Source: Longimicrobiales bacterium (GTDB lineage: Bacteria > Gemmatimonadota > Gemmatimonadetes > Longimicrobiales > Gaopeijiaceae). From it: a stretch of DNA of 57,757 nucleotides. The stretch lies in the NCBI GenBank assembly GCA_028278645.1, contig JANQDZ010000032.1:1-57757 (forward strand), given 5' to 3'. Positions within the stretch are counted from its first letter, which is position 1; every line of letters starts with the position of its first letter. A program made the position numbers and the translations under genes. Positions 1 to 57,757 of the stretch are shown piece after piece. Below the pieces are notes generated by a model. It worked only from the letters and a program-made list of their open reading frames with translations, was not told the DNA's origin and ran no database searches.

Positions 1-1
1 T

Positions 2-166
2 TTGAAGAAAGAAAGAATCAGAAAGCGGATCTATCACACAAGGAACGAGGCGAAGGCCGATCTGTTCGAATACATAGAGATGTTCTACAATCGCAACAGG
101 CGTCACAGTCATCTCGGTGGCGTCAGCCCCGAAGCCTTCGAGGAGGCTTCACCCAACGGCTCCTAG
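2..166 (+). CDS. IS3-family transposase (orfB), C-terminal end only
   Basis: This is the last 54 codons of an integrase-type (DDE) transposase; the start lies outside the window. The frame reads LKKERIRKR..., then ADLFEYIEMFYNRNRRHSHL, then GGVSPEAFE and a TAG stop. The pattern of F-Y-I-E-x-F-Y-N-x-x-R-x-H-S-x-L followed by S-P-x-x-F is the well-known end of IS3-family orfB proteins, downstream of the catalytic glutamate. The stop codon lies inside the first copy of a 39-bp direct repeat that looks like a duplicated element end. Nothing can be said about whether the full element is intact, because the window edge cuts it. Confidence 0.85.
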   Translation: MKKERIRKRIYHTRNEAKADLFEYIEMFYNRNRRHSHLGGVSPEAFEEASPNGS

Positions 167-231
167 CTGTCCACGATACCGGGGGAAGCCCACAACGGCT
201 CCTAGCTGTCCACGATACCGGGGGAAGCCCA
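154..231. repeat. Two tandem copies of a 39-bp unit at the IS right end
   Basis: Positions 154-192 and 193-231 are identical 39-bp copies, each beginning CAACGGCTCCTAGCTGTCC. The inner part (TGTCCACGATACCGGGGG) has the look of an IS3-family terminal repeat, and the first copy contains the transposase stop codon. The duplication could come from a tandem insertion that lost its inner copy, from slippage, or from assembly of a repeated element. The roughly 200 bases from 232 to 436 hold no supported gene; they contain a short inverted sequence, TGTCGA-ATA-TCGACA, at 331-345. Confidence 0.8.
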
Positions 232-436
232 GCTTCAGGATCAGGAGGTCCAGGGTGACGCTCACCACGTCCTGCGGTGAGTGTTGGCTGTTCAATGCCG
301 AACGGGACATGAGTGCCCCCGAGTTTTGGCTGTCGAATATCGACACTATTATGAGTGGGAGTATTGTCGAAAGGCAACAATAGGCCTCCACATCAGGGAA
401 ACTGCCGGCGGAGGCTGCCCGGAGATCAAGCTCTTC

Positions 437-1144
437 CTACGGGGCCTTAGTCGGCCTCAGCACCAGCTCCGCGAAACTTCCTCCGGAGTTGTTCCCCATC
501 CATAGGCCGACCCGCCCACTTGTGGGGTCCTTCAGCCGAGTCACGACCAAGCTCGGTTCCGTATCATGCTCGACGTAGACCCGAATCTCTCGGTTGGTGA
601 TGACAATCCGGGCCCTGAAGAAGTCATCGGGGTTCGGGGGATTCAGAAGAGAGTTTTCGTAGACGTTGGGGTGGTCCTGCCGAAGCTGGTTCCACGGGTG
701 CTCGGGGTGGGAGATGTACTGGACCATGTGGCTACGGGAGAGGTTGTTGTCGGCCCTGAAGTTGAAGGGGCGAAAGTAGATGGCCTCATAGGTCTCGTCG
801 TCGACTCCCCGGAACGCCACACCCACGAAGCTCCGTCCGGGGCTGTTCTCGCCGCGGACCAGAAGCTCGATGGTACCGGTGTCGAACTCCACGTTATTGA
901 GCCAAGCGGTCCCGGCGCCCGGGCGAGCATCGAAGGTGATTATGGCCCGGTCTCCCTGAGCCTCTACCGTGGCGCCTCGGTTGGCGACCGTCCAACCATC
1001 TCCCGTAGCGATGTCCGCCAGGTTCGGACGCAGCACCTCCTGCGCCCCCACGCCGTTGGAAGACACCAGGGCGGCAACTGACCACAACATGAGGGCGAAT
1101 GATGCACGACGTTTTGGGCGCGTTACGGGGTAAACGGATCGCAT
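437..1144 (-). CDS. Secreted concanavalin-A/LamG-like (DUF1080-type) protein
   Basis: A 235-residue exported protein. The N-terminus has Arg/Lys residues, a hydrophobic stretch (FALMLWSVAALVSSNGVGA) and a likely signal-peptidase cut near GVGA-QE. The rest is a beta-rich domain with features of the concanavalin-A/DUF1080 fold: a GTIELLVRG strand, SFVGVAFRG, an EAIYFRPFNF segment and a final GRVGLWMGNNS...F-A-E-L. Such domains bind or cleave carbohydrate, but no catalytic residues can be assigned here. The ATG is supported by a GGAGG five bases upstream. It is transcribed toward the IS remnant and is separated from the sigma-factor operon by about 130 bases, so it is probably a separate unit. 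Confidence 0.75.
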   Translation of the reverse strand: MRSVYPVTRPKRRASFALMLWSVAALVSSNGVGAQEVLRPNLADIATGDGWTVANRGATVEAQGDRAIITFDARPGAGTAWLNNVEFDTGTIELLVRGENSPGRSFVGVAFRGVDDETYEAIYFRPFNFRADNNLSRSHMVQYISHPEHPWNQLRQDHPNVYENSLLNPPNPDDFFRARIVITNREIRVYVEHDTEPSLVVTRLKDPTSGRVGLWMGNNSGGSFAELVLRPTKAP

Positions 1145-1277
1145 GGTTCCTCCAGTGATGGGTGGTTTTTATGATCTCGACACTAGGTTTGCTGATAGGA
1201 GATCCCCCGCCTTTTCTCAAGCCAAAATCGTCTTTCGAATCCTCATGGGCCGCCGGACTTTCGATCACCTCGGTGGG

Positions 1278-1667
1278 TCACTTCTCATCCATCCGCCGCG
1301 CGAGCTGCACCACCTGCAACTCGAGTCGCTTCACGTCCCGGGTGACAGCCAGCCGCGTCATCTCGAGCCAGTACCAGATCTTGATAGCGAGCACGAAGCC
1401 AAAGCATAGAGCGGCGGTTCCACCCCAGCGAAGCATGACCCGAACCTCTTCGGCCTGAGCGAAGAGGACCGCCGCGGACACTCCAAGAACGAAAAGGACC
1501 AGGTTGGCCACCACGCCGGCAGCGGCCAGCCGGCGATGCCGTCCGCGGAACGTCTCAGTGAGCAGTTCGGCCATCGACTGGCCACCGAGACCCTCCATGG
1601 CCTCTTTCTCACCCTCCTCCAGTGCCTGGAGAATCAACTCGTCGATGTCTCTGGTCGGTCGCGCCAT
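1278..1667 (-). CDS. Small membrane protein encoded after an ECF sigma factor (DUF6768-like)
   Basis: A 129-residue protein starting MARPTRDIDELI. An acidic helical N-terminus (about 1-45) is followed by two membrane segments, one around AAGVVANLVLFVLGVSAAV and one around GGTAALCFGFVLAIKIWYWL, and a basic C-terminal helix that may form a coiled coil (VKRLELQVVQLARRMDEK). The start codon overlaps the sigma-factor stop by one base (TGATG), so the two are probably translationally coupled. Architecture and place resemble the DUF6768-type proteins found after ECF sigma genes. An anti-sigma-like or sensor role is inferred from position only; there is no zinc-finger anti-sigma motif. Confidence 0.7.
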   Translation of the reverse strand: MARPTRDIDELILQALEEGEKEAMEGLGGQSMAELLTETFRGRHRRLAAAGVVANLVLFVLGVSAAVLFAQAEEVRVMLRWGGTAALCFGFVLAIKIWYWLEMTRLAVTRDVKRLELQVVQLARRMDEK

Positions 1668-2221
1668 CACTCCTCCTCCAGGCGATGCCTGAGTGCTTTT
1701 CTGGCTTTGAACAAACGGGACTTCACGGTACCGACGGGGATGGAGAGCACGTCGGCGATCTCGCGGACCGACATCTCTTCCATATAGAACCAGGTGAGGA
1801 TCATGCGCTGCTCGGCATCGAGATCCGCGAGGCCTGCGCGGACGCGGCCGATCTCGTTTCCGGCTGGATCCTCGGCCGGGAGATCCTCCGACATCCTGGC
1901 GGCCTCCTCCACTTGATTGGTGAACCGGCGGTAAGACTGCTGGCGCCGGATCCAATCCCGGGCCTTGTTCGCCACGATTCGCATGGCCCAGGCCCGAAAC
2001 CTCGCCGGATCCCGCAGCCTGCCCAGGCCACGCACGATCCCGATCCAACTCTCCTGGACGATGTCCCGGGCGGCTTCGTCGTCCCGGGTGATGTGGGAGG
2101 CCTGCTGCACCAGCAGTCGGTGCCAACGGGCGACGAGCTGCCGGAAGGCTTGGCTGTCCCCGAGCTGGCTCCGCGTGACGAGGTACTCGTCGAGCACGTT
2201 GGTCGCGGTGCGTCGGCTCAT
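1667..2221 (-). CDS. ECF-type RNA polymerase sigma factor
   Basis: A 184-residue sigma-70 family factor of the extracytoplasmic-function class. Region 2 spans roughly residues 18-90 (QAFRQLVARWHRLL, then EAARDIVQESWIGIVRGLGR and FRAWAMRIVANKARDWIRR). Region 4 spans about 128-182, with DAEQRMILTWFYMEEMSVRE and a helix-turn-helix IADVLSIPVGTVKSRLFKAR. It overlaps the upstream permease by four bases (ATGA) and the downstream small membrane protein by one. A sigma factor at the 3' end of an ABC-exporter operon suggests that exporter expression and a stress response are linked, perhaps by autoregulation. Confidence 0.92.
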   Translation of the reverse strand: MSRRTATNVLDEYLVTRSQLGDSQAFRQLVARWHRLLVQQASHITRDDEAARDIVQESWIGIVRGLGRLRDPARFRAWAMRIVANKARDWIRRQQSYRRFTNQVEEAARMSEDLPAEDPAGNEIGRVRAGLADLDAEQRMILTWFYMEEMSVREIADVLSIPVGTVKSRLFKARKALRHRLEEE

Positions 2222-2967
2222 GCCGGGTCCGTAAGGCGTGATCGGTAGACGTTCCTGCGGAAGAGCAGGACGACGACCAAGAGTAACGTCAGCGCGTACG
2301 CCACAGCACCGAGCGCCCAGAAGCCAGCGGCCCCGTCGGAGCCCAGCAGCGCTTGGTACGCCTCGATGATCCAGCCCGTGGGCGAGAGCAGGAAGGCTAC
2401 CCTATAACCGGCATCCGATCTCAAGAAGAATAATCCCAGAGGGATAAGAGAGAGGAACGACAGCCCCTTAAAAACCGCCAGCGCCCCCACCCTGTCCGTG
2501 GTCAGTGCGGGGATCAACAGCGCGTACGCAGGCGTAAGGAGCGCCAAGGGACCGACGACCACGAGCCAGTTGAGGAGGGAGAGATCCACGGCATGCCACG
2601 TCGAGTTCATCATATACACCGAAGCGAGAGGCCACACACACATCCAGCCGGCGGCGATGACCGTCCGGATCACCATGAGCCGCGCAGGCGGGACCGGAGA
2701 CACCGCCAACGCTTGTCGCACCCCCGTCTCCCCCTCCTCGACCATGAGGACCCCGAACAAAAACCCGAAACCGCCCGGACCTCCGACGAGGGAAACCGCG
2801 ATCACGAACGGAATCCACGCAGACCACCCGGGAAGCCTTCCCTGGAAGAGGCCGAGGGCCGTGATACCGAGGGTGCCCACCAGAGACACTAGTAGTGTCA
2901 GGAGGGCGACGTGGTCCCTGAGGATTCCTTTCCCGTCCAGCCGGACGATGCTCAGGAATTGGTTCAT
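2218..2967 (-). CDS. ABC-2 type transporter permease (second of two)
   Basis: A 249-residue polytopic membrane protein with about six hydrophobic segments. A cytoplasmic loop carries EEGETGVRQALAVSPVPPA, which matches the E-(E/K)-G/S-x-G-x-x-x-x-L-x-(V/L)-(S/T)-P loop common in ABC-2 export permeases, including those of the mycobacterial fluoroquinolone exporter type. It starts seven bases after the stop of the first permease and overlaps the sigma factor by four bases. It probably forms a heterodimer with the other permease and is powered by the ATPase upstream. The exported substrate cannot be read from the sequence. Confidence 0.85.
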   Translation of the reverse strand: MNQFLSIVRLDGKGILRDHVALLTLLVSLVGTLGITALGLFQGRLPGWSAWIPFVIAVSLVGGPGGFGFLFGVLMVEEGETGVRQALAVSPVPPARLMVIRTVIAAGWMCVWPLASVYMMNSTWHAVDLSLLNWLVVVGPLALLTPAYALLIPALTTDRVGALAVFKGLSFLSLIPLGLFFLRSDAGYRVAFLLSPTGWIIEAYQALLGSDGAAGFWALGAVAYALTLLLVVVLLFRRNVYRSRLTDPA

Positions 2968-2974
2968 CCCCGGC

Positions 2975-3691
2975 CTACCTCCCCTCCGTCACGATCGAGC
3001 CTTCGAATTCTCGCATCGTCCATCGCCACAGAGCAGCGGCCCATACCACCAGATACGCCACGGCCAGGCCCTGCCCCACCAGGGACACCGTCGCCGGATC
3101 GACGGAAGCCCGTAGCACCGTGAGCATCGCGTAGGATGGAATCAGGCCCAGGGCCATCCCAGATGCGCCCCCGACGACGCCGAAGTGGGGGAGCAGCGGC
3201 AGGTAGAGAAGGGTCGTGACCCCGAGAAGCCGGACCACGAGGTGGTTCATTCCTCGAGCCCGGGCGACGCACACGAGGCCCATGAGAACGGCCACGACGC
3301 TGCAGAGCGAGAGGGCCACGAGTTGCCGGATTAGGTCGAATGCCCCCGCGGTAGCGACCAGGACGACGACCAGGCTCGAGACGAAGGTGAGGAGCGTCAG
3401 AGAGATCGCTTTGGCTGAGACGTAGGCTTGGGGGAGGGTGGGGGTGAGGTCGAGCGCCAGCAGGGTGCCCTGGGACTTCTCCACCAACACCATGGCCCCG
3501 ACGAAGCTGAGGCCGATGGTTGCCGGGTCCATGAACACAAGGAACGCCACGAGCTCTGGAGAGGCCGGCCGGTCGGGGAGGAGCATGATGAACAGGCATA
3601 TCATGAGGGTGCTCACTGCTGTGGCCGGGTACAGAAACGAGCGGGTTTGGAGAACGAGGTCCAACCGGAGCAGCGATACGAACCCTCGCAC
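2975..3691 (-). CDS. ABC-2 type transporter permease (first of two)
   Basis: A 238-residue polytopic protein with about six membrane segments. It has the same loop as its neighbour in the form LVEKSQGTLLALDLTPTLP, followed by a long hydrophobic stretch. The start is a GTG two bases after the ATPase stop codon, so the ATPase, this permease and the next permease are a tightly spaced transport operon. The two permeases share length and plan and probably arose by duplication. Confidence 0.85.
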   Translation of the reverse strand: MRGFVSLLRLDLVLQTRSFLYPATAVSTLMICLFIMLLPDRPASPELVAFLVFMDPATIGLSFVGAMVLVEKSQGTLLALDLTPTLPQAYVSAKAISLTLLTFVSSLVVVLVATAGAFDLIRQLVALSLCSVVAVLMGLVCVARARGMNHLVVRLLGVTTLLYLPLLPHFGVVGGASGMALGLIPSYAMLTVLRASVDPATVSLVGQGLAVAYLVVWAAALWRWTMREFEGSIVTEGR

Positions 3692-3693
3692 CG

Positions 3694-4563
3694 TTACGCT
3701 CCCGCGGTGGCGAGGGGTACCCCCGTCACGTCGGCGAAGACCCGGTTGAGGCTCGCTTCTTGGCTGTGCACGGACACGATCTCGTGCCTCTCCAGCAGCG
3801 TGCGGAAGGCCGGATCCCGGCCGAGCCCGTCGAGGGGGAATTCCGACGCGGCGCCCACGCCTTCGTCGTCCACGTACTCCACTCTCACCGTGCGCCGTCC
3901 GTACCGGGTTTTCAGCGCCGTGGGCCCGTCCACGACGCGCATCTCCCCCTCGACCAGGAAACCCACCCGGTCACAGAGCTCCTCCACGTCAGCCATGTTG
4001 TGCGTCGTGAGCAAGACCGTCTTGCCCCGGGCTCGCTCCTCGGAGATGAGCGCCTTGATGACGGATGCGTTCACAGGGTCGAGCCCGGCGGTCGGCTCAT
4101 CGAGAAAGAGCACCGTCGGGTCGTGAAGCAGGGCTCGGGCGAAGTTCAGACGCATCATCATGCCCTTCGAGTACTCGGCGACGCGCACGTCGGCGGCGTC
4201 CGTGAGGCCCACCAGCCCCAGTAGCTCCTCCGGCTCCTTGGTCGGCCGGCTGAAAAGGGATCCAAAAAACGCGAGGTTCTCTCTGCCGGTGAGGCGGAGG
4301 TAGTGGTTCGGCAGCTCGAAACCGACACCGATCTTCTCGTAGAGCGTGTGGTCCCAGTCACCGAGGGCCCGGGAAAGGACCGCGGCCGTGCCCCGAAAGC
4401 GCCGGTTTTGGCGAGTGAGCACCCGCTGGGTGGTGCTCTTCCCGGCTCCCGACGGCCCGAGGAGACCGAAGATCTCGCCCTGGGCTACCGTGAAAGACAC
4501 GGCGCGCAGGGCAGGGGTGTGGTTGCCCGGATAGACGTAGGTAAGGTCTCGGACTTCGATCAA
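3694..4563 (-). CDS. ABC transporter ATP-binding protein (drug-exporter type)
   Basis: A nucleotide-binding subunit of about 289 residues. Walker A is GPSGAGKST, the signature is EYSKGMMMRL, Walker B is TVLFLDEPTAGLDP, and the switch histidine is in LLTTHNM. A C-terminal extension of about 80 residues (from VDGPTALKTRYG) is typical of ABC-2 exporter ATPases. The frame stays open to an ATG at 4698, but that start would overlap the divergent AraC gene. The TTG at 4563, which has GAGG seven bases upstream and begins LIEVRDLTYVYPG, fits the family better; an ATG at 4614 is also possible. It heads the operon of two permeases, sigma factor and small membrane protein. Confidence 0.92.
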   Translation of the reverse strand: MIEVRDLTYVYPGNHTPALRAVSFTVAQGEIFGLLGPSGAGKSTTQRVLTRQNRRFRGTAAVLSRALGDWDHTLYEKIGVGFELPNHYLRLTGRENLAFFGSLFSRPTKEPEELLGLVGLTDAADVRVAEYSKGMMMRLNFARALLHDPTVLFLDEPTAGLDPVNASVIKALISEERARGKTVLLTTHNMADVEELCDRVGFLVEGEMRVVDGPTALKTRYGRRTVRVEYVDDEGVGAASEFPLDGLGRDPAFRTLLERHEIVSVHSQEASLNRVFADVTGVPLATAGA

Positions 4564-4696
4564 CGCTGGGCCTCGGCGGAGGTGGCGAAAGCCAGGCGCT
4601 CCCCGGCTTCTCATCTTAAAGTCGTACGCCGGGTTGGATCGGTTCACGGGGCGGTGAGGGGAACCTGCAAACAAGGGGCCTGGTACTGATTGGATC

Positions 4697-5659
4697 ATGA
4701 TCGAATTGGATCAAGCGGGCTCCGGGCTTTTGTCCGCCATAACATTCAAGCCCCCACCGGACCTCTCCCCGTGGATCGAGTACTTGTGGGCCCAGGCATA
4801 CCCCCCCGACCGGGAGGAACGAGATTGGCTGGTGGTGCCGGATGCAAGCAGCCACATACTCGTTCAAGGCTTCGCCGGAGGCCGATGCCGCGCCAGGCTG
4901 ATAGGGCCGCGGTCCAGGGCTGTTCGGTTTCGTCTGGCCGACAGGCGGTGGACCGTGGGGGTGCGATTCAGACCCGGGGCGCTTCCTTCACTGGTTGGTG
5001 GGCCGGCCGGGGAACTCGTCGACGCAGGGATACCTCTGGAAGACGTTTCCCAGATTCGGCCTGAACGGTTGCAGGAGCGGATAAGGGACGGATTCGCCGA
5101 TGAAACGGTCCCGCTTCTTCTGTCTGTCCTTCGGCGGCGGTTCAGGGATCAGGAGCCACCGAGTTGGAAGATTCGGGCTTTTTTGAGAGCCTCCCGCCAA
5201 TCCGGCAATGGAGAAAGGGTCGGAAAGGTGGCATCCCGCCTCGGAATGGGATCTCGTACTCTCCGACGAGCCAGCCTGGACGGGATTGGGCTCTCGCCCA
5301 AGTCCGTCCTCCGTGTCCGCCGCGCCCAACGGGCGGCCCTTCGAATGGTCTATCAGGCCGAAAACCCTTCTCGCGTGGCCCACCTCGAAGGGTACTCGGA
5401 CCAGGCGCACCTATCCAGAGACTTCGGGGCTCTCTTCGGTGAGTCCCCGTCCACCTACCTCCGGCGTCGCACGGAAGGCCGATTCTTTCAAGCGGCTGCC
5501 CCAATGAAAGACGAGCTTGGACGGATCCTCGGTATCGAAGTCCACAGGAAACAAGGTTTGAAGGTAGATGAACAAGACGCGCGCAACGCTCCTGGGCCTC
5601 GGATGGGTGCTGTTTACCCCCTTGGCCCTGGCAGGTCAGCCCCAACCCGACACCGTTGA
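4697..5659 (+). CDS. AraC-family transcriptional regulator
   Basis: A 320-residue regulator. The N-terminal part (about 1-130) resembles the DUF6597-type effector domain: FKPPPDLSPWIEYLWAQ, a DASSHILV segment and GVRFRPGALPSLVG. The C-terminal part (about 160-265) is a double helix-turn-helix: RVGKVASRLGMGSRTLRR, then SPKSVLRVRRAQRA, and the second helix pair ending GYSDQAHLSRDFGALFGESP, an almost textbook AraC signature. The ATG overlaps, on the opposite strand, an ATG of the ABC ATPase frame in a TCATGA palindrome. The last 92 bases overlap the next gene, so the final 30 residues or so are unconserved tail. The divergent ABC operon is a plausible target. Confidence 0.88.
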   Translation: MIELDQAGSGLLSAITFKPPPDLSPWIEYLWAQAYPPDREERDWLVVPDASSHILVQGFAGGRCRARLIGPRSRAVRFRLADRRWTVGVRFRPGALPSLVGGPAGELVDAGIPLEDVSQIRPERLQERIRDGFADETVPLLLSVLRRRFRDQEPPSWKIRAFLRASRQSGNGERVGKVASRLGMGSRTLRRASLDGIGLSPKSVLRVRRAQRAALRMVYQAENPSRVAHLEGYSDQAHLSRDFGALFGESPSTYLRRRTEGRFFQAAAPMKDELGRILGIEVHRKQGLKVDEQDARNAPGPRMGAVYPLGPGRSAPTRHR

Positions 5660-6167
5660 GATCTACGCGGTCCACGATTCGAACCGGGAGGCCCGGACGG
5701 TACTTGAGCTTCGGGACGTTCTACAGGGCCTCGACCTTCGGGATTGGGTGATCACCCCGACCGTTCGAATCGATGAAACCCAAATCCCTCACAGTCACCC
5801 CGTCCTCACGATACATACCCGGCACCTGGGGGATCGGGATGCGCTTCTGGCGGTCTTCCTCCATGAACAGTTTCACTGGTGGGTGCTGGAGCGGGACGAT
5901 GAGCTCCGAGGGGCGGTAAGCGATTTCCGGGAGGCCTTTCCCGAGGTGCCTGTCGGCAACCCCACCGGTGGGCGAAGCGAGTACAGCACTTACCTGCACC
6001 TGGTGGTTTGTCATCTCGAACTCCAAGCGGTGACGCTCCTGAAGGGTGAGGCCCGGGCCCGGAAAACCCTGTCTGCCAACACCCACTATACCTGGATCTA
6101 CGATCGGGTCCTCGACGATCCCCGAGTCGGCGAGATCCTTGCCCGACACGGATTCACCCTCTCGTGA
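5568..6167 (+). CDS. Secreted HExxH putative zinc metalloprotease
   Basis: A 199-residue protein with a signal peptide (TRATLLGLGWVLFTPLALAG). It contains H99-E100-Q-F-H103, which fits the zincin HExxH core, and a later HLELQA around residue 145 that could give a third ligand. I do not recognise a named family. It begins inside the AraC gene (92-base overlap, other frame) and ends four bases before the next gene, so the three genes probably form one transcript. The role is unknown; zinc-protease activity is inferred from the motif and export signal. Confidence 0.6.
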   Translation: MNKTRATLLGLGWVLFTPLALAGQPQPDTVEIYAVHDSNREARTVLELRDVLQGLDLRDWVITPTVRIDETQIPHSHPVLTIHTRHLGDRDALLAVFLHEQFHWWVLERDDELRGAVSDFREAFPEVPVGNPTGGRSEYSTYLHLVVCHLELQAVTLLKGEARARKTLSANTHYTWIYDRVLDDPRVGEILARHGFTLS

Positions 6168-6171
6168 GACT

Positions 6172-6888
6172 ATGAGCGAAGGATCCTCCTCCGAAGTCAC
6201 CGCCCGTAGTCATCTCCTCCAGGGCGGAACGATCATGGTGAGCATCCTGCTGGCCCTCGTCATCGGCGCCGCATGGGAATGGGTTACGGATCGCCTCGAG
6301 GAGAGGGAATACCGGCAAGGCCTCATCACCGAGTTCGAGGAAGGAAGGCGCGAACTCGCGTTCGATATCACGGCACGAGAGGCGATCCTCGACCGGACCA
6401 CCAGAATGTTGGACGTGGGCATGGACCCGGTGGGCTCGATCCCTCAAGACTCGGCCGAAGCGTATTCTTCTGCGTTGATCGATTTCCGGTACTTCACTCC
6501 CACCCACCCCGTGCTCGAAGACATCATCGCAGGAGGCCGCCTCGAACTCCTCCGTTCGGACCGGCTTCGTCGGTCACTGCTCCGGTACATCCAGGAACGG
6601 GATCGGATCCATGTGGTGGAGAGCAGGGAGCGGGACTTCGTGGCCGACGCCCTCGAGCCCTATCTCCTGGAAAACCTCCCCCTAGGAATACCCCCGTCGC
6701 CGGGCGATCCTGTCTCCTGGGGGCCAGCCACCGATGCAGGAACGCTCACCAACCTGTTGCGTCGGCCTGCTTTCAGGACCCTTCTCGTGCTTCGCCACGA
6801 CCGCACCGACATCGCGCTTCGGTTTTCCCGCGGCCTCGACCGATCCATCGACTCCGTCTTGGCGGCCCTGGGTGCCCCGAATCACTGA
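6172..6888 (+). CDS. Single-pass membrane protein of unknown function
   Basis: A 238-residue protein. A short cytoplasmic N-terminus is followed by one membrane segment at about 19-38 (GGTIMVSILLALVIGAAWEW) and a long, charged, mostly helical region rich in Arg and Glu (RLEEREYRQGLITEFEEGRR). The pattern resembles the DUF6090-like proteins that have one TM helix and an alpha-helical domain, but I cannot name it firmly. The ATG at 6172 follows the previous stop by four bases, which favours co-transcription with the AraC and HExxH genes. The frame is also open upstream within the preceding gene, but that part has no coding character of its own. Confidence 0.6.
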   Translation: MSEGSSSEVTARSHLLQGGTIMVSILLALVIGAAWEWVTDRLEEREYRQGLITEFEEGRRELAFDITAREAILDRTTRMLDVGMDPVGSIPQDSAEAYSSALIDFRYFTPTHPVLEDIIAGGRLELLRSDRLRRSLLRYIQERDRIHVVESRERDFVADALEPYLLENLPLGIPPSPGDPVSWGPATDAGTLTNLLRRPAFRTLLVLRHDRTDIALRFSRGLDRSIDSVLAALGAPNH

Positions 6889-7036
6889 CCGGGAGACACG
6901 AAACACCTGGCAACAAGTCCTTTCCTCGCTAAAACGCGCGGCGGTATACTCCCGCCGTACGAACTTTCGCATGGACCGGATGTTCCGGTCCCACTCCCTC
7001 CGGCCGGAAAAACGACTGAATGACGGTTGGCTGGTT

Positions 7037-7705
7037 CTATGCAGCCCGATCCGGCCCCGTGTAGCCCAGGTCCGTCATCAAGGCGGGGGCTCGTTCAAAG
7101 AGACGCTCGCGGATCTTCACCCGGGCTCGGGAAAGGCTCGCCCGGACATTCGTCTGGGACTTGCCCAACGCCTGCGCAGCCTCACAGGGTTTGAAGTCCT
7201 GGAGGGCCACGAGCCGAAAGGTCCGGTCCTGGAGCTCGGGAAGGCCCTCCACCACCGCGTTCACCGTGTCCCAGAGTCTCTCCGCATCCACGCTCACCTC
7301 GGATTGGAGCTCCCGGTTGGGGTCAACCTCTCGGACGTGGGCTCTCTTCTTCGCGAGGTCGACGGAGGCTCTGGATCGGAACTGGCTTTGGATCTGGTTC
7401 TCGGTGATGCGATACACCCAACTGGAAACCTTCGAATGGAAGCGAAAGGAGTGGATAGAGTTGAGCACCCGAATCAGGACCTCCTGAGCAACGTCCTCGG
7501 CGTCGTCCAGGTCCTGGGTCCTGGCCAGGGCGTGCCGAAGAGCCATTTCCCGGGCCCATCTCAGTAGATCGGATAAGGCAATCGGGTCCCCTGAGATCGC
7601 GTCCTTGGCCAAAGCATCCCCGTTCCGGGCCGGGGGTGGTGAGTGGGGGGGAGAGCCTAGGTTCCCGGGTCCGCGATCCCTACCCCGACGGAGTCTTTCT
7701 GTCAC
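7037..7705 (-). CDS. ECF-type RNA polymerase sigma factor (stand-alone)
   Basis: A 222-residue sigma factor. A disordered Pro/Gly/Arg-rich leader (about 1-30) precedes region 2 (LRHALARTQDLDDAEDVAQE, VSSWVYRITENQIQSQFRSR) and region 4 (LPELQDRTFRLVALQDFKPC, EAAQALGKSQTNVRASLSRA). The start is a GTG with a GGGGGAG-like ribosome site. No anti-sigma gene lies next to it; the nearest, 192 bases upstream on the same strand, follows a different sigma gene. Region 4 has C-E-A-A-Q-A-L-G-K-S in place of the commoner EIA(E/D)-x-L-(G/N), which is still compatible with a helix-turn-helix. Confidence 0.88.
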   Translation of the reverse strand: MTERLRRGRDRGPGNLGSPPHSPPPARNGDALAKDAISGDPIALSDLLRWAREMALRHALARTQDLDDAEDVAQEVLIRVLNSIHSFRFHSKVSSWVYRITENQIQSQFRSRASVDLAKKRAHVREVDPNRELQSEVSVDAERLWDTVNAVVEGLPELQDRTFRLVALQDFKPCEAAQALGKSQTNVRASLSRARVKIRERLFERAPALMTDLGYTGPDRAA

Positions 7706-7897
7706 AGCTCTCCCCCTCCCCTGGAGTGGTTTCAGCCCTCACATCCCCTTCTATCCCAAGACGCCCGGCACAACGGAACCGTGCAAAATCCCAAGAACGG
7801 GGTTACCCAAAGATGTATGGAGAGCATGGGAGAGTTCCGGACCCAGAATGACCCGCAAGAATCTACGGAGGGACCAGCTGGGGGAGGGGTAGACCGT

Positions 7898-8311
7898 TTA
7901 GGGGGTCCCAGTCGAGGTCTTACCCTCGGCACGAATCTGAAGGATCACGGATACCGCCCCCACGCAGAAAGAGAACAAGAGCAATTGAGACACGTCCGCA
8001 GTACCCACCGATTCGACAGCAACGACGGCTGCCATGGCAGTGAGGGACCAAAGGAGTCCACTGATCAGTGTCTGGGTACGCGGAAGTCGTTGGCCTTCCG
8101 GAGAGCGGTCCGGCTCGGGAAGCCCCGCCAGGACCCGTTGAATCAGGCTTTCCGGGACCTCAATCTCTTGCTGGTACTCAGCATGGATTCTCCGGACAAT
8201 GCGGAGATCTTCCCGACAAGAAGAACAGCTCTCGAGATGAGCCTCGATCTCCGGGCTCCGCACCTGGTCGACCTGGTAGTCGATGAGACGATCGGTTTCC
8301 GGGCAATTCAT
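7898..8311 (-). CDS. Zinc-finger (zf-HC2) anti-sigma factor
   Basis: A 137-residue protein with an N-terminal zinc-binding anti-sigma domain: C3, then H25-x3-C29-x2-C32 in the order HLESCSSC. Two hydrophobic segments follow (about 84-102 and 107-125, the second reading SQLLLFSFCVGAVSVIL), so the protein is anchored in the membrane with its zinc finger in the cytoplasm. It overlaps the upstream sigma factor by four bases (ATGA) and is its expected antagonist. The signal that releases the sigma factor is unknown. Confidence 0.85.
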   Translation of the reverse strand: MNCPETDRLIDYQVDQVRSPEIEAHLESCSSCREDLRIVRRIHAEYQQEIEVPESLIQRVLAGLPEPDRSPEGQRLPRTQTLISGLLWSLTAMAAVVAVESVGTADVSQLLLFSFCVGAVSVILQIRAEGKTSTGTP

Positions 8312-8853
8312 GTGTCAAATCCCTCCAGGATTTCTCTCAGCCGTTTGATCCCGTGCCTGATGTTCGACCGGACCGTGGCTTTTTTTGTCTTCATGATGTC
8401 AGCGACTTCCTGTGGGGTTCTACCATCGAGAATTCTCAAATGGATGGCTTCCCGCTCCCGCTGAGGAAGACGACCGAGGGCACGTACCAGGACCCCACGG
8501 ATTTCCCGTCCCTCGACCTCCTTTTGCGGATCCGGAGGTCTCCAATTGAGGTTTTCTCCCCCAGGGTCTCTCTCCATGCGGTCGAGAACCTCCTGGCGGA
8601 CCCTGGAGGCCCGGAAGTCACTAATGCACAGGTTGTTGGCGAGCCGGCGGAGCCATGCTTCGAAGGAGCCGTCACCCCGGTATGACCCACGCTTTTCGAA
8701 GGCCTGAATCCAGGTTCTCTGAAACAGATCCTCGGCGTGATCGGTGGAATCGCTGTACGTCATGCAGATCCGCAGCACCATAGGCGCGTGGGTCCGCACA
8801 AGGCTCTCGAAGTATCGGTGGTCACCACTGCGAAACCTTCCCAGGTCAATCAT
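8308..8853 (-). CDS. ECF-type RNA polymerase sigma factor with cognate anti-sigma
   Basis: A 181-residue ECF sigma factor when started at the ATG at 8853 (MIDLGRFRSGDHRYFESLV). Region 2 includes VLRICMTYSDSTDHAEDLFQ and FEAWLRRLANNLCISDFRAS; region 4 includes LPQREREAIHLRILDGRTPQ and EVADIMKTKKATVRSNIRHG. The frame is open another 36 codons upstream, but that part is the reverse frame of the upstream membrane gene and has no sigma homology. The gene overlaps its membrane-protein neighbour by eight bases and its anti-sigma gene by four, so the three are coupled. Confidence 0.88.
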   Translation of the reverse strand: MIDLGRFRSGDHRYFESLVRTHAPMVLRICMTYSDSTDHAEDLFQRTWIQAFEKRGSYRGDGSFEAWLRRLANNLCISDFRASRVRQEVLDRMERDPGGENLNWRPPDPQKEVEGREIRGVLVRALGRLPQREREAIHLRILDGRTPQEVADIMKTKKATVRSNIRHGIKRLREILEGFDT

Positions 8854-9622
8854 CCGACGCCTGTGAAAGGCGAACCGTGCAATCGATCCCGCGAATACGA
8901 GTGACAGAAATAAGTAACGCCAGCTCAGCCGCCGGAAGGAGCAGGGGGAGCCAGGCGCCAAGGATGGCTGGTTTGGACGGATCGGACCGGACCCATCTCA
9001 AACCTGCCGCCACGGCAATGAAGAAGGCGATCCCGGTGGCAAGCCCCAGCGCCCAGCAGGCGTTCCGCCGAGCCGGCGGTGATAGGCCGCTGGTGAGAAA
9101 CCCCGCTCTCTGGCCGAGGAGAGCAGCCAGGACGGCGAATAGGGCGACCGCAAACAGGCTATGGACGAGGTAGGTCAGCCAATTCGGCGGACGTTCAAAT
9201 GGGCGGCCCAATCGAAAGTTGTAGCTCGTCCGTCGATCGGCGTCCGCTATGGCTCTCAGCTTCAGAAGAGTTGATGGAGTCAGGGGACCCAAAGGGAACT
9301 CCGCCTTCAGGTCCGCACCCTGTGAGGCCCGGGCACGGTAGTCGGCCAGGGGGGATCCGTACGCAAGCAAACCGTAGGAGATGACGGCGAGAAGGAGTGC
9401 CCGGCCCGCCAAGGATCGAGGGCGAAGCGCCAGATGGGCCGCGTACCCTCCGGCAAAGGCCGTAAACGGTAGGAACAGACCCACCCACCCCGGCAGGAGG
9501 TAGGCGATCTCCCAACCGCTCCATGCCCGGCCACCGAGGCCTCCCATCACGAGTCGGTAGGAAAGGGCCAACCCCACCAGCACGCCCAACCAGATCGCAA
9601 CCGGTCGGAAGAAGCCCCTCAT
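8846..9622 (-). CDS. Polytopic membrane protein of unknown function, upstream of sigma/anti-sigma pair
   Basis: About 258 residues with roughly six membrane segments: AIWLGVLVGLALSYRLVM, WVGLFLPFTAFAGGYAAHLA, LLLAVISYGLLAYG, LVHSLFAVALFAVLAALLG, LGLATGIAFFIAVAAGLRWV and a final leucine-rich one. A hydrophilic loop in the middle holds GPLTPSTLLKLRAIADADRR. The plan recalls membrane parts of LptF/LptG-like permeases but I cannot assign the family. The ATG at 9622 has a strong GGAGGAG site six bases upstream, so it is preferred over the in-frame start at 9673. Its 3' end overlaps the sigma gene by eight bases. Confidence 0.65.
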   Translation of the reverse strand: MRGFFRPVAIWLGVLVGLALSYRLVMGGLGGRAWSGWEIAYLLPGWVGLFLPFTAFAGGYAAHLALRPRSLAGRALLLAVISYGLLAYGSPLADYRARASQGADLKAEFPLGPLTPSTLLKLRAIADADRRTSYNFRLGRPFERPPNWLTYLVHSLFAVALFAVLAALLGQRAGFLTSGLSPPARRNACWALGLATGIAFFIAVAAGLRWVRSDPSKPAILGAWLPLLLPAAELALLISVTRIRGIDCTVRLSQASDD

Positions 9623-9689
9623 GCCCTTCTCCTCCGGGCTGATCCCATCCCCCAATGGTTCTGACCCAGCCACCTGTGGGCGCCAACAA

Positions 9690-9893
9690 CTACCGGCCCT
9701 CGCAATCCTCGTCGGACGTGCAGTTCGGCTGGACCCAACAGCACCTCTCGCAGCAGTAGGGCTCCGGTCCCTCCGTCATGCAACAGTTCCGAAGCGCGTG
9801 AGTCCAGATCTTGCTCTCGGCCGGTTGGGTGAACAGGACCGCTCCGAAGAGTCCGTTCAGAACAACGAGTCCCATGATGAGCTTCCAGCGCAT
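9690..9893 (-). CDS. Small secreted 8-cysteine peptide
   Basis: A 67-residue protein: a short basic start, a hydrophobic signal (LIMGLVVLNGLFGAVLF), a possible cut near QPAES, then a mature part of about 40 residues with eight cysteines at 37, 38, 47, 48, 51, 52, 58 and 64. The pattern is CC-x8-CC-x2-CC-x5-C-x5-C, dense enough for four disulphides or a metal site. An AAAGGA ribosome site precedes the ATG. It lies 48 bases downstream of a 6-bladed-propeller lipoprotein and a thioredoxin-like gene on the same strand. That context recalls the Bacteroidota NVEALA-type short peptides next to TolB-like propeller proteins; the likeness is in layout, not sequence. Function unknown. Confidence 0.7.
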   Translation of the reverse strand: MRWKLIMGLVVLNGLFGAVLFTQPAESKIWTHALRNCCMTEGPEPYCCERCCWVQPNCTSDEDCEGR

Positions 9894-9941
9894 GTCCTTT
9901 ATCCTTTGCCGTGGGAGGGGTAGCCTCCGTCAAGTGACCGG

Positions 9942-11096
9942 TCATTCGACGGGGCCCTCACACCACCGAGCCAGTGCCTGGTGGCCGTCGGAAACTTCCA
10001 GCAGTCCATAAATGGCCTGCCCAGTAAAAACGGCAGGGCTGAACTCGGGTGGAAAACTGAAACTCTCGATACCTGTGTCGGTAGAGACCTTGAGCCAATC
10101 GGCGCCTCTGCCCAGGGGATCGACGGATGTGTCGAACATCCGCATCCACGCCACTTCCCTGGATTCGCACCGCAGGTCCGTCGCTACCGGTCGTTGGTCA
10201 GCGAATTGGCTTCGGTACCCCAGGGCCAAACTCGTGAAATCGATCCCCGAGTCCTCGTACCCCGGCCCCAACTCCAGTCGGCCCATCCATCGGAGATAGG
10301 TCTCGATGTCTTCCAGGCTGATCGGGACCGTTGGTATTTCTACCGGTACCCTTACCCTGATTGTTCCGTCGGAATCAAGCCAGAGCAGCTCCCCGGATCT
10401 TGGGCTCCACAGGACAACAACCCCATCGCAGGCGTCCCAGAACGGCACGGGAGACCACTCTTTTTGACCGGGGGTTTCGCCGGCGTTGTGATCCGAGAAC
10501 AGTGCCAACTCGGACCCCGGCTCCAGAAGACGGTCCACCCGACTCAGTGAGCCTCTGATCAGGTCCTCGGTGCGATCGATCCTAACGGGGAACTGGCTGG
10601 CCAGGAAGCTCAGACCGTTGTTTCTCACCCTGAAAGGATCGGCGTAGGAGATGTTTCGGATGTCGGAACGGGCCCTGATCCTACCCCTGTCACTCAGCCT
10701 GGCAGATTCGAGAAAAGTGCCTGACCCATCAAACTCCGATACGCGCCCGGCGCCGAGATCCCATACCAGAACTCCGGAGTTATCAGGATTGAGGGTTGGT
10801 TGGATGGCCCACGGATCCAGAAACTCCCCCGGGCCCTCCCCTTCCGTTCCAAAGTGGTGGGCCTCACCGTCTCCGAGAGCCACCCGGGCTACGAAGGGCG
10901 GTGCTGCATCCAACACCCAGATGGAACCATCGACGAGAATGACATCCCGGACAGCAACGAAGTTCGACGAAGTGGTGAGGAGACGGACCTCATCCGCCTG
11001 GATGGTTCGGGAAACGATGTGGGTCCCGGACTCACCGAAGGAGCAGGCGGCAGTCACGAAAGGAAGGACGGCTACGAGGGTTCCTGGTCCTCTCAT
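9942..11096 (-). CDS. 6-bladed beta-propeller lipoprotein
   Basis: A 384-residue lipoprotein: the signal ends in a lipobox (FVTAAC, Cys18). The body shows repeating propeller strands: ILVDGSIWVLDAAPPFVARV, a GxGPGEF turn (GTEGEGPGEFLDPWAI), GVLVWDLGAGRVSEFDGSG and ELLWLDSDG. These match the 6-bladed beta-propeller group (NHL/BF-type) common beside short secreted peptides in Bacteroidota and Gemmatimonadota. It overlaps the upstream thioredoxin-like gene by four bases and precedes the 8-Cys peptide by 48 bases. It probably sits in the outer membrane or periplasm as a binding scaffold. Confidence 0.8.
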   Translation of the reverse strand: MRGPGTLVAVLPFVTAACSFGESGTHIVSRTIQADEVRLLTTSSNFVAVRDVILVDGSIWVLDAAPPFVARVALGDGEAHHFGTEGEGPGEFLDPWAIQPTLNPDNSGVLVWDLGAGRVSEFDGSGTFLESARLSDRGRIRARSDIRNISYADPFRVRNNGLSFLASQFPVRIDRTEDLIRGSLSRVDRLLEPGSELALFSDHNAGETPGQKEWSPVPFWDACDGVVVLWSPRSGELLWLDSDGTIRVRVPVEIPTVPISLEDIETYLRWMGRLELGPGYEDSGIDFTSLALGYRSQFADQRPVATDLRCESREVAWMRMFDTSVDPLGRGADWLKVSTDTGIESFSFPPEFSPAVFTGQAIYGLLEVSDGHQALARWCEGPVE

Positions 11097-11662
11097 GGTC
11101 TGGGTACGCCCCGGGGCATGTCGGCGGTGCCCTTGGCGATTTCAGCAATCCTGCTGCCGTGTCCTTCCGCCAGGATCAGGCCTTCCCCGTCAAGAAGGAA
11201 CACCCAGGGAGTGCGAAGTGTGAGGCCATACCCCAAACCGTCGAGGAGATCTTCGGCGACGGTCCAGACTTCCGCGTGCCACCCGTGATCTAAAGCGTAC
11301 TGGTTGGCTGAGGAGATGGGCTCGGAGGAAATGGCAATGGCCCGCAAACCTGGTCGTGGGGCAGTGGTCCAGGCTCTCCAGAGCGGAGCCACAGCCTCGC
11401 AATACCCGCAACCAGAGTTGAAGACCAGCAGCAGCGTTGGCTCGCCGGTGGCCAGGGAAACTTTCTGGCCATCGGGGCCAAGAGCATGGACCCCGGACAA
11501 AGAACTCCCGGCCTGGAGCCAAGGCACTGCCCGAGGATCATCCGTTCGAGGACGAAGACCAAGGAAGAGGGCCTGCGCCAACGCCAAAAGCGCCAGGAAG
11601 ACGATCACCAGGTCCCTACGATCAAATCGTCTCATTCGAAATCGATGAAGGCCAACAATCAC
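11093..11662 (-). CDS. Membrane-anchored thioredoxin-like (TlpA/ResA-type) protein
   Basis: A 189-residue protein with an N-terminal anchor (LVIVFLALLALAQALFLGL, about 18-36) and a thioredoxin-fold domain. The active-site motif is C85-G-Y-C88 inside FNSGCGYCEA, preceded by the strand EPTLLLVFNSG and followed by a cis-Pro region (LRTPWVFLLDGEG). This fits extracytoplasmic thiol-disulphide proteins. The start is a GTG; an ATG nine codons later (11635) is also possible and neither has a strong ribosome site. Coupling with a Cys-rich peptide gene two positions downstream suggests a role in that peptide's oxidation or isomerisation (inference). Confidence 0.8.
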   Translation of the reverse strand: MIVGLHRFRMRRFDRRDLVIVFLALLALAQALFLGLRPRTDDPRAVPWLQAGSSLSGVHALGPDGQKVSLATGEPTLLLVFNSGCGYCEAVAPLWRAWTTAPRPGLRAIAISSEPISSANQYALDHGWHAEVWTVAEDLLDGLGYGLTLRTPWVFLLDGEGLILAEGHGSRIAEIAKGTADMPRGVPRP

Positions 11663-11797
11663 CTGACACCATAACGTAGACGTTTGCCGAAGGCGAAGCG
11701 TGCAAAAGAGGTAGGGGTCCGAAGGCGGATGGCGTGCACGCTTTGCCCTCGCGCAGCCAAGGCGAGCCCCGTGGGTGAGTCTTGCGAAGTGCGGTGG

Positions 11798-12475
11798 TTA
11801 CCTGTTGCGGCCGAATCCCGATGGCCCCACCGGGGCCGGTGAGAAGGTCCCTCCCTGATGGTACCTTTTCTCCTGAGCCTCCTTGGAAGGATCGATGTGC
11901 CAGATCAGGCCAGACGGCATCCACTCGGTGGGTTGCCGAAGACTTTTGGCCAATCCGGCAACCGCCTCAGAAAGCACCTCGGTGGCCACCCTGATCTTGG
12001 CCCGCGACTTCAGGTTCTCTATGGAGGAGAGTTGCTCGAGCTCCTTGAACACCTCCAACAGGCCGGGAATGGAATTGAGGGCAGTGGTCTGGGTTTGAAG
12101 GGTCGCCCGTGCGTGGAAAGCCACGGAGAGGAAAAGCCCTTCCGTAGTCGGTTCCATCTCGTCGGTCTCCTTGATCCCCGACACGAGCCCGAGGAGATCC
12201 CCCGGCCCCTGATGTCTCGCGCCACCCTGCCAGACCCAGACCGCGTGCTGGACCTCAGCGAGTGTGGCCCAAGCGACTTCCCTGGCACGATCCTGCTTCC
12301 GGCGCCGCTCCAGAACCCAATCGACCAGGGCAATGGTCACGAGGATCCCGAACATCTCGGTGCCCAGGTCCCCGAGCACCCCGCCGAACGTCGCTCCTCC
12401 CCGACCGGATAGGTCGATCCAGATGAGGCCGGCGGAGGCAAGGAGGAACACCGCAGCGAGGATTACACGGAACAT
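11798..12475 (-). CDS. Membrane protein of unknown function with C-terminal helical domain
   Basis: A 225-residue protein with two N-terminal hydrophobic segments (MFRVILAAVFLLASAGLIWI and MFGILVTIALVDWVL) and then a long soluble, helical region. The soluble part has EVLSEAVAGLAKSLRQPTEW near its end and no recognisable catalytic motif. The double-TM start followed by a basic stretch (ERRRKQDRAREV) is like many uncharacterised bacterial sensors or stress proteins. It is 135 bases upstream of the thioredoxin-like gene on the same strand and 208 bases downstream of an ADOP permease. Confidence 0.6.
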   Translation of the reverse strand: MFRVILAAVFLLASAGLIWIDLSGRGGATFGGVLGDLGTEMFGILVTIALVDWVLERRRKQDRAREVAWATLAEVQHAVWVWQGGARHQGPGDLLGLVSGIKETDEMEPTTEGLFLSVAFHARATLQTQTTALNSIPGLLEVFKELEQLSSIENLKSRAKIRVATEVLSEAVAGLAKSLRQPTEWMPSGLIWHIDPSKEAQEKRYHQGGTFSPAPVGPSGFGRNR

Positions 12476-12614
12476 TCAGGCCACTCCCTGTCGGTTGGGA
12501 ACGTTTCGAGAAACTTACTGTGGGACGGGGAACGACGGGAGGAGGTTGCCTTACGACCGCTCCCCTGACCCGACCCGAAAGTTGGTGCCACTTCCAGGGT
12601 CAGTTCAGAGCCCC

Positions 12615-12650
12615 CTGCCGTTGGGGCTGAGAACCCCGTAGAGTCGGCAG
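12615..12650 (-). terminator. Nested hairpin downstream of the first ADOP permease
   Basis: CTGCCG at 12615-12620 pairs with CGGCAG at 12645-12650, and inside it GGGG pairs with CCCC around a seven-base loop. It lies 34 bases past the ADOP stop on the minus strand. No clear T-run follows, so factor-independent termination is only possible. Confidence 0.35.
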
Positions 12651-12683
12651 TCTCAAGTATGCCGGATCCTGATCTTCCTGCGC

Positions 12684-15365
12684 CTATTCGGCTTTCAGCG
12701 CCAGGATCGGGTCGGTACGCGAGGCAAGTCGGGCCGGTGCATATGAGGCGAGGCCGGCCGCCGACATGACGGCCAACACCGTCGTGGTGAGCATGAGGGG
12801 GTCAGTGGCACTGACCTGGAAGAGGAAACGCTCGATGACTGCCGACGAGGCCAGAACCGCGACCAGTCCAATGGCCGTACCGGCCAGGGTGATCTTGAAC
12901 CCGTCTCTGAGCACCTTTCCCGCTAAGGCGTTAGGAGCAGCTCCTAGAGCCATACGCACCCCAAACTCCCGCGTCCGGTGACGGACGGCGACCATCATCA
13001 CCCCGTAGACACCAACGAGGGCTAGCACGAGTGCGATGGAGGAGAAGCTTGCGATGAGCAGGCTGGCGAATCGAGGTTGGGCGATCGAGTTGCTGAAGGC
13101 GTCCTCAATGGTGGTGATCTGAGACAAGGCGAGGCTCGGATCTCGGTCCGCCAAGCGTCCCCGGAGGGCCGCCTGAACCCCGCTCGCCTGGATGCTGGAC
13201 TGCGCCACCAGAGTAAGGGAGCGGACGGGGCGCCCGTTGGCCCAGAAGCGGAACTGGGTGTGGGCAAAGTACATCTGAGGTCGACGGGGTTGGTCCAGGC
13301 CCAGGTGACGGACATCGTCGACGACGCCAACGACCTCGGCCCATCGGGGCTGGGTCAACTCCCCCCCGAGTCGGATCCGCCGGCCGATCGGGTCCTGCCC
13401 GGGCCAGTGAGTGCTCGCCATGGTCTCATTAATGACCACCACTCCCCGCGAGTCCGGTCGGTCCTCCGACGTGATGGCACGGCCGCGCTGGAGTCTCACG
13501 CCCATCGCCGCGAAATAGCCCGGGGTCACGACCTGCCAGTCCGAATCGGGTTTATCCCGGCCCTCAGGGATTCGCTCCTCTTCGAGTTCAAAGCTCATGT
13601 CGCCCAGTCGTGTTGCCAGGGGCAAGTTCGTCACTGCACCGACTTCCGTAACGCCGGGGATCGCGGCCGCGTCAGCCAGGAAGGCTTCCCAGAACAGGAT
13701 GACTTCCTCGTCCGTTGGGTAGCTGGCCGAAGGGAGTCCGACGGATGCAGACACGATATTCTCGGTGCGGAAGCCCGGATCCACTTTTGCGAGCGCCATG
13801 AAGCTCTTGGTCACGAGAGCTGCGCCCGTGGTGAGCACGATCGCCACGGCCACCTGGCCGACCACCAGCCACCGACGGAATCGATCGCCCTGGATGTCTC
13901 CGGTGCTCTGGGCGCCGGACTTCAACGTCGCCGTGGCGTTTTCCCTACCTGCGTAGAAAGCGGGTGCGGCGCTGAACAGCAGGCCAGCCAAAAGCCCCAG
14001 CCCGACGCCGAAGAAGAGAACCTTGGGGTTCAACCCGATGTCCTCGATACGGGGGATCCCTGCTGGCATCAGCGCGACCAAGGCCTCTGAAAACGCGGCC
14101 GAAACAGCGATCCCGAGTGCACTCCCGGCCAGAGCGAGGAGGACGCTCTCGACCATGACCTGTGCGACGATGCGCAGGCGCCCGGCGCCCAGCGCCTTTC
14201 GGAGCGCCAGCTCGTGGGTGCGCCCCGTCACCCGGGTGAGAAGGAGGTTGGCAACGTTGGCGCATACGATGAGGAACGCCATCCCCACGGCGGCGAGCAG
14301 CAGCAGGAGCATGGGCCGCACAGGCCCGACCAGCGAGTCGAGGAGGGGCACGCCGGCCGTTCGGAATCCCATGTCCTCGGGGTAGCCGTTTGGATACGCC
14401 TCCACCATTCGCATCCCCGCAGCCGCCAGGACCTGATGGCCTTCCTCCGGAGTCATGCCCTGGGGCAGTCGAGCCAACGCGAGGAGGAAGTGGTTTCCTC
14501 GCACGTCGCGAGAGATCGTTGGATCGAACCCCATCGGCACTACGAACTGGGTCGGAGTGGGACTGGTGAGGTCCTCCGGCATGCGGAACTCCGGTGGGAA
14601 GACGCCGATGACCTCCCGCTCGAAACCACTTACCTGGACAGTTTTTCCGATGATATCCGGGTCCGCGCCGAAGCGTGAGCGCCAGTATCCGTCGGTCAGG
14701 ATCATGACGGCGGCAGCCGAGTTGTCCTCCTCTTCCGTGAAGACCCGTCCCATGGCGGGTGAGATGGCCAGCGCTTCGAGCACTCCGGCGGTCACGAAGG
14801 CGACGCGGGCCCGCTCGGCCGGGCCGTCGTGGGTGAGGGTTGCGCTGCCGAATGTGTACGAGCCCATTCCGGGCCAGTCTTCCAGCTGATCCACCAGGTC
14901 CAGGTGCTCGGGGGGTGAAAGGCGGGCCTGTGGACTCCCGTTCCACGAGTTCTCCACACGAATGACCTGTTCTGGTTCCGGGTAGGGTAGGGGCTTGAGC
15001 AGGATCCCGTCCACGATGGTAAAGAGGGCCGTCGTCGCTCCAATCCCCACGGCCAGCGTTCCGAGAACCAAGAGCGAATATGTGGGCCGTCGGATGAGAG
15101 CTCGTACCGCGTATCTGGCGTCGCGGAACCCGTCCTGGAGCCCGGTCCCCCAACGTGCCTCCCTGACCTGCTCACGGTATCGGTCCACCCCCCCGAAATC
15201 CCTCATCGCCTGCCGCCGGGCTTCATCCGGTGGGACACCCCGTGCCACACGTTCCTGGATCTCCATCTCCAGATGGAACTCCATTTCGTCCAGCGTCTGT
15301 TCGGCCGCCTTTTCCGGGAAGGCCAGATTTCGCAACCGCTCGATCCATTTCCGCATGAATCCCAT
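12684..15365 (-). CDS. ADOP-family duplicated MacB/FtsX permease
   Basis: An 893-residue permease of the Acidobacteria-type duplicated orphan permease group. The N-terminal prefix domain (about 1-75; LDEMEFHLEMEIQERVARGV, RRQAMRDFGGVDRYREQV) is cytoplasmic. Two MacB-like halves follow, each with a periplasmic MacB_PCD domain and an FtsX core. The first TM is about 95-117, the FtsX block is near VCANVANLLLTRVTGRTHEL, the second half begins near RRWLVVGQVAVAIVLTTGAA, and the final core includes VGVYGVMMVAVRHRTREFGV. No ATPase gene is adjacent, as is usual for this group. A PadR gene lies 25 bases upstream. Substrate unknown; related MacB systems act on peptides, toxins or lipoproteins. Confidence 0.9.
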   Translation of the reverse strand: MGFMRKWIERLRNLAFPEKAAEQTLDEMEFHLEMEIQERVARGVPPDEARRQAMRDFGGVDRYREQVREARWGTGLQDGFRDARYAVRALIRRPTYSLLVLGTLAVGIGATTALFTIVDGILLKPLPYPEPEQVIRVENSWNGSPQARLSPPEHLDLVDQLEDWPGMGSYTFGSATLTHDGPAERARVAFVTAGVLEALAISPAMGRVFTEEEDNSAAAVMILTDGYWRSRFGADPDIIGKTVQVSGFEREVIGVFPPEFRMPEDLTSPTPTQFVVPMGFDPTISRDVRGNHFLLALARLPQGMTPEEGHQVLAAAGMRMVEAYPNGYPEDMGFRTAGVPLLDSLVGPVRPMLLLLLAAVGMAFLIVCANVANLLLTRVTGRTHELALRKALGAGRLRIVAQVMVESVLLALAGSALGIAVSAAFSEALVALMPAGIPRIEDIGLNPKVLFFGVGLGLLAGLLFSAAPAFYAGRENATATLKSGAQSTGDIQGDRFRRWLVVGQVAVAIVLTTGAALVTKSFMALAKVDPGFRTENIVSASVGLPSASYPTDEEVILFWEAFLADAAAIPGVTEVGAVTNLPLATRLGDMSFELEEERIPEGRDKPDSDWQVVTPGYFAAMGVRLQRGRAITSEDRPDSRGVVVINETMASTHWPGQDPIGRRIRLGGELTQPRWAEVVGVVDDVRHLGLDQPRRPQMYFAHTQFRFWANGRPVRSLTLVAQSSIQASGVQAALRGRLADRDPSLALSQITTIEDAFSNSIAQPRFASLLIASFSSIALVLALVGVYGVMMVAVRHRTREFGVRMALGAAPNALAGKVLRDGFKITLAGTAIGLVAVLASSAVIERFLFQVSATDPLMLTTTVLAVMSAAGLASYAPARLASRTDPILALKAE

Positions 15366-15390
15366 CGTCCACTCCTGCCCAGGGGGAGCC

Positions 15391-15723
15391 TCAGCCGGTG
15401 CCGAGGACCAGGTTTACAGCTGCGGAGAGCTGGCCCCAGGTTTCCCGCTCACTCTTCAGCTGCTTCCGTCCATCCGTCGTGAGGCTGTAAACCCTCACCG
15501 GACGCCCGCCACCCGATTCCCCGACCACCGAGCGCACCCAGCCTCTGTCCAAGAGCCGGTGGAGGGCGGGGTAGAGGGACCCCTGGTTGATTTGGAGCAC
15601 GTCTTTCGAGGACTGCTGAATCCTTTTTGCGATTCCCCAACCGTGCAGATCCTCCCGGTCCAGGACTTGTAGGATCAGCATGTCGAGCGTTCCCTTGATC
15701 ACATCCCCTCGGCGTCGGCTCAC
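15391..15723 (-). CDS. PadR-family transcriptional regulator
   Basis: A 110-residue winged-helix repressor with the family start KGTLDMLILQVLDREDLHGW-G. The recognition helix region is IAKRIQQSSKDVLQINQGSL, and the wing and second helix cover YPALHRLLDRGWVRSV. The C-terminal helix ends LSAAVNLVLG. It is expected to repress the ADOP gene 25 bases downstream and itself. The intergenic region upstream has two 19-bp direct repeats that are candidate operators. Confidence 0.92.
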   Translation of the reverse strand: MSRRRGDVIKGTLDMLILQVLDREDLHGWGIAKRIQQSSKDVLQINQGSLYPALHRLLDRGWVRSVVGESGGGRPVRVYSLTTDGRKQLKSERETWGQLSAAVNLVLGTG

Positions 15724-15810
15724 CGCCTGGCCTCCTTGATACGGGTAATGGGCCGGATCATCCGTCTTGCGCCGTCCGCGCCTCGGATCGACCGCCCTCT
15801 CGTTCTTGAG

Positions 15811-15861
15811 TACTATGTTATTCTACAATTCATGTCATTCGATACTATGGTATTCTACAAT
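15811..15861. promoter_or_regulatory. Paired 19-bp direct repeats, candidate PadR operators
   Basis: TACTATGTTATTCTACAAT (15811-15829) and TACTATGGTATTCTACAAT (15843-15861) differ at one position and start 32 bp apart, about three helical turns. They lie 88-138 bases upstream of the minus-strand PadR start in an otherwise GC-rich stretch. Their AT-richness and pairing fit binding of two repressor dimers on the same DNA face. The function is inferred. Confidence 0.65.
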
Positions 15862-15950
15862 ATGGCGCAAGCCCCCCGTGAAGAGCCCGGGGGAACGGTC
15901 GGATGGAATGGTATGGCGGCGAACCTTACGGTCCGGTGGCCCACACACAC

Positions 15951-15983
15951 TTGACATCTATATGATTCCAAAATATATATTTG
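15951..15983 (+). promoter_or_regulatory. Sigma-70-type promoter with overlapping inverted repeat for the second PadR gene
   Basis: TTGACA at 15951-15956, a 17-base spacer and TATATA at 15974-15979 form a near-consensus housekeeping promoter 41 bases before the PadR ATG at 16020. An inverted repeat, CAAA-N7-TTTG (15969-15983), covers the -10 box, a place where a bound repressor would block polymerase. Autoregulation by the PadR protein is the likely meaning. Confidence 0.6.
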
Positions 15984-16019
15984 AAAAATACATTTTTTGC
16001 TAACCGAGATGGATGGATT

Positions 16020-16373
16020 ATGGGAACCAAACACAAATCTCCTGAGCACCCGACGCCCCTCACCTTCCGGATCCTTCTGGCTTTGGCGGATTCGGACCGC
16101 CACGGCTACGGGATCATCAAAGAAATCGAAGAACGAGACGGCCAGGGATCGGCCCCCAACACCGGTGCCCTCTATCTGGCCCTCCAGCGCATGGAGACCG
16201 AAGGCCTTATCCAAGATGCGCCGACTCCCGAGCATGGCGGAGGTGACGCAAGACGTCGTTACTACCGCATCACGGAAAAGGGGAAGAGAGTGGCCGGAGC
16301 AGAATCGGCACGCTTGGCAGCCCTGGTCGCCACCGCTCGGGAGAAGGACCTCTTGGCCCCGGGGGACGCATGA
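16020..16373 (+). CDS. PadR-family transcriptional regulator
   Basis: A 117-residue PadR protein with LTFRILLALADSDRHGYGII, then KEIEERDGQGSAPNTGALYL and ALQRMETEGLIQDAPTPEHG, the usual helix-turn-helix and wing. The frame opens at a TTG at 15981, but that would fall on the promoter; the ATG at 16020 is chosen. The 3' end overlaps the next ADOP gene by four bases (ATGA), so regulator and permease are translated together. The gene is head to head with another PadR gene 296 bases away; they differ clearly in sequence (this one has a Pro-rich start and a GGGDARRRYYRIT wing). Confidence 0.9.
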   Translation: MGTKHKSPEHPTPLTFRILLALADSDRHGYGIIKEIEERDGQGSAPNTGALYLALQRMETEGLIQDAPTPEHGGGDARRRYYRITEKGKRVAGAESARLAALVATAREKDLLAPGDA

Positions 16374-19039
16374 TCCGGGGGATTCTAGCCGGTCTCATCG
16401 CCCTTGCGCCGCCGGAGTTTCGGGAACGGCACGGGGAGGAGTTGCTCCTTACCCACGTGAATAGGGCCTCCGAACGTCGTGGTTTTTTCCGGCGTATCCT
16501 CTTCGGTGTGGGGGAGGCGGTGGGGACAGTATTTTTGGTTCTCCGCCTCCGGCTCGAGCCCGGAAAGCCAAGCGGTGTACAGCCGCCGGCCGGGAGATTC
16601 CGGTTCTTTGAAACGTCCCGCCAGGACCTCCGGTTCGGACTCAGAACCCTCCGGCGTAACCCTGGATTCTCCGTCACGGTCATATTGGTCTTGGCCCTTG
16701 GGATCGGAGCCACCACAGGGATCTTCTCCGCCGCCAACGCCTTCTTCTTTCGCCCGCTTCCGTTTCAGCAGGCCGACCGCCTCGTACGGATCTTCGAGAC
16801 CAACCCGGAGTTCGGTTGGACCTACGCAGACGCAGCGCCCGCCAATGCTCTTGACTGGCGGGAGCAGGTCGCGGCCTTCGAGGACCTGGCCCTGTATACC
16901 GAATTCTCCAACCAGGTGACCTTCCTGCGAGACGGGGAGCCGGAGCTTCTGAACTTCACGTCCGTCACGGGGAACTTCTTCGACGTCCTCGGCGTGCGGC
17001 CGGCCCTGGGCCGGGGCTTTCGGTGGGAAGAGACGTGGCTCGGGAATGACGCTGTCATCGTCCTCAGCCACGCTGTCTGGGAATCTCACTTCGGGGCGGA
17101 TCCGGGTGTCATAGGCCGGTCGGTCGACTTCCCGGGTGGGACAGTGGAAATCGTAGGTGTCATGCCGCCGGAGTTCCGCTTCCCTGATTCTGCGGTTCAG
17201 GTTTGGACCCCCTGGGGTTGGGATCCGGCCAACAGAGGCGCCACATGGTTTCGCAGGGCCCATTGGGTAAAGCCGGTGGCTCGGCTGGCGGACGGGATCA
17301 GCGCAGAGGAGGCCAGCGCCCAACTCGAGGTGGTGGTTCAGCGCCTCCAGTCTGACTTCCCCGAAACCAACTCGGTAATGGGAGCTGGGCTCATGCCCTT
17401 CCGGCAGTTCCTCGTACGGGACATCCGGCCTCCTGTCCTGATCCTCCTGGGAGCGGTGGGCCTCCTCCTGGTGTTGGCCTGCACCAACGTGGCGAACCTC
17501 ATGCTCATTCGGGCTACCGACCGGTCCAAAGAGGTCGCCCTCCGGTTCGCTCTGGGGGCAGGCCGGATGCGCGTCGCTCGTATGATGCTGACTGAAAGCC
17601 TGATTCTGGCGCTCACAGGGGGAGGGGTGGGTCTGGCACTGGGGTGGGCCGGAGTCAAAGCGGTGGGACGGATGAATCCGTTGGGAATTGACGGAGCCAC
17701 GGAGGTAGCCCTGGACCATCGGGTCCTCCTCTTTGCCCTTGGGGTGTCTATTCTCAGCGGGATCCTGGTCGGCGTGGCACCAGCGTTCCGGGCCACTATG
17801 GGAGGGCTCGTGGAGAGCCTGAAGGAGGGCGGCCGGGGCGGGTCCATGGGCCGCGGTACCATCAAGGCCGCCAACGCCCTCGTCGTGGCTGAAGTTTCTT
17901 TGTCCTTGGTTCTGGTCCTGGCCGCGGGCCTCCTGATCCGAAGCTTCCTCCTCCTCCGGCAGGTGGACCCAGGGTTCACCACGGAAGGCACGCTGGCCGT
18001 CCAGTTCACCATTCCCGCCACCCGCTACGGGAGTCGGGACGAGGTGCTGGACTTCTACGATGAGTTCCTGCTCAGGCTCGAGGGGCAGGCCGGAATCGTG
18101 AGCGCTGGATCGGTAGGCCAGCTTCCCCTGAACGGCACAAGCTGGTCCAGTCAGTTCCAGGCCGAGGGGTGGCCTCCCGACCGCGTTGGCTTCGAAATCC
18201 TTCACCGAAGGGCCGATGAGGGGTACTTCGAGACGCTGGGAATTCCACTCATTCGAGGACGCCTTTTCAGTTCCGCCGATGGCCCCGACGATCCGCTGGT
18301 CGTAGTGGTCAATGAGACCTTCGCCCGAGAGCACTTTCCCGACGAAGATCCCCTCGGGCAGAGAATCGCCTACGACCGGGCCGCCAGCGAGGAGTCCACC
18401 TGGTACGAGATCATAGGGATCGTGGGCGACCAACATCAGGTGAGCCCGGGCCAGCCCCCGAGAGCAGAGGTCTTCGAGAACCGAAGTCAGGATTGGGGCC
18501 GAAACCAGTGGGTGGTTGTGAGGACCGAGCGGGCACCGGAGCAGATGGTGCCCAACGTCAGGGCGGTCCTCCGGGAGATGGATCCGGGTATCGCCCTGGC
18601 CTCGACACGGCCCCTCCGGACCGTGTGGCGAAGCTCCATGGCCCGCGAGGAATTCCTCCTAGCGCTCATGGTCACTTTTGGCGTGGTGGCCCTGCTACTG
18701 GCCTGCGTGGGGGTCTACGGGGTCACGACGGAAGCCGCGAGAAAACGAACGCAGGAAATCGGCATCCGAGTCGCCCTCGGGGCCAGACGGCATGAAGTCA
18801 TAGCGATGATGCTTGGCCGTGGGATGACCGTGGTTGGTGTGGGTCTCCTTGTGGGGATCGCCGTTTCCGTACCGGCCGGGAGGGCTCTCTCGGGGCTTCT
18901 GTTCGGGGTGGCGCCTTTAGACCCAGCGACGATGGTCTCCGTTGCGGTGGTTCTGGGCACGGCCGCATTCGGAGCTTCCTACCTTCCGGCTCGGAAGGCT
19001 ACCGCGATGGACCCGGTGGACTCCCTCAGAGCCGAGTGA
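16370..19039 (+). CDS. ADOP-family duplicated MacB/FtsX permease
   Basis: An 889-residue permease. Its N-terminal prefix differs from the first ADOP in the window: a short LIALAPPEFRERHGEELLLT segment and a hydrophobic stretch (GEAVGTVFLVLRLRL), then the DLRFGLRTLRRNPGFSVTVI core with the first TM at about 100-120. Two tandem MacB_PCD plus FtsX halves follow, recognisable by LACTNVANLMLIRATDRSKE in the first and VGVYGVTTEAARKRTQEIGI in the second. It ends in the usual APLDPAT... and ...MDPVDSLRAE. Its PadR gene overlaps it by four bases. No ATPase is nearby. Confidence 0.9.
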   Translation: MIRGILAGLIALAPPEFRERHGEELLLTHVNRASERRGFFRRILFGVGEAVGTVFLVLRLRLEPGKPSGVQPPAGRFRFFETSRQDLRFGLRTLRRNPGFSVTVILVLALGIGATTGIFSAANAFFFRPLPFQQADRLVRIFETNPEFGWTYADAAPANALDWREQVAAFEDLALYTEFSNQVTFLRDGEPELLNFTSVTGNFFDVLGVRPALGRGFRWEETWLGNDAVIVLSHAVWESHFGADPGVIGRSVDFPGGTVEIVGVMPPEFRFPDSAVQVWTPWGWDPANRGATWFRRAHWVKPVARLADGISAEEASAQLEVVVQRLQSDFPETNSVMGAGLMPFRQFLVRDIRPPVLILLGAVGLLLVLACTNVANLMLIRATDRSKEVALRFALGAGRMRVARMMLTESLILALTGGGVGLALGWAGVKAVGRMNPLGIDGATEVALDHRVLLFALGVSILSGILVGVAPAFRATMGGLVESLKEGGRGGSMGRGTIKAANALVVAEVSLSLVLVLAAGLLIRSFLLLRQVDPGFTTEGTLAVQFTIPATRYGSRDEVLDFYDEFLLRLEGQAGIVSAGSVGQLPLNGTSWSSQFQAEGWPPDRVGFEILHRRADEGYFETLGIPLIRGRLFSSADGPDDPLVVVVNETFAREHFPDEDPLGQRIAYDRAASEESTWYEIIGIVGDQHQVSPGQPPRAEVFENRSQDWGRNQWVVVRTERAPEQMVPNVRAVLREMDPGIALASTRPLRTVWRSSMAREEFLLALMVTFGVVALLLACVGVYGVTTEAARKRTQEIGIRVALGARRHEVIAMMLGRGMTVVGVGLLVGIAVSVPAGRALSGLLFGVAPLDPATMVSVAVVLGTAAFGASYLPARKATAMDPVDSLRAE

Positions 19040-19146
19040 CGGCGCCGCCACGCGACACGATCCGCCTGATCGCGTTTCAATCCATTCGATCCCTCCCGAG
19101 CCCGTGCAGTAGACCGGCTGGGAAATCCGTTCACGAGGCTTCCTCT

Positions 19147-19201
19147 TGTCGAATCACGAGGGGAAGATTATTCTTTTCCTGTCGAATCGCGAGGGAAGAT
19201 T
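19147..19201. promoter_or_regulatory. Paired direct repeats upstream of the third PadR gene
   Basis: TGTCGAATCACGAGGGGAAG (then ATT; 19147-19169) and TGTCGAATCGCGAGGGAAG (then ATT; 19180-19201) are near-identical and start 33 bp apart. They end 34 bases before the PadR ATG. The spacing is almost the same as that of the repeats upstream of the first PadR gene (32 bp), although the sequence is unrelated. They are candidate operators. Confidence 0.6.
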
Positions 19202-19235
19202 CCATTTCCCTCCGTTCTATCTCCCGGGAAGAGTC

Positions 19236-19568
19236 ATGCCCTCTTCATCTCACGACGTTCTCCGAGGAACCTTGGACATGCTTGTACTCCAGATCCTCGC
19301 CCATGAGCCGATGCACGGGTGGGGAATCAGCGAACGCATCCAGGGCCTATCCAAGGATGTACTCCGGGTCACTCAGGGTTCGCTCTACCCGGCTCTGCAC
19401 CGACTGGAGAAGCGCGGTCTTCTTACCTCCTATTGGGGTTCTTCCCGCAACAACCGCAAGGCGAAGTATTACCGTCTGACAGGGGCCGGTGAGAAGTCCC
19501 TGGGACAGGAGGCGGAGGGGTGGGAACGGTTCGTGGCCGCGGTTCAGGGTGTTATGGGCGGCGTCTGA
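19236..19568 (+). CDS. PadR-family transcriptional regulator
   Basis: A 110-residue PadR protein: SHDVLRGTLDMLVLQILAHE, MHGWGISERIQGLSKDVLRV, TQGSLYPALHRLEKRGLLTS and a C-terminal helix ending FVAAVQGVMGG. It is closer to the first PadR in the window (shared SKDVL and QGSLYPALHRL) than to the second. The frame opens 30 codons upstream, but those codons cross the repeat pair, so the ATG at 19236 is preferred. The ADOP gene starts 38 bases downstream. Confidence 0.92.
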   Translation: MPSSSHDVLRGTLDMLVLQILAHEPMHGWGISERIQGLSKDVLRVTQGSLYPALHRLEKRGLLTSYWGSSRNNRKAKYYRLTGAGEKSLGQEAEGWERFVAAVQGVMGGV

Positions 19569-19606
19569 CCAGGCCAGCCAGAAGAGACTGACCAGAATAA
19601 ACTGAT

Positions 19607-22279
19607 ATGAAGTGGATCCACCAGCTCCGGTTCCTCCTCCGGCCGTTCTTTGGCAGAAACAGAGTCCACCAGGAAATGGACCAGGAGTTTCGTTTTCATC
19701 TAGAGATGGAAAGGGAAAAGCTGAGGGCCCAGGGCATGGACCCTGAGACCGCCCGAAGAGAGGCCTCACTGCGGTTCGGCTGTGTGGAAGGCCTCAAAGA
19801 GGAGGTCCGAGACGTGGATGGCGTTGGCTGGATCGAGAAGCTCCTATCGGATGCCCGGTTTGGCATCCGTGTCCTCAGAAGTAACCCCGTCTTCGCGGGC
19901 GTCGCCGTCCTGACGCTCGCCCTCGGAATCGGGGCGAGCACCGCCATCTTCAGCCTCGTTGACGGCATCCTCCTCAGGCCACTGCCCTTCGAAGATCCAG
20001 AAGAGCTCGTAACAGTGTGGGCCGATCTTTCCGGAATTGACGGCCCCGTCCAAGAGTGGCTCTCCTTTCCCAACTATGAGGATGCCAGGGGCTCAGGTCT
20101 GTTCGAGGAGCTTGGCGCTTACTTCGAGTGGCAGGGAAGCCTGGCCGGAGACGGGGCTACGCAGGCCCTCCAGGGGATTCAGCTAAGTCCTGAGATGATC
20201 TCCACCGTCCTCGGAGTGAGCCCGATCCTGGGCCGGGGCCTGTTAACGGAGGACGGCCGGGATGGCGCTCCCCCCGTAGCCCTCATCAGCCAGGGCCTTT
20301 GGGATCGCCTCTTCGGTAGCGATCCAGGCGTCCTGGAGATGACGCTACTCCTGGACGGAACCCCGTATGAGATCGTGGGAGTCATGCCGACCGGGTTCAC
20401 CTTCCCCAATCTGGGTGGGGGTTTCTCGGCCCAGCTCCTAGACCAGGAGGTTTGGCTCCCTCTGCAGACTGAAGGCCTCCCCCAGGACCGCGGGGACGCC
20501 TTCATCCGTACCTTGGGTCGATTGGCTCCCGGGATTTCGGTGGAGGTGGCCCGGGAACGACTCCTTCAACTCGGGAACCGCTTGTCCGAAGAGTATCCGG
20601 AGGCCAACACAGGTGTCACCTACAGCATATTCCCCCTTCAAAAGGACATGGTGCAGGCCCAGGAGGAAGGACTCTGGGTCTTGTTGGGCTCGGTAGGGTT
20701 TATCCTTCTTCTGGTCTGCCTGAATCTTGCCAACCTTCTCCTGGCCCGGGGATCGGCCCGGCTCGAAGAGATGGCCGTCCGATCGGCTCTCGGAGCCGGA
20801 CGCCGTCGGCTCATCCGGCAACTCGTGACCGAAAGTACCGTCTTGGCCGTCCTCGGGGGTGGGCTGGGGATGCTTGTCGCCTACCTGGCGACAGACCTCC
20901 TTGTCTCTATGGCTCCTGAAGGCACACCCCGCCTCGAGGGTGTCGGCGTCGATGGCCGGATCCTCCTCTTTGCCACGGTCGTGACCCTGGGGTCCGGCCT
21001 GCTATTCGGGCTGTTTCCCGCCTGGCGACTGGCCTCGGGCAACCTCCAGGGGGATCTCGCTTCTGGGAGCCGGACATCCGAGGGAAGAGGTGGCGCGCGC
21101 CTCCGGTCCGGGATGGTAGGGGGCCAGATGGCCGTGGCCCTCGTCCTTCTGGTTGGAGCTGGCCTCCTTCTCCAGACCTTTCGTCAACTCTCCAGGGTCG
21201 ACCTCGGCTACGATCCTACCGGGGTTGCCGCCGGCTTCATCGGCCTGAACGGGGACCGGTATCCGGAGGCCGTGGATCGGATCGCGTTTGTGACGGAACT
21301 CGAAGGGCGGGTGTCGGCCCTTCCTGGGGTCGAGGAAACGGGAATCGTCAGCACGCTGCCTCTCTCCGGTCTCAACGGTGATGTGGGCTTCCAGGTCGAG
21401 GGGCGCACACCGCCCCCACCCGGCCAGGAAAACATCTCTTGGATCCGGCGGATCACCCCGGGTTACCTCGGCGCCATGAGAATCCCTATCCTCGAAGGAC
21501 GGCCTTTTATGGATGCGGACAACCGGGACCAGGAGGCCCGTGTGATTCTGGTGAACGAGACGTTGGCGGAACGGTATTTCCCCGGGGAGACCGCCGTTGG
21601 AAAGCGCCTGAATTTCGGCGATCCCGACGACCCGACCTGGCGGGAGATCGTTGGCGTGGTCCGGAACGTGAAGAACTTCGGCCTCCGGGCGGGAAGCCCC
21701 AACGCCACGTACTTCCCCTATGCCCAAGTCCCGAATCTTGGCCTGTTCATCACGGCGCGAACCACCCTCGAAAACCCTGAATCTTTGATCCCCGCTCTCC
21801 GCGGGGAACTCGCCCAGATCGACGAACAGATAGCCCTGGCCCAACCTGGAACCATGGAGGGTATGGTCTCAGGGGCCCTGGCCCAGGAGCGCTTCGTGGC
21901 TACCCTTTTGACACTGTTTGCCGGGGTGGCTCTGTTCCTGGCAGCAGTCGGGCTGTACGGTGTGGTGGCGTATAACGTCGCTCTAAGGACTCGGGAAATG
22001 GGCCTCCGAATCGCCCTCGGTGCGGACGGGGGAAGAATCACACGTCTGGTCCTAGGCAAGAGCATGTTCTTGGGCGTCAGTGGACTGCTAATCGGTCTCG
22101 GAGGCGCAGTGGCCCTTACCCGGTTCATGGAGGGGATGCTTTTCGGGGTCAGGCCAACCGATTCCGGAGTTCTGGCAGTCACGTCAGGCCTCCTCCTGTT
22201 CGTGGCAGGCCTCGCCAGCGCTATCCCCGCGTGGCGGGCCACCAGGGTGGACCCAGCACGGGCTCTAAAAGCGGACTGA
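19607..22279 (+). CDS. ADOP-family duplicated MacB/FtsX permease
   Basis: An 890-residue permease with the classical prefix domain (about 1-75; MDQEFRFHLEMEREKLRAQG, PETARREASLRFG). The first TM is at about 97-117 (FAGVAVLTLALGIGASTAIF). The FtsX cores read VCLNLANLLLARGSARLEEM and VGLYGVVAYNVALRTREMGL. It ends DPARALKAD, the family C-terminus. It follows its PadR gene by 38 bases. The prefix type matches that of the first ADOP, as does its regulator, which suggests co-duplication of the regulator-permease pair. Confidence 0.9.
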   Translation: MKWIHQLRFLLRPFFGRNRVHQEMDQEFRFHLEMEREKLRAQGMDPETARREASLRFGCVEGLKEEVRDVDGVGWIEKLLSDARFGIRVLRSNPVFAGVAVLTLALGIGASTAIFSLVDGILLRPLPFEDPEELVTVWADLSGIDGPVQEWLSFPNYEDARGSGLFEELGAYFEWQGSLAGDGATQALQGIQLSPEMISTVLGVSPILGRGLLTEDGRDGAPPVALISQGLWDRLFGSDPGVLEMTLLLDGTPYEIVGVMPTGFTFPNLGGGFSAQLLDQEVWLPLQTEGLPQDRGDAFIRTLGRLAPGISVEVARERLLQLGNRLSEEYPEANTGVTYSIFPLQKDMVQAQEEGLWVLLGSVGFILLLVCLNLANLLLARGSARLEEMAVRSALGAGRRRLIRQLVTESTVLAVLGGGLGMLVAYLATDLLVSMAPEGTPRLEGVGVDGRILLFATVVTLGSGLLFGLFPAWRLASGNLQGDLASGSRTSEGRGGARLRSGMVGGQMAVALVLLVGAGLLLQTFRQLSRVDLGYDPTGVAAGFIGLNGDRYPEAVDRIAFVTELEGRVSALPGVEETGIVSTLPLSGLNGDVGFQVEGRTPPPPGQENISWIRRITPGYLGAMRIPILEGRPFMDADNRDQEARVILVNETLAERYFPGETAVGKRLNFGDPDDPTWREIVGVVRNVKNFGLRAGSPNATYFPYAQVPNLGLFITARTTLENPESLIPALRGELAQIDEQIALAQPGTMEGMVSGALAQERFVATLLTLFAGVALFLAAVGLYGVVAYNVALRTREMGLRIALGADGGRITRLVLGKSMFLGVSGLLIGLGGAVALTRFMEGMLFGVRPTDSGVLAVTSGLLLFVAGLASAIPAWRATRVDPARALKAD

Positions 22280-22493
22280 ACGGCCCCAGAGGGGCGTTGG
22301 CGCATGGCTCGAGGCTGAGCGCACAGCGCCCCCTGCCCCCCAAGCCATCCGGCCCGATACAGCGTTCCTGAATCTGCCGGCCCTGAGGGGACCTCACCCC
22401 CAGGGCGATGATTGGAAGAGTGTGAGACAGTAGGTGGTACCTTGAGTGGGGGCACCTCACCTTGCGAAACCTGAAGCGCGGAGTCCTAACGCC

Positions 22494-22976
22494 CTACTCC
22501 GTGGGGTCCAAATGGCTCAGGTCCACACTGGTTCGCTCCAGCGCAGTCGCCAAGACGACGATTGTCCTGATCGAACTGACGCTCGCACTCTCGACTCCTT
22601 CCCGCAGCCTCCGCCCGAGGGTTCCGTTGTCGGGGGCACGGACTTTCGCCAAGAATGAATCGTTTCCAGCGATCTTGTGGAGTTCCAACACCTCAGGCAT
22701 CCTCAAAAGCGCCTCTTCAACATCGTCCTCCCGGGATACTTCTGTGGCCGAAAGGAAGACGAAGGCCGTCACACCCAACCCAACCGCACCTGGATCTAAA
22801 CGTGCCTCGAATGCGCGGACAACTCCCGCCTCCTTCAACCTTTTGAGCCTCGCGAAGACCGTGGAGGTCGCGGTACCGATCCTTCGGCCAATCTCCGCGT
22901 TGGGCATGCGGGCATCCTCTTGAAGGAGACGTAAGATCTCCAAGTCAACTGGGTCGAGGGAAACCTGATGATCCAT
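22494..22976 (-). CDS. Lrp/AsnC-family transcriptional regulator
   Basis: A 160-residue regulator. The N-terminal helix-turn-helix is LDPVDLEILRLLQEDARMPN and AEIGRRIGTATSTVFARLKR; the C-terminal RAM (ligand-binding, oligomerising) domain includes VTAFVFLSATEVSREDDVEE and the HKIAGNDSFLAKVRAPDNGT strand that usually carries the G-x-x-D effector-loop signature. An AGGG ribosome site supports the ATG. It is divergent from a secreted hydrolase gene across 234 bases, which contain a nested inverted repeat that is a likely operator for both genes. Confidence 0.9.
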   Translation of the reverse strand: MDHQVSLDPVDLEILRLLQEDARMPNAEIGRRIGTATSTVFARLKRLKEAGVVRAFEARLDPGAVGLGVTAFVFLSATEVSREDDVEEALLRMPEVLELHKIAGNDSFLAKVRAPDNGTLGRRLREGVESASVSSIRTIVVLATALERTSVDLSHLDPTE

Positions 22977-23035
22977 GAGGATCCCTTCCGTTTTTGTTTC
23001 GGTCAGAGGGTTGACCTGGGTACATGAAACTGTAA

Positions 23036-23069
23036 TTTTGTCGCTATTGCGTCAATAACTACGACAAAA
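23036..23069. promoter_or_regulatory. Nested inverted repeat, candidate Lrp-type operator
   Basis: TTTTGTCG (23036-23043) is matched by its exact complement CGACAAAA (23062-23069). Inside them is a second perfect inverted repeat, TATTG-CGT-CAATA (23045-23057). The site sits in the AT-richer part of the region between the Lrp/AsnC gene and the divergent hydrolase gene. Lrp-type proteins bind such AT-rich dyads and often control a divergent neighbour and themselves. Confidence 0.65.
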
Positions 23070-23210
23070 ACGCATTCATTTGCCCAAAACACCGACAGAA
23101 AAGCACGTTTCCTGTAGACGGGCGGGTAAGCCGTAGTTCTCATCCTCCCCACAGGCATCAGACCCCTGAAAAAGGGGGACACAACGCTCATCATGAAGGA
23201 AGTTAATCTG

Positions 23211-24377
23211 ATGACCAGGAAAACAACCAATAGTCTGCTCGCGGTAGGCGCGCTTCTCCTCATGGTTCCTCACCATGGATCGGGGCAGGCCCAAATCCGA
23301 GAACCCGATGAAGGACAACTGCGCAGAATACTGCTCCCAGCTCCAACGGGGCCCTACGCCGTCGGAATCACACGCTTCGTCATTGCTGATTCCTCCCGGC
23401 CAGACACGATAATGCCTGAGCTCGGCGACCGGCGACTCTCCATTTGGCTTTGGTACCCCGCTCTAAGGGATTCCACCGTGGAGCTTCACCCTTACATGGA
23501 CCTACCGACGGCAAGAGCGCTCGCGGCCAACCAAGGGATTCCCGAGGGGTTCTCGGAAAGGGTAGTGGGGCACGCCTTAGACCACCCATCACCGGCACCC
23601 AGTCCGGTCGGAGGCTGGCCAGTCCTGCTTTTCTCTCACGGTCTTTCCTGGCCCGTGTCTTATTACCATACCATTCTCGGCGATCAGGTTAGCCGCGGGG
23701 CGTTGGTCGTGGCTGTAGAGCACACCCACGGCGCCGATCCGGTCGTGTTTCCTTCGGGAGAGATCGTTCCTTGGGGTCTCTTCAAGGACTGGGGTGACGA
23801 CATCGGGGAAGACGCACTCCGCGAATACCTCCCGACCTGGCGGGACGATCTCCTCTTCGTCCTTTCTGCGGTACGAGACGGCGGGGGGATTCCCGAGCCA
23901 GCAAGCTCAATCCTTCGAGCTTCCGATCTTAGGGCGGTAGGGGCCTTTGGCCACTCCTATGGCGGAGCCGCAGCCATCCTCGCCGCCGAAGCATCTCCTG
24001 AGATCGTGGGGGCAGTGAATCTGGACGGCAGTTCCTGGACTGGCGGGTCGCCGTACTCCGTCTCGGCACCCTCGCTTTACCTCATCAGCGGGGTAAACGA
24101 GGCTGAATTCTCGGGGAACCAGTGGAAAAGTGGGGAGGCATTCCTTCTTGAGGGCGTGGTCCAAGGTGCCACTCACACAGCTTTCTCCGACCTCTTGACG
24201 GTTTTCCGCCACTACTCCCGGACGATGGGGCCCCGCGGGCGGATGCATCCGAATCGCGCAATCGCCGTCACCAACGAGCTGGTGGCCCGGTTTTTCGGCG
24301 ACCTCAGGAGTGGAAAGAGTGTTGGAGAGTTGGCCGGAGGTCTGGCGATGTCCGACGTGACAGTTCATGTCCGTTGA
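23211..24377 (+). CDS. Secreted alpha/beta hydrolase (PAF-acetylhydrolase-like)
   Basis: A 388-residue exported hydrolase. The signal peptide is NSLLAVGALLLMVPHHGSGQ. The catalytic domain has an oxyanion region PVLLFSHGLSWPVSYY, the nucleophile elbow G-H-S249-Y-G-G, an acid candidate in GAVNLDGSSW or the following strand, and a histidine in QGATHTAFSDL. This pattern resembles the platelet-activating-factor acetylhydrolase/dienelactone hydrolase group. The ATG at 23211 has AAGGAAG eight bases upstream; an ATG at 23193 lacks a site. It may be controlled by the divergent Lrp-type regulator. Substrate unknown; carboxyl ester hydrolysis is likely. Confidence 0.82.
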   Translation: MTRKTTNSLLAVGALLLMVPHHGSGQAQIREPDEGQLRRILLPAPTGPYAVGITRFVIADSSRPDTIMPELGDRRLSIWLWYPALRDSTVELHPYMDLPTARALAANQGIPEGFSERVVGHALDHPSPAPSPVGGWPVLLFSHGLSWPVSYYHTILGDQVSRGALVVAVEHTHGADPVVFPSGEIVPWGLFKDWGDDIGEDALREYLPTWRDDLLFVLSAVRDGGGIPEPASSILRASDLRAVGAFGHSYGGAAAILAAEASPEIVGAVNLDGSSWTGGSPYSVSAPSLYLISGVNEAEFSGNQWKSGEAFLLEGVVQGATHTAFSDLLTVFRHYSRTMGPRGRMHPNRAIAVTNELVARFFGDLRSGKSVGELAGGLAMSDVTVHVR

Positions 24378-24418
24378 GCGCCTGACTCTCCCCAAATATC
24401 GGCCCAAGGAGCCCAACA

Positions 24419-26152
24419 GTGGCAATTCGTAGACTCATACTCCCGGCGGTTTTGGCGACTCTGATGGGTTGCACCGACGACCCCCGTGGCCTGAGCTGGC
24501 TGGAGGTCGAAGTCCCAGCGATCGACCGGTACCTCAGTACGCTTGTAGACTGGGGCTTTTCTGGGACAGTTCTTCTGGCGCGCGGGGACACCATCCTGCT
24601 TCAGAAGGGCTATGGATTCGCGATCCCGGAAACCGGGGTACCCGCTACAGCCGATACCCGGTACGATGCAGGATCGATCGCAAAGCAGTTCACGGCGGGT
24701 GCGGTGTTGAGTCTCGTAGAAGAAGGGGCGCTCGACTTGGATGCCTCTCTGACCGAGGTATACAGCGACGTGCCGCAGGAAATGAGAGGGATCACAATCC
24801 GGCACCTGCTCTCCCACACCTCGGGTCTTCCACGTGAGGTGGGGCGGGATTTCCAGGTGATGACACGTGAGGAGTTCGTCGGCCTCACGCTCGAGGCAAC
24901 GCTCCAGTTCCAGCCTGGATCCGGATACTCATACTCGAACGCGGGGTACGCACTTCTCGGTTCTATCCTCGAGGAAAGAAGTGGGAGACCATTTCAGGAA
25001 CTTCTGAACGAGCGGCTGTTCGCACCATTCGGCCTCACCAGCACCGGATTCCTCGGCAATCCTCTGCCAAGCAGGACGACCGCTCGGGCCATCGGTGGAA
25101 CTCTCGACGGTCAGGGACCGGACGACTGGATCCATACTTGGAATCACCGCGGATCGGGCGGCCTCGTCACCACGGTCGGGGACCTGTTCAGGTGGACGAG
25201 GCGACTCGCTGCGGGAGACATTCTGTCGCCGTACCTCCAACAGCTCATGGAGACGCCTGGGGAGTCGGGCTACGGTTTCGGCATTTCGGTGGGGGAATCG
25301 CCAACCGGAGGGCTACGGCTCGGACATGCCGGACTCTGGTACGCGTTTTCGAGTTTCCTCTTTCGCTATCCGGACGATGGGGACGTTACGTTAATCGTCC
25401 TTTCCAACCGGGCCTCAAGTTCCTTTCAATGGGCCATGGTTGTTGGGCGGGCACTCGAGGAAGCCGTGATCGCCGGTCGGCCAAGGCCGGCGCCGCCAGC
25501 CGTCGTCTCCTCGGAGGTCGAGATCTCCGAGTTCGCCGGCACATATGCGCTCGCCGGGGGCGAGTCGATCGAGGTGATAGCCGAGGGACCCGTTCTTCGG
25601 ATTCGCGGGGACGGCCTGATCACACGGGATGCCCTCACACGGGCGATGGAGTTGGAGCGGACCGAGCAGAACCGATTGGCCGAACGGACAAATGCGATTC
25701 TCTGGGGGTTCTCCCGGTCGGAATTCACCACTTTGGACTCGGTTGCACCGGCGGCTAGAGCTGAGCGTTACCGCACGGTTGTTCCGCCGATCTTCAGAGC
25801 CCGGGAAGATAGCCTCGGTCGACTCCTCGACGTCAGGCATGCCGGCACGTTTGCGCCTTGGGGTCAGGACGACATGAGACAAACTCACGCGGTGCTCCGC
25901 TTCGAAAGGGGGAGCGAGGGAATCAGGCTCGACTGGAGCCCCGATGGCATCTTGCTTGGAATCGAGAACGAGAGTCCGGACCTTCCAGAGTTTCTCACCG
26001 TTTTCCGGCCCGTCGGTCCGTGGGATTTTGCGGCCTATCACGTCGAAACGGGGATCGACGTCCGGGTGGAGTTCCGCGTTGGGGCAGGCGATCCCGTCCT
26101 TGTAATCCCTAGACCCGGGTCCCCCGCACTCGAGCTACCCGGTCGGCGCTAG
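24419..26152 (+). CDS. Serine beta-lactamase-fold hydrolase, lipoprotein
   Basis: A 577-residue lipoprotein (lipobox LMGC, Cys18). The catalytic domain has the class C beta-lactamase/D-alanyl-D-alanine peptidase motifs: S86-I-A-K89 (SxxK), Y172-S-N174 (YxN) and HAG in LGHAGLWYAF. A C-terminal part of about 220 residues (from about 360) forms a separate beta-rich domain, as in many esterase-like members. The start is GTG with AAGGAG eight bases upstream, 41 bases after the previous stop. Likely roles are peptide or ester hydrolysis rather than antibiotic resistance. It is one of two such enzymes in tandem, which share the catalytic motifs but have different lengths. Confidence 0.88.
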   Translation: MAIRRLILPAVLATLMGCTDDPRGLSWLEVEVPAIDRYLSTLVDWGFSGTVLLARGDTILLQKGYGFAIPETGVPATADTRYDAGSIAKQFTAGAVLSLVEEGALDLDASLTEVYSDVPQEMRGITIRHLLSHTSGLPREVGRDFQVMTREEFVGLTLEATLQFQPGSGYSYSNAGYALLGSILEERSGRPFQELLNERLFAPFGLTSTGFLGNPLPSRTTARAIGGTLDGQGPDDWIHTWNHRGSGGLVTTVGDLFRWTRRLAAGDILSPYLQQLMETPGESGYGFGISVGESPTGGLRLGHAGLWYAFSSFLFRYPDDGDVTLIVLSNRASSSFQWAMVVGRALEEAVIAGRPRPAPPAVVSSEVEISEFAGTYALAGGESIEVIAEGPVLRIRGDGLITRDALTRAMELERTEQNRLAERTNAILWGFSRSEFTTLDSVAPAARAERYRTVVPPIFRAREDSLGRLLDVRHAGTFAPWGQDDMRQTHAVLRFERGSEGIRLDWSPDGILLGIENESPDLPEFLTVFRPVGPWDFAAYHVETGIDVRVEFRVGAGDPVLVIPRPGSPALELPGRR

Positions 26153-26175
26153 ACCGGGTCGTTCCGCAACCTTTT
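26137..26175 (+). terminator. Hairpin overlapping the stop of the first serine hydrolase
   Basis: ACCCGGTC (26137-26144) pairs perfectly with GACCGGGT (26152-26159) around a seven-base loop that includes the TAG stop codon. A T-run (CCTTTT) follows after some 12 bases. It is placed to reduce read-through into the second hydrolase gene 55 bases downstream. Confidence 0.5.
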
Positions 26176-26207
26176 CCATCCGCGACCTTCCCCGGAGAAA
26201 CAGCCCC

Positions 26208-27818
26208 ATGTCGAAGCCCGCAGCCGGCAGGCCAGATCCTGACCTGACCGTGTCCAACACCGGAAGAGGTTTGTTCCGGCTCACCCGGTTCGTGCTTTTC
26301 CTGCTTCAGCTTCTTTCCGTGCCAGGTTCGGCCACTGCCCAGAGTCCAGCGCTGGAAGACCTCCGCCAGTCTCTCGAGCGTGTTTCCCAAAATGAGGTCG
26401 AACGAAAGGACATTCCTTCCATCTCTTTAGCCCTGGTCACGGCAGACGGAGTGGCATTCGAGTTCCATACTGGCCGGCAGGCCCCGGGTAGGCGGGTAGC
26501 CGTGGGGCCAAGAACCGTCTTCCGGGTGGGGTCGGTCTCGAAAATGTTCACGGCATTGGCCACAGTGCTGGCGGCAGAGGATCGTGTGGTCGATCTGGAC
26601 GGACCGGTGTCAGCATACCTGCCGGAGGTGGCGGCCATCGAGGGCGGGTCCGGCATCACGCTGAGACACCTACTCTCCCATCGTGCAGGCCTCGTACGCG
26701 AACCCCCTGTGGGATTCTACCTCGACCCAACGGAGCCCAGCCTAGCCGAGACATGCGCAAGCATGTCCGGAACCAAGTTGGTGCATCCGGTGGGCGCCAG
26801 AATCAAATACTCAAACGCCGGCTACGGTCTCGCGGGGGAAGCCCTGGCTCGCGTGCACGGTACGTCCTTCGAGGAGGTCATCCGGACCCGCATACTCAAT
26901 CCGCTGGAGATGACCTCGAGTTGGTTTGTCCGGACTGAGGTTCCTGAAGGTCGTCTGGCCCACGCCGAGATGTGGAAAGCAGACGGCTCCCGGTTTGATC
27001 CGCCCCTTTTTGACTTCGGAATGTCACCTGCGGGATTCCTTTACACGACGGTCTCAGATCTTGCGCGTTTCATGCGAATGCTGCTCGATCAGGGGGGGGA
27101 GCTTATTGCTCCGGATGCGCTCCATGCGATGTGGTTGCCGCAGTCGGAGGGGTACAACCCGGACTGGAATCGCCCGTGCACGGGGAGCTGTACGCGCGGG
27201 GCGATGGAGGTGGGGCTAGCGGCGGATCTGCTCCGGCCTTTCGAAGGATACACACGAGTTCGTCACGGCGGTGGCGTCTACGGGTACGCGACCGAGTTTG
27301 CCATGCTGCCGGAAGTAGGGGTTGGGGTGATCACCATCGTCACGCTCGATTCTATGGGCCAGGTGGCGCGAAACCTCGCCGATGCAGCGTTGAGGGGGTT
27401 CGTTGCGCATCTGCGAGGGGATACCCTGCCGGGAATATCGCTGACACCTGACATCCTCGAACGCATTGGGCAAGAGATCAATGATGCGCGTGCACGATCC
27501 GCCAAAGAGAAGGGGGCGGTCCGTGGCTTTTTTGGAGATCCCAACTTCGGTGTGGAGATCGTTTCCGAGAGGGAAGACGCCCTTGAAGTGGTCGTCGAAG
27601 GCGTGGAGTTAGTAACCCTCGAACGGACCGGCCCAGACACCTTCATCTTCCCTCGCTTTAGCTCGCATGACGGCGAGACGCTCTCCCTCGAGCGGCTTCC
27701 GAACGGACAGGTTACACATGTGAGCATCGGGAACGGGCGTGGAATGAGGCTCGGGCGGGTCGATATCCAGCGCTCCCTATCCACTCCCACAAGAGGGAAA
27801 CGCGAGGCCGAGGGGTGA
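26208..27818 (+). CDS. Serine beta-lactamase-fold hydrolase, secreted
   Basis: A 536-residue protein. A long N-terminal region (about 1-20) precedes a signal segment (FRLTRFVLFLLQLLSVPGSA). The motifs are S109-V-S-K112, a YSN in KYSNAGYGLAG, and HGG in VRHGGGVYGYATEF. The fold is that of class C beta-lactamase/penicillin-binding peptidases; a C-terminal tail from about 420 has a beta-rich module (VEIVSEREDALEVVVEGVEL). It lies 55 bases after the previous hydrolase, with a terminator-like hairpin between. Function is probably peptide or ester cleavage in the envelope. Confidence 0.85.
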   Translation: MSKPAAGRPDPDLTVSNTGRGLFRLTRFVLFLLQLLSVPGSATAQSPALEDLRQSLERVSQNEVERKDIPSISLALVTADGVAFEFHTGRQAPGRRVAVGPRTVFRVGSVSKMFTALATVLAAEDRVVDLDGPVSAYLPEVAAIEGGSGITLRHLLSHRAGLVREPPVGFYLDPTEPSLAETCASMSGTKLVHPVGARIKYSNAGYGLAGEALARVHGTSFEEVIRTRILNPLEMTSSWFVRTEVPEGRLAHAEMWKADGSRFDPPLFDFGMSPAGFLYTTVSDLARFMRMLLDQGGELIAPDALHAMWLPQSEGYNPDWNRPCTGSCTRGAMEVGLAADLLRPFEGYTRVRHGGGVYGYATEFAMLPEVGVGVITIVTLDSMGQVARNLADAALRGFVAHLRGDTLPGISLTPDILERIGQEINDARARSAKEKGAVRGFFGDPNFGVEIVSEREDALEVVVEGVELVTLERTGPDTFIFPRFSSHDGETLSLERLPNGQVTHVSIGNGRGMRLGRVDIQRSLSTPTRGKREAEG

Positions 27819-28178
27819 AAAGAGAGCGGGAGCCACTAAGGTCGGAACGCTGGCCAACGACACCGAGCGGCCCATCGAAGGGGTGGGATGGTCTAGTCAA
27901 TCCGGGTGCGTGAGGCACAACCAGCGAAGTCCGTTATCGACTGGACGGCCGGGTTGAGGCGGCTCCTCGGCTTTTTCGGGGTACCCGCTCTTCTCCTGCC
28001 CTCCCTATCCTGGTTTCGGCCGTGGCCCGTTGTATCTGCGCGGTCGGGAGGAATACCTCACGGCGGAAGAACGGGAGGTGAGGGATCCTCGCGATCGCGG
28101 CCGGGGCGGTGGTACACCGCAGCGAGCGCACCGAAGTCCTTTGTGGCGCCCGCAACACGTTTCCGGTACCATTCTACG
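27819..28178. other. Intergenic stretch without a supported gene
   Basis: An open frame crosses this stretch from 27906 on the plus strand and continues into the small candidate gene that follows, but its product is rich in Arg, Gly, Pro and Ser with no domain, and I do not call it. Near the end, TTGTGG (28141-28146) followed by TACCAT resembles a weak promoter. Confidence 0.4.
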
Positions 28179-28508
28179 ATGACTCGCCTACTGCTGACCT
28201 GCATCGGAGTCGCTGCACTCCAGCTTGGGAACCCGCCCCCCGCGGAGTTGCGCGTTATGCTCCGCCCCTGTGGCGATCCCACGAGCGTGGTGCCGCGGCC
28301 CCAGGCGCAGCCGAAGGGTACCCTCACGCGCGATGACTCCCGGACCGACGCGCTTCCGGTCTCCGACGTCACCCCCGGTGCGCCGGCCGAGCCTCCCCAT
28401 CCACCCCTGGCATACGCCCACGGCACAGCGCCGACCGCGGCGCCTCTCCGCTCGGGCCCGGTATCTGTTCCCGGTGTCCTTCCGGACGCCCGGGCCCCGC
28501 CCGCGTAG
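28179..28508 (+). CDS. Candidate small secreted proline-rich protein (doubtful)
   Basis: A possible 109-residue protein starting MTRLLLTCIGVAALQLG, which looks like a signal peptide, followed by a low-complexity part rich in Pro, Ala and Arg with no recognised domain. The frame is high in GC at third positions, but in such GC-rich DNA open frames of this size occur by chance. It ends about 100 bases before SecDF and no clear ribosome site was seen. It may be noncoding. Confidence 0.25.
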   Translation: MTRLLLTCIGVAALQLGNPPPAELRVMLRPCGDPTSVVPRPQAQPKGTLTRDDSRTDALPVSDVTPGAPAEPPHPPLAYAHGTAPTAAPLRSGPVSVPGVLPDARAPPA

Positions 28509-28612
28509 ACCCCAGCCTACGACGACAGCCTGAGCGCTGCCCGCGCCGCCCGACCATCGGGTGGGGCCGACGTGCTCGCCCATCGTTCACGCAAGGACTA
28601 CGGCGGAAACCC

Positions 28613-31039
28613 ATGAAGACCCTTCGATCACGAATTGTTGTCATCACGCTGCTCGCACTCGGAAGCGTCTTTTCCCTCCTCCCGCGCACCACGACGGATC
28701 GCACGCTGGACCCCGCCACCGGCCGGATGGTCGAGCAGACGGGGCGCAGGGTCCCTATCGACCTCGGGCTCGACCTGAGCGGCGGGGTCCACCTCGCGCT
28801 GGAGCTCGATGCCTCACAAACCCGCGTGGAGGACTGCGACGATGCGATCAACGGCGCGGCGCGGGTAATCCGGAACCGCCTGAGCCAGTTCGGTACCACC
28901 AACCCGGTCGTACAGGCGGCCGACAAATGCCGGCTTCTCGTTGAGATGCCTGGCGAGCGCGACCCCGCACGCGCTCGCGCGATCGTCCAGCGCGCGGCGT
29001 TCCTCGAGTTCCGACTGGTCGAGGTTCAGGATCGCTTCGAAGCGCTGGCGGCTACAGTGGCCGAAGCCACCGGAGAGGACAACGCGCTGACCCGGGGGAG
29101 GTTTCCCGGTGAGTACCTCGTCCCAGAACGGCTCGCCGCCGACCTCGAAGCTGCTCTGGAGTCGTCCGGGGCCCGACGCTTGTTGCCCTCCAACTTCGCG
29201 GTACGGTGGGGCGCGGGCTGGGGTGACCCTCGCGGGGAGAGCTGGCGGCCGCTGTACGTCGTTCGTGCCCGGCCGATCGTGACCGGCGAGGAGCTGATGG
29301 GTGCGACCGCCACCCGCGACCAGCTCACCACCCAACCTCAGGTGAAGTTCGATCTGACCCGTGCGGGCGGCAATGCGTTTGGCGACGCAACCGGGCGCAA
29401 CGTCGGGGGGTACCTCGCGATCCTTCTCGACGGCCGGGTTCAGGGCGCTCCAGTCATGATCCGCGAGCGCATCAGTGCGACCGGTGTCATCGAGCTCCCG
29501 GGTCGCACGATGCAGGAGGCCAGCGATCTCGCTCTCCTGCTTCGCGCCGGGGCACTTCCCGCACCGCTCCGAGTTGTCGAGGAGCGCACCGTCGGACCAT
29601 CGTTAGGGGCCGACTCGATCGAGGCAGGTGTGCGCACGTCTGTTCTGGCAGTGGCACTGGTCGTGCTCGCCATGATTCTGTACTACCGCTTCTCGGGCGT
29701 GCTGGCGGTCGGAGCCCTATCTCTCTACGTGCTCTTCTCGCTGGGCGGGCTCGCCTTTCTGGGCTTCACGCTGACGCTGCCCGGCATCGCCGGCTTCGCG
29801 TTGGCCATCGGCATGGCCGTGGACGCGAATGTTCTCATCTTCGAGCGCATTCGTGAGGAGCTCAAAAGATTGCGTTCCGTTCGTCTCGCGGTCGACCGCG
29901 GATTCCGCAACGCGCTGAGCGCGATCATCGATTCGAACGTGACAACTGCTCTGACGGCGATCATCCTCTACCGGTTGGGCACCGATCCAGTGAAGGGGTT
30001 TGCTGTCACGCTGCTCATCGGACTTTGCGCGTCGATGTTCGCGGCCATTTTTGTGACCCGCACGTTCTTCCTTGTCTGGTTGAGGCGGCGGGGCGGGGGG
30101 CGCCGGCCCAAGTACTGGCCGGTCGATGCCCTCTCGGAGGGGGGATTCGATTTCATGCGCGCGCGCCGGTGGGTCCTCCCCGTGTCCGGGTCCTTCATCG
30201 TCGCCGGCCTTCTGACGCTCGCCTTTCAGGGGATGAGCTATGGCATCGATTTCACTGGCGGGACGCTGCTCCACGTGCGCGCGGAAAAGGTGGTGCCGGG
30301 CGACGACCTTCGTGCAGCCCTCGCTGCCGAAGCCCTAGATGCGTCAGGAGTCCAGAGCTATGGGACCGATCAGGATTTTTTGATCCGCACACGTCCGGCT
30401 GAAGCGCCCGAGGAGGGTGAGGGGAGCCGCACGGCGCAGGAGCAGGCCCGGGGAGCGCTTGACGCTGCGTTGGGCCCGGATGGCTACGAGGTGATGCGTG
30501 CTGAGGAGGTAGGGCCGCAGGTAGGTGAGGAGCTCCAACACAGGGCCGGCGCAGCGATCGGCCTAAGCTTTGTGACCACACTCGCCTACCTCGCTGTCCG
30601 CTTCGACCGTCGTCTCGGGTTCGCCGCGGTGGTGACCACCGCCCACGACATCCTCGCCACGCTCGCGTTCATGAGGCTCTTCGACATCGAGATGAGCCTA
30701 GTCACCGTGGCTGGCGTCCTCACCGTAATCGGCTACTCGCTCAACGATACGATCGTGATCTTCGACCGTGTGCGGGAGAACCTGCGTGCGAGGCGGGGCG
30801 CGGATCTGACGAAGGTGCTGAACCGGTCGATCGCGCAGACGCTTCCCAGAACAGTGCTTACCACGGGCACGACCCTGGTGTCAGCTCTGCTCCTAGCGAG
30901 CTTCGGGGGCGCGACCATTCGACCCCTCGCCCTCGTTATGAGCTTCGGGATCGCCGTGGGCACCTTGTCCTCGATATTCGTCGCGTCCCCGGTGCTGCTG
31001 TGGTTGAGTAGGAACCATTCGATATCGGCGCGTACTTGA
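28613..31039 (+). CDS. secDF: Fused protein translocase subunit SecDF
   Basis: An 808-residue SecD-SecF fusion that uses the proton-motive force to help proteins leave the Sec channel on the periplasmic side. The SecD half begins with TM1 and the P1 head (VPIDLGLDLSGGVHLALELD), then a periplasmic domain with GGYLAILLDGRVQGAPVMIR and the TM block with GIAGFALAIGMAVDANVLIF followed by ERIREEL. The SecF half starts near RARRWVLPVSGSFIVAGLLT with GMSYGIDFTGGTLLHVRAEK and ends with TVAGVLTVIGYSLNDTIVIF and DRVRENL. The length fits other fused SecDF proteins. The gene seems richer in GCGC/CGCG than its neighbours (by eye). No yajC or secA gene is adjacent. Confidence 0.95.
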   Translation: MKTLRSRIVVITLLALGSVFSLLPRTTTDRTLDPATGRMVEQTGRRVPIDLGLDLSGGVHLALELDASQTRVEDCDDAINGAARVIRNRLSQFGTTNPVVQAADKCRLLVEMPGERDPARARAIVQRAAFLEFRLVEVQDRFEALAATVAEATGEDNALTRGRFPGEYLVPERLAADLEAALESSGARRLLPSNFAVRWGAGWGDPRGESWRPLYVVRARPIVTGEELMGATATRDQLTTQPQVKFDLTRAGGNAFGDATGRNVGGYLAILLDGRVQGAPVMIRERISATGVIELPGRTMQEASDLALLLRAGALPAPLRVVEERTVGPSLGADSIEAGVRTSVLAVALVVLAMILYYRFSGVLAVGALSLYVLFSLGGLAFLGFTLTLPGIAGFALAIGMAVDANVLIFERIREELKRLRSVRLAVDRGFRNALSAIIDSNVTTALTAIILYRLGTDPVKGFAVTLLIGLCASMFAAIFVTRTFFLVWLRRRGGGRRPKYWPVDALSEGGFDFMRARRWVLPVSGSFIVAGLLTLAFQGMSYGIDFTGGTLLHVRAEKVVPGDDLRAALAAEALDASGVQSYGTDQDFLIRTRPAEAPEEGEGSRTAQEQARGALDAALGPDGYEVMRAEEVGPQVGEELQHRAGAAIGLSFVTTLAYLAVRFDRRLGFAAVVTTAHDILATLAFMRLFDIEMSLVTVAGVLTVIGYSLNDTIVIFDRVRENLRARRGADLTKVLNRSIAQTLPRTVLTTGTTLVSALLLASFGGATIRPLALVMSFGIAVGTLSSIFVASPVLLWLSRNHSISART

Positions 31040-31103
31040 CGCTGCGGCGGGCGCCCCGGCCCCACGGCCTGATCTGCGTGCGTCGAAAGCTCTTGCTGCC
31101 AAG

Positions 31104-31139
31104 CCAGAGGTCGCCGGTTCGAGCCCGGCTGGCTCCACT
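31104..31139 (+). repeat. tRNA-Ala 3'-end remnant, left copy of a 36-bp direct repeat
   Basis: The sequence has a T-arm (GCCGG-TTCGAGC-CCGGC) followed by TGGCTCCA, as at the 3' end of a tRNA-Ala. Just upstream, CTGCCAA could be an anticodon loop, but its stem does not pair and no D-arm or 5' acceptor strand is present, so this is not a working tRNA. A second copy at 41301-41336 matches at 34 of 36 positions, with the last 22 identical. Such tRNA ends are common attachment sites. Confidence 0.7.
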
Positions 31140-31419
31140 CCTCTAACATGTTGTGATGCTCGAGGTTACATGGAACCCTCGTCGCTCAACGCGAAAAGGG
31201 GTCTACATGTAGGTGTACATGTTATGGGACTGTCTCTCCGGCGGGAACGGTTCCTCGGATGCCGGCATGCAAAACCTGGTCCGGTTCTGGCGAAGGCGAG
31301 AGAGACCCATACCACTGATGGATGAGTTTGGCGGGAAACAACCCGGAAAGCCCCTACTTGCTTTGCTCTTCGCACCATCACACTTTTTATCGAGACCCCC
31401 CCTCGCGAATAGGGCCGGC

Positions 31420-34400
31420 GTGGCCAAAAACCGTACATTTTTTCTCGTTCTGTCCTCAGTTGGGTTGGTTACCGGGCGGTTGGGCGGCCAGGAACCCCTC
31501 CACGATCTCTGGCGTTGGGTACAGTTCTCCACGGAGTCAGGCCTCCCGTCAATCGACATTTCCAGAGTCGCCCAGGACTCCCGGGGAACCACATGGGTGG
31601 CCACCTCAGTCGGAGCATTCTGGTTCGACGGATTCCAATGGCAGGCGGTCCCTGACGGATCGGTCCCCTCAGGGAGTGTCTCGCTGGTCGAACCGGATGA
31701 CCAGGGGGGTGTCTACATCGTTTCGGAGGGCCTGCTGTACTTGGGGAACAAAGACGGGTTTAAGCATATTCCCATCGAGATCGGTGGCGAGGCACTCCCG
31801 GTGAAGACCCTGGCCGTGGGTTCCGATCGCCTGTTCTTCACCTCTGGGTCGGAACTCTTCCAGTGGGACGATGGGGAAGTGTCTGTCGATCCTCTTTTTG
31901 ACGGGTGGAACGGGCTCGGCAGACTCTATGGCCACGGTGGCTGGGTTTTGGCGTGGGGATCTGGGTCCCTTTGGCGCTGGGAGGAAGATCGATGGCGTAG
32001 GGTGTTCGAGTACCCTGCCGACGCCCGACTGCGTGTAGCCGCAGCGGGCGAAACGTTGGTTATCGCGGAGCTCGGAACCGGAGAGAGTACCCTTTGGGCC
32101 TTGGACGGCGATCGCGATCCAGAGACTCGAGCTTCAAGGCCGGGTCTGCCACCCTCGGCTCTGACTGTCGCGGAGGACGGCGATGCAGTTGTTGCTTACG
32201 AAGGGGGAGCCGTCGCGGTCAGGAAGGACGGCGTTTGGACCTTTCTCGATCCGCGTCCTGCGCCTCTCGAATCGATCCGGAGGATTCAGTTTGACACTGA
32301 TGGTGATCTTTGGGTGGTATCCGAGTCTGGTCTCTTCGTAAATCGCAGTTCTCTTGATAGGTGGAAGCGCTGGGACCTGGGTCACCTTCCGGATGGCCAC
32401 CGCTCCGCCAACGCGTTGGCCAGGCTGCCGAATGGTGACACGTGGGTAGGAACGACGGTAGGGCTGGTCGTTCGGCATCCGGACGGATCGAGCGAAGCGT
32501 TTTCCTCCATTCTGGGGCGCACGTTGGGGCCGGTCACCGGTTTGATCGTAGACCGAGACGGGAATCTGTGGGTCTCGAGCGGCGCCGAGCTGGAGGGAGT
32601 CCTTCGCTTCGACGGTCGGGAGTGGACCCATTTTGGCACGGAACAGGGCCTGCTCGCTCCCCACGTCCACCGAATGGTCTTGGATCGGGATGGCCAAGTT
32701 TGGTTTCTCGGACTAGGGACGGCGCCTGGGCAGGTGGAGCCTGGGGCATTCGTCTTCGACGGAAAACGCTTCACCCGTTGGGGCGAGCCGGAGGGTCTGA
32801 TCGATGGTCGCGTGTACGCCTTCGCTGAAGGAGTGGACGGCGCCCGATGGTTCGGGACCTACATGGGGTTGAGCCGATGGCTAAACGGAGAGTGGACTCA
32901 CTGGACGGAGAATGACGGCCTCCGTCCTGGGGGCGTTTTTACGATTGCGGTTGGGCCAAATGGGACCGTCTGGTTCGGGCATGGCCCGAGGGGCCTCGGG
33001 CTCGGACTCCTCTCCGACGGGCTGGTTCAGTACGATCCGACTGTCGATGCTACCGTAGGCGCCCGGGTTTGGGATATCCAACCAGCCGGGGATGGATCCC
33101 TCTGGCTCGGTACACGGGCTGGCCTGGCTAGGATGACAACAGATGGAGTACGGTTCCTCCAAACGTCGGAGGGGTTGGAACACGTCCTTCTATGGTCGGT
33201 CCTGCCACTGGAAGACAGGGTCCTCGCAGCTACGGTGGGTGGGGGGGTGTACGAGCTGAGCTTCACCGATCTCTCCGATCCTCCCCCCCGGGTATTTCTC
33301 GAGCCGGCGGTGGTGGCCCCGGACGGGACCCGGCTCCAATGGAGGGCCTTGGCTTACCAAGGACTATTGAGCCCCGGAGAAATCGAAACCCGTTATCGCA
33401 TCGACGGTGGTGAGTGGTCTGCGTGGGGCACCTCTCGGGAACTGGGTCCGATTTCGCTAGGCTCGGGCTCCCACCTTTTCGAGGTCCAGGCCAGGGGGTT
33501 GTTCGGCGACCCGGGGGGGATCGCGTCCCAGAGTTTCCGAGTTCCGCCTCCCGTCTACCTCCACCCAGCCTTCCTCACGGTTCTGGTGGCGTGGATCCTG
33601 GGTGCTATTGGGGGAGGCTCCGTCGTGGTTCGTCGCCGGCGTCAGAACCTTCGTACGCTGCGTGCCCGCGAGGCGTACTACCGTTCGTTGATCGAGAACG
33701 CTTCGGACCTCATCACCGTCGTTACCTCTGATGGCTTGATCCACTACCAGAGTCCTTCCTCGGAGGGCATTCTCGGGTTTCCCCCGACTGAATTGGCGGG
33801 GACGCCGTTCATCGACCTCGTACATCCGGATGATCGGGGGGCCATGGACCGGGCAGGTCGTGCAAGGTCCGCTGAGTCAGGGCCTCCCTGGCGTGGGCTC
33901 GCTCGCCTTTCAACAAAGGAGGGAGGCTGGAAGGTTCTGGAATTGGTAGGCCAATCTCAGGTGCAGGACGACGAAGGCCCTTTGGCAGTAATCCATGGCA
34001 GGGACGTGACGGACCGAATCGAATCCGAGAAAAAGAAGGAACAGCTAAGCCGGGATCTTCGAACCTCTCGCGACCGCCTGAGGAATCTGACCGGGCGAAT
34101 GGACGAAGTGCGGGAGGATGAACGAAAAAGGCTGGCCCGGGAGCTGCACGACGAGGTAGGCCAGACTCTAGTAGCTATGAGGATGGACCTGGCCCAGGTA
34201 GAAAAAGAGCTCCCGGCCGGTCTGGAACCGATCTCCGGTCGCCTTCACCAGATGATCTCGGTTGCCCAGGACTCGGTGGATCTGGTCAACCGGATGTCCA
34301 CGGAGCTTCGATCGCCGATACTGGACGTTCTCGGACTCGAGGCTGCGGTGGAGAGCGAAATCTGGGAGTACAACCGGCGGTGGGGAGCCGAGATCGAGGT

Positions 34401-34731
34401 AGAAATCGATCTCGGCGGTCTCAGCGTGAACGCCCAGCGCGACATGGCGGTCTACCGTGTTCTCAAGGAGTCCCTTTCGAACGTGAGACGGCACGCCGAG
34501 GCGAGTCGGATATCGGTCAGCTTGCGAGTGGCCGGAGAAGCGGTAGTGCTCCAAGTCCTGGATAACGGGATCGGGATCACGGACGAACAGGTACAGGACC
34601 CCCGGGCGTTCGGCCTTATCGGGATGCAGGAGAGAATCCAAAGGGTGGGCGGGTCCATCAAAATCGCTCGTCGGCTCGAAGGCGGCACCAGGGTCATCGT
34701 GGAGGTCCCAATTGCATCCGAGTACGGGTGA
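31420..34731 (+). CDS. Propeller-type sensor histidine kinase (Reg_prop, Y_Y_Y, PAS, HisKA_3, HATPase)
   Basis: About 1,103 residues from the GTG at 31420, which has AGGG upstream and starts a signal-like segment (TFFLVLSSVGLVTG). The frame is open to a GTG at 31213. A large periplasmic region is built of two-component-regulator propeller repeats (ISRVAQDSRGTTWVATSVGA, GLIVDRDGNLWVSSGAELEG and others). A Y_Y_Y domain follows (about 620-700), then one TM (about 715-740), a PAS domain (about 755-870), a HisKA_3 dimerisation helix with the phosphorylated His910 in RELHDEVGQTL, and a HATPase_c domain with DNGIGI and FGLIGMQERI. This is the NarL-class plan. No response regulator is encoded nearby. 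Confidence 0.92.
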   Translation: MAKNRTFFLVLSSVGLVTGRLGGQEPLHDLWRWVQFSTESGLPSIDISRVAQDSRGTTWVATSVGAFWFDGFQWQAVPDGSVPSGSVSLVEPDDQGGVYIVSEGLLYLGNKDGFKHIPIEIGGEALPVKTLAVGSDRLFFTSGSELFQWDDGEVSVDPLFDGWNGLGRLYGHGGWVLAWGSGSLWRWEEDRWRRVFEYPADARLRVAAAGETLVIAELGTGESTLWALDGDRDPETRASRPGLPPSALTVAEDGDAVVAYEGGAVAVRKDGVWTFLDPRPAPLESIRRIQFDTDGDLWVVSESGLFVNRSSLDRWKRWDLGHLPDGHRSANALARLPNGDTWVGTTVGLVVRHPDGSSEAFSSILGRTLGPVTGLIVDRDGNLWVSSGAELEGVLRFDGREWTHFGTEQGLLAPHVHRMVLDRDGQVWFLGLGTAPGQVEPGAFVFDGKRFTRWGEPEGLIDGRVYAFAEGVDGARWFGTYMGLSRWLNGEWTHWTENDGLRPGGVFTIAVGPNGTVWFGHGPRGLGLGLLSDGLVQYDPTVDATVGARVWDIQPAGDGSLWLGTRAGLARMTTDGVRFLQTSEGLEHVLLWSVLPLEDRVLAATVGGGVYELSFTDLSDPPPRVFLEPAVVAPDGTRLQWRALAYQGLLSPGEIETRYRIDGGEWSAWGTSRELGPISLGSGSHLFEVQARGLFGDPGGIASQSFRVPPPVYLHPAFLTVLVAWILGAIGGGSVVVRRRRQNLRTLRAREAYYRSLIENASDLITVVTSDGLIHYQSPSSEGILGFPPTELAGTPFIDLVHPDDRGAMDRAGRARSAESGPPWRGLARLSTKEGGWKVLELVGQSQVQDDEGPLAVIHGRDVTDRIESEKKKEQLSRDLRTSRDRLRNLTGRMDEVREDERKRLARELHDEVGQTLVAMRMDLAQVEKELPAGLEPISGRLHQMISVAQDSVDLVNRMSTELRSPILDVLGLEAAVESEIWEYNRRWGAEIEVEIDLGGLSVNAQRDMAVYRVLKESLSNVRRHAEASRISVSLRVAGEAVVLQVLDNGIGITDEQVQDPRAFGLIGMQERIQRVGGSIKIARRLEGGTRVIVEVPIASEYG

Positions 34732-35102
34732 TACCTCAGGGAATCCCCTCACCGGCCTGACGGGAGCAGGCCCGATCGGCGTCGCAGCACTTGTTTCCTG
34801 CATTCCCCCAGCCCTTCGGGCCCCGTAAACGGATCCTCTGTCGATACTAAAGGAAGATCGAGCGTAGTCTTCCCTTGGCACTGAGAGGCTCCCGGGCTGA
34901 ACCTGCAACGAGACACGGCTTGAGGCAGCTGCAAAAACACCGGTTCATGGAGGCGGGGGGTTGGGATATGCTGATTCGTAATCAATTGCAGTGAAGCCAA
35001 TACTCATTATGAGCACCATTCGAGATCCTAGCAGACACTATGAACCGCCGAGAAACGATCGGGCCGTCGCCCTTCAGGTCGCTTCTGGTGCATGGTGATA
35101 CC
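34732..35102. other. Intergenic stretch without a supported gene
   Basis: It follows the kinase gene and precedes the converging SpoIIAA-like gene. Seen in it: a short hairpin (GCCC-TTC-GGGC near 34810), an AT-richer part around 34970-35020 with an 11-bp palindrome, CTCATTATGAG, and no frame with coding features. The short frames on both strands lack motifs and ribosome sites. Confidence 0.5.
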
Positions 35103-35498
35103 TCAAGAAGGGGGTTCGGAGAGACCGGGACCATTCTTGAGCCAATCCTTCGCGGGTACCACCCGTTCAAAGGTTTTGAGGACGAACCCTCGGTTCACAG
35201 CCACCGTCTCGATGAAGTCATAAACTTCCCGAGATCCATTGTGGACGAGAGCGATCCTGGCTGATTTCGGCACACCCAGGCTGGCAGCCCGTTCGGGGCG
35301 TTCATACTGTTCCAGAACGGATAGCCGGGGCGTGGCCTGCCGATGATCCATGAGGATCTGCGAGCAACCGGTCTCCCGGATCAACTCAACCATCTGGCCT
35401 GTCGCTTCACTTAGGGCAGGTGCATCGAATTCCCCCTTCATCTCAACCAGGATGAAGCCTTCGGCCTGCAGGTGCCTCACTAGGAGTTGTCCAGACAT
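35103..35498 (-). CDS. SpoIIAA/STAS-like single-domain protein
   Basis: A 131-residue protein, if started at the ATG at 35498 (an ATG at 35567 is also open). It has the alpha/beta pattern of SpoIIAA-like proteins: FILVEMKGEFDAPALSEATG, SQILMDHRQATPRLSV, a strand with ARIALVHNG and a C-terminal helix FERVVPAKDWLKNG. It converges with the sensor kinase gene 371 bases away. A second member with the same plan lies after another kinase at 50178. Such proteins are used in signalling or membrane association; no partner can be named. Confidence 0.7.
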   Translation of the reverse strand: MSGQLLVRHLQAEGFILVEMKGEFDAPALSEATGQMVELIRETGCSQILMDHRQATPRLSVLEQYERPERAASLGVPKSARIALVHNGSREVYDFIETVAVNRGFVLKTFERVVPAKDWLKNGPGLSEPPS

Positions 35499-35876
35499 CG
35501 ATTGCTCGGTTGGGGTATACGTAGTGGTTTGCCTCCCAATATCCTCCGATCCGATGGCCCCATGCAAGCTGAGGTTGGTTCAGGTACCGTTACGGGTATT
35601 GAGAGTAGGCATTCCAACCCGGAGTCAAGCCTGGTCCGGTATGGTTCCTGAAAGCAGTCCGGGCACACCAAATTGGAGAGTTCGATCGTCAGGCTCTTCG
35701 CCTGTGAGACACCAAGCTCGTCGATCAAAGGCATGGGCGGCCGACGGCCAACAGAGATCTGGCCCGCCCCTCTGTCACTTTTCAAGCCAGCCCTGCTGGA
35801 AGAGACATTGGGGAGAAAAGCCCCTGCACTCCTGTCTCATATCGGGGCCTGGCCCCATTTAAAAGATCCCCCTTGG
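35499..35876. other. Intergenic stretch between SpoIIAA-like gene and an ADOP gene
   Basis: No gene is supported here. A GGGGCC-T-GGCCCC inverted repeat (35844-35856), about 20 bases past the ADOP stop on the minus strand, could act as a weak terminator but lacks a T-run on that strand. Confidence 0.45.
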
Positions 35877-38552
35877 TCAGTCCGAGTTCAGCGAAACCCC
35901 CACGTCCACGCTCGCGGCCTTCAGAGCCGGGGCCAGGCTGGCCACTGCTCCGGCCAGCGCAAGCACCACCGGAACACTGAGGAACACCAACGGGTCCACC
36001 GCGCTCACCTCGAAGAGCAAGGAACGGACGAACTGGCCCAAGGCAGCCGCTCCCATCAAGCCCAGAATCAGTCCCACCCCGGTGAGCGTCAGGCCTTCGC
36101 GTATAACCAGGCCCATCACCTCCCCGGGGCTCGCCCCCACCGCCATTCTGATCCCCATCTCCCGTGTCCGGCGAGAAACTGAGTGGGCTAGGACGCCCCC
36201 GATCCCGAGGGACGCAAGGAGAATCCCGGTAAGGCCGAACGCTGCCAGGAGGAATGAACGAAACTTGGGCCCGGTCAGGTTTCGCTTGAGAAGGTGGGCG
36301 AGAGTGTGGACCTCGCCGAAGGCGATAGACGGGTTCACCTCCCACACCGCGGCTCGGATGGCCGGGACCAAAGAGGATGGGTTTTCGGCGCTCCGGACCA
36401 CCAAAGCCAGGCCCCTGGTCGCCCCGGACCACCCCTCCTGGGCCGTCGGAATGTAGACGGTAGGACGTCTGATCCCCCCGGGTCCGAAGTGCCCGATGTT
36501 CTCGACGATCCCGACCACCTCGTGGACCTTCGTGTGGACGTTGAGGGGTTTCCCGATGGGATCTTCATCGGGCCAGAAGGCCTCGGCCATAGCTGCGTCG
36601 ATCACGATGACGAGTGGGGATTCCCTGCTGTCGGCCTTTTCCAAGAGGCGCCCGCGGACCAAGGGGATGCCGAGGGCTTTCACGGCTCCCGGGAGAACCG
36701 ACCTGGTTTCGGCACACCGACCTTCGCCGGGAGGGGGTCTCGGCCGATCGGCCCGGCTGACCCCGTCGCAGGAGTAGCTCCCACCCAACGGGACGTAGTC
36801 CATGGCTCCCACTTCCTGGACTCCCGGCACCGAGGCAACCGTTTCGAGGACGCCATGCCATTGGACGGCCGCGGCGTCCTGGTCCAGGTCCCACCAGGCC
36901 GAGCCGTGCAACTCCAGCGTCACGATCTGTTCGGTGTCGAGCCCTAGATCGACCTGGCCCAGCCCCTGGAAGCTCCTCAAGAGAAGTCCCGCCCCGACAA
37001 CGAGGACGGCTGTCATGGCCACCTCCACCACCACCAGACTCCGTTGCAACCCACGATTGCGGCGGCCGGTGGTATGCCCTCGGGCGTCGCTTCCCCCCGC
37101 CACTGCCGGGTTCGCCCGGGCCGCCTGGAGGGCAGGCAGCACGCCGAAGAAGAATCCCGTTCCCAGGGTGACGGCGAGGCTGAACCAAAGGAGCGTCCAG
37201 TCCAGCGCGGGGTCGATCCTCCGGGGGAGGATGCCGGGCCCCAAACCGACAAGGAGGCGCCCCAATCCGAGCGCGAAACCCAATCCCAAACCCCCACCGA
37301 ACGCGGCGAAGACCGCCGTTTCTGCCAACGACTTCCTGGCAAGGCGCCACCCCGAGGCTCCGAGGGCCCGCTGGACTGCGTATTCCCGCTGTCTATCGAC
37401 GGCCCGCCCGAGGAACAGGTTCGCCAGGTTCGCGCAGGCCACCATGAGGAGGAGGCCCACCGAGCCAAGGAGAGTGACCAGCGTGAACCTCGCCGGCCCC
37501 GCCACCTGCTCCCTGATCGGCGTCAGCTCGATCCGGCGGCCGGCGTTGTGCTCGGGGAAGTCCTCCTCCAGACCGGCCATGATGGCCGATACCTCCTGCT
37601 GAGCGGCGGGGAGCGTCGCCCCTGCTCGGACTCGACCGACCGCACGCCAGCTCCGGCCTGACCGGGGCCATTCGGATGGAGGGGAGTCCACCGTGCGCCA
37701 GATCAGGGGCCCCGAGCCGGGCCCTCCAAGCACACCCGGGTCCTCGAACCCCTCCGAGGTCACTCCGATCACCTCGTAGCCGATGCCGTTAAGTCGGATC
37801 TGTCGACCGACGATCCCTGGGTCTTTCCCGAACTGCTGGGCCCAAAGGGCACGGCTGATCACGACCCTCGGCGCTCGGCCGCTCCCCTCCTCCTCGGGCC
37901 TGAAGAACCGTCCGAGCCCAGGTTCCACGCCGAGAATCTCGAAGAAGTTGGCCGTGACCGTCGCACCCCTCAGGACCAGTGAGCCGTCGTCCGACGCCAG
38001 CGCCGGCTCCCACCATCGTAAGGCCGCGATCCCCGCGAGGGAGGTCGCCCCTTCGCCCAGGTCGAAGGTGTTCGGGTAGGAAACGTTCCCAAAAAACCCC
38101 GCCCTGTCTGCCGAATACCCTGAGACGGCCACGACTCGATCCGGGTCAGGGTAGGGAAAGGGCCTCAGGAGCACGTCCCGGGCCAACGCAAAAATCGCGG
38201 CGTTGGACCCTATCCCCACAGCCAGGGTCAGGATTACAACTGCGCTGAACGTCGGCCTTCGCCCCAGGTTCCGGACACCCAGCCTGAGGTCGAGCACAGT
38301 ACCATCCATGGTCCAACCACCTCCCCCCAGTTGCGTCGCGTCGATAAAACTCCCCAGGGCCCTCCAGGCCAAGTCGGTGCGGACTCGAACTCCGTTCTCA
38401 CCCCTTACCGAGAGCTCATCCCACCTCCCGGCCAGTTCTCCCTCCCACTCCCGCCTCCAATCACCTCTCCGAGCCTTTGGAACCAGCCAAGAGGAGATCG
38501 CCACCAAGAGTCGCGGCAGAAGGGGGGCCCCTGTGCCCTTCGCATCCGCCAC
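35877..38552 (-). CDS. ADOP-family duplicated MacB/FtsX permease
   Basis: An 891-residue permease. The N-terminal prefix has the second known form: LLVAISSWLVPKARRGDWRR followed by EWEGELAGRWDELS, then a core starting DLRLGVRNLGRRPTFSAVVI with the first TM at about 112-134. The FtsX cores read VACANLANLFLGRAVDRQRE and a final one with GIGGVLAHSVSRRTREMGIR. It ends with a DVGVSLNSD-type C-terminus. A PadR gene lies three bases upstream. This module is inside the block flanked by tRNA-end repeats, and its prefix differs from those of the other three PadR-linked ADOPs. Confidence 0.9.
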   Translation of the reverse strand: MADAKGTGAPLLPRLLVAISSWLVPKARRGDWRREWEGELAGRWDELSVRGENGVRVRTDLAWRALGSFIDATQLGGGGWTMDGTVLDLRLGVRNLGRRPTFSAVVILTLAVGIGSNAAIFALARDVLLRPFPYPDPDRVVAVSGYSADRAGFFGNVSYPNTFDLGEGATSLAGIAALRWWEPALASDDGSLVLRGATVTANFFEILGVEPGLGRFFRPEEEGSGRAPRVVISRALWAQQFGKDPGIVGRQIRLNGIGYEVIGVTSEGFEDPGVLGGPGSGPLIWRTVDSPPSEWPRSGRSWRAVGRVRAGATLPAAQQEVSAIMAGLEEDFPEHNAGRRIELTPIREQVAGPARFTLVTLLGSVGLLLMVACANLANLFLGRAVDRQREYAVQRALGASGWRLARKSLAETAVFAAFGGGLGLGFALGLGRLLVGLGPGILPRRIDPALDWTLLWFSLAVTLGTGFFFGVLPALQAARANPAVAGGSDARGHTTGRRNRGLQRSLVVVEVAMTAVLVVGAGLLLRSFQGLGQVDLGLDTEQIVTLELHGSAWWDLDQDAAAVQWHGVLETVASVPGVQEVGAMDYVPLGGSYSCDGVSRADRPRPPPGEGRCAETRSVLPGAVKALGIPLVRGRLLEKADSRESPLVIVIDAAMAEAFWPDEDPIGKPLNVHTKVHEVVGIVENIGHFGPGGIRRPTVYIPTAQEGWSGATRGLALVVRSAENPSSLVPAIRAAVWEVNPSIAFGEVHTLAHLLKRNLTGPKFRSFLLAAFGLTGILLASLGIGGVLAHSVSRRTREMGIRMAVGASPGEVMGLVIREGLTLTGVGLILGLMGAAALGQFVRSLLFEVSAVDPLVFLSVPVVLALAGAVASLAPALKAASVDVGVSLNSD

Positions 38553-38555
38553 CTC

Positions 38556-38873
38556 TCAGGCTTCCTTCTTTGGCAGAAGAGCTTCAAGGTGCGACCGGGT
38601 GTCGGCGAGCCTATTCGAGGCAACTGAGAGCGCTTCAAGGCCCGCACCGGTTAGCTCATAGAGGCGGCGTTGGGGTCTCCTCTCGCGGTGGGCTTCGGAG
38701 ATCTCTTCCCAACGTCCCCTTAACAGCCCAGCCTTTTCCAACCTCCGGAGGATCGGGAAGGTGGTTCCACTCGCCAGGCCCGTCGCGTCCATGATGTCGA
38801 ATCCGTAGCGATGGCCTTCCGACAGGGCCTGCAAGACCAAGGCGGTAGCCTGCGTCATTCGGACAGTACCCAT
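38556..38873 (-). CDS. PadR-family transcriptional regulator
   Basis: A 105-residue PadR-type winged helix: TQATALVLQALSEGHRYGFD, IMDATGLASGTTFPILRRLE, KAGLLRGRWEEISEAHRERR, PQRRLYELTGAGLEALSVAS. It differs from the other PadR proteins in the window in its recognition region (GLASGTTFPILRRL in place of QGSLYPALHRL). An AGGAG site is ten bases upstream of the ATG. It is three bases from the ADOP gene it probably controls. Confidence 0.9.
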   Translation of the reverse strand: MGTVRMTQATALVLQALSEGHRYGFDIMDATGLASGTTFPILRRLEKAGLLRGRWEEISEAHRERRPQRRLYELTGAGLEALSVASNRLADTRSHLEALLPKKEA

Positions 38874-38908
38874 CAGCCTGAATCTCCTAAAAGGCGATAT
38901 TCACATAA

Positions 38909-38940
38909 CTCTACATAGGTAGAGAACTACTTCCTGTCAA
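38909..38940 (-). promoter_or_regulatory. Promoter with perfect inverted repeat for the fourth PadR gene
   Basis: On the minus strand TTGACA (38940-38935), a 17-base spacer and TATGTA (38917-38912) form a plausible promoter about 40 bases before the PadR start. A perfect inverted repeat, CTCTAC-ATAG-GTAGAG (38909-38924), covers the -10 box. This repeats the design at 15951-15983, where a dyad also overlaps the -10 of a PadR gene. Confidence 0.55.
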
Positions 38941-39187
38941 GAATCTAAATCCTGCCCTATAACGTTAGCCTAGCTGGATTCGTTTTCGGGAAGGAGACCA
39001 GCCAGACCAAGACTTCCTCTCCAAGCGGTTCAGGTCTTGTGGGTAGGTGTCAGAAACTTTTTCCTCCCACTCAGGGTCGTATGACGAGTGGGGAGGGATC
39101 ATCGTTTACATGAGAGCGCTCTGGGTCCCTACTGGAACATAACGTGCCACCGGCGTGGATGGCCTAAACCTCATCCATGGAAAACTC

Positions 39188-41152
39188 ATGAGACCGAACA
39201 TGCCTTTTGCGGGTAACCGTGCCCGCGCGATTTGTATTGGAGGGCTATTGGTCTGGATGTTTGTTCCATCCAGCCTAGTCGGCCAAAACAACATCACATA
39301 TCAAATCGACGGTTCTTTTGATGCCGCGACGAACGTGCTAAGTGCCACGGTCTCTATATCGGGGCATGAGCGGGCCATTCGAAACGGCTCGCTGCACCTC
39401 GACATGCCTTTCCCGAGCGCGGTCACAGTCCATGGTGTTACCGGCACTGGAAGCGAATCCCTCTCATACGAAGGAAGCCCCACCGGAGAGTCTCTCGTGA
39501 TCGACGTGCCTGCGGCGACAGGCAACGAGGAGGTGAGGGTTGCTTACTCGATCCAGGTGGAGTCAGACCCGGAGCCGTTCGGATACCATTTGTTTTCGGA
39601 CCCCTTGGGAACTCGCTGGTACCCAAAAGTGTTGGACGGCGATGGAGAATCCGATCGCTTCAGCGACTTTGTGGTTAGACTGGATCTTCCAGACAGCTTC
39701 GGTCTGCTGAGTACAGGTGGATACGGCGACCGCCAGGTCGGTGGGGGCCGGGTAGTCTCACGATACCTAACGGAACGCGTTCAAGACTTCGCCATCGCAG
39801 CTGGAGCGGGATTCGTTGTGGCCCAGCACCTGGAAGGCGAAGTGCCCCTGTATGCTTTTTACCACCCGGACAATGCTGATCGGTTCTCCACGGTTGCTGC
39901 GCGGACGGGAGAGGCGCTCCAATGGTATGCGGAGATATACGGGTTCTTTCCCGGTTCATTCATGGGCATTGTACAGGGGCATCCGAGGTGGGGTGGGGGG
40001 TTTCCTATGTCGAACATGTTCATGGTGCACCTGGGAAACCTGAATGACGATTTCCTCGCTTTTATCACTGCTCACGAGTTGGGGCACTACTACTGGGGAC
40101 TCCATGTACTCGGCGACCGCGAGTATCTCGATTGGCTCGCCCTGGCCAACGGTATTTGGGCTGACCAGCTCTATCTGGCGGAGAGGTCGGGCCGCACACT
40201 GGAGGAGCAATGGCGCTACGTCGGGAATGGTGATTGGATGCTCGACCTCATGTCGGCCATGGTGTCGAACCGCGAGCAGAGGTTGGATTTAACCAGGCAG
40301 GAAGAAGAGGAAGCAGGGTTGGACTTTGACTACAATTCGCTCGTAAGACACGGAAAAGGGGCGACGGGCGTGTTTCTTCAGTCACAACTCGTTGGATATG
40401 AGTCCTTCCTTGCCCTGCAAAGAAAGATCTTGGACCGGTATCGCCACAGACCGTTGCCGGTGGAGCATTTCGTCGCACTACTCGACAGTATCGGGTCTGA
40501 GGACGCACTTGCGTTTTTTGATTTCTGGCGCCGTGGCGACGCGAGGATCGACGCCGCCATCGACAGAATTGACGAGCTAGAAGAGACCGGCCAGTTCCAG
40601 GTGACCATCACAAGAACCGGAAACGTGCCCTTTCCCATCGACTACGAGGTGGACTTGGAAGGGGGCGGGATGGTCCGCCAGAGGCTCCTCGCCGAAGCTG
40701 GGGCTGACACCGTGCGAACGACGGTTAGGCCGTTGGCAGTCCGCTTCGATCCCGACGGCGTGATACCAATGCCGGGCAGTTCCCACCCCGGAATCCGGCG
40801 TCTCTGGTTGGTGGCTTTGTACCTTCAGGACTTGAACGAGTCGTTCGTGCCTTTGGCACTCGCCCACCTGGTTTCGTTTCCCGAAGACCACACGGTGCGT
40901 TATCGGCTGGCGCACAGGCTCTACTCCTTGGGACGTTGGGAAGAAGGTGCAGCGCTCTGGACATCGAGGATCGGTTGCGGGGATCCCGACCAATGTCGAG
41001 CAGCCATCTATGCGGCGCGTTCGATGGGGAAACTCGGCCAGGTCTCTGACGCCAAGGAAGCCCTCGCCCTGCTTGCGGAAGGAGCACGCGAACACGGGTT
41101 GGAGTCGCTTTTTGATACGGTTCGAGATGAGGTGGGCGGTGGGGCTCCCTGA
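39188..41152 (+). CDS. M1-like (gluzincin) aminopeptidase homologue with altered active site
   Basis: A 654-residue exported protein from the ATG at 39188 (GTG at 39155 also open); the signal is AICIGGLLVWMFVPSSLVG. A beta-rich N-terminal domain (about 40-210) is followed by a thermolysin-like domain with H296-E-L-G-H300-Y-Y-W. In true M1 enzymes a GAMEN-type motif and WLNEGF follow the usual spacing; here they read GGFPMSNMF and WLALANGIWAD, so the exopeptidase glutamate is Ser and the third zinc-ligand glutamate is replaced. A C-terminal helical region (from about 510) is kept. It may be an inactive or changed-function member. Confidence 0.78.
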   Translation: MRPNMPFAGNRARAICIGGLLVWMFVPSSLVGQNNITYQIDGSFDAATNVLSATVSISGHERAIRNGSLHLDMPFPSAVTVHGVTGTGSESLSYEGSPTGESLVIDVPAATGNEEVRVAYSIQVESDPEPFGYHLFSDPLGTRWYPKVLDGDGESDRFSDFVVRLDLPDSFGLLSTGGYGDRQVGGGRVVSRYLTERVQDFAIAAGAGFVVAQHLEGEVPLYAFYHPDNADRFSTVAARTGEALQWYAEIYGFFPGSFMGIVQGHPRWGGGFPMSNMFMVHLGNLNDDFLAFITAHELGHYYWGLHVLGDREYLDWLALANGIWADQLYLAERSGRTLEEQWRYVGNGDWMLDLMSAMVSNREQRLDLTRQEEEEAGLDFDYNSLVRHGKGATGVFLQSQLVGYESFLALQRKILDRYRHRPLPVEHFVALLDSIGSEDALAFFDFWRRGDARIDAAIDRIDELEETGQFQVTITRTGNVPFPIDYEVDLEGGGMVRQRLLAEAGADTVRTTVRPLAVRFDPDGVIPMPGSSHPGIRRLWLVALYLQDLNESFVPLALAHLVSFPEDHTVRYRLAHRLYSLGRWEEGAALWTSRIGCGDPDQCRAAIYAARSMGKLGQVSDAKEALALLAEGAREHGLESLFDTVRDEVGGGAP

Positions 41153-41201
41153 TCTTAGCATGACCCGCGTGACCCGCCTCCAGGAGTGGTGCCACCATTA
41201 G

Positions 41202-41236
41202 CATGGGTTCCGAACCCATGGAGTTCACCAAACTCC
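41202..41236. repeat. Adjacent palindrome and hairpin after the M1-like gene
   Basis: CATGGGTTC-C-GAACCCATG (41202-41220) is a perfect 19-bp dyad. It is followed directly by GGAGTT-CACCA-AACTCC (41220-41236), a six-pair hairpin. They lie 50-84 bases past the M1-like stop and just before the right tRNA-end repeat. No T-run follows, so termination is not assured. Confidence 0.6.
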
Positions 41237-41300
41237 TGCATTCTCGCTCATAAGTTCTTATTATCCATGAAATCGGTGGCTGATTGGTGGGCCTTGCAAC

Positions 41301-41336
41301 CCAGAGGCCGCCGATTCGAGCCCGGCTGGCTCCACT
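41301..41336 (+). repeat. tRNA-Ala 3'-end remnant, right copy of the 36-bp direct repeat
   Basis: This copy matches 31104-31139 at 34 of 36 positions; the last 22 (41315-41336) are identical. Upstream it keeps CTTGCAA, a canonical Ala (TGC) anticodon loop, and a broken stem, but no 5' half of a tRNA can be traced. The same orientation as the left copy makes the 10.2-kb interval a possible inserted block. Confidence 0.7.
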
Positions 41337-41545
41337 TATCCAAGATCTTGAAACAAGGTTTGTTATACGGGTGCACCCTCCCGCCCGGCAGGGGGAGGTG
41401 TCCTTGTATCCCTGCATTCATGCGGTGTTCTAGGTAGGGAAAACCTGGCCCTAGCGGTTGATGGGATCCCCACCGAGACATCCGATTCCAGGAGAGACGT
41501 TCCCAGGGGGCGCGCAGGTTCCGTCCAGAAAGAAGGAGTCATTCG

Positions 41546-41839
41546 ATGGCAAAGTTCGTAACGCTGTACAAGCTAACCGACCAGGGTGTGCGCAACATCA
41601 AGAACGCCCCGGAGCGAATTCGACAAGCCAAGGCTGTTTGGGAAGCGACAGGAGGTGAGCTCCTGGCGGTGTACTCCATCATGGGCCCTTACGACTACAT
41701 CACCATCTCCGAATCTGAGGATGACGAGGCTGCTGCGGCGTTCTCCCTTGGCGTTTCCGCTTTGGGGAACGTGACCACGCTGACCATGAGGGCGTTCGAC
41801 ACCGATGAGTTCGAGAGGATCGTTGCCACGCTTCCGTGA
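41546..41839 (+). CDS. GYD-domain protein
   Basis: A 97-residue cytoplasmic protein with the GYD-domain pattern: FVTLYKLTDQGVRNIKNAPE, a helix with RIRQAKAVWEATGGELLAVY, and the G-P-Y-D-Y box (MGPYDYITISE), then the last strand TTLTMRAFDTDEFERIVATL. The fold is a small ferredoxin-like dimer with no known reaction. AAGGAG lies eight bases before the ATG. It is a common small protein in Gemmatimonadota and other environmental bacteria. Confidence 0.88.
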   Translation: MAKFVTLYKLTDQGVRNIKNAPERIRQAKAVWEATGGELLAVYSIMGPYDYITISESEDDEAAAAFSLGVSALGNVTTLTMRAFDTDEFERIVATLP

Positions 41840-41999
41840 AGTTAGTTGAGTGGGAGAGACAAGCTTACCAACGACCACTTTGGAACTTGCGCGCCAACGG
41901 GTCAATTGACGCTTGGACCAACCGCCCAAGACCAGGAGTCAGCTCAGGGTCACGGGCTTGGGGCGGGACGTTCTTCGGGTAACCCTTTCAGGAGGTTCG

Positions 42000-42515
42000 A
42001 TGGATTTCATGGTCCTGGCCAGCCGGGCCGTCCACGTTTCTTTTGGCGCGTTCTGGGTTTGCGCAATCTTCTTTATCGTCTTTTTCCTTGAACCGAGCGT
42101 TCGTTCGGCAGGCCCGGATGGAAACTCGGTTATGAAAGCCATGCGAAAAAGGCGATTGATGACGGTCATGCCGATCGTTGCGGTTTTCACCATCCTGTCA
42201 GGCGGCTTCCTGTTTTGGCGGATGTTGGAAGGCTTCGGCATGCAATGGGCATCCACCCGGTTTGGGATGGCACTCTCCATCGGTGCGGCGGCATCCCTCG
42301 TGGCCTTTGGCCAGGGGTATTTCTTCATGCGGAGGGCGGCCCTCAGAGCCGGGGCGCTTAGCGAAAAGGTCACCGGAAATCTAGAGGCCCCGAACCGAAA
42401 CGGTGCCCTGGCAGAGGTGGCCAGGCTCAAATCTCGATCCCGGATCCATGCCCGTTGGGTTGCTGGTTGGCTCACGATTGCCCTGATCACCATGGCTGTG
42501 GCGCGGTACCTCTAA
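42000..42515 (+). CDS. Membrane protein, CopD/DUF2269-like, four segments
   Basis: A 171-residue protein from the ATG at 42000, preceded by AGGAGG at four bases; the frame opens at 41913 but that start has no site. Four hydrophobic segments are seen: RAVHVSFGAFWVCAIFFIVF, VMPIVAVFTILSGGFLFW, MALSIGAAASLVAFGQGYFF and the last WLTIALITMAVARYL. An invariant-looking His near the first segment (AVHVSFGAFW) recalls CopD-like or DUF2269 proteins. No function can be assigned with certainty. Confidence 0.65.
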   Translation: MDFMVLASRAVHVSFGAFWVCAIFFIVFFLEPSVRSAGPDGNSVMKAMRKRRLMTVMPIVAVFTILSGGFLFWRMLEGFGMQWASTRFGMALSIGAAASLVAFGQGYFFMRRAALRAGALSEKVTGNLEAPNRNGALAEVARLKSRSRIHARWVAGWLTIALITMAVARYL

Positions 42516-42690
42516 GAAGATACGGCCGGGCACCTCCCCCTAGTCGCCTCCGGGCGCTCAGTTTTGCATTTATGTTGCGCGTCACCGACCCCGGCATTAC
42601 TCTTTTGTTTTCCACACAAAAATATTTCGCCCTCAATGGATGTCCTGCCGCGACGGGCAGGGTCCCGTCACCCCTTCAGGAGGGATTCCA

Positions 42691-43215
42691 ATGCGTAGTG
42701 CGTTTTTTTCCGTCCTCTGCCTCCTCCTAACCGGGGCCCTGAGCGGCGTCTGGCAACCGGTCGAAGCTCAGGGGCCCCAAGAACTTGCCGGGGGCTGGAT
42801 CGTCACCAGCTGGACCGCTCCGGACGGGGCGGTCAATTCCTCACCCCAGCGGGGCCTGTTCCTTTTTACCGCCACGGGTCAGTACAGCATGATGTATGTA
42901 CCGGGTAGTGGCCCTCGTCCTCGCTACGAGGGGGAAACCCAGACCGATGCTGAAACCCTCGCAGCTTACGGTTCACTCATTGCCAATTCCGGCCGGTATA
43001 CGGTGGAAGGGAACACCATCGTCTATGAGGCCTTTGTGGCCAAGGATCCCAACTACATGGGGGACTGGAACATCCAGGAGCAGGGCAATGCCGTAACGAT
43101 GACCTACGGCATCGAGGACGGGACTCTGACCTTGAAGTGGGGCGAGGGGAGCAGGAGCGCCGGGATGACGGCGACCCTTCGTCGGCCCGGACAGCCCCAA
43201 GGGCAGCAGAGATGA
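42691..43215 (+). CDS. Secreted lipocalin-like protein
   Basis: A 174-residue protein with signal peptide (FFSVLCLLLTGALSGVW) and a mature lipocalin-like beta-barrel domain: ELAGGWIVTSWTAPDGAVNS, RGLFLFTATGQYSMMYV, a YTVEGNTIVYEAFVAKDPNY strand and LTLKWGEGS. The GxW-like start strand (AGGW) and the G-x-(F/L)-x-F-T-x-x-G-x-(Y/F) strand match the lipocalin-like domain family (PF13924-type). The ATG has AGGAGGG six bases upstream. The next gene starts within its stop codon. Confidence 0.78.
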   Translation: MRSAFFSVLCLLLTGALSGVWQPVEAQGPQELAGGWIVTSWTAPDGAVNSSPQRGLFLFTATGQYSMMYVPGSGPRPRYEGETQTDAETLAAYGSLIANSGRYTVEGNTIVYEAFVAKDPNYMGDWNIQEQGNAVTMTYGIEDGTLTLKWGEGSRSAGMTATLRRPGQPQGQQR

Positions 43216-43598
43216 CGGCGGAGACCAGGCTCAGGTACCTGAAAGCCGCATTGGTGGTCTTCGGGGCCATCTTCATTGTGGGGATCTACGCCATGATGAT
43301 GTGGATCTTCCCATCCGGCTGGGGGTGGACGCCCAGCCAGCCCGAATACGAGCAGATGATCATGGGCGTCTACGCCACTCTGGGGATCTTCCTGATCCGC
43401 GCGGCGAAAAACCCCCTGGAACACCTGAGCCTGATCTGGTTCACCATCTGGTCGAGCATTGTTCACGGTGGGATCATGCTGATTCAGGCCCTCGTGGACG
43501 TGACCGAGCGGGCGAACCTTCTCGGAGACGTTCCGGCACTTTTCCTTGTGGCGTTTGTACTCTGGTACTTGATGCCGAGGAAAGCCGAAGCAGCCTGA
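43212..43598 (+). CDS. Small four-TM membrane protein (DUF6632/BphX-like)
   Basis: A 128-residue membrane protein coupled to the lipocalin-like gene by a four-base overlap (ATGA). Four hydrophobic segments are seen: ALVVFGAIFIVGIYAMMMWI, IMGVYATLGIFLIRA, HLSLIWFTIWSSIVHGGIML and DVPALFLVAFVLWYLMP. The motif GWGWTPSQPEYEQMI and a histidine in TIWSSIVHGG are the most conserved-looking parts. The plan resembles DUF6632/BphX-like proteins; function unknown. Confidence 0.7.
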   Translation: MTAETRLRYLKAALVVFGAIFIVGIYAMMMWIFPSGWGWTPSQPEYEQMIMGVYATLGIFLIRAAKNPLEHLSLIWFTIWSSIVHGGIMLIQALVDVTERANLLGDVPALFLVAFVLWYLMPRKAEAA

Positions 43599-43804
43599 CG
43601 CCACTTTCTTCCGGGAGGGGGGAGCGCTTTGGCTGGCTCTGGCGGTGGTGTTCGCCGTGAGCGATGGTGTTGGTCTCCTTCACCGCCATGTTCACCAAGG
43701 CCTTCGCCTTTGGGGATTCAGGCTGGGTAGGTGTATCCCTAATCTGTACCGGGGTGAGGCGGTGATACGTTGAAAACGTGAAGCGCGTGGGGGCCTTGCC
43801 TGAG

Positions 43805-43840
43805 GTGGGGGCCAGGATGGAGAGAACGCCTGGCCCCCAC
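43805..43840. terminator. Perfect 12-bp inverted repeat between converging genes
   Basis: GTGGGGGCCAGG (43805-43816) is matched by CCTGGCCCCCAC (43829-43840) around a 12-base loop. It lies between a plus-strand gene (stop 43598) and a minus-strand gene (stop 43846), six bases from the latter. It has no T-run on either strand but is placed as a two-way terminator or barrier. Confidence 0.5.
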
Positions 43841-43845
43841 TTCCC

Positions 43846-44643
43846 TCAAGCGATCATCTCAGCCTCGAGCACTGTCTCCACGATTTCGCCTCCCACCAGG
43901 TCAACGTAGTAACAGTTGGCGTCTTCCCGGGTCTTCACCACCCGAGCCACGTCGTTGTCCTGGAAGTAGATCCCTGCATCGTTGTCGCAGGCATACCCAG
44001 CTTTCAGCGTTCCGTTTGATATGAGGCGGTGATAGGTGGGCCGGCGTTGCTCCTCGGCGTCATAATGAGGCGAGTGGCTTCCCCTGAGGAACCCGAGACA
44101 CTCCACCTTGGTGAGCTCGATGGGCCGGGAGTCGGTAGTTCCTTCCTCGAACCAGCAAAGTGAACCTGCGCTCGCCCCGCCCAAGACGGTTCCCTGATCC
44201 CAAGCCTTCCGCAGGACTTCGTCGATGCCCTGGGCTCGCCAGATGGCCTGCTGGTTCAGCGTGTTCCCGCCGGATACCACGATACCATCCATGGAAAGGA
44301 AGATGTCTTCCCAACTCCTCCGGGTACTGTAGCTGGCGATGAAGCTATCCTGGACATAGGGGACCACGTTCAGCTCGGCGCAGTTCTGAAAGAACCTGAT
44401 CTTCCCCGAATCCCTATCGGCGGAAGCGGTCGGGAGGTAGCAGATCCTCGGCCTGTCTTTTCGGGTCAGGGATGCCATATAACGTATGAAGGTGGTGCCG
44501 AACCCCCCTCCAGCGATCAGGATCTTCCTCCCCGGGGCACGAACCTGCTCCTGGGTGGTTTCATCCTCTGAGTCAGGCAGGCATCCCGTGCCAAATGCGA
44601 CGGTGCCGAGGGCCGAAGCCGCGAGAAACTCTTTCCGTTCCAT
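43846..44643 (-). CDS. S51-type peptidase (dipeptidase E/cyanophycinase-like), lipoprotein
   Basis: A 265-residue protein. The N-terminus has a twin-basic start, hydrophobic stretch and GTGC lipobox (Cys21). The catalytic domain has the strand GRKILIAGGGFGTTF, a VVSGGNT turn, the nucleophile in G-A-S158-A-G-S, and a His193 in HSPHYD. These fit serine peptidases of family S51, which cut Asp-X dipeptides or, in relatives, cyanophycin. Export signals are unusual for dipeptidase E and point to the cyanophycinase-like branch. It is transcribed toward the small membrane protein and away from the ADOP gene. Confidence 0.82.
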   Translation of the reverse strand: MERKEFLAASALGTVAFGTGCLPDSEDETTQEQVRAPGRKILIAGGGFGTTFIRYMASLTRKDRPRICYLPTASADRDSGKIRFFQNCAELNVVPYVQDSFIASYSTRRSWEDIFLSMDGIVVSGGNTLNQQAIWRAQGIDEVLRKAWDQGTVLGGASAGSLCWFEEGTTDSRPIELTKVECLGFLRGSHSPHYDAEEQRRPTYHRLISNGTLKAGYACDNDAGIYFQDNDVARVVKTREDANCYYVDLVGGEIVETVLEAEMIA

Positions 44644-44781
44644 AGTCGTCCTTCCCTGTGACCGGCTGGTCTGTCTATCTCGGTTGGGGTTGATGCTAGG
44701 GGATTTCGTTTCCTGCGGGCAAGGCTTTCTTCCGGCGGCCGGTTAGAGGAACCTGTCCCAGCGGGCGGGAATCGACTATGA

Positions 44782-47250
44782 ATGGAGCCCATGGATACTC
44801 TTCTTCATGACATCCGGTTCACGGTGAGGTCCATGGTCCGCCAGCCCCTGTTTCGGGCTGTGGCAGTGGTGATCCTCGCCCTCGGCCTTGGCGCCACTAT
44901 CTCGGTCTTCACTTATTGGAATGGATTCAACCGGACGTTCCCCGGGGCCGACCCAGATGGACTCGTGCAGATCTTCGGTGCGAACGAACAGAATCCGTAT
45001 CTGGACGTCTCATACCTCGATTACCTGGACTACGTAGAAGGGTCCAGGGCATTCGATGCCATCGGCGCAGTGCAAGCGTACTACGCCGCCAGTGTCCGCC
45101 TGGAAGAACTCACTGTGGTGGCTTTTTTGAATGCCGTCGCCGGTGACTACTTTCAGGTCCTGGGCGTAAGGCCAGCAATCGGCCGACTTCTGACGGCCGA
45201 GGACGACCGGCCGGATGCGCCCCCGGTTGCAGTGATTTCCCACCAATGGTGGCAGAACCAGTTCAACGGAGATCAGGCCGTTCTCGGCTCCACACTTTAT
45301 CTCAACTACCGGCCGCACACCATCGTCGGAGTCGCTTCGCCGGAGTTCATGGGATCGGCCTCCGACTCCCGTCCTCACGTGTGGATTCCCATTGCACCCT
45401 TCCGGGATCGATACGTCGGCTGGGATCGCATGGCGCAGAACCGAGACCTTCCTCTGGTTCGGGTTTACGGCCGGCTGAACGAGGGAGTTTCTCTTTCCCG
45501 GGCTACCGATGATTTGATGAGCGTCGCGGGGGGTTTGGACGAAGTCTACCCGCCCCCGGAGTACCCGCGGCAGGTCCACGCTCAACCGGCGACCTGGATC
45601 GATCCACGGGCAAGGATTGCCGAGAGCTCCACCAACCGGATCATGCTCTTCGCGGCGGCCGGGTTCCTCCTGCTCGTTTGTGCCAATGTGGCGAACCTCC
45701 TCCTCTCCGTGTTCTCTACCCGTAAGAAGGAGGTCGCCCTCCAGGCTGCCCTGGGGGCGTCCAGAGGCCGCCTGGGCCGCCGGGTAATGATTGAGAACGT
45801 CATCCTGGCTGTCCTGGCCGGGGGCCTGGCTCTGCTCATTGCTGTTCCCACCAGCACACGCCTGGGTTCTTACTTCTCCCGACCCACCGTTTGGGCTGAG
45901 ACCGTCTCCAGGGAATTCGCCCTGGATGTTCGAGTTGTCGGTTTTGCAGTGGGCGTTTCCCTCTTCACCGGACTCCTGGCGGGGGCCCTTCCCGCGGTTC
46001 GCGCAATGGGCCGAAACCTCATCCAGGTCCTGAAGTCGGACTCAGCGGCCGGTTCATGGGCTGGGGGAATCTTCGGCAGAAGGACCCCGGGCCCCAGATC
46101 GGTGCTGGTGTCGGCCCAAGTTGCCCTCTCCGTCTTACTCCTGATCGTGTCCAGCCTGGTCTTGAAGTCCCTGTCGAAGGCTGGGGACGTAGACCCTGGC
46201 TTTGCGTACCAGAACCTTATCGGGAGCCACATCTCAACCAGTAGCACCTCCGTGACCGTGGAGGGTCGGGAGCGTTTCTTCCGAGAGGTGGAGGAGCGGA
46301 TCGCTGAAGAACCCTGGGTACGATCGGCCACCGTCTCAGGGAACGCCCTCCTTTCTGGCCACGGATCGGTGAATGTCCGAGGCGTGAGCGATGAGGAGCC
46401 CCAACCGACCGTGCTTTCCAGAGTCCACGACGGCTTCTTCGAAAAGTTGGCAATCGAGGTTGTGGACGGCCGGACGTTTGTTCCTGAAGACACCGCCGGT
46501 GGAAGGTCGGTGGCTATCCTCAACCGGCCTGCCGCGAATCGGTTATTCCCGGATGGGCCAGCGGTGGCCCGATCGGTCTGGTTTGTGTCCGAAGGAGCCG
46601 AAGACCAGGAGTTCGAGGTCGTGGGTGTCGTGGGTGAGACGAAGGTCCGGGATTTCCTCGCACCGCCCGAGCCCGCCGTCTACCTCCCGTTCAGGCAGCA
46701 GGCCTATGGGTCCGGGAGCGCCATACTGGTCACGACCATGGGTGATCCGGACCAGGCCGTCCCATTGCTTCATCGGTGGCTACGGGAGTTCGAGCCCCAT
46801 CTGGCCATCGTAAATGCAGTTTCCTATCGGGAGGTGGTAAGGGGGGCCCTATTCACTCAGAGAATGAACGCCGAGCTCTTTTCTGTTTTGGCCGTCTTCG
46901 GCCTGGTTTTAGCGGGCGTGGGGATCTTCAGCGTCGTAAGCATTTCGGTGACTCGGCGTACCCGGGAAATTGGGGTCCGGAAGGCCATCGGGGCCTCCGT
47001 GCCCGAAATCAACCGCTTAGTGATTCGACAAGCGATGGTCCCTGTGCTGATCGGGCTCCTGCTGGGGATCGCCGGGTCCCTGGGTACATCCAGGCTGCTG
47101 GAGAGCCTGCTTTTCGACGTTGATCCGGCCGATCCTATGGGAATCCTGGGTGGGAGCGCGGTTCTGATTCTGACCGCGACCCTCGCCGCCTATCTTCCGG
47201 CGCGCCGCGCTGGGGGTGTCGATCCTGTCCGAGCCCTGACGGTGGAATAG
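44782..47250 (+). CDS. ADOP-like duplicated MacB/FtsX permease without prefix domain
   Basis: An 822-residue permease with two MacB_PCD plus FtsX halves but lacking the N-terminal prefix of the other ADOPs; it begins at DIRFTVRSMVRQPLFRAVAV with the first TM at about 24-44. The FtsX cores read VCANVANLLLSVFSTRKKEV and VGIFSVVSISVTRRTREIGV. No PadR gene is next to it; the upstream gene is divergent and the downstream kinase gene starts 11 bases after its stop. The kinase, not PadR, may therefore control or sense this system. An in-frame ATG at 44791 is an alternative start. Confidence 0.88.
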   Translation: MEPMDTLLHDIRFTVRSMVRQPLFRAVAVVILALGLGATISVFTYWNGFNRTFPGADPDGLVQIFGANEQNPYLDVSYLDYLDYVEGSRAFDAIGAVQAYYAASVRLEELTVVAFLNAVAGDYFQVLGVRPAIGRLLTAEDDRPDAPPVAVISHQWWQNQFNGDQAVLGSTLYLNYRPHTIVGVASPEFMGSASDSRPHVWIPIAPFRDRYVGWDRMAQNRDLPLVRVYGRLNEGVSLSRATDDLMSVAGGLDEVYPPPEYPRQVHAQPATWIDPRARIAESSTNRIMLFAAAGFLLLVCANVANLLLSVFSTRKKEVALQAALGASRGRLGRRVMIENVILAVLAGGLALLIAVPTSTRLGSYFSRPTVWAETVSREFALDVRVVGFAVGVSLFTGLLAGALPAVRAMGRNLIQVLKSDSAAGSWAGGIFGRRTPGPRSVLVSAQVALSVLLLIVSSLVLKSLSKAGDVDPGFAYQNLIGSHISTSSTSVTVEGRERFFREVEERIAEEPWVRSATVSGNALLSGHGSVNVRGVSDEEPQPTVLSRVHDGFFEKLAIEVVDGRTFVPEDTAGGRSVAILNRPAANRLFPDGPAVARSVWFVSEGAEDQEFEVVGVVGETKVRDFLAPPEPAVYLPFRQQAYGSGSAILVTTMGDPDQAVPLLHRWLREFEPHLAIVNAVSYREVVRGALFTQRMNAELFSVLAVFGLVLAGVGIFSVVSISVTRRTREIGVRKAIGASVPEINRLVIRQAMVPVLIGLLLGIAGSLGTSRLLESLLFDVDPADPMGILGGSAVLILTATLAAYLPARRAGGVDPVRALTVE

Positions 47251-47261
47251 AGGGAGAAACA

Positions 47262-50171
47262 GTGAGATTTAATTCGAGGATTTTTGGTGTCTCCCTCATT
47301 CTGGGCATCGTCGCATGGGTTCTGGACTCGGCCGTGGATTCGTTCGTCTTCGGGAAGGGGTCTTTTGGCCGCCTAGTTCTACTGGACGCTCCTCCTGAGG
47401 AGCTGACCCATCGGATCGTGGTTTTGGGGTTGTTCGTGATCTTCGGTTCGATCGTCTCGAACCTGCTGGGCCGAACGGAAACCGCGGAACAGGAAGCCTC
47501 TCGGCGGGCGCTGGAGGAAAGCGAGCAGTGGTTCCGGAACCTGGCAGAACTCCTTCCCGAACCGGTTTTCGAGGCGGACCTCACGTTCAGGGTGACATAC
47601 GCCAACAAGAAGGCCTTTGAGCTCTTTGGATATTCTCGGGAGGACTTCGAGGCTGGCCTCTCTGGCCTGGACATGCTCGCTCCAGAATATCGGGAGGAGG
47701 CTCAGACGGCCCTCAAAGAAAGGCTCGAAGGAGTCGACCCGGGAGTGGTCGAATACACCGCGGTGAAGAAGGACGGAACCAGATTCCCGATTCTCTTCCA
47801 CGCCGCGCTCTTCAGGCTCGAAGGGAGGCCCATCGGGGTCCGCGGGATCATTGTGGACATCACCAAGCAGAAAGCGGCTGAGGAAATCGTCCGGGAGACG
47901 GAAAGGAGGTTCCGGAGTATTGTGGAATCCTCTCCCATGGGTGTGTTCCTCTATCAGCTCGAGCCCGACGATCGCCTTGTCTTCGCCGCCGCCAACCCGG
48001 CCGCCAGCGAGATTCTGGGGGTAGACGCCACGGGGTTTATTGGGCAGACCATCGAAGAGGCGTTCCCTCCATTGGCTGAGACGGAAATCCCTGGGCGATA
48101 TAGGGAAGCAGCCAAGAACGGGACTCCTTGGCACACGCTTCAGGTCAACTATGACCACGGTGACATATCGGGTGCTTTCGAGGTCTCCGCTTTCCAGACG
48201 GGACCAAACGAAGTGGCCGTGATGTTCCTGGATATCACAGAACGGAGAAGGGCGGAAGAGGCAGTCCGGGCCAGTGAAGAGCGCCTGCGGTTGGCCACTC
48301 GATCCGGGCGTATCGGCGTTTGGGAGTACGAGTTCGAAGAAGACCGACTCCAGTGGGACGACCTGATGTACCGCCTTCACGGTTCGCCCCGGTTCGACCC
48401 TGCGGACGGGATCCAGAGATGGAGGGACTGCGTTCACCCCCACGATCTGGAACGGGCCGAGGGGGAGTTCATGGCAGCCCTCCCACCCGACGGGCCACCG
48501 TTTGACACCGAATTCAGGATCAGACGTCTTGACGACGGAGAGACCAGGTACATCAGGGGCCTCGCCGGGATCTACCGAGACCAAGACGGAAAAGCGGTAA
48601 AGGCGGTGGGCACGAACTGGGATATCACCGAGAGCAAGCGCCACGAGGAGTCCCTCCGGGATTCCGAAGAACGCTTCCGAAGTGTCATCGAGCAGCTCAA
48701 CGATGCCACATACATCCTCTTCGAGGGCCGCTTCGACCTGGTGAATCCCCGGTTTTGTGACCTCACCGGGGTCTCAGCAAAGGAGGCCGCGTCGCCTGGG
48801 TTCGATTTCTGGGACCTGGTGGCGCCGAACAGCGTGCCGATCATCAGGAAGAGGCAGGAACAAAGAGAGCGGGGAGAGGATGTCCCTGGCATCTACGAGT
48901 TCGACGTGTTGCACAAGGATGGCCATTCGGTTCGGGTCGAAGCCTCGGTCACGGAGATCGACTATAGGGGAGGGACTGCAGTCCTGGGACTTCTTCGCGA
49001 CATGACAGAGCAGAAAGCCCTGAAGGAACAGCTGCTTCTCGCTCAGAAAATGGAATCCATCGGTCGCTTATCCGGCGGAGTGGCCCACGACCTGAACAAT
49101 CTCCTCACCCCCATCATGGGATATGGTGACTTAGTGATGGAGGGTCTCTCTCCCGAGGACAATAGGCGGGAGGACGTTGAGGAGATCCTGAAAGCGGCCC
49201 TGAGAGCCCGAGACCTGGTGAGGCAGCTGTTGGCGTTCGGCCGGCAGCAAACCATGGAATTTAAGGCATTGGATCTGAATGACATGGTGAGAAGGTTCCA
49301 GAGCTTGCTGAGGAGGACCATACGCTCCGACATCGAACTCCGGTTCCGCCCTGACCCCAACGCCCCGACCATCCGGGGAGACCAGGGGCAGCTCGAACAG
49401 GTCATCATGAACCTCGCGGTCAATGCTCAGGACGCGATGCCAGACGGGGGGTTGCTGAATATCGAGACCACCCAGGTCGAGTTGGACGAGGCTTTCGTGA
49501 AAGAGCGGTCGGGGCTGACCGTAGGCCATTACGCTTTGCTCTCCGTCAGCGACACCGGTTCAGGGATGGACGCCGAGACCAGGGACAAGATCTTCGAACC
49601 GTTTTTTACGACCAAGGAGAGGGGGAAGGGCACCGGGCTAGGCTTGGCCACCGTGTATGGAATCGTGAAGCAGCACGAGGGCCACCTCTGGGTGTACAGC
49701 GAACCAGGCCACGGGACGGCTTTTAAAGTCTACCTGCCACTGGCCGACAAATCTGCAATTGAGCAGGTCGCCCTTCGACACGAAGTCACCGACCTAGGTG
49801 GAACGGAGACCATTATGGTGGTCGAAGACGAAGCCATGGTCCGCGGACTGGCCACCCGTGTTCTCGAACGGCATGGCTACCGGGTCCTCGACGCGTCCGA
49901 TCCCCAGGCTTGTCTCGACTTCCTCGATGGTTATGAAGAGTCCCTCGACCTTCTCTTAACGGACGTTGTAATGCCGGGTATGAACGGCCGTGAACTGTAT
50001 AGAAAAGTCAGAAAGGTCTTTCCGGACGCAAAAGTGCTTTATATGTCTGGGTACAGCGAGGACATCGTCGCGTATCGGGGCGTGGCGGAGGAGGGGATCC
50101 CCTTCATCCAGAAACCCTTTTCCGTGCAGGGGCTGGCCACACGGGTCCGGAGAGTCCTCGAGGAGGGATAG
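47262..50171 (+). CDS. Hybrid sensor histidine kinase with four PAS domains and receiver
   Basis: A 969-residue membrane kinase (GTG start, AGGGAG site). Two TM segments (about 5-25 and 49-68) are followed by PAS domains at about 85-200, 215-330, 340-455 and 468-585. HisKA has the phosphorylated His609 in [10 protein letters not shown]; HATPase_c has [17 protein letters not shown] and [10 protein letters not shown]. The C-terminal receiver (about 845-960) has EDEAMVR, Asp901 in [12 protein letters not shown] and K in IQKPFS. The final receiver likely serves as an internal relay, since no separate output domain is present. It starts 11 bases after the permease and is followed by a SpoIIAA-like gene after six bases. 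Confidence 0.95.
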
Positions 50172-50177
50172 CCGCAG

Positions 50178-50555
50178 GTGGACTGGGTCATGGAGACCGA
50201 TGAAGGCCGGGGAATCATCTCCTTCACACTGGAAGGCGAGTGGGATTCCACCGACGTGATTGAGGCTATTGAAGCACTCTGGCCCGAGCAGATCCGCACG
50301 GGGATTCTTCGGGTCCTTTGGGACCTCAGGGATGTTGACGCCAGCCAGGTGGACACCGGAGATGTCCGGGCGGTGGCCACCCATCACCTCACCACCAGGC
50401 CGGAATTGCCCGAGTCACGGGCGGCAGTCGTGACAGCGGGCGATCTGGAATTTGGCATGGCCCGGATGACGGAGGCTTTCCTCACCGATAGCCCGGTGGA
50501 CATGCAGATTTTCAGGGATATTGAAGGGGCCTACCAGTGGTTGGAGGAGGCCTGA
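50178..50555 (+). CDS. SpoIIAA/STAS-like single-domain protein
   Basis: A 125-residue protein with an alpha/beta pattern like the STAS-type SpoIIAA group: GIISFTLEGEWDSTDVIEAI, RTGILRVLWDLRDVDASQ, ESRAAVVTAGDLEFGMARMT and a C-terminal helix FRDIEGAYQWLEE. The start is GTG, six bases after the hybrid kinase, so they are co-translated. The gene at 35103 has the same order of strands and ends in a similar helix, also next to a kinase gene. It may bind the kinase or another partner. Confidence 0.75.
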   Translation: MDWVMETDEGRGIISFTLEGEWDSTDVIEAIEALWPEQIRTGILRVLWDLRDVDASQVDTGDVRAVATHHLTTRPELPESRAAVVTAGDLEFGMARMTEAFLTDSPVDMQIFRDIEGAYQWLEEA

Positions 50556-50558
50556 TCC

Positions 50559-51089
50559 TCACCCGGTCGCCCCGGTACAAGCCGGGACCCTGGGCTCGGA
50601 CGGGATCACGGGCGATTGGGGCGGGCGGGCTGAACCTCCGTAAACAGCACACCCGATGGCAGACGGGTGGTCTTCGTGGCGGGCGGTGGCACTCCATCCG
50701 GTAGGCGTAGCGATCAACGACACAGTCACGCCGTCGGAGGCGACAAAACCGAGGGCGGAAGGGCTGGCCGAGTAGTTCCCGTTAAGCCCCATAAACTGTT
50801 CCTGAAGGTTGGTAAGGCTGATCAGGTCCCTCCTCATGGTGTTCAGGACCGTTTGCCTATCGGGTCGGAGGTCCAGAATTTCCCGGGTGCCCAACGGTCC
50901 CTCGGGCATAGCCCACACAGCCGCTGCCGCGATTACCAGGATGCCCAGTACCGAAAGCCGTTTCCAGTTCGTCCTTTTCCTACTTCTCGGGACCGCAATG
51001 TCCCGAATGGGAACCGTCCACTTTCCACACCGTTTGCACTTGACGGTGTCTTCTTCCAACGAAGCCGAACAATGAGGACAGAGTTTCAT
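50559..51089 (-). CDS. Zinc-ribbon protein with TM helix and pilin-like C-terminal domain
   Basis: A 176-residue protein from the ATG at 51089, which has GGAAGGAGG nine bases upstream. A zinc ribbon is at the N-terminus (C4-P-H-C7 ... C18-K-R-C21). A basic linker and one TM (about 45-61) follow, then a periplasmic part with NTMRRDLISLTNLQEQFMGL and NGNYSASPSALGFVASDGVT, which resembles the region after the N-terminal helix of type IV pilin-like (PulG-type) proteins. This fusion of a cytoplasmic zinc ribbon with a pilin-like domain lacks a prepilin cleavage site. The gene overlaps the remnant upstream by four bases and converges with the SpoIIAA-like gene. Confidence 0.7.
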   Translation of the reverse strand: MKLCPHCSASLEEDTVKCKRCGKWTVPIRDIAVPRSRKRTNWKRLSVLGILVIAAAAVWAMPEGPLGTREILDLRPDRQTVLNTMRRDLISLTNLQEQFMGLNGNYSASPSALGFVASDGVTVSLIATPTGWSATARHEDHPSAIGCAVYGGSARPPQSPVIPSEPRVPACTGATG

Positions 51090-51383
51090 TGTTTGGGTAC
51101 CTCCTTCCGACGGGTCCAAATCAGCATTTTCCCGCAACTGGCTCCCGGATCCCGGAATTGGGCCGGGGTTTCCGCCCGTGTGTGATAGACCTCTACAGCC
51201 CCTAGGTCATGGGGATGAATCGGAAACGAGAACTCTTCCATGTCTTCCCTGGTGAGGGACCGGCTGCATGGCGTCCCCGTCCAGGAGCCGCCCAATGATG
51301 GTCTGACCGTCGGCTGAGTTGCAGGGCAGGACGACTACGACGGACCCCAACAGAAGGGGAAAAGCGGATCTCAGGAGCCTCAT
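51086..51383 (-). pseudogene. Decayed carboxypeptidase-regulatory-like (TonB-plug end) protein gene
   Basis: The remnant has an intact start with GGAG six bases before the ATG, a signal peptide (LLRSAFPLLLGSVVVVLPC) and QTIIGRLLDGDAMQPV, which fits the start of secreted carboxypeptidase-regulatory-like proteins. After about 58 codons that frame stops. In another frame, EFSFPIHPHDLGAVEVYHTR, then AETPAQFRDPGASCGKMLIW and TRR, match the usual C-terminus of the same family (VEVY...P-x-(E/Q)-F...A-x-CG-x-(V/I)-x-(I/V)-W-T). The middle of the gene is missing. The C-terminal frame ends in an ATGA overlap with the zinc-ribbon gene. Confidence 0.7.
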
Positions 51384-51709
51384 AGGCCGCTCCGGTGGGC
51401 ACGAGGGAGCCTAACCCTCCCTTATACACTGTAAACCGTCCTGGGGGTTCTGGGGAATAGGCTCAACTCCCAGGTCGATGGTCCGACATTAGGGGAGACG
51501 GCCCGAATCAAGGCTTCTTCTTCCTGGCTGGGGGCGGTGTGGTGTCGAAACCGATCCGGGGTTCCGCGGACCCTGACCCGGTCCTATCTGGTTTTCGACC
51601 CTGCGATTGCCTGAGGGTTGTCGGGGTGGTAAAGATACCTGGCTGACGTGCACCCACCGTGCGGAGGCTCGACCCCCCGCACCGTCCATAAACTCGGGGA
51701 AGACTTCCG
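51384..51709. other. Intergenic stretch upstream of the M14 gene
   Basis: No gene is supported. A GTGCGG...CCGCAC hairpin with a 12-base loop (51659-51682) lies just before the M14 start, within the likely 5' leader. Short frames on the minus strand here are shadows without motifs. Confidence 0.4.
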
Positions 51710-54340
51710 ATGAAAAGCATTTTCACCGTCGCGGCGATGGTGCTCTTCTTGATTCCGGCTGGAATCCAGGGGCAAGCCGCAGAGGGCTTCGAGTGGTTCC
51801 CTGGCGGAACCTACGACTCGTCCATTCCCACCCCGGCAGCTTTCCTTGGGTATACCATCGGGGACGCCTTCACACCCCACCACAGGCTGCAGGCCTATAT
51901 GGAGGCGGTCGCGGCCGCCAGCGACAGGGTATCCGTCGGGACCTACGGAAAGACCAATGAGGGCCGGGACCTCCTGTTTCTGACCATCACCAGTCCGTCG
52001 AACCACCAGCGGTTGGAGGAGATACGGACCAACATGGGCCGCCTGGCTGATCCCCGGGGTGTGGATCAGAGCGTACTGGACGGCATCGTCCAGGGGAGCC
52101 CGGCGGTTGCCTGGATGTCGTACAGCGTACACGGAAGTGAATCCGCCGGGACCGAGGCAGCGATCCTTACGGTTTATCAGCTTGCGGCGGGAACCGATGC
52201 CGTCACGCAGACTATCCTGAATGAGTTGGTCGTCCTGATTGATCCGGCGTCCAATCCCGATGGTCGGGAGAGGGTCGTGCACAACTTTCAAACCCGTGTT
52301 GGCATGACCTTCAGCGCCAACCCGGACAGCTGGGAGCACGGCTCGGGTTGGCCGGGTGGCCGGACCAACCATTACAACTTCGACCTGAACCGAGACTGGT
52401 CCTGGCAGACCCAGGCCGAAACCCAGCAGCGTACGGTGGAGTACCTGCGCTGGAATCCGGTGGTCCATGCAGATCTCCACGAAATGGGTGGGGACTCCTA
52501 CTTCTTCTTTCCGGCTGCAACTCCGGTACACAAAGCAATTCCGGACGTCACCATGAAGTGGCAGGAGATCTACGGAGAAGGGAACGCCGAGGCCTTCGAC
52601 CACTATGGGTGGCCCTACTACACCAAGATCGGGTTCGACATGTACTACCCGGGCTTCGGTGATTCATGGCCGAGTATGATGGGTGCCATCGGGATGACCT
52701 ACGAACAGGGCGGTGGGAGCAGCGTGGGGATCGCCATCGAGCGGGCTGATGGCACCACCCACACCTTCCGTCAGAGGGCCCACGGGCACTTCACGACAAG
52801 CATGGCCACGCTGAAGACGACGGCAGAGCGAAGAGAGGAGCGGATGGCGGACTTCTTGGCCTTCTTCCGGCACGCCATCGAGTTGGGCGACGGGCAGGTG
52901 AAGAGTTACGCCCTCGTACCGGACACCGACCCGTACAACGCCGATCAGCTGGCTGACCTGCTCACCAGGCAGGGGATCGAGGTCATGGAGGCCAACGAAG
53001 CCTTCGACGCGAGGATCGCCCGGGGCTTCGGGCTACATGGGGCTCCGGCCTCCAAGTCGTTCCCGGAAGGCACCTACCTGGTGCATGCAGGACAGCCAAA
53101 AGGTGTTGCTGTCCAAATGTTGATGGAACCGGAACCCATTCTGGAGGACACCAGCTTCTACGACCTCTCCGGGTGGGCCCTACCTCTGATCTATAACGTC
53201 GAAGCCTACATGCTTTCGGAGATCCCCGGCGCGGCAGCTACCCTGGTGTCATCTGCTCCCCGGCGGTCGGGTGGAGTCGAAGGAGGCCGAGGGGAATACG
53301 CCTACGCCATCCCTTATTACGGAACCTCCGCTCTTTTGGCAGCCGTGGGGCTACTCAACGAAGGAGTGGTGGTCAAGGTTGCCAGCGACGAGTTCACCAT
53401 TCACGGCCAGGCCTATCCGGCGGGTAGCTTCCTTATCCCCGTGTACCGGAACCCGGACAACCTGCATCAGATCGTTCAGGGGGTGGCCGAACGTGGTGGA
53501 GTGACGGCCTATGCCATCAACACTGGGCTGGTGGAAGACGGTGACGACCTCGGGGCCGGTTCCTACCGAACTTTGAGAAAGCCAAAAATCGCTGTGGCCG
53601 CAGGGCAGGCAGCGGGCGGGTTCGGGGAGACCTGGAACTTCTTCGACCAGGGATACCCTATCTTCGACTACACGAACATCGACGCTTCCCGACTGGGGAA
53701 TACGGACCTCTCCAAGTACGATGTCCTCTTCGTTGGAGGTGCGAACCTGGCTGGGACCTTGGGCGACCGGGGAATCGAAAACCTCCGGCGCTGGATGCAG
53801 GGCGGTGGAAACGTAATTGCCTGGGAAGGGGGCGCCCAGTTCATGGGTCAGGAAGGCTCAGAGCTGACCAGCGCCACCACCCGAGTCGGCGGGAACGATC
53901 GTGAGGAGGAAGAGGAGGAGCAACCCGCCGTTGAGGCGAGGCGAACCCTGGCCGAGCGTGAGCAGGAGGCAAAGGAAGGGCGGACGCCCGGCGGGTTCTA
54001 CAAGGTCGTCCTGGATCCGGACCACTGGATGGCCTTTGGGTTGCCTGAAGAGATGGCAGTGATGAAGAGGGGCTCTAGGGGCTTCGCGGTAACGGACCGC
54101 GGGGTGAACGTGGCCGTATTTGCCGAGGAATCTCTCCTCAGTGGCTATGCTCCATCCGATTTCGAAGAAGAACTCTCCAAGAAGGCCTGGCTCCTTTTGG
54201 AGAGCGTGGGCCGGGGGAACGCTGTTCTTTTCGCGGACAATCCTCTGTACCGCATGTTTCTGGAAAGTGAGCACCAGCTGGTGCTGAACGCGGTGGTGCT
54301 CGGAACGGCGTTCGGAGGGGGTGGTAGACGGGGCAGATAG
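51710..54340 (+). CDS. Secreted M14-family zinc carboxypeptidase
   Basis: An 876-residue exported metallopeptidase. The signal is FTVAAMVLFLIPAGIQGQAA. The catalytic domain has the M14 zinc motif H141-G-S-E144 (SVHGSESAG), an asparagine/arginine substrate region (NPDGRERVV; LNRDWSWQ), the third ligand H257 (ADLHEMGG) and the catalytic E332 (TYEQGG). A long C-terminal region (about 400-876) resembles the non-catalytic extension of large bacterial M14 proteins, with a GATase-like segment near KYDVLFVGGANLAGTL. A strong hairpin ends the transcript 37 bases after the stop. It likely removes C-terminal residues from peptides outside the cell or in the periplasm. Confidence 0.92.
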   Translation: MKSIFTVAAMVLFLIPAGIQGQAAEGFEWFPGGTYDSSIPTPAAFLGYTIGDAFTPHHRLQAYMEAVAAASDRVSVGTYGKTNEGRDLLFLTITSPSNHQRLEEIRTNMGRLADPRGVDQSVLDGIVQGSPAVAWMSYSVHGSESAGTEAAILTVYQLAAGTDAVTQTILNELVVLIDPASNPDGRERVVHNFQTRVGMTFSANPDSWEHGSGWPGGRTNHYNFDLNRDWSWQTQAETQQRTVEYLRWNPVVHADLHEMGGDSYFFFPAATPVHKAIPDVTMKWQEIYGEGNAEAFDHYGWPYYTKIGFDMYYPGFGDSWPSMMGAIGMTYEQGGGSSVGIAIERADGTTHTFRQRAHGHFTTSMATLKTTAERREERMADFLAFFRHAIELGDGQVKSYALVPDTDPYNADQLADLLTRQGIEVMEANEAFDARIARGFGLHGAPASKSFPEGTYLVHAGQPKGVAVQMLMEPEPILEDTSFYDLSGWALPLIYNVEAYMLSEIPGAAATLVSSAPRRSGGVEGGRGEYAYAIPYYGTSALLAAVGLLNEGVVVKVASDEFTIHGQAYPAGSFLIPVYRNPDNLHQIVQGVAERGGVTAYAINTGLVEDGDDLGAGSYRTLRKPKIAVAAGQAAGGFGETWNFFDQGYPIFDYTNIDASRLGNTDLSKYDVLFVGGANLAGTLGDRGIENLRRWMQGGGNVIAWEGGAQFMGQEGSELTSATTRVGGNDREEEEEEQPAVEARRTLAEREQEAKEGRTPGGFYKVVLDPDHWMAFGLPEEMAVMKRGSRGFAVTDRGVNVAVFAEESLLSGYAPSDFEEELSKKAWLLLESVGRGNAVLFADNPLYRMFLESEHQLVLNAVVLGTAFGGGGRRGR

Positions 54341-54376
54341 TCCCCGGCAAGTCAGGGACACTGCCAGCAACGCGTA

Positions 54377-54411
54377 GGGGGACGCTCTCGCACGAGAGCG
54401 GCCCCTTTGTC
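54377..54411 (+). terminator. Rho-independent-type terminator after the M14 gene
   Basis: CGCTCTC (54383-54389) pairs with GAGAGCG (54394-54400) around GCAC, extended by GGGG/CCCC outside. It is followed by TTTGT. It lies 37-71 bases past the M14 stop and also just ahead of the converging aminotransferase stop, so it may serve both strands. Confidence 0.65.
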
Positions 54412-54433
54412 GTCTGAGGATCGATCCCAGGCC

Positions 54434-55783
54434 TTAGCCATCGATCCGGGTGCAAGCCCGGAGGAGCCTTTGGAGACAGTCCTCCACCTCATCTTCGGTC
54501 ACCAACAAGCTTGGTCCAAACCGGAGAACGTTGTCTCGAAGGCCGGCCTTTCCTAGGAGGAGGCCCTCGGATTTGGTCTCCTCCATCAATCCGGCGGTCC
54601 TTTCCGCATCGGCCACCTTGGTGGCCCGGTCCTGGACCAGCTCGATGGCCGTCATGAGGCCCATTCCCCTGATGTCTCCGATCCAATCGAACCGTTCAGC
54701 CAGAGCCTGAAGCCCGGCCTGTAACTGGCGACCCCGCAGTTCAGCATTGGCTGGGACGTCTTCTTCCACCATGACTGCCAAAGTTTCTGCCATGGCGGCC
54801 ATACAAATGGGGTTTCCTCCGAAGGTGGAAATGGTCTTGGACGTCCAGGATCCGGCGATCTCGTCCGTGGTGATGGTGGCTCCTACCGGCATTCCGCCGG
54901 AGATTCCCTTGGCCATGACCATGATGTCGGGAACGACGTCCCAGTGCTCGATTCCGAACCACTTCCCTGTGCGGCCGAAACCTGCTTGCACTTCGTCGAT
55001 AATCAGGAGGCCGCCGTACCCTCGGATGATCTCCGCCACTCGTTGGTGATACCCAGGTGGTGGAGCGACAAACCCGCCAGCGCCCTGGATCGTTTCGGCC
55101 AGGAAAGCCGCTGGTTGGCCGTTCGTCGTGGCCAGGATCACCTCCTCCAGGTCCTGGGCGCACTTCTCAGCGCAGACGTTTTCGCAGTCGGCGTCGAATC
55201 GGCATCTGTAGGGGTAGGGGGCGATGGCGTGCTTTATGCTCGGAAGGGCCGATGCCAGGGGACGCCAGGAGCTCAGCCCGGTCAGGTTGGTGGCCAGGGT
55301 GCTACGGCCGTGGTAGGCGCTTCGTAGGGCGATAACCTCCGACCGGCCGGTATGGATGCATGCCAGCATGATCGCCGTGTCGATGGCCTCGGTCCCGCTG
55401 TTCGAGAAGAAGCTCTTGGTGAGATTCCCTGGGGCGATCTCCGCTAATCTCCGGGCCGCCTCCACCTGAGGCTCAGTGACGTAGAGGGTCGAGGTGTGCC
55501 CGAGTTCCTTGGCCTGATCGGAGATCGCAGAAACGATCCTGTGGTGGCAGTGTCCCAGGGAGGTCGACAGGATACCTGAGAAAAAGTCCAGGTACTCCTT
55601 TCCCTCGGCGTCCCAGACCTTCATCCCTTCGCCCCGCACCAGAACAATGGGCTCTTTGTAGAGGTGTCCCACACAGGGGAATAGATGGTCCCGCTGCCCT
55701 TGGAAGATCTCCTGGGATCTTTGGGCTGTCGGTGCCGACGCTGACTGGTCCATTTTGGGATCCCGGTGGCTGGGAGAGGGCAT
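54434..55783 (-). CDS. Class III PLP-dependent aminotransferase
   Basis: About 449 residues of a fold-type I, class III aminotransferase. Marks include LDFFSGILSTSLGHCHHRIV, the SNSGTEAIDTAIML phosphate region, RSAYHGRSTLATN, IIDEVQAGFGRTG (Asp for the PLP nitrogen) and the PLP lysine in VMAKGISGGMPVG. A Cys-rich insert (CRFDADCENVCAEKC) occurs in the AGXT2/omega-type members that use pyruvate or glyoxylate, so an alanine-glyoxylate or omega-amino acid transaminase is likely. The frame opens to 55969, but the ATG at 55783 (MPSPSHRD) is closer to a normal start; 55753 is also possible. It is divergent from the penicillin acylase gene. Confidence 0.85.
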   Translation of the reverse strand: MPSPSHRDPKMDQSASAPTAQRSQEIFQGQRDHLFPCVGHLYKEPIVLVRGEGMKVWDAEGKEYLDFFSGILSTSLGHCHHRIVSAISDQAKELGHTSTLYVTEPQVEAARRLAEIAPGNLTKSFFSNSGTEAIDTAIMLACIHTGRSEVIALRSAYHGRSTLATNLTGLSSWRPLASALPSIKHAIAPYPYRCRFDADCENVCAEKCAQDLEEVILATTNGQPAAFLAETIQGAGGFVAPPPGYHQRVAEIIRGYGGLLIIDEVQAGFGRTGKWFGIEHWDVVPDIMVMAKGISGGMPVGATITTDEIAGSWTSKTISTFGGNPICMAAMAETLAVMVEEDVPANAELRGRQLQAGLQALAERFDWIGDIRGMGLMTAIELVQDRATKVADAERTAGLMEETKSEGLLLGKAGLRDNVLRFGPSLLVTEDEVEDCLQRLLRACTRIDG

Positions 55784-55943
55784 GTTCGGTTGTTTCTCTA
55801 GCGACGGGGGAAGTGTAAAGTGGAGGCTGAGCCCGCGCCATGAGGTGAGGACCCGGCGGCGGGGCATAGCCGAGATGCACACCCTGGGCATGAGGGAAAA
55901 CGACGAGGGGCCCAGGCAGCTCAAACAACAGAAGGACGATTCC

Positions 55944-57757
55944 ATGCCAGCTCTGACCGCTGCTCGCAAATGCCCGCGCCGAAGCTCGACTCTGACCCCC
56001 TGGGGGTGCGCCCTCCTCGGCGCGGTGGTGGCCCTGGGCGGTTGCAGCTGGAGTCCCGTTGGGGAGTCAGGCGATTTCCATGAGCTGGCGGCCGCTCATC
56101 TCCCCACCATCGATGGTGAGCTCAGGATCCCCGGGCTCACAGGTGAGGTGGAGGTCCTTCGGGACCCATGGGGGGTTCCCCACATCTACGCTCAGAACAC
56201 ACACGATCTCTTTTTCGCCCAAGGCTTCGTGCAGGCCCAGGACCGCCTCTGGCAGATGGAAATGTATCGGCGCACGGGAGAGGGCCGACTGGCTGAGGTC
56301 CTGGGACCCGAGGCCCTCGAGCATGACCGGCTGGCCCGGTTGCTCAAATACCGCGGCCCTTGGACTGATGAGGAATTCTCCAGCTACCACCCGGAGGGAC
56401 GGCAGATCCTGGAAGCTTTCGCCGAAGGTGTGAACGCCTACATGGAGCATGCCGGCGATCGTCTGCCGGTTGAGTTTGAGCTCACCGGCATCCATCCAGA
56501 ACCGTGGACCGCCCAGACTCCCCTCCTCCGTATGCAGACCGCCATGCCTCTGGGGGACGTAAGGCGTGAGTTCAGGCTGGCCAGACAGGTATTGGAGTTC
56601 GGGCCGGTGGAGGCGAACCGTCGGGCTAGGCCTTCCCCATTCAGGGAACTCTCGGTTCCCGAGGGCGTTGACCTGAGTCTCATCACGGAATCTGTGGAGG
56701 ACGGCGTCTCAGGGTTCAGGGGCGGTATGCCCAGGCCGGAACTCCTGGGCCGTTTCCAGGGCTGGCTCCTGGCCGATTCCACCCAGAATGCCGGGGCCTG
56801 GGAGGACTCACCGGGAAGCAACAACTGGGCGATCGGTCCCGATCTTTCAGCCACCGGCCATGTGTTGGTTGCAAACGATCCCCACCGAGGGGTGACCAAC
56901 CCTTCCCTCCGATATGTGGTGCACCTGGATGCTCCTGGCTGGACCTCCATCGGGTCCACTGAGCCGGTTCTTCCGGGGGTGGCCATCGGTCACAACGGCC
57001 GGGTGGCATGGGGTTTAACCATCGTTGGGACCGATCAGTCAGACGTCTACATCGAGGAACTGAACCCCGAGGACCCCAACCAGGTCTTGTGGCGGGGATC
57101 GTGGGAGCCCCTGACCGTGGTTCTGGACACCATCAAGGTGAAGGGCGGCGAAGCACAGGTGGTGGAGCTCAAGTTCTCGAGGCACGGGCCCATCTTCTTC
57201 GAAGACCGGGAGAACAGCCTGGCCTATGCTCTCCGCTCCACCATGCATGAGCCGGGCTCTACCGGTTACCTGGCGGCCTTGCGGTTGAACGTGGTGGAGG
57301 ATTGCGGGGAGTTCGTCGAGGAGCTCCGGTTCTGGAAAGCACCCACAGAAAACATGATTTGTGGCGACTCCCAGGGGAACATCTCTTGGCAGGCGTCAGC
57401 CGCGTCCCCCCGGCGTGAGGGGTGGATGGGGCGACTCCCGGTTTCGGGCACGGGGGAGTACGAGTGGGATGGGTTCCGGGACGACCTCCCGACGGAGTTC
57501 AATCCGGACAGGGGGTGGGTGGGAACGGCGAACCATGACATTCACCCTCCCGGGTACGATCCCCCCCTCTTTTTTAAGACCGGTACCTCATATCCCCGGT
57601 TCGAGAGGGTCTCACAGGTCCTTTCCCGTGCCGGAAGCCATTCCTTGGAGGACTCAAAAGCCCTTCAGCAAGACGCTTATCTGGCCTCCGCCGCGGAGGC
57701 CGCGGCGGTGTTCAGGGGATGGACGGCCGGAGATCCCTCTCTGGAGGAGGCGAGGGA
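55944..57757 (+). CDS. Penicillin acylase-family Ntn hydrolase, lipoprotein (3' end outside window)
   Basis: At least 604 residues of an N-terminal-nucleophile amidase. A lipobox (VALGGC, Cys34) suggests membrane attachment. The alpha part has EVEVLRDPWGVPHIYAQNTH and the QGFVQAQDRLWQMEMYRRTG helix. The nucleophile is Ser292 in PGSNNWAIGP, the usual self-cleavage point, and the beta part follows (LVANDPHRGVTNPSLRYVVH, and GWVGTANHDIHPPGYD near the cut end). AAGGA is eight bases before the ATG. Family members open amide bonds of acyl-homoserine lactones, penicillins or peptides; the substrate is not readable. The final 150-200 residues would lie beyond the window. Confidence 0.92.
   Translation, partial: MPALTAARKCPRRSSTLTPWGCALLGAVVALGGCSWSPVGESGDFHELAAAHLPTIDGELRIPGLTGEVEVLRDPWGVPHIYAQNTHDLFFAQGFVQAQDRLWQMEMYRRTGEGRLAEVLGPEALEHDRLARLLKYRGPWTDEEFSSYHPEGRQILEAFAEGVNAYMEHAGDRLPVEFELTGIHPEPWTAQTPLLRMQTAMPLGDVRREFRLARQVLEFGPVEANRRARPSPFRELSVPEGVDLSLITESVEDGVSGFRGGMPRPELLGRFQGWLLADSTQNAGAWEDSPGSNNWAIGPDLSATGHVLVANDPHRGVTNPSLRYVVHLDAPGWTSIGSTEPVLPGVAIGHNGRVAWGLTIVGTDQSDVYIEELNPEDPNQVLWRGSWEPLTVVLDTIKVKGGEAQVVELKFSRHGPIFFEDRENSLAYALRSTMHEPGSTGYLAALRLNVVEDCGEFVEELRFWKAPTENMICGDSQGNISWQASAASPRREGWMGRLPVSGTGEYEWDGFRDDLPTEFNPDRGWVGTANHDIHPPGYDPPLFFKTGTSYPRFERVSQVLSRAGSHSLEDSKALQQDAYLASAAEAAAVFRGWTAGDPSLEEAR

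Follow-up and report, generated by a model that had tools for sequence, protein, structure and literature searches.

A conserved, unnamed set of genes was found in one family of Gemmatimonadota, and its composition suggests an undescribed envelope-sensing system. In the 57.7-kb stretch of DNA analysed here (the window), the set consists of six minus-strand open reading frames (ORFs) at positions 7898-11662. Our preferred reading, held tentatively and with somewhat less than even confidence, is that the cluster is a self-regulated ECF-sigma envelope-signalling module in which the small peptide PEP is the sensed or matured component. Linkage, promoter motif and membrane-protein fold are well supported, and the mechanism is proposed from them. 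A literature search of open-licence papers returned no description of this gene system.

Organization of the cluster

The features of the window that belong to the cluster or adjoin it are as follows.

11093-11662, minus strand: TRX, membrane-anchored thioredoxin-fold protein; start GTG at 11662 or ATG at 11635
9942-11096, minus strand: PROP, probable 6-bladed propeller (DUF5128/NHL-like) with an N-terminal lipoprotein-type Cys
9690-9893, minus strand: PEP, 67-aa exported or membrane-anchored peptide with eight invariant Cys
8846-9622, minus strand: MEM, 6-TM protein with predicted LptF/LptG fold; start ATG, alternative upstream GTG at 9673 possible
8308-8853, minus strand: SIG, ECF sigma-70 factor with regions 2 and 4
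7898-8311, minus strand: ANTI, putative membrane anti-sigma factor with an H-x3-C-x2-C zinc-type motif and two apparent TM segments
7037-7705, minus strand: second ECF-type sigma gene, outside the conserved core; possible target of the third promoter site below

The ORFs confirm the six co-oriented genes of the initial annotation, with its overlaps (TRX/PROP, 4; MEM/SIG, 8; SIG/ANTI, 4) and gaps (PROP/PEP, 48; PEP/MEM, 67).

Conservation and linkage across genomes

The six-gene cluster is not a chance neighbourhood. The in-depth genome searches covered Gemmatimonadota, and 65 PEP loci were mapped, most of them in one genus of the window's family. A TRX-like gene lies within 3 kb of PEP in 58/65 loci; within 5 kb, an ECF sigma gene is found in 60, an LptF/LptG-like membrane gene in 58 and a propeller gene in 50. 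These counts bear out the earlier proposal that the genes form one conserved unit. Eight-cysteine peptides commonly lacking thioredoxin or propeller neighbours, the pattern named beforehand as contradicting it, were looked for, and the Trx and propeller counts show otherwise. Propeller adjacency alone is not strong evidence, because the genomes here carry 4 to 70 DUF5128 genes each.

Computation shows this unit to be conserved in two arrangements. MEM, SIG and ANTI are present in 31/31 loci of class I, the class of the window locus. In class II, a longer MEM homologue accompanies PEP, and gene order, sigma and motif differ from class I; TRX, propeller and LptF/G-like neighbours are also kept beside PEP. 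MEM occurs in 22 of 26 PEP-positive genomes versus 0 of 24 PEP-negative genomes of the same family. A search of nine genomes for the TRX-like family yielded 12 strong matches, 11 adjoining an 8-Cys peptide gene and one a 6-Cys variant; the two PEP-negative genomes had none. One genome, G053, encodes peptides yet lacks any match to the Trx profile. At three loci with sufficient flank (L073, L111 and L122), MEM and its class II homologue are both absent.

No recognised peptide accompanies twelve MEM-SIG-ANTI sets (L129 lies at a contig end, and L133 has a remnant), so MEM-SIG-ANTI may function independently of PEP or rely on a partner that escaped recognition. These sets, together with the propeller and TRX genes that often bear their own copy of the promoter motif, are what would be expected if MEM, SIG and ANTI alone were regulatory and PEP, TRX and PROP were regulon members that happen to adjoin them. 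This is quite unlikely, given that PEP keeps its three neighbours in class II despite the different order, sigma and motif.

PEP, a family of eight-cysteine peptides

Judged by sequence, PEP founds a family not represented in Pfam or NCBIfam: searches of Pfam, NCBIfam, PADLOC and PDB returned no relatives, and plasmid records no match. The window peptide has the cysteine spacing first claimed for it, CC-x8-CC-x2-CC-x5-C-x5-C, and a loose form of the pattern occurs once in the six frames of the window versus 0 times in 20 shuffled windows. All eight Cys are kept in 37/37 aligned members while the residues between them vary, and the hydrophobic helix contains an invariant Asn. The predicted structure is poor (pTM 0.41); a fold search with this weak model gave nothing usable, and the disulphides are therefore assumed.

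The invariant cysteines and variable intervening residues of this small exported peptide, and its several paralogous loci per genome, would suit an effector, either antimicrobial or another secreted disulphide-rich product, whose synthesis is part of an ECF-controlled response. Maturation or carriage would then fall to TRX and PROP, and immunity or export to MEM. We regard this as unlikely: the recurrent neighbours included no conspicuous dedicated ABC exporter or protease, and the invariant Asn points to a conserved membrane helix more than to a simple leader that is cleaved off.

The same eight cysteines, arranged in CC pairs, could instead bind metal, and ANTI has a zinc-type motif; PEP would then be an exported zinc- or copper-binding protein and the module a metal or thiol stress response. 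Such a role is rather improbable, as an extracytoplasmic location and the linked Trx-fold protein favour disulphides, and the recurrent neighbours showed no prominent gene for metal transport or resistance.

A small exported peptide adjoining a 6-bladed propeller lipoprotein also resembles the NVEALA peptides found beside TolB-like propellers in Bacteroidota, a likeness raised in the initial annotation. It does not extend to sequence, with none of the 37 peptides matching Pfam NVEALA at E up to 5, and PEP, unlike peptides at NVEALA loci, is accompanied by sigma, anti-sigma and LptF/G-like genes.

TRX and PROP

Aligned TRX relatives share an N-terminal TM segment with a near-invariant Gln. The CGYC site reported earlier is present in the window protein but does not characterise the family: 33/33 aligned relatives have the first Cys of CxxC and only 8/33 the second (18 Ser, 7 Thr). 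Most members are thus CxxS or CxxT proteins without the conserved CxxC of thioredoxin-type oxidoreductases, and because only the first Cys is invariant, the oxidising role proposed for TRX is not supported as worded. PROP of the window alone had no Pfam match, whereas 10/20 members of its family hit DUF5128, the best at 2.9e-6, and a profile of the family finds NHL propellers in PDB at about 1e-34.

The mau genes bring together a propeller, a small disulphide-rich protein and a MauD-like Trx-fold protein, and the cluster shares this combination. TRX matches the MauD profile at E 3e-4, far under the profile cut-off. This match prompted consideration of a methylamine-dehydrogenase-like enzyme, with a propeller large subunit, a small multi-disulphide subunit carrying a tryptophan-derived cofactor (TTQ, which requires two Trp) and a MauD-like maturation protein. 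Two peptides do match the quinohemoprotein gamma profile (E 0.03). The reading was rejected as very improbable. A two-Trp cofactor cannot be general because the mature part of 20/37 peptides contains at most one Trp, and in 5 it contains none. The cluster further differs from mau in its propeller, which is probably NHL/DUF5128-like, and in its sigma/anti-sigma and LptF/G-like proteins.

MEM and the LptF/LptG fold

MEM had been described as a polytopic membrane protein. Its fold alters the picture: in an AF2 model (pLDDT 86), MEM is predicted to have the six-TM fold of LptF and LptG, the inner-membrane permeases of LptB2FGC (PF03739). The fold search returned 19 LptF/LptG rows at Z 12.2-18.9, the best being LptG 6mit_G (Z 18.9 over 230 residues), and the next unrelated row scored 7.7. 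The claim rests on structure, because a profile comparison against four genuine LptF/G proteins encoded in the same genomes (E 0.05) is too weak alone. Window MEM has no PF03739 match; 15/29 relatives match under the curated Pfam cut-off, the best class I relative at E 6e-4.

Unlike LptF and LptG, modelled MEM has no periplasmic jellyroll. About 46 residues separate TM3 from TM4, and no strands lie between them, with residues 117-162 holding two short helices. The coupling helix between TM2 and TM3, on which LptB docks in LptF/LptG (PMC5548808), is likewise absent from the model, where TM2 ends at 82 and TM3 begins at 86, and the weak profile alignment with genuine LptF/G has a gap at this position. 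The cluster contains no ATPase gene, and an ordinary LptF/LptG pair is encoded elsewhere in the genome. The class II membrane protein shares homology with MEM across the six TMs (hhalign E 1.8e-7) and matches LptF_LptG (best E 1.7e-7); its C-terminal tail, without the zinc motif, weakly resembles ANTI (E 3e-4, probability 39%).

SIG, ANTI and the promoter motif

SIG is a short protein with regions 2 and 4 of ECF sigma-70 factors (PF04542, 2.8e-16; PF08281, 1e-10) and exceeds the TIGR02937 cut-off. ANTI is its putative membrane anti-sigma factor, with a class I zinc-type motif (Hx3Cx2C) whose H25, C29 and C32 are invariant across 23 aligned members. With the two apparent TM segments of ANTI, overlapping genes and their own promoter motif, the two proteins resemble the ECF factors with class I (ASDI) anti-sigmas that are common in Gemmatimonadetes (PMC7406223). 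They differ in having an 8-Cys peptide, a Trx-fold protein and propellers as linked neighbours, and in the tie of ANTI to an LptF/G-fold protein. MEM and ANTI form a single 430-residue ORF in L036 and are partly fused in L059. This fusion and the gene order fit regulation better than immunity, which further weakens the effector reading of PEP.

The promoter motif TTGCAC-N16-CTGTC is specific to loci with MEM, where spacing 16 accounts for 68 sites and every other spacing for 1-9; loci without MEM gave 0 sites at spacing 16. In the window, the spacer and second element read N17-CGTC. In class II loci searched for a promoter motif, none stood out clearly. When a matrix trained on other genomes was scanned across the window, its three best sites all lay within the cluster or next to it, with the same orientation as its genes:

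11679-11706, minus strand: predicted ECF promoter TTTGCACGCTTCGCCTTCGGCAAACGTC, upstream of TRX; score 23.4, best in the window
8856-8883, minus strand: predicted ECF promoter ATTGCACGGTTCGCCTTTCACAGGCGTC, upstream of SIG, inside the end of MEM; score 17.8
7760-7787, minus strand: predicted ECF promoter TTTGCACGGTTCCGTTGTGCCGGGCGTC, downstream of ANTI and upstream of the second ECF sigma gene; score 11.0

The suggestion that the cluster serves sensing gains support from the MEM/ANTI fusion and the shared promoter motif.

A proposed model for envelope signalling

In the preferred reading of a self-regulated signalling module, the two-TM zinc-type ANTI and MEM would jointly tether SIG to the inner membrane; MEM, lacking the parts for ABC-driven lipid transport, may now serve as a partner in signalling. 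PEP would be located outside, its small 8-Cys domain borne on a hydrophobic helix. The anchored, mostly single-Cys TRX would act on the thiols of PEP, and the propeller lipoprotein would probably serve as the partner or receptor of PEP. When PEP changes in folding, oxidation, or metal or ligand occupancy, the change would pass through MEM to ANTI and release SIG. By transcribing trx-prop-pep-mem along with sig-anti from TTGCAC-type promoters, SIG would then reinforce its own production in a positive feedback loop. The physical contacts, the signal and its direction, the use of the motif by SIG and the formation of disulphides are what we infer here. It is possible, if doubtful, that an LptF/LptG-fold protein has been turned from a lipid transporter into an ECF anti-sigma partner reading new membrane-proximal 8-Cys miniproteins handled by a mostly single-Cys thioredoxin.

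ECF sigma/anti-sigma pairs, few of which have a known signal, are abundant in Gemmatimonadota. This module makes one regulon directly testable, since it comes with a defined promoter motif, a peptide that may be the exported sensor and a membrane partner whose fold is known. It also gives context to the PEP family, which is unannotated and short enough for gene callers to miss. The findings suggest that signalling has taken over a fold known from LPS export, that of LptF/LptG, with no ATPase involved.

Gene set and peptide family

The six minus-strand genes that the initial annotation had claimed at 7898-11662, with their gaps and overlaps, are all present. They encode a membrane-anchored thioredoxin-fold protein (TRX), a propeller lipoprotein (PROP), the 67-residue 8-Cys peptide (PEP), a six-transmembrane (TM) protein (MEM), an ECF sigma factor (SIG) and a membrane anti-sigma factor (ANTI). 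The 8-Cys pattern, in a loose form, has one match in the window's six frames and none in 20 shuffled windows. The window corresponds to contig C14 in a 4.9 Mb draft genome, and a scan of a genome-contig collection returned one close relative (76% identity) at L002, on a contig titled Gemmatimonadetes bacterium, with the same Trx-propeller-peptide order.

By sequence and profile searches, PEP relatives occur mostly in the window's own family (Gaopeijiaceae), above all in genus g2, with several loci in each genome. The eight cysteines are invariant across 37 aligned members, with spacing 8-2-5-5 in 24 and 9-2-5-5 in seven, and a near-invariant tyrosine (33/37) directly precedes the second CC. 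All 37 also carry an asparagine in the hydrophobic N-terminal helix, which is unusual for a plain cleaved leader. Because plausible signal-peptidase sites, judged by eye, exist as well, PEP could be either secreted or anchored; a secreted effector peptide is one rival reading. The N-terminal helix of TRX contains a near-invariant glutamine (31/33), and one guess is that the two helices pair.

The window's genome carries the system a second time in a divergent locus (L123, contig C34:45500-57500, at 4591-7203), which encodes ANTI, SIG and MEM on one strand and TRX and a 6-Cys peptide on the other. This peptide reads CC-x4-C-x4-C-x5-C-x5-C, so that both middle Cys pairs are reduced jointly by one Cys each, which hints that the two missing cysteines are bonded to each other in the 8-Cys form. 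A metal-binding peptide is a further rival. An exported Cys-rich protein of ~179 residues (L112:2619-3158), unlike the 8-Cys family by eye, recurs in four loci.

Conserved genomic context

DNA flanking the peptide loci was searched with profiles of all six families, and additional recurrent neighbours were sought without presupposing them. Two arrangements emerged among 65 loci that share descent, so that counts are not independent events: class I (n=31, including the window) and class II (n=27). In class I, MEM follows PEP and is itself followed by the SIG-ANTI pair, whichever of the two comes first; TRX lies upstream on the same strand in some loci, and is divergent or sits further downstream in others. 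Class II usually runs SIG, TRX, PROP, PEP, then a different membrane protein of ~400 residues. Four of the seven remaining loci lie on short contigs or at contig ends. TRX is within 3 kb of PEP in 58/65 loci; within 5 kb are SIG (60/65), an LptF/G-like gene (58/65) and a propeller (50/65). The gene set is conserved, and since order and strand change while the set persists, selection appears to act on the set itself. In 22/27 class II loci, the 3 kb around the peptide include a regulator whose C-terminal half looks AraC-like by eye (e.g., L107:7672-8541). One 4.5 Mb relative (G006) has 70 DUF5128 propeller matches, versus 4 to 26 in eight relatives.

Co-occurrence was also followed across genomes. 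The Trx profile gave 12 strong matches in nine genomes searched; 11 adjoin an 8-Cys peptide gene, and the remaining one, on C34, lies next to the 6-Cys variant. The two peptide-negative genomes among the nine gave no strong match, and G053, where peptides are present, gave no Trx profile match. MEM is found in 22/26 peptide-positive and 0/24 peptide-negative genomes of the family. MEM genes without a recognisable peptide, most with SIG and ANTI, form L125-L137; some of their peptides may be too divergent to see, or absent.

A promoter motif specific to MEM loci

A two-block search identified TTGCAC ... CTGTC upstream of class I peptide genes, far above shuffles. The motif is specific to loci with MEM, where spacing 16 occurs 68 times and any other spacing 1 to 9 times; spacing 16 was found in none of the loci without MEM. 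Each of ten genus-g2 genomes has 1 to 10 exact sites, against 0 to 2 for the reversed control pattern, and the 17 further genomes searched have at most one apiece. Sites precede PEP, divergent TRX, some propellers and a second sigma; mere regulon membership is the rival reading here. With a matrix trained on other genomes only, the three top sites in the 57.7 kb window all fall on the cluster's strand:

Predicted promoter sites in the window
Start 11675, minus strand, before TRX; matrix score 23.4
Start 8852, minus strand, before SIG; matrix score 17.8
Start 7756, minus strand, before a second ECF sigma gene; matrix score 11.0

The fourth-ranked site scores 7.8. The second block is CGTC in the window's genome, where exact matches to this form comprise two of the three window sites and one on contig C75.

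The second ECF sigma gene (7037-7705, minus strand) lies just past the downstream end of the cluster, and the third site stands 54 bases ahead of its first possible start; in two relatives (L042, L068) a second sigma likewise follows a TTGCAC-type site. On C75, L124 and L191 contain an incomplete copy of MEM, an ECF sigma preceded by a TTGCAC-type site, and several propellers; a site of this type also lies ~900 bases upstream of one propeller gene. They are possibly a third locus of the regulon.

MEM has the LptF/LptG fold

A Pfam search of the window's MEM gave no match, and LptF_LptG matched weakly in 15/29 MEM relatives. An AlphaFold model from 29 sequences (mean pLDDT 86) has six long helices, and in its structure alignment the first 19 rows are all LptF/LptG (Z 12.2 to 18.9); the first unrelated protein after them scores Z 7.7. 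MEM lacks the jellyroll that LptF/LptG carry between TM3 and TM4, and has a three-residue turn in place of their cytoplasmic TM2-TM3 coupling helix, which docks on LptB (PMC5548808). A genuine LptF/LptG pair is encoded elsewhere in the genome. Homology to MEM extends across the six TM helices of the class II membrane protein (hhalign E 1.8e-7), whose own best match to Pfam LptF_LptG has E 1.7e-7.

ANTI combines Hx3Cx2C with two apparent TM segments, features that mark zinc-type class I anti-sigma factors (PMC7406223). One fusion is clean: at L036, MEM and ANTI form a single open frame. At L059, MEM reads on into the zinc domain. At its C-terminus the class II protein extends into additional hydrophobic segments, and this tail shows a weak alignment to ANTI (E 3e-4, probability 39%). 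The fusions and the weak likeness of the class II tail hint, short of proof, that MEM acts together with ANTI.

A candidate signalling system

SIG would transcribe from the TTGCAC-type promoter, and MEM with ANTI would form a membrane brake. PEP would be the sensed or matured component, with TRX acting on its thiols and PROP binding it. A MADH-like enzyme, the sole rival tested against a hard feature, failed. The initial annotation had proposed a set for making, oxidising, binding and sensing an exported disulphide-rich peptide; its observation proved correct, and stronger than the sequence alone could tell, and its interpretation partly right. The TRX family is mostly single-Cys, which would suit the capture or reduction of mixed disulphides better than simple oxidation. 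To the extent of the libraries searched, the system is a variant of ECF/anti-sigma signalling that has not been described before.
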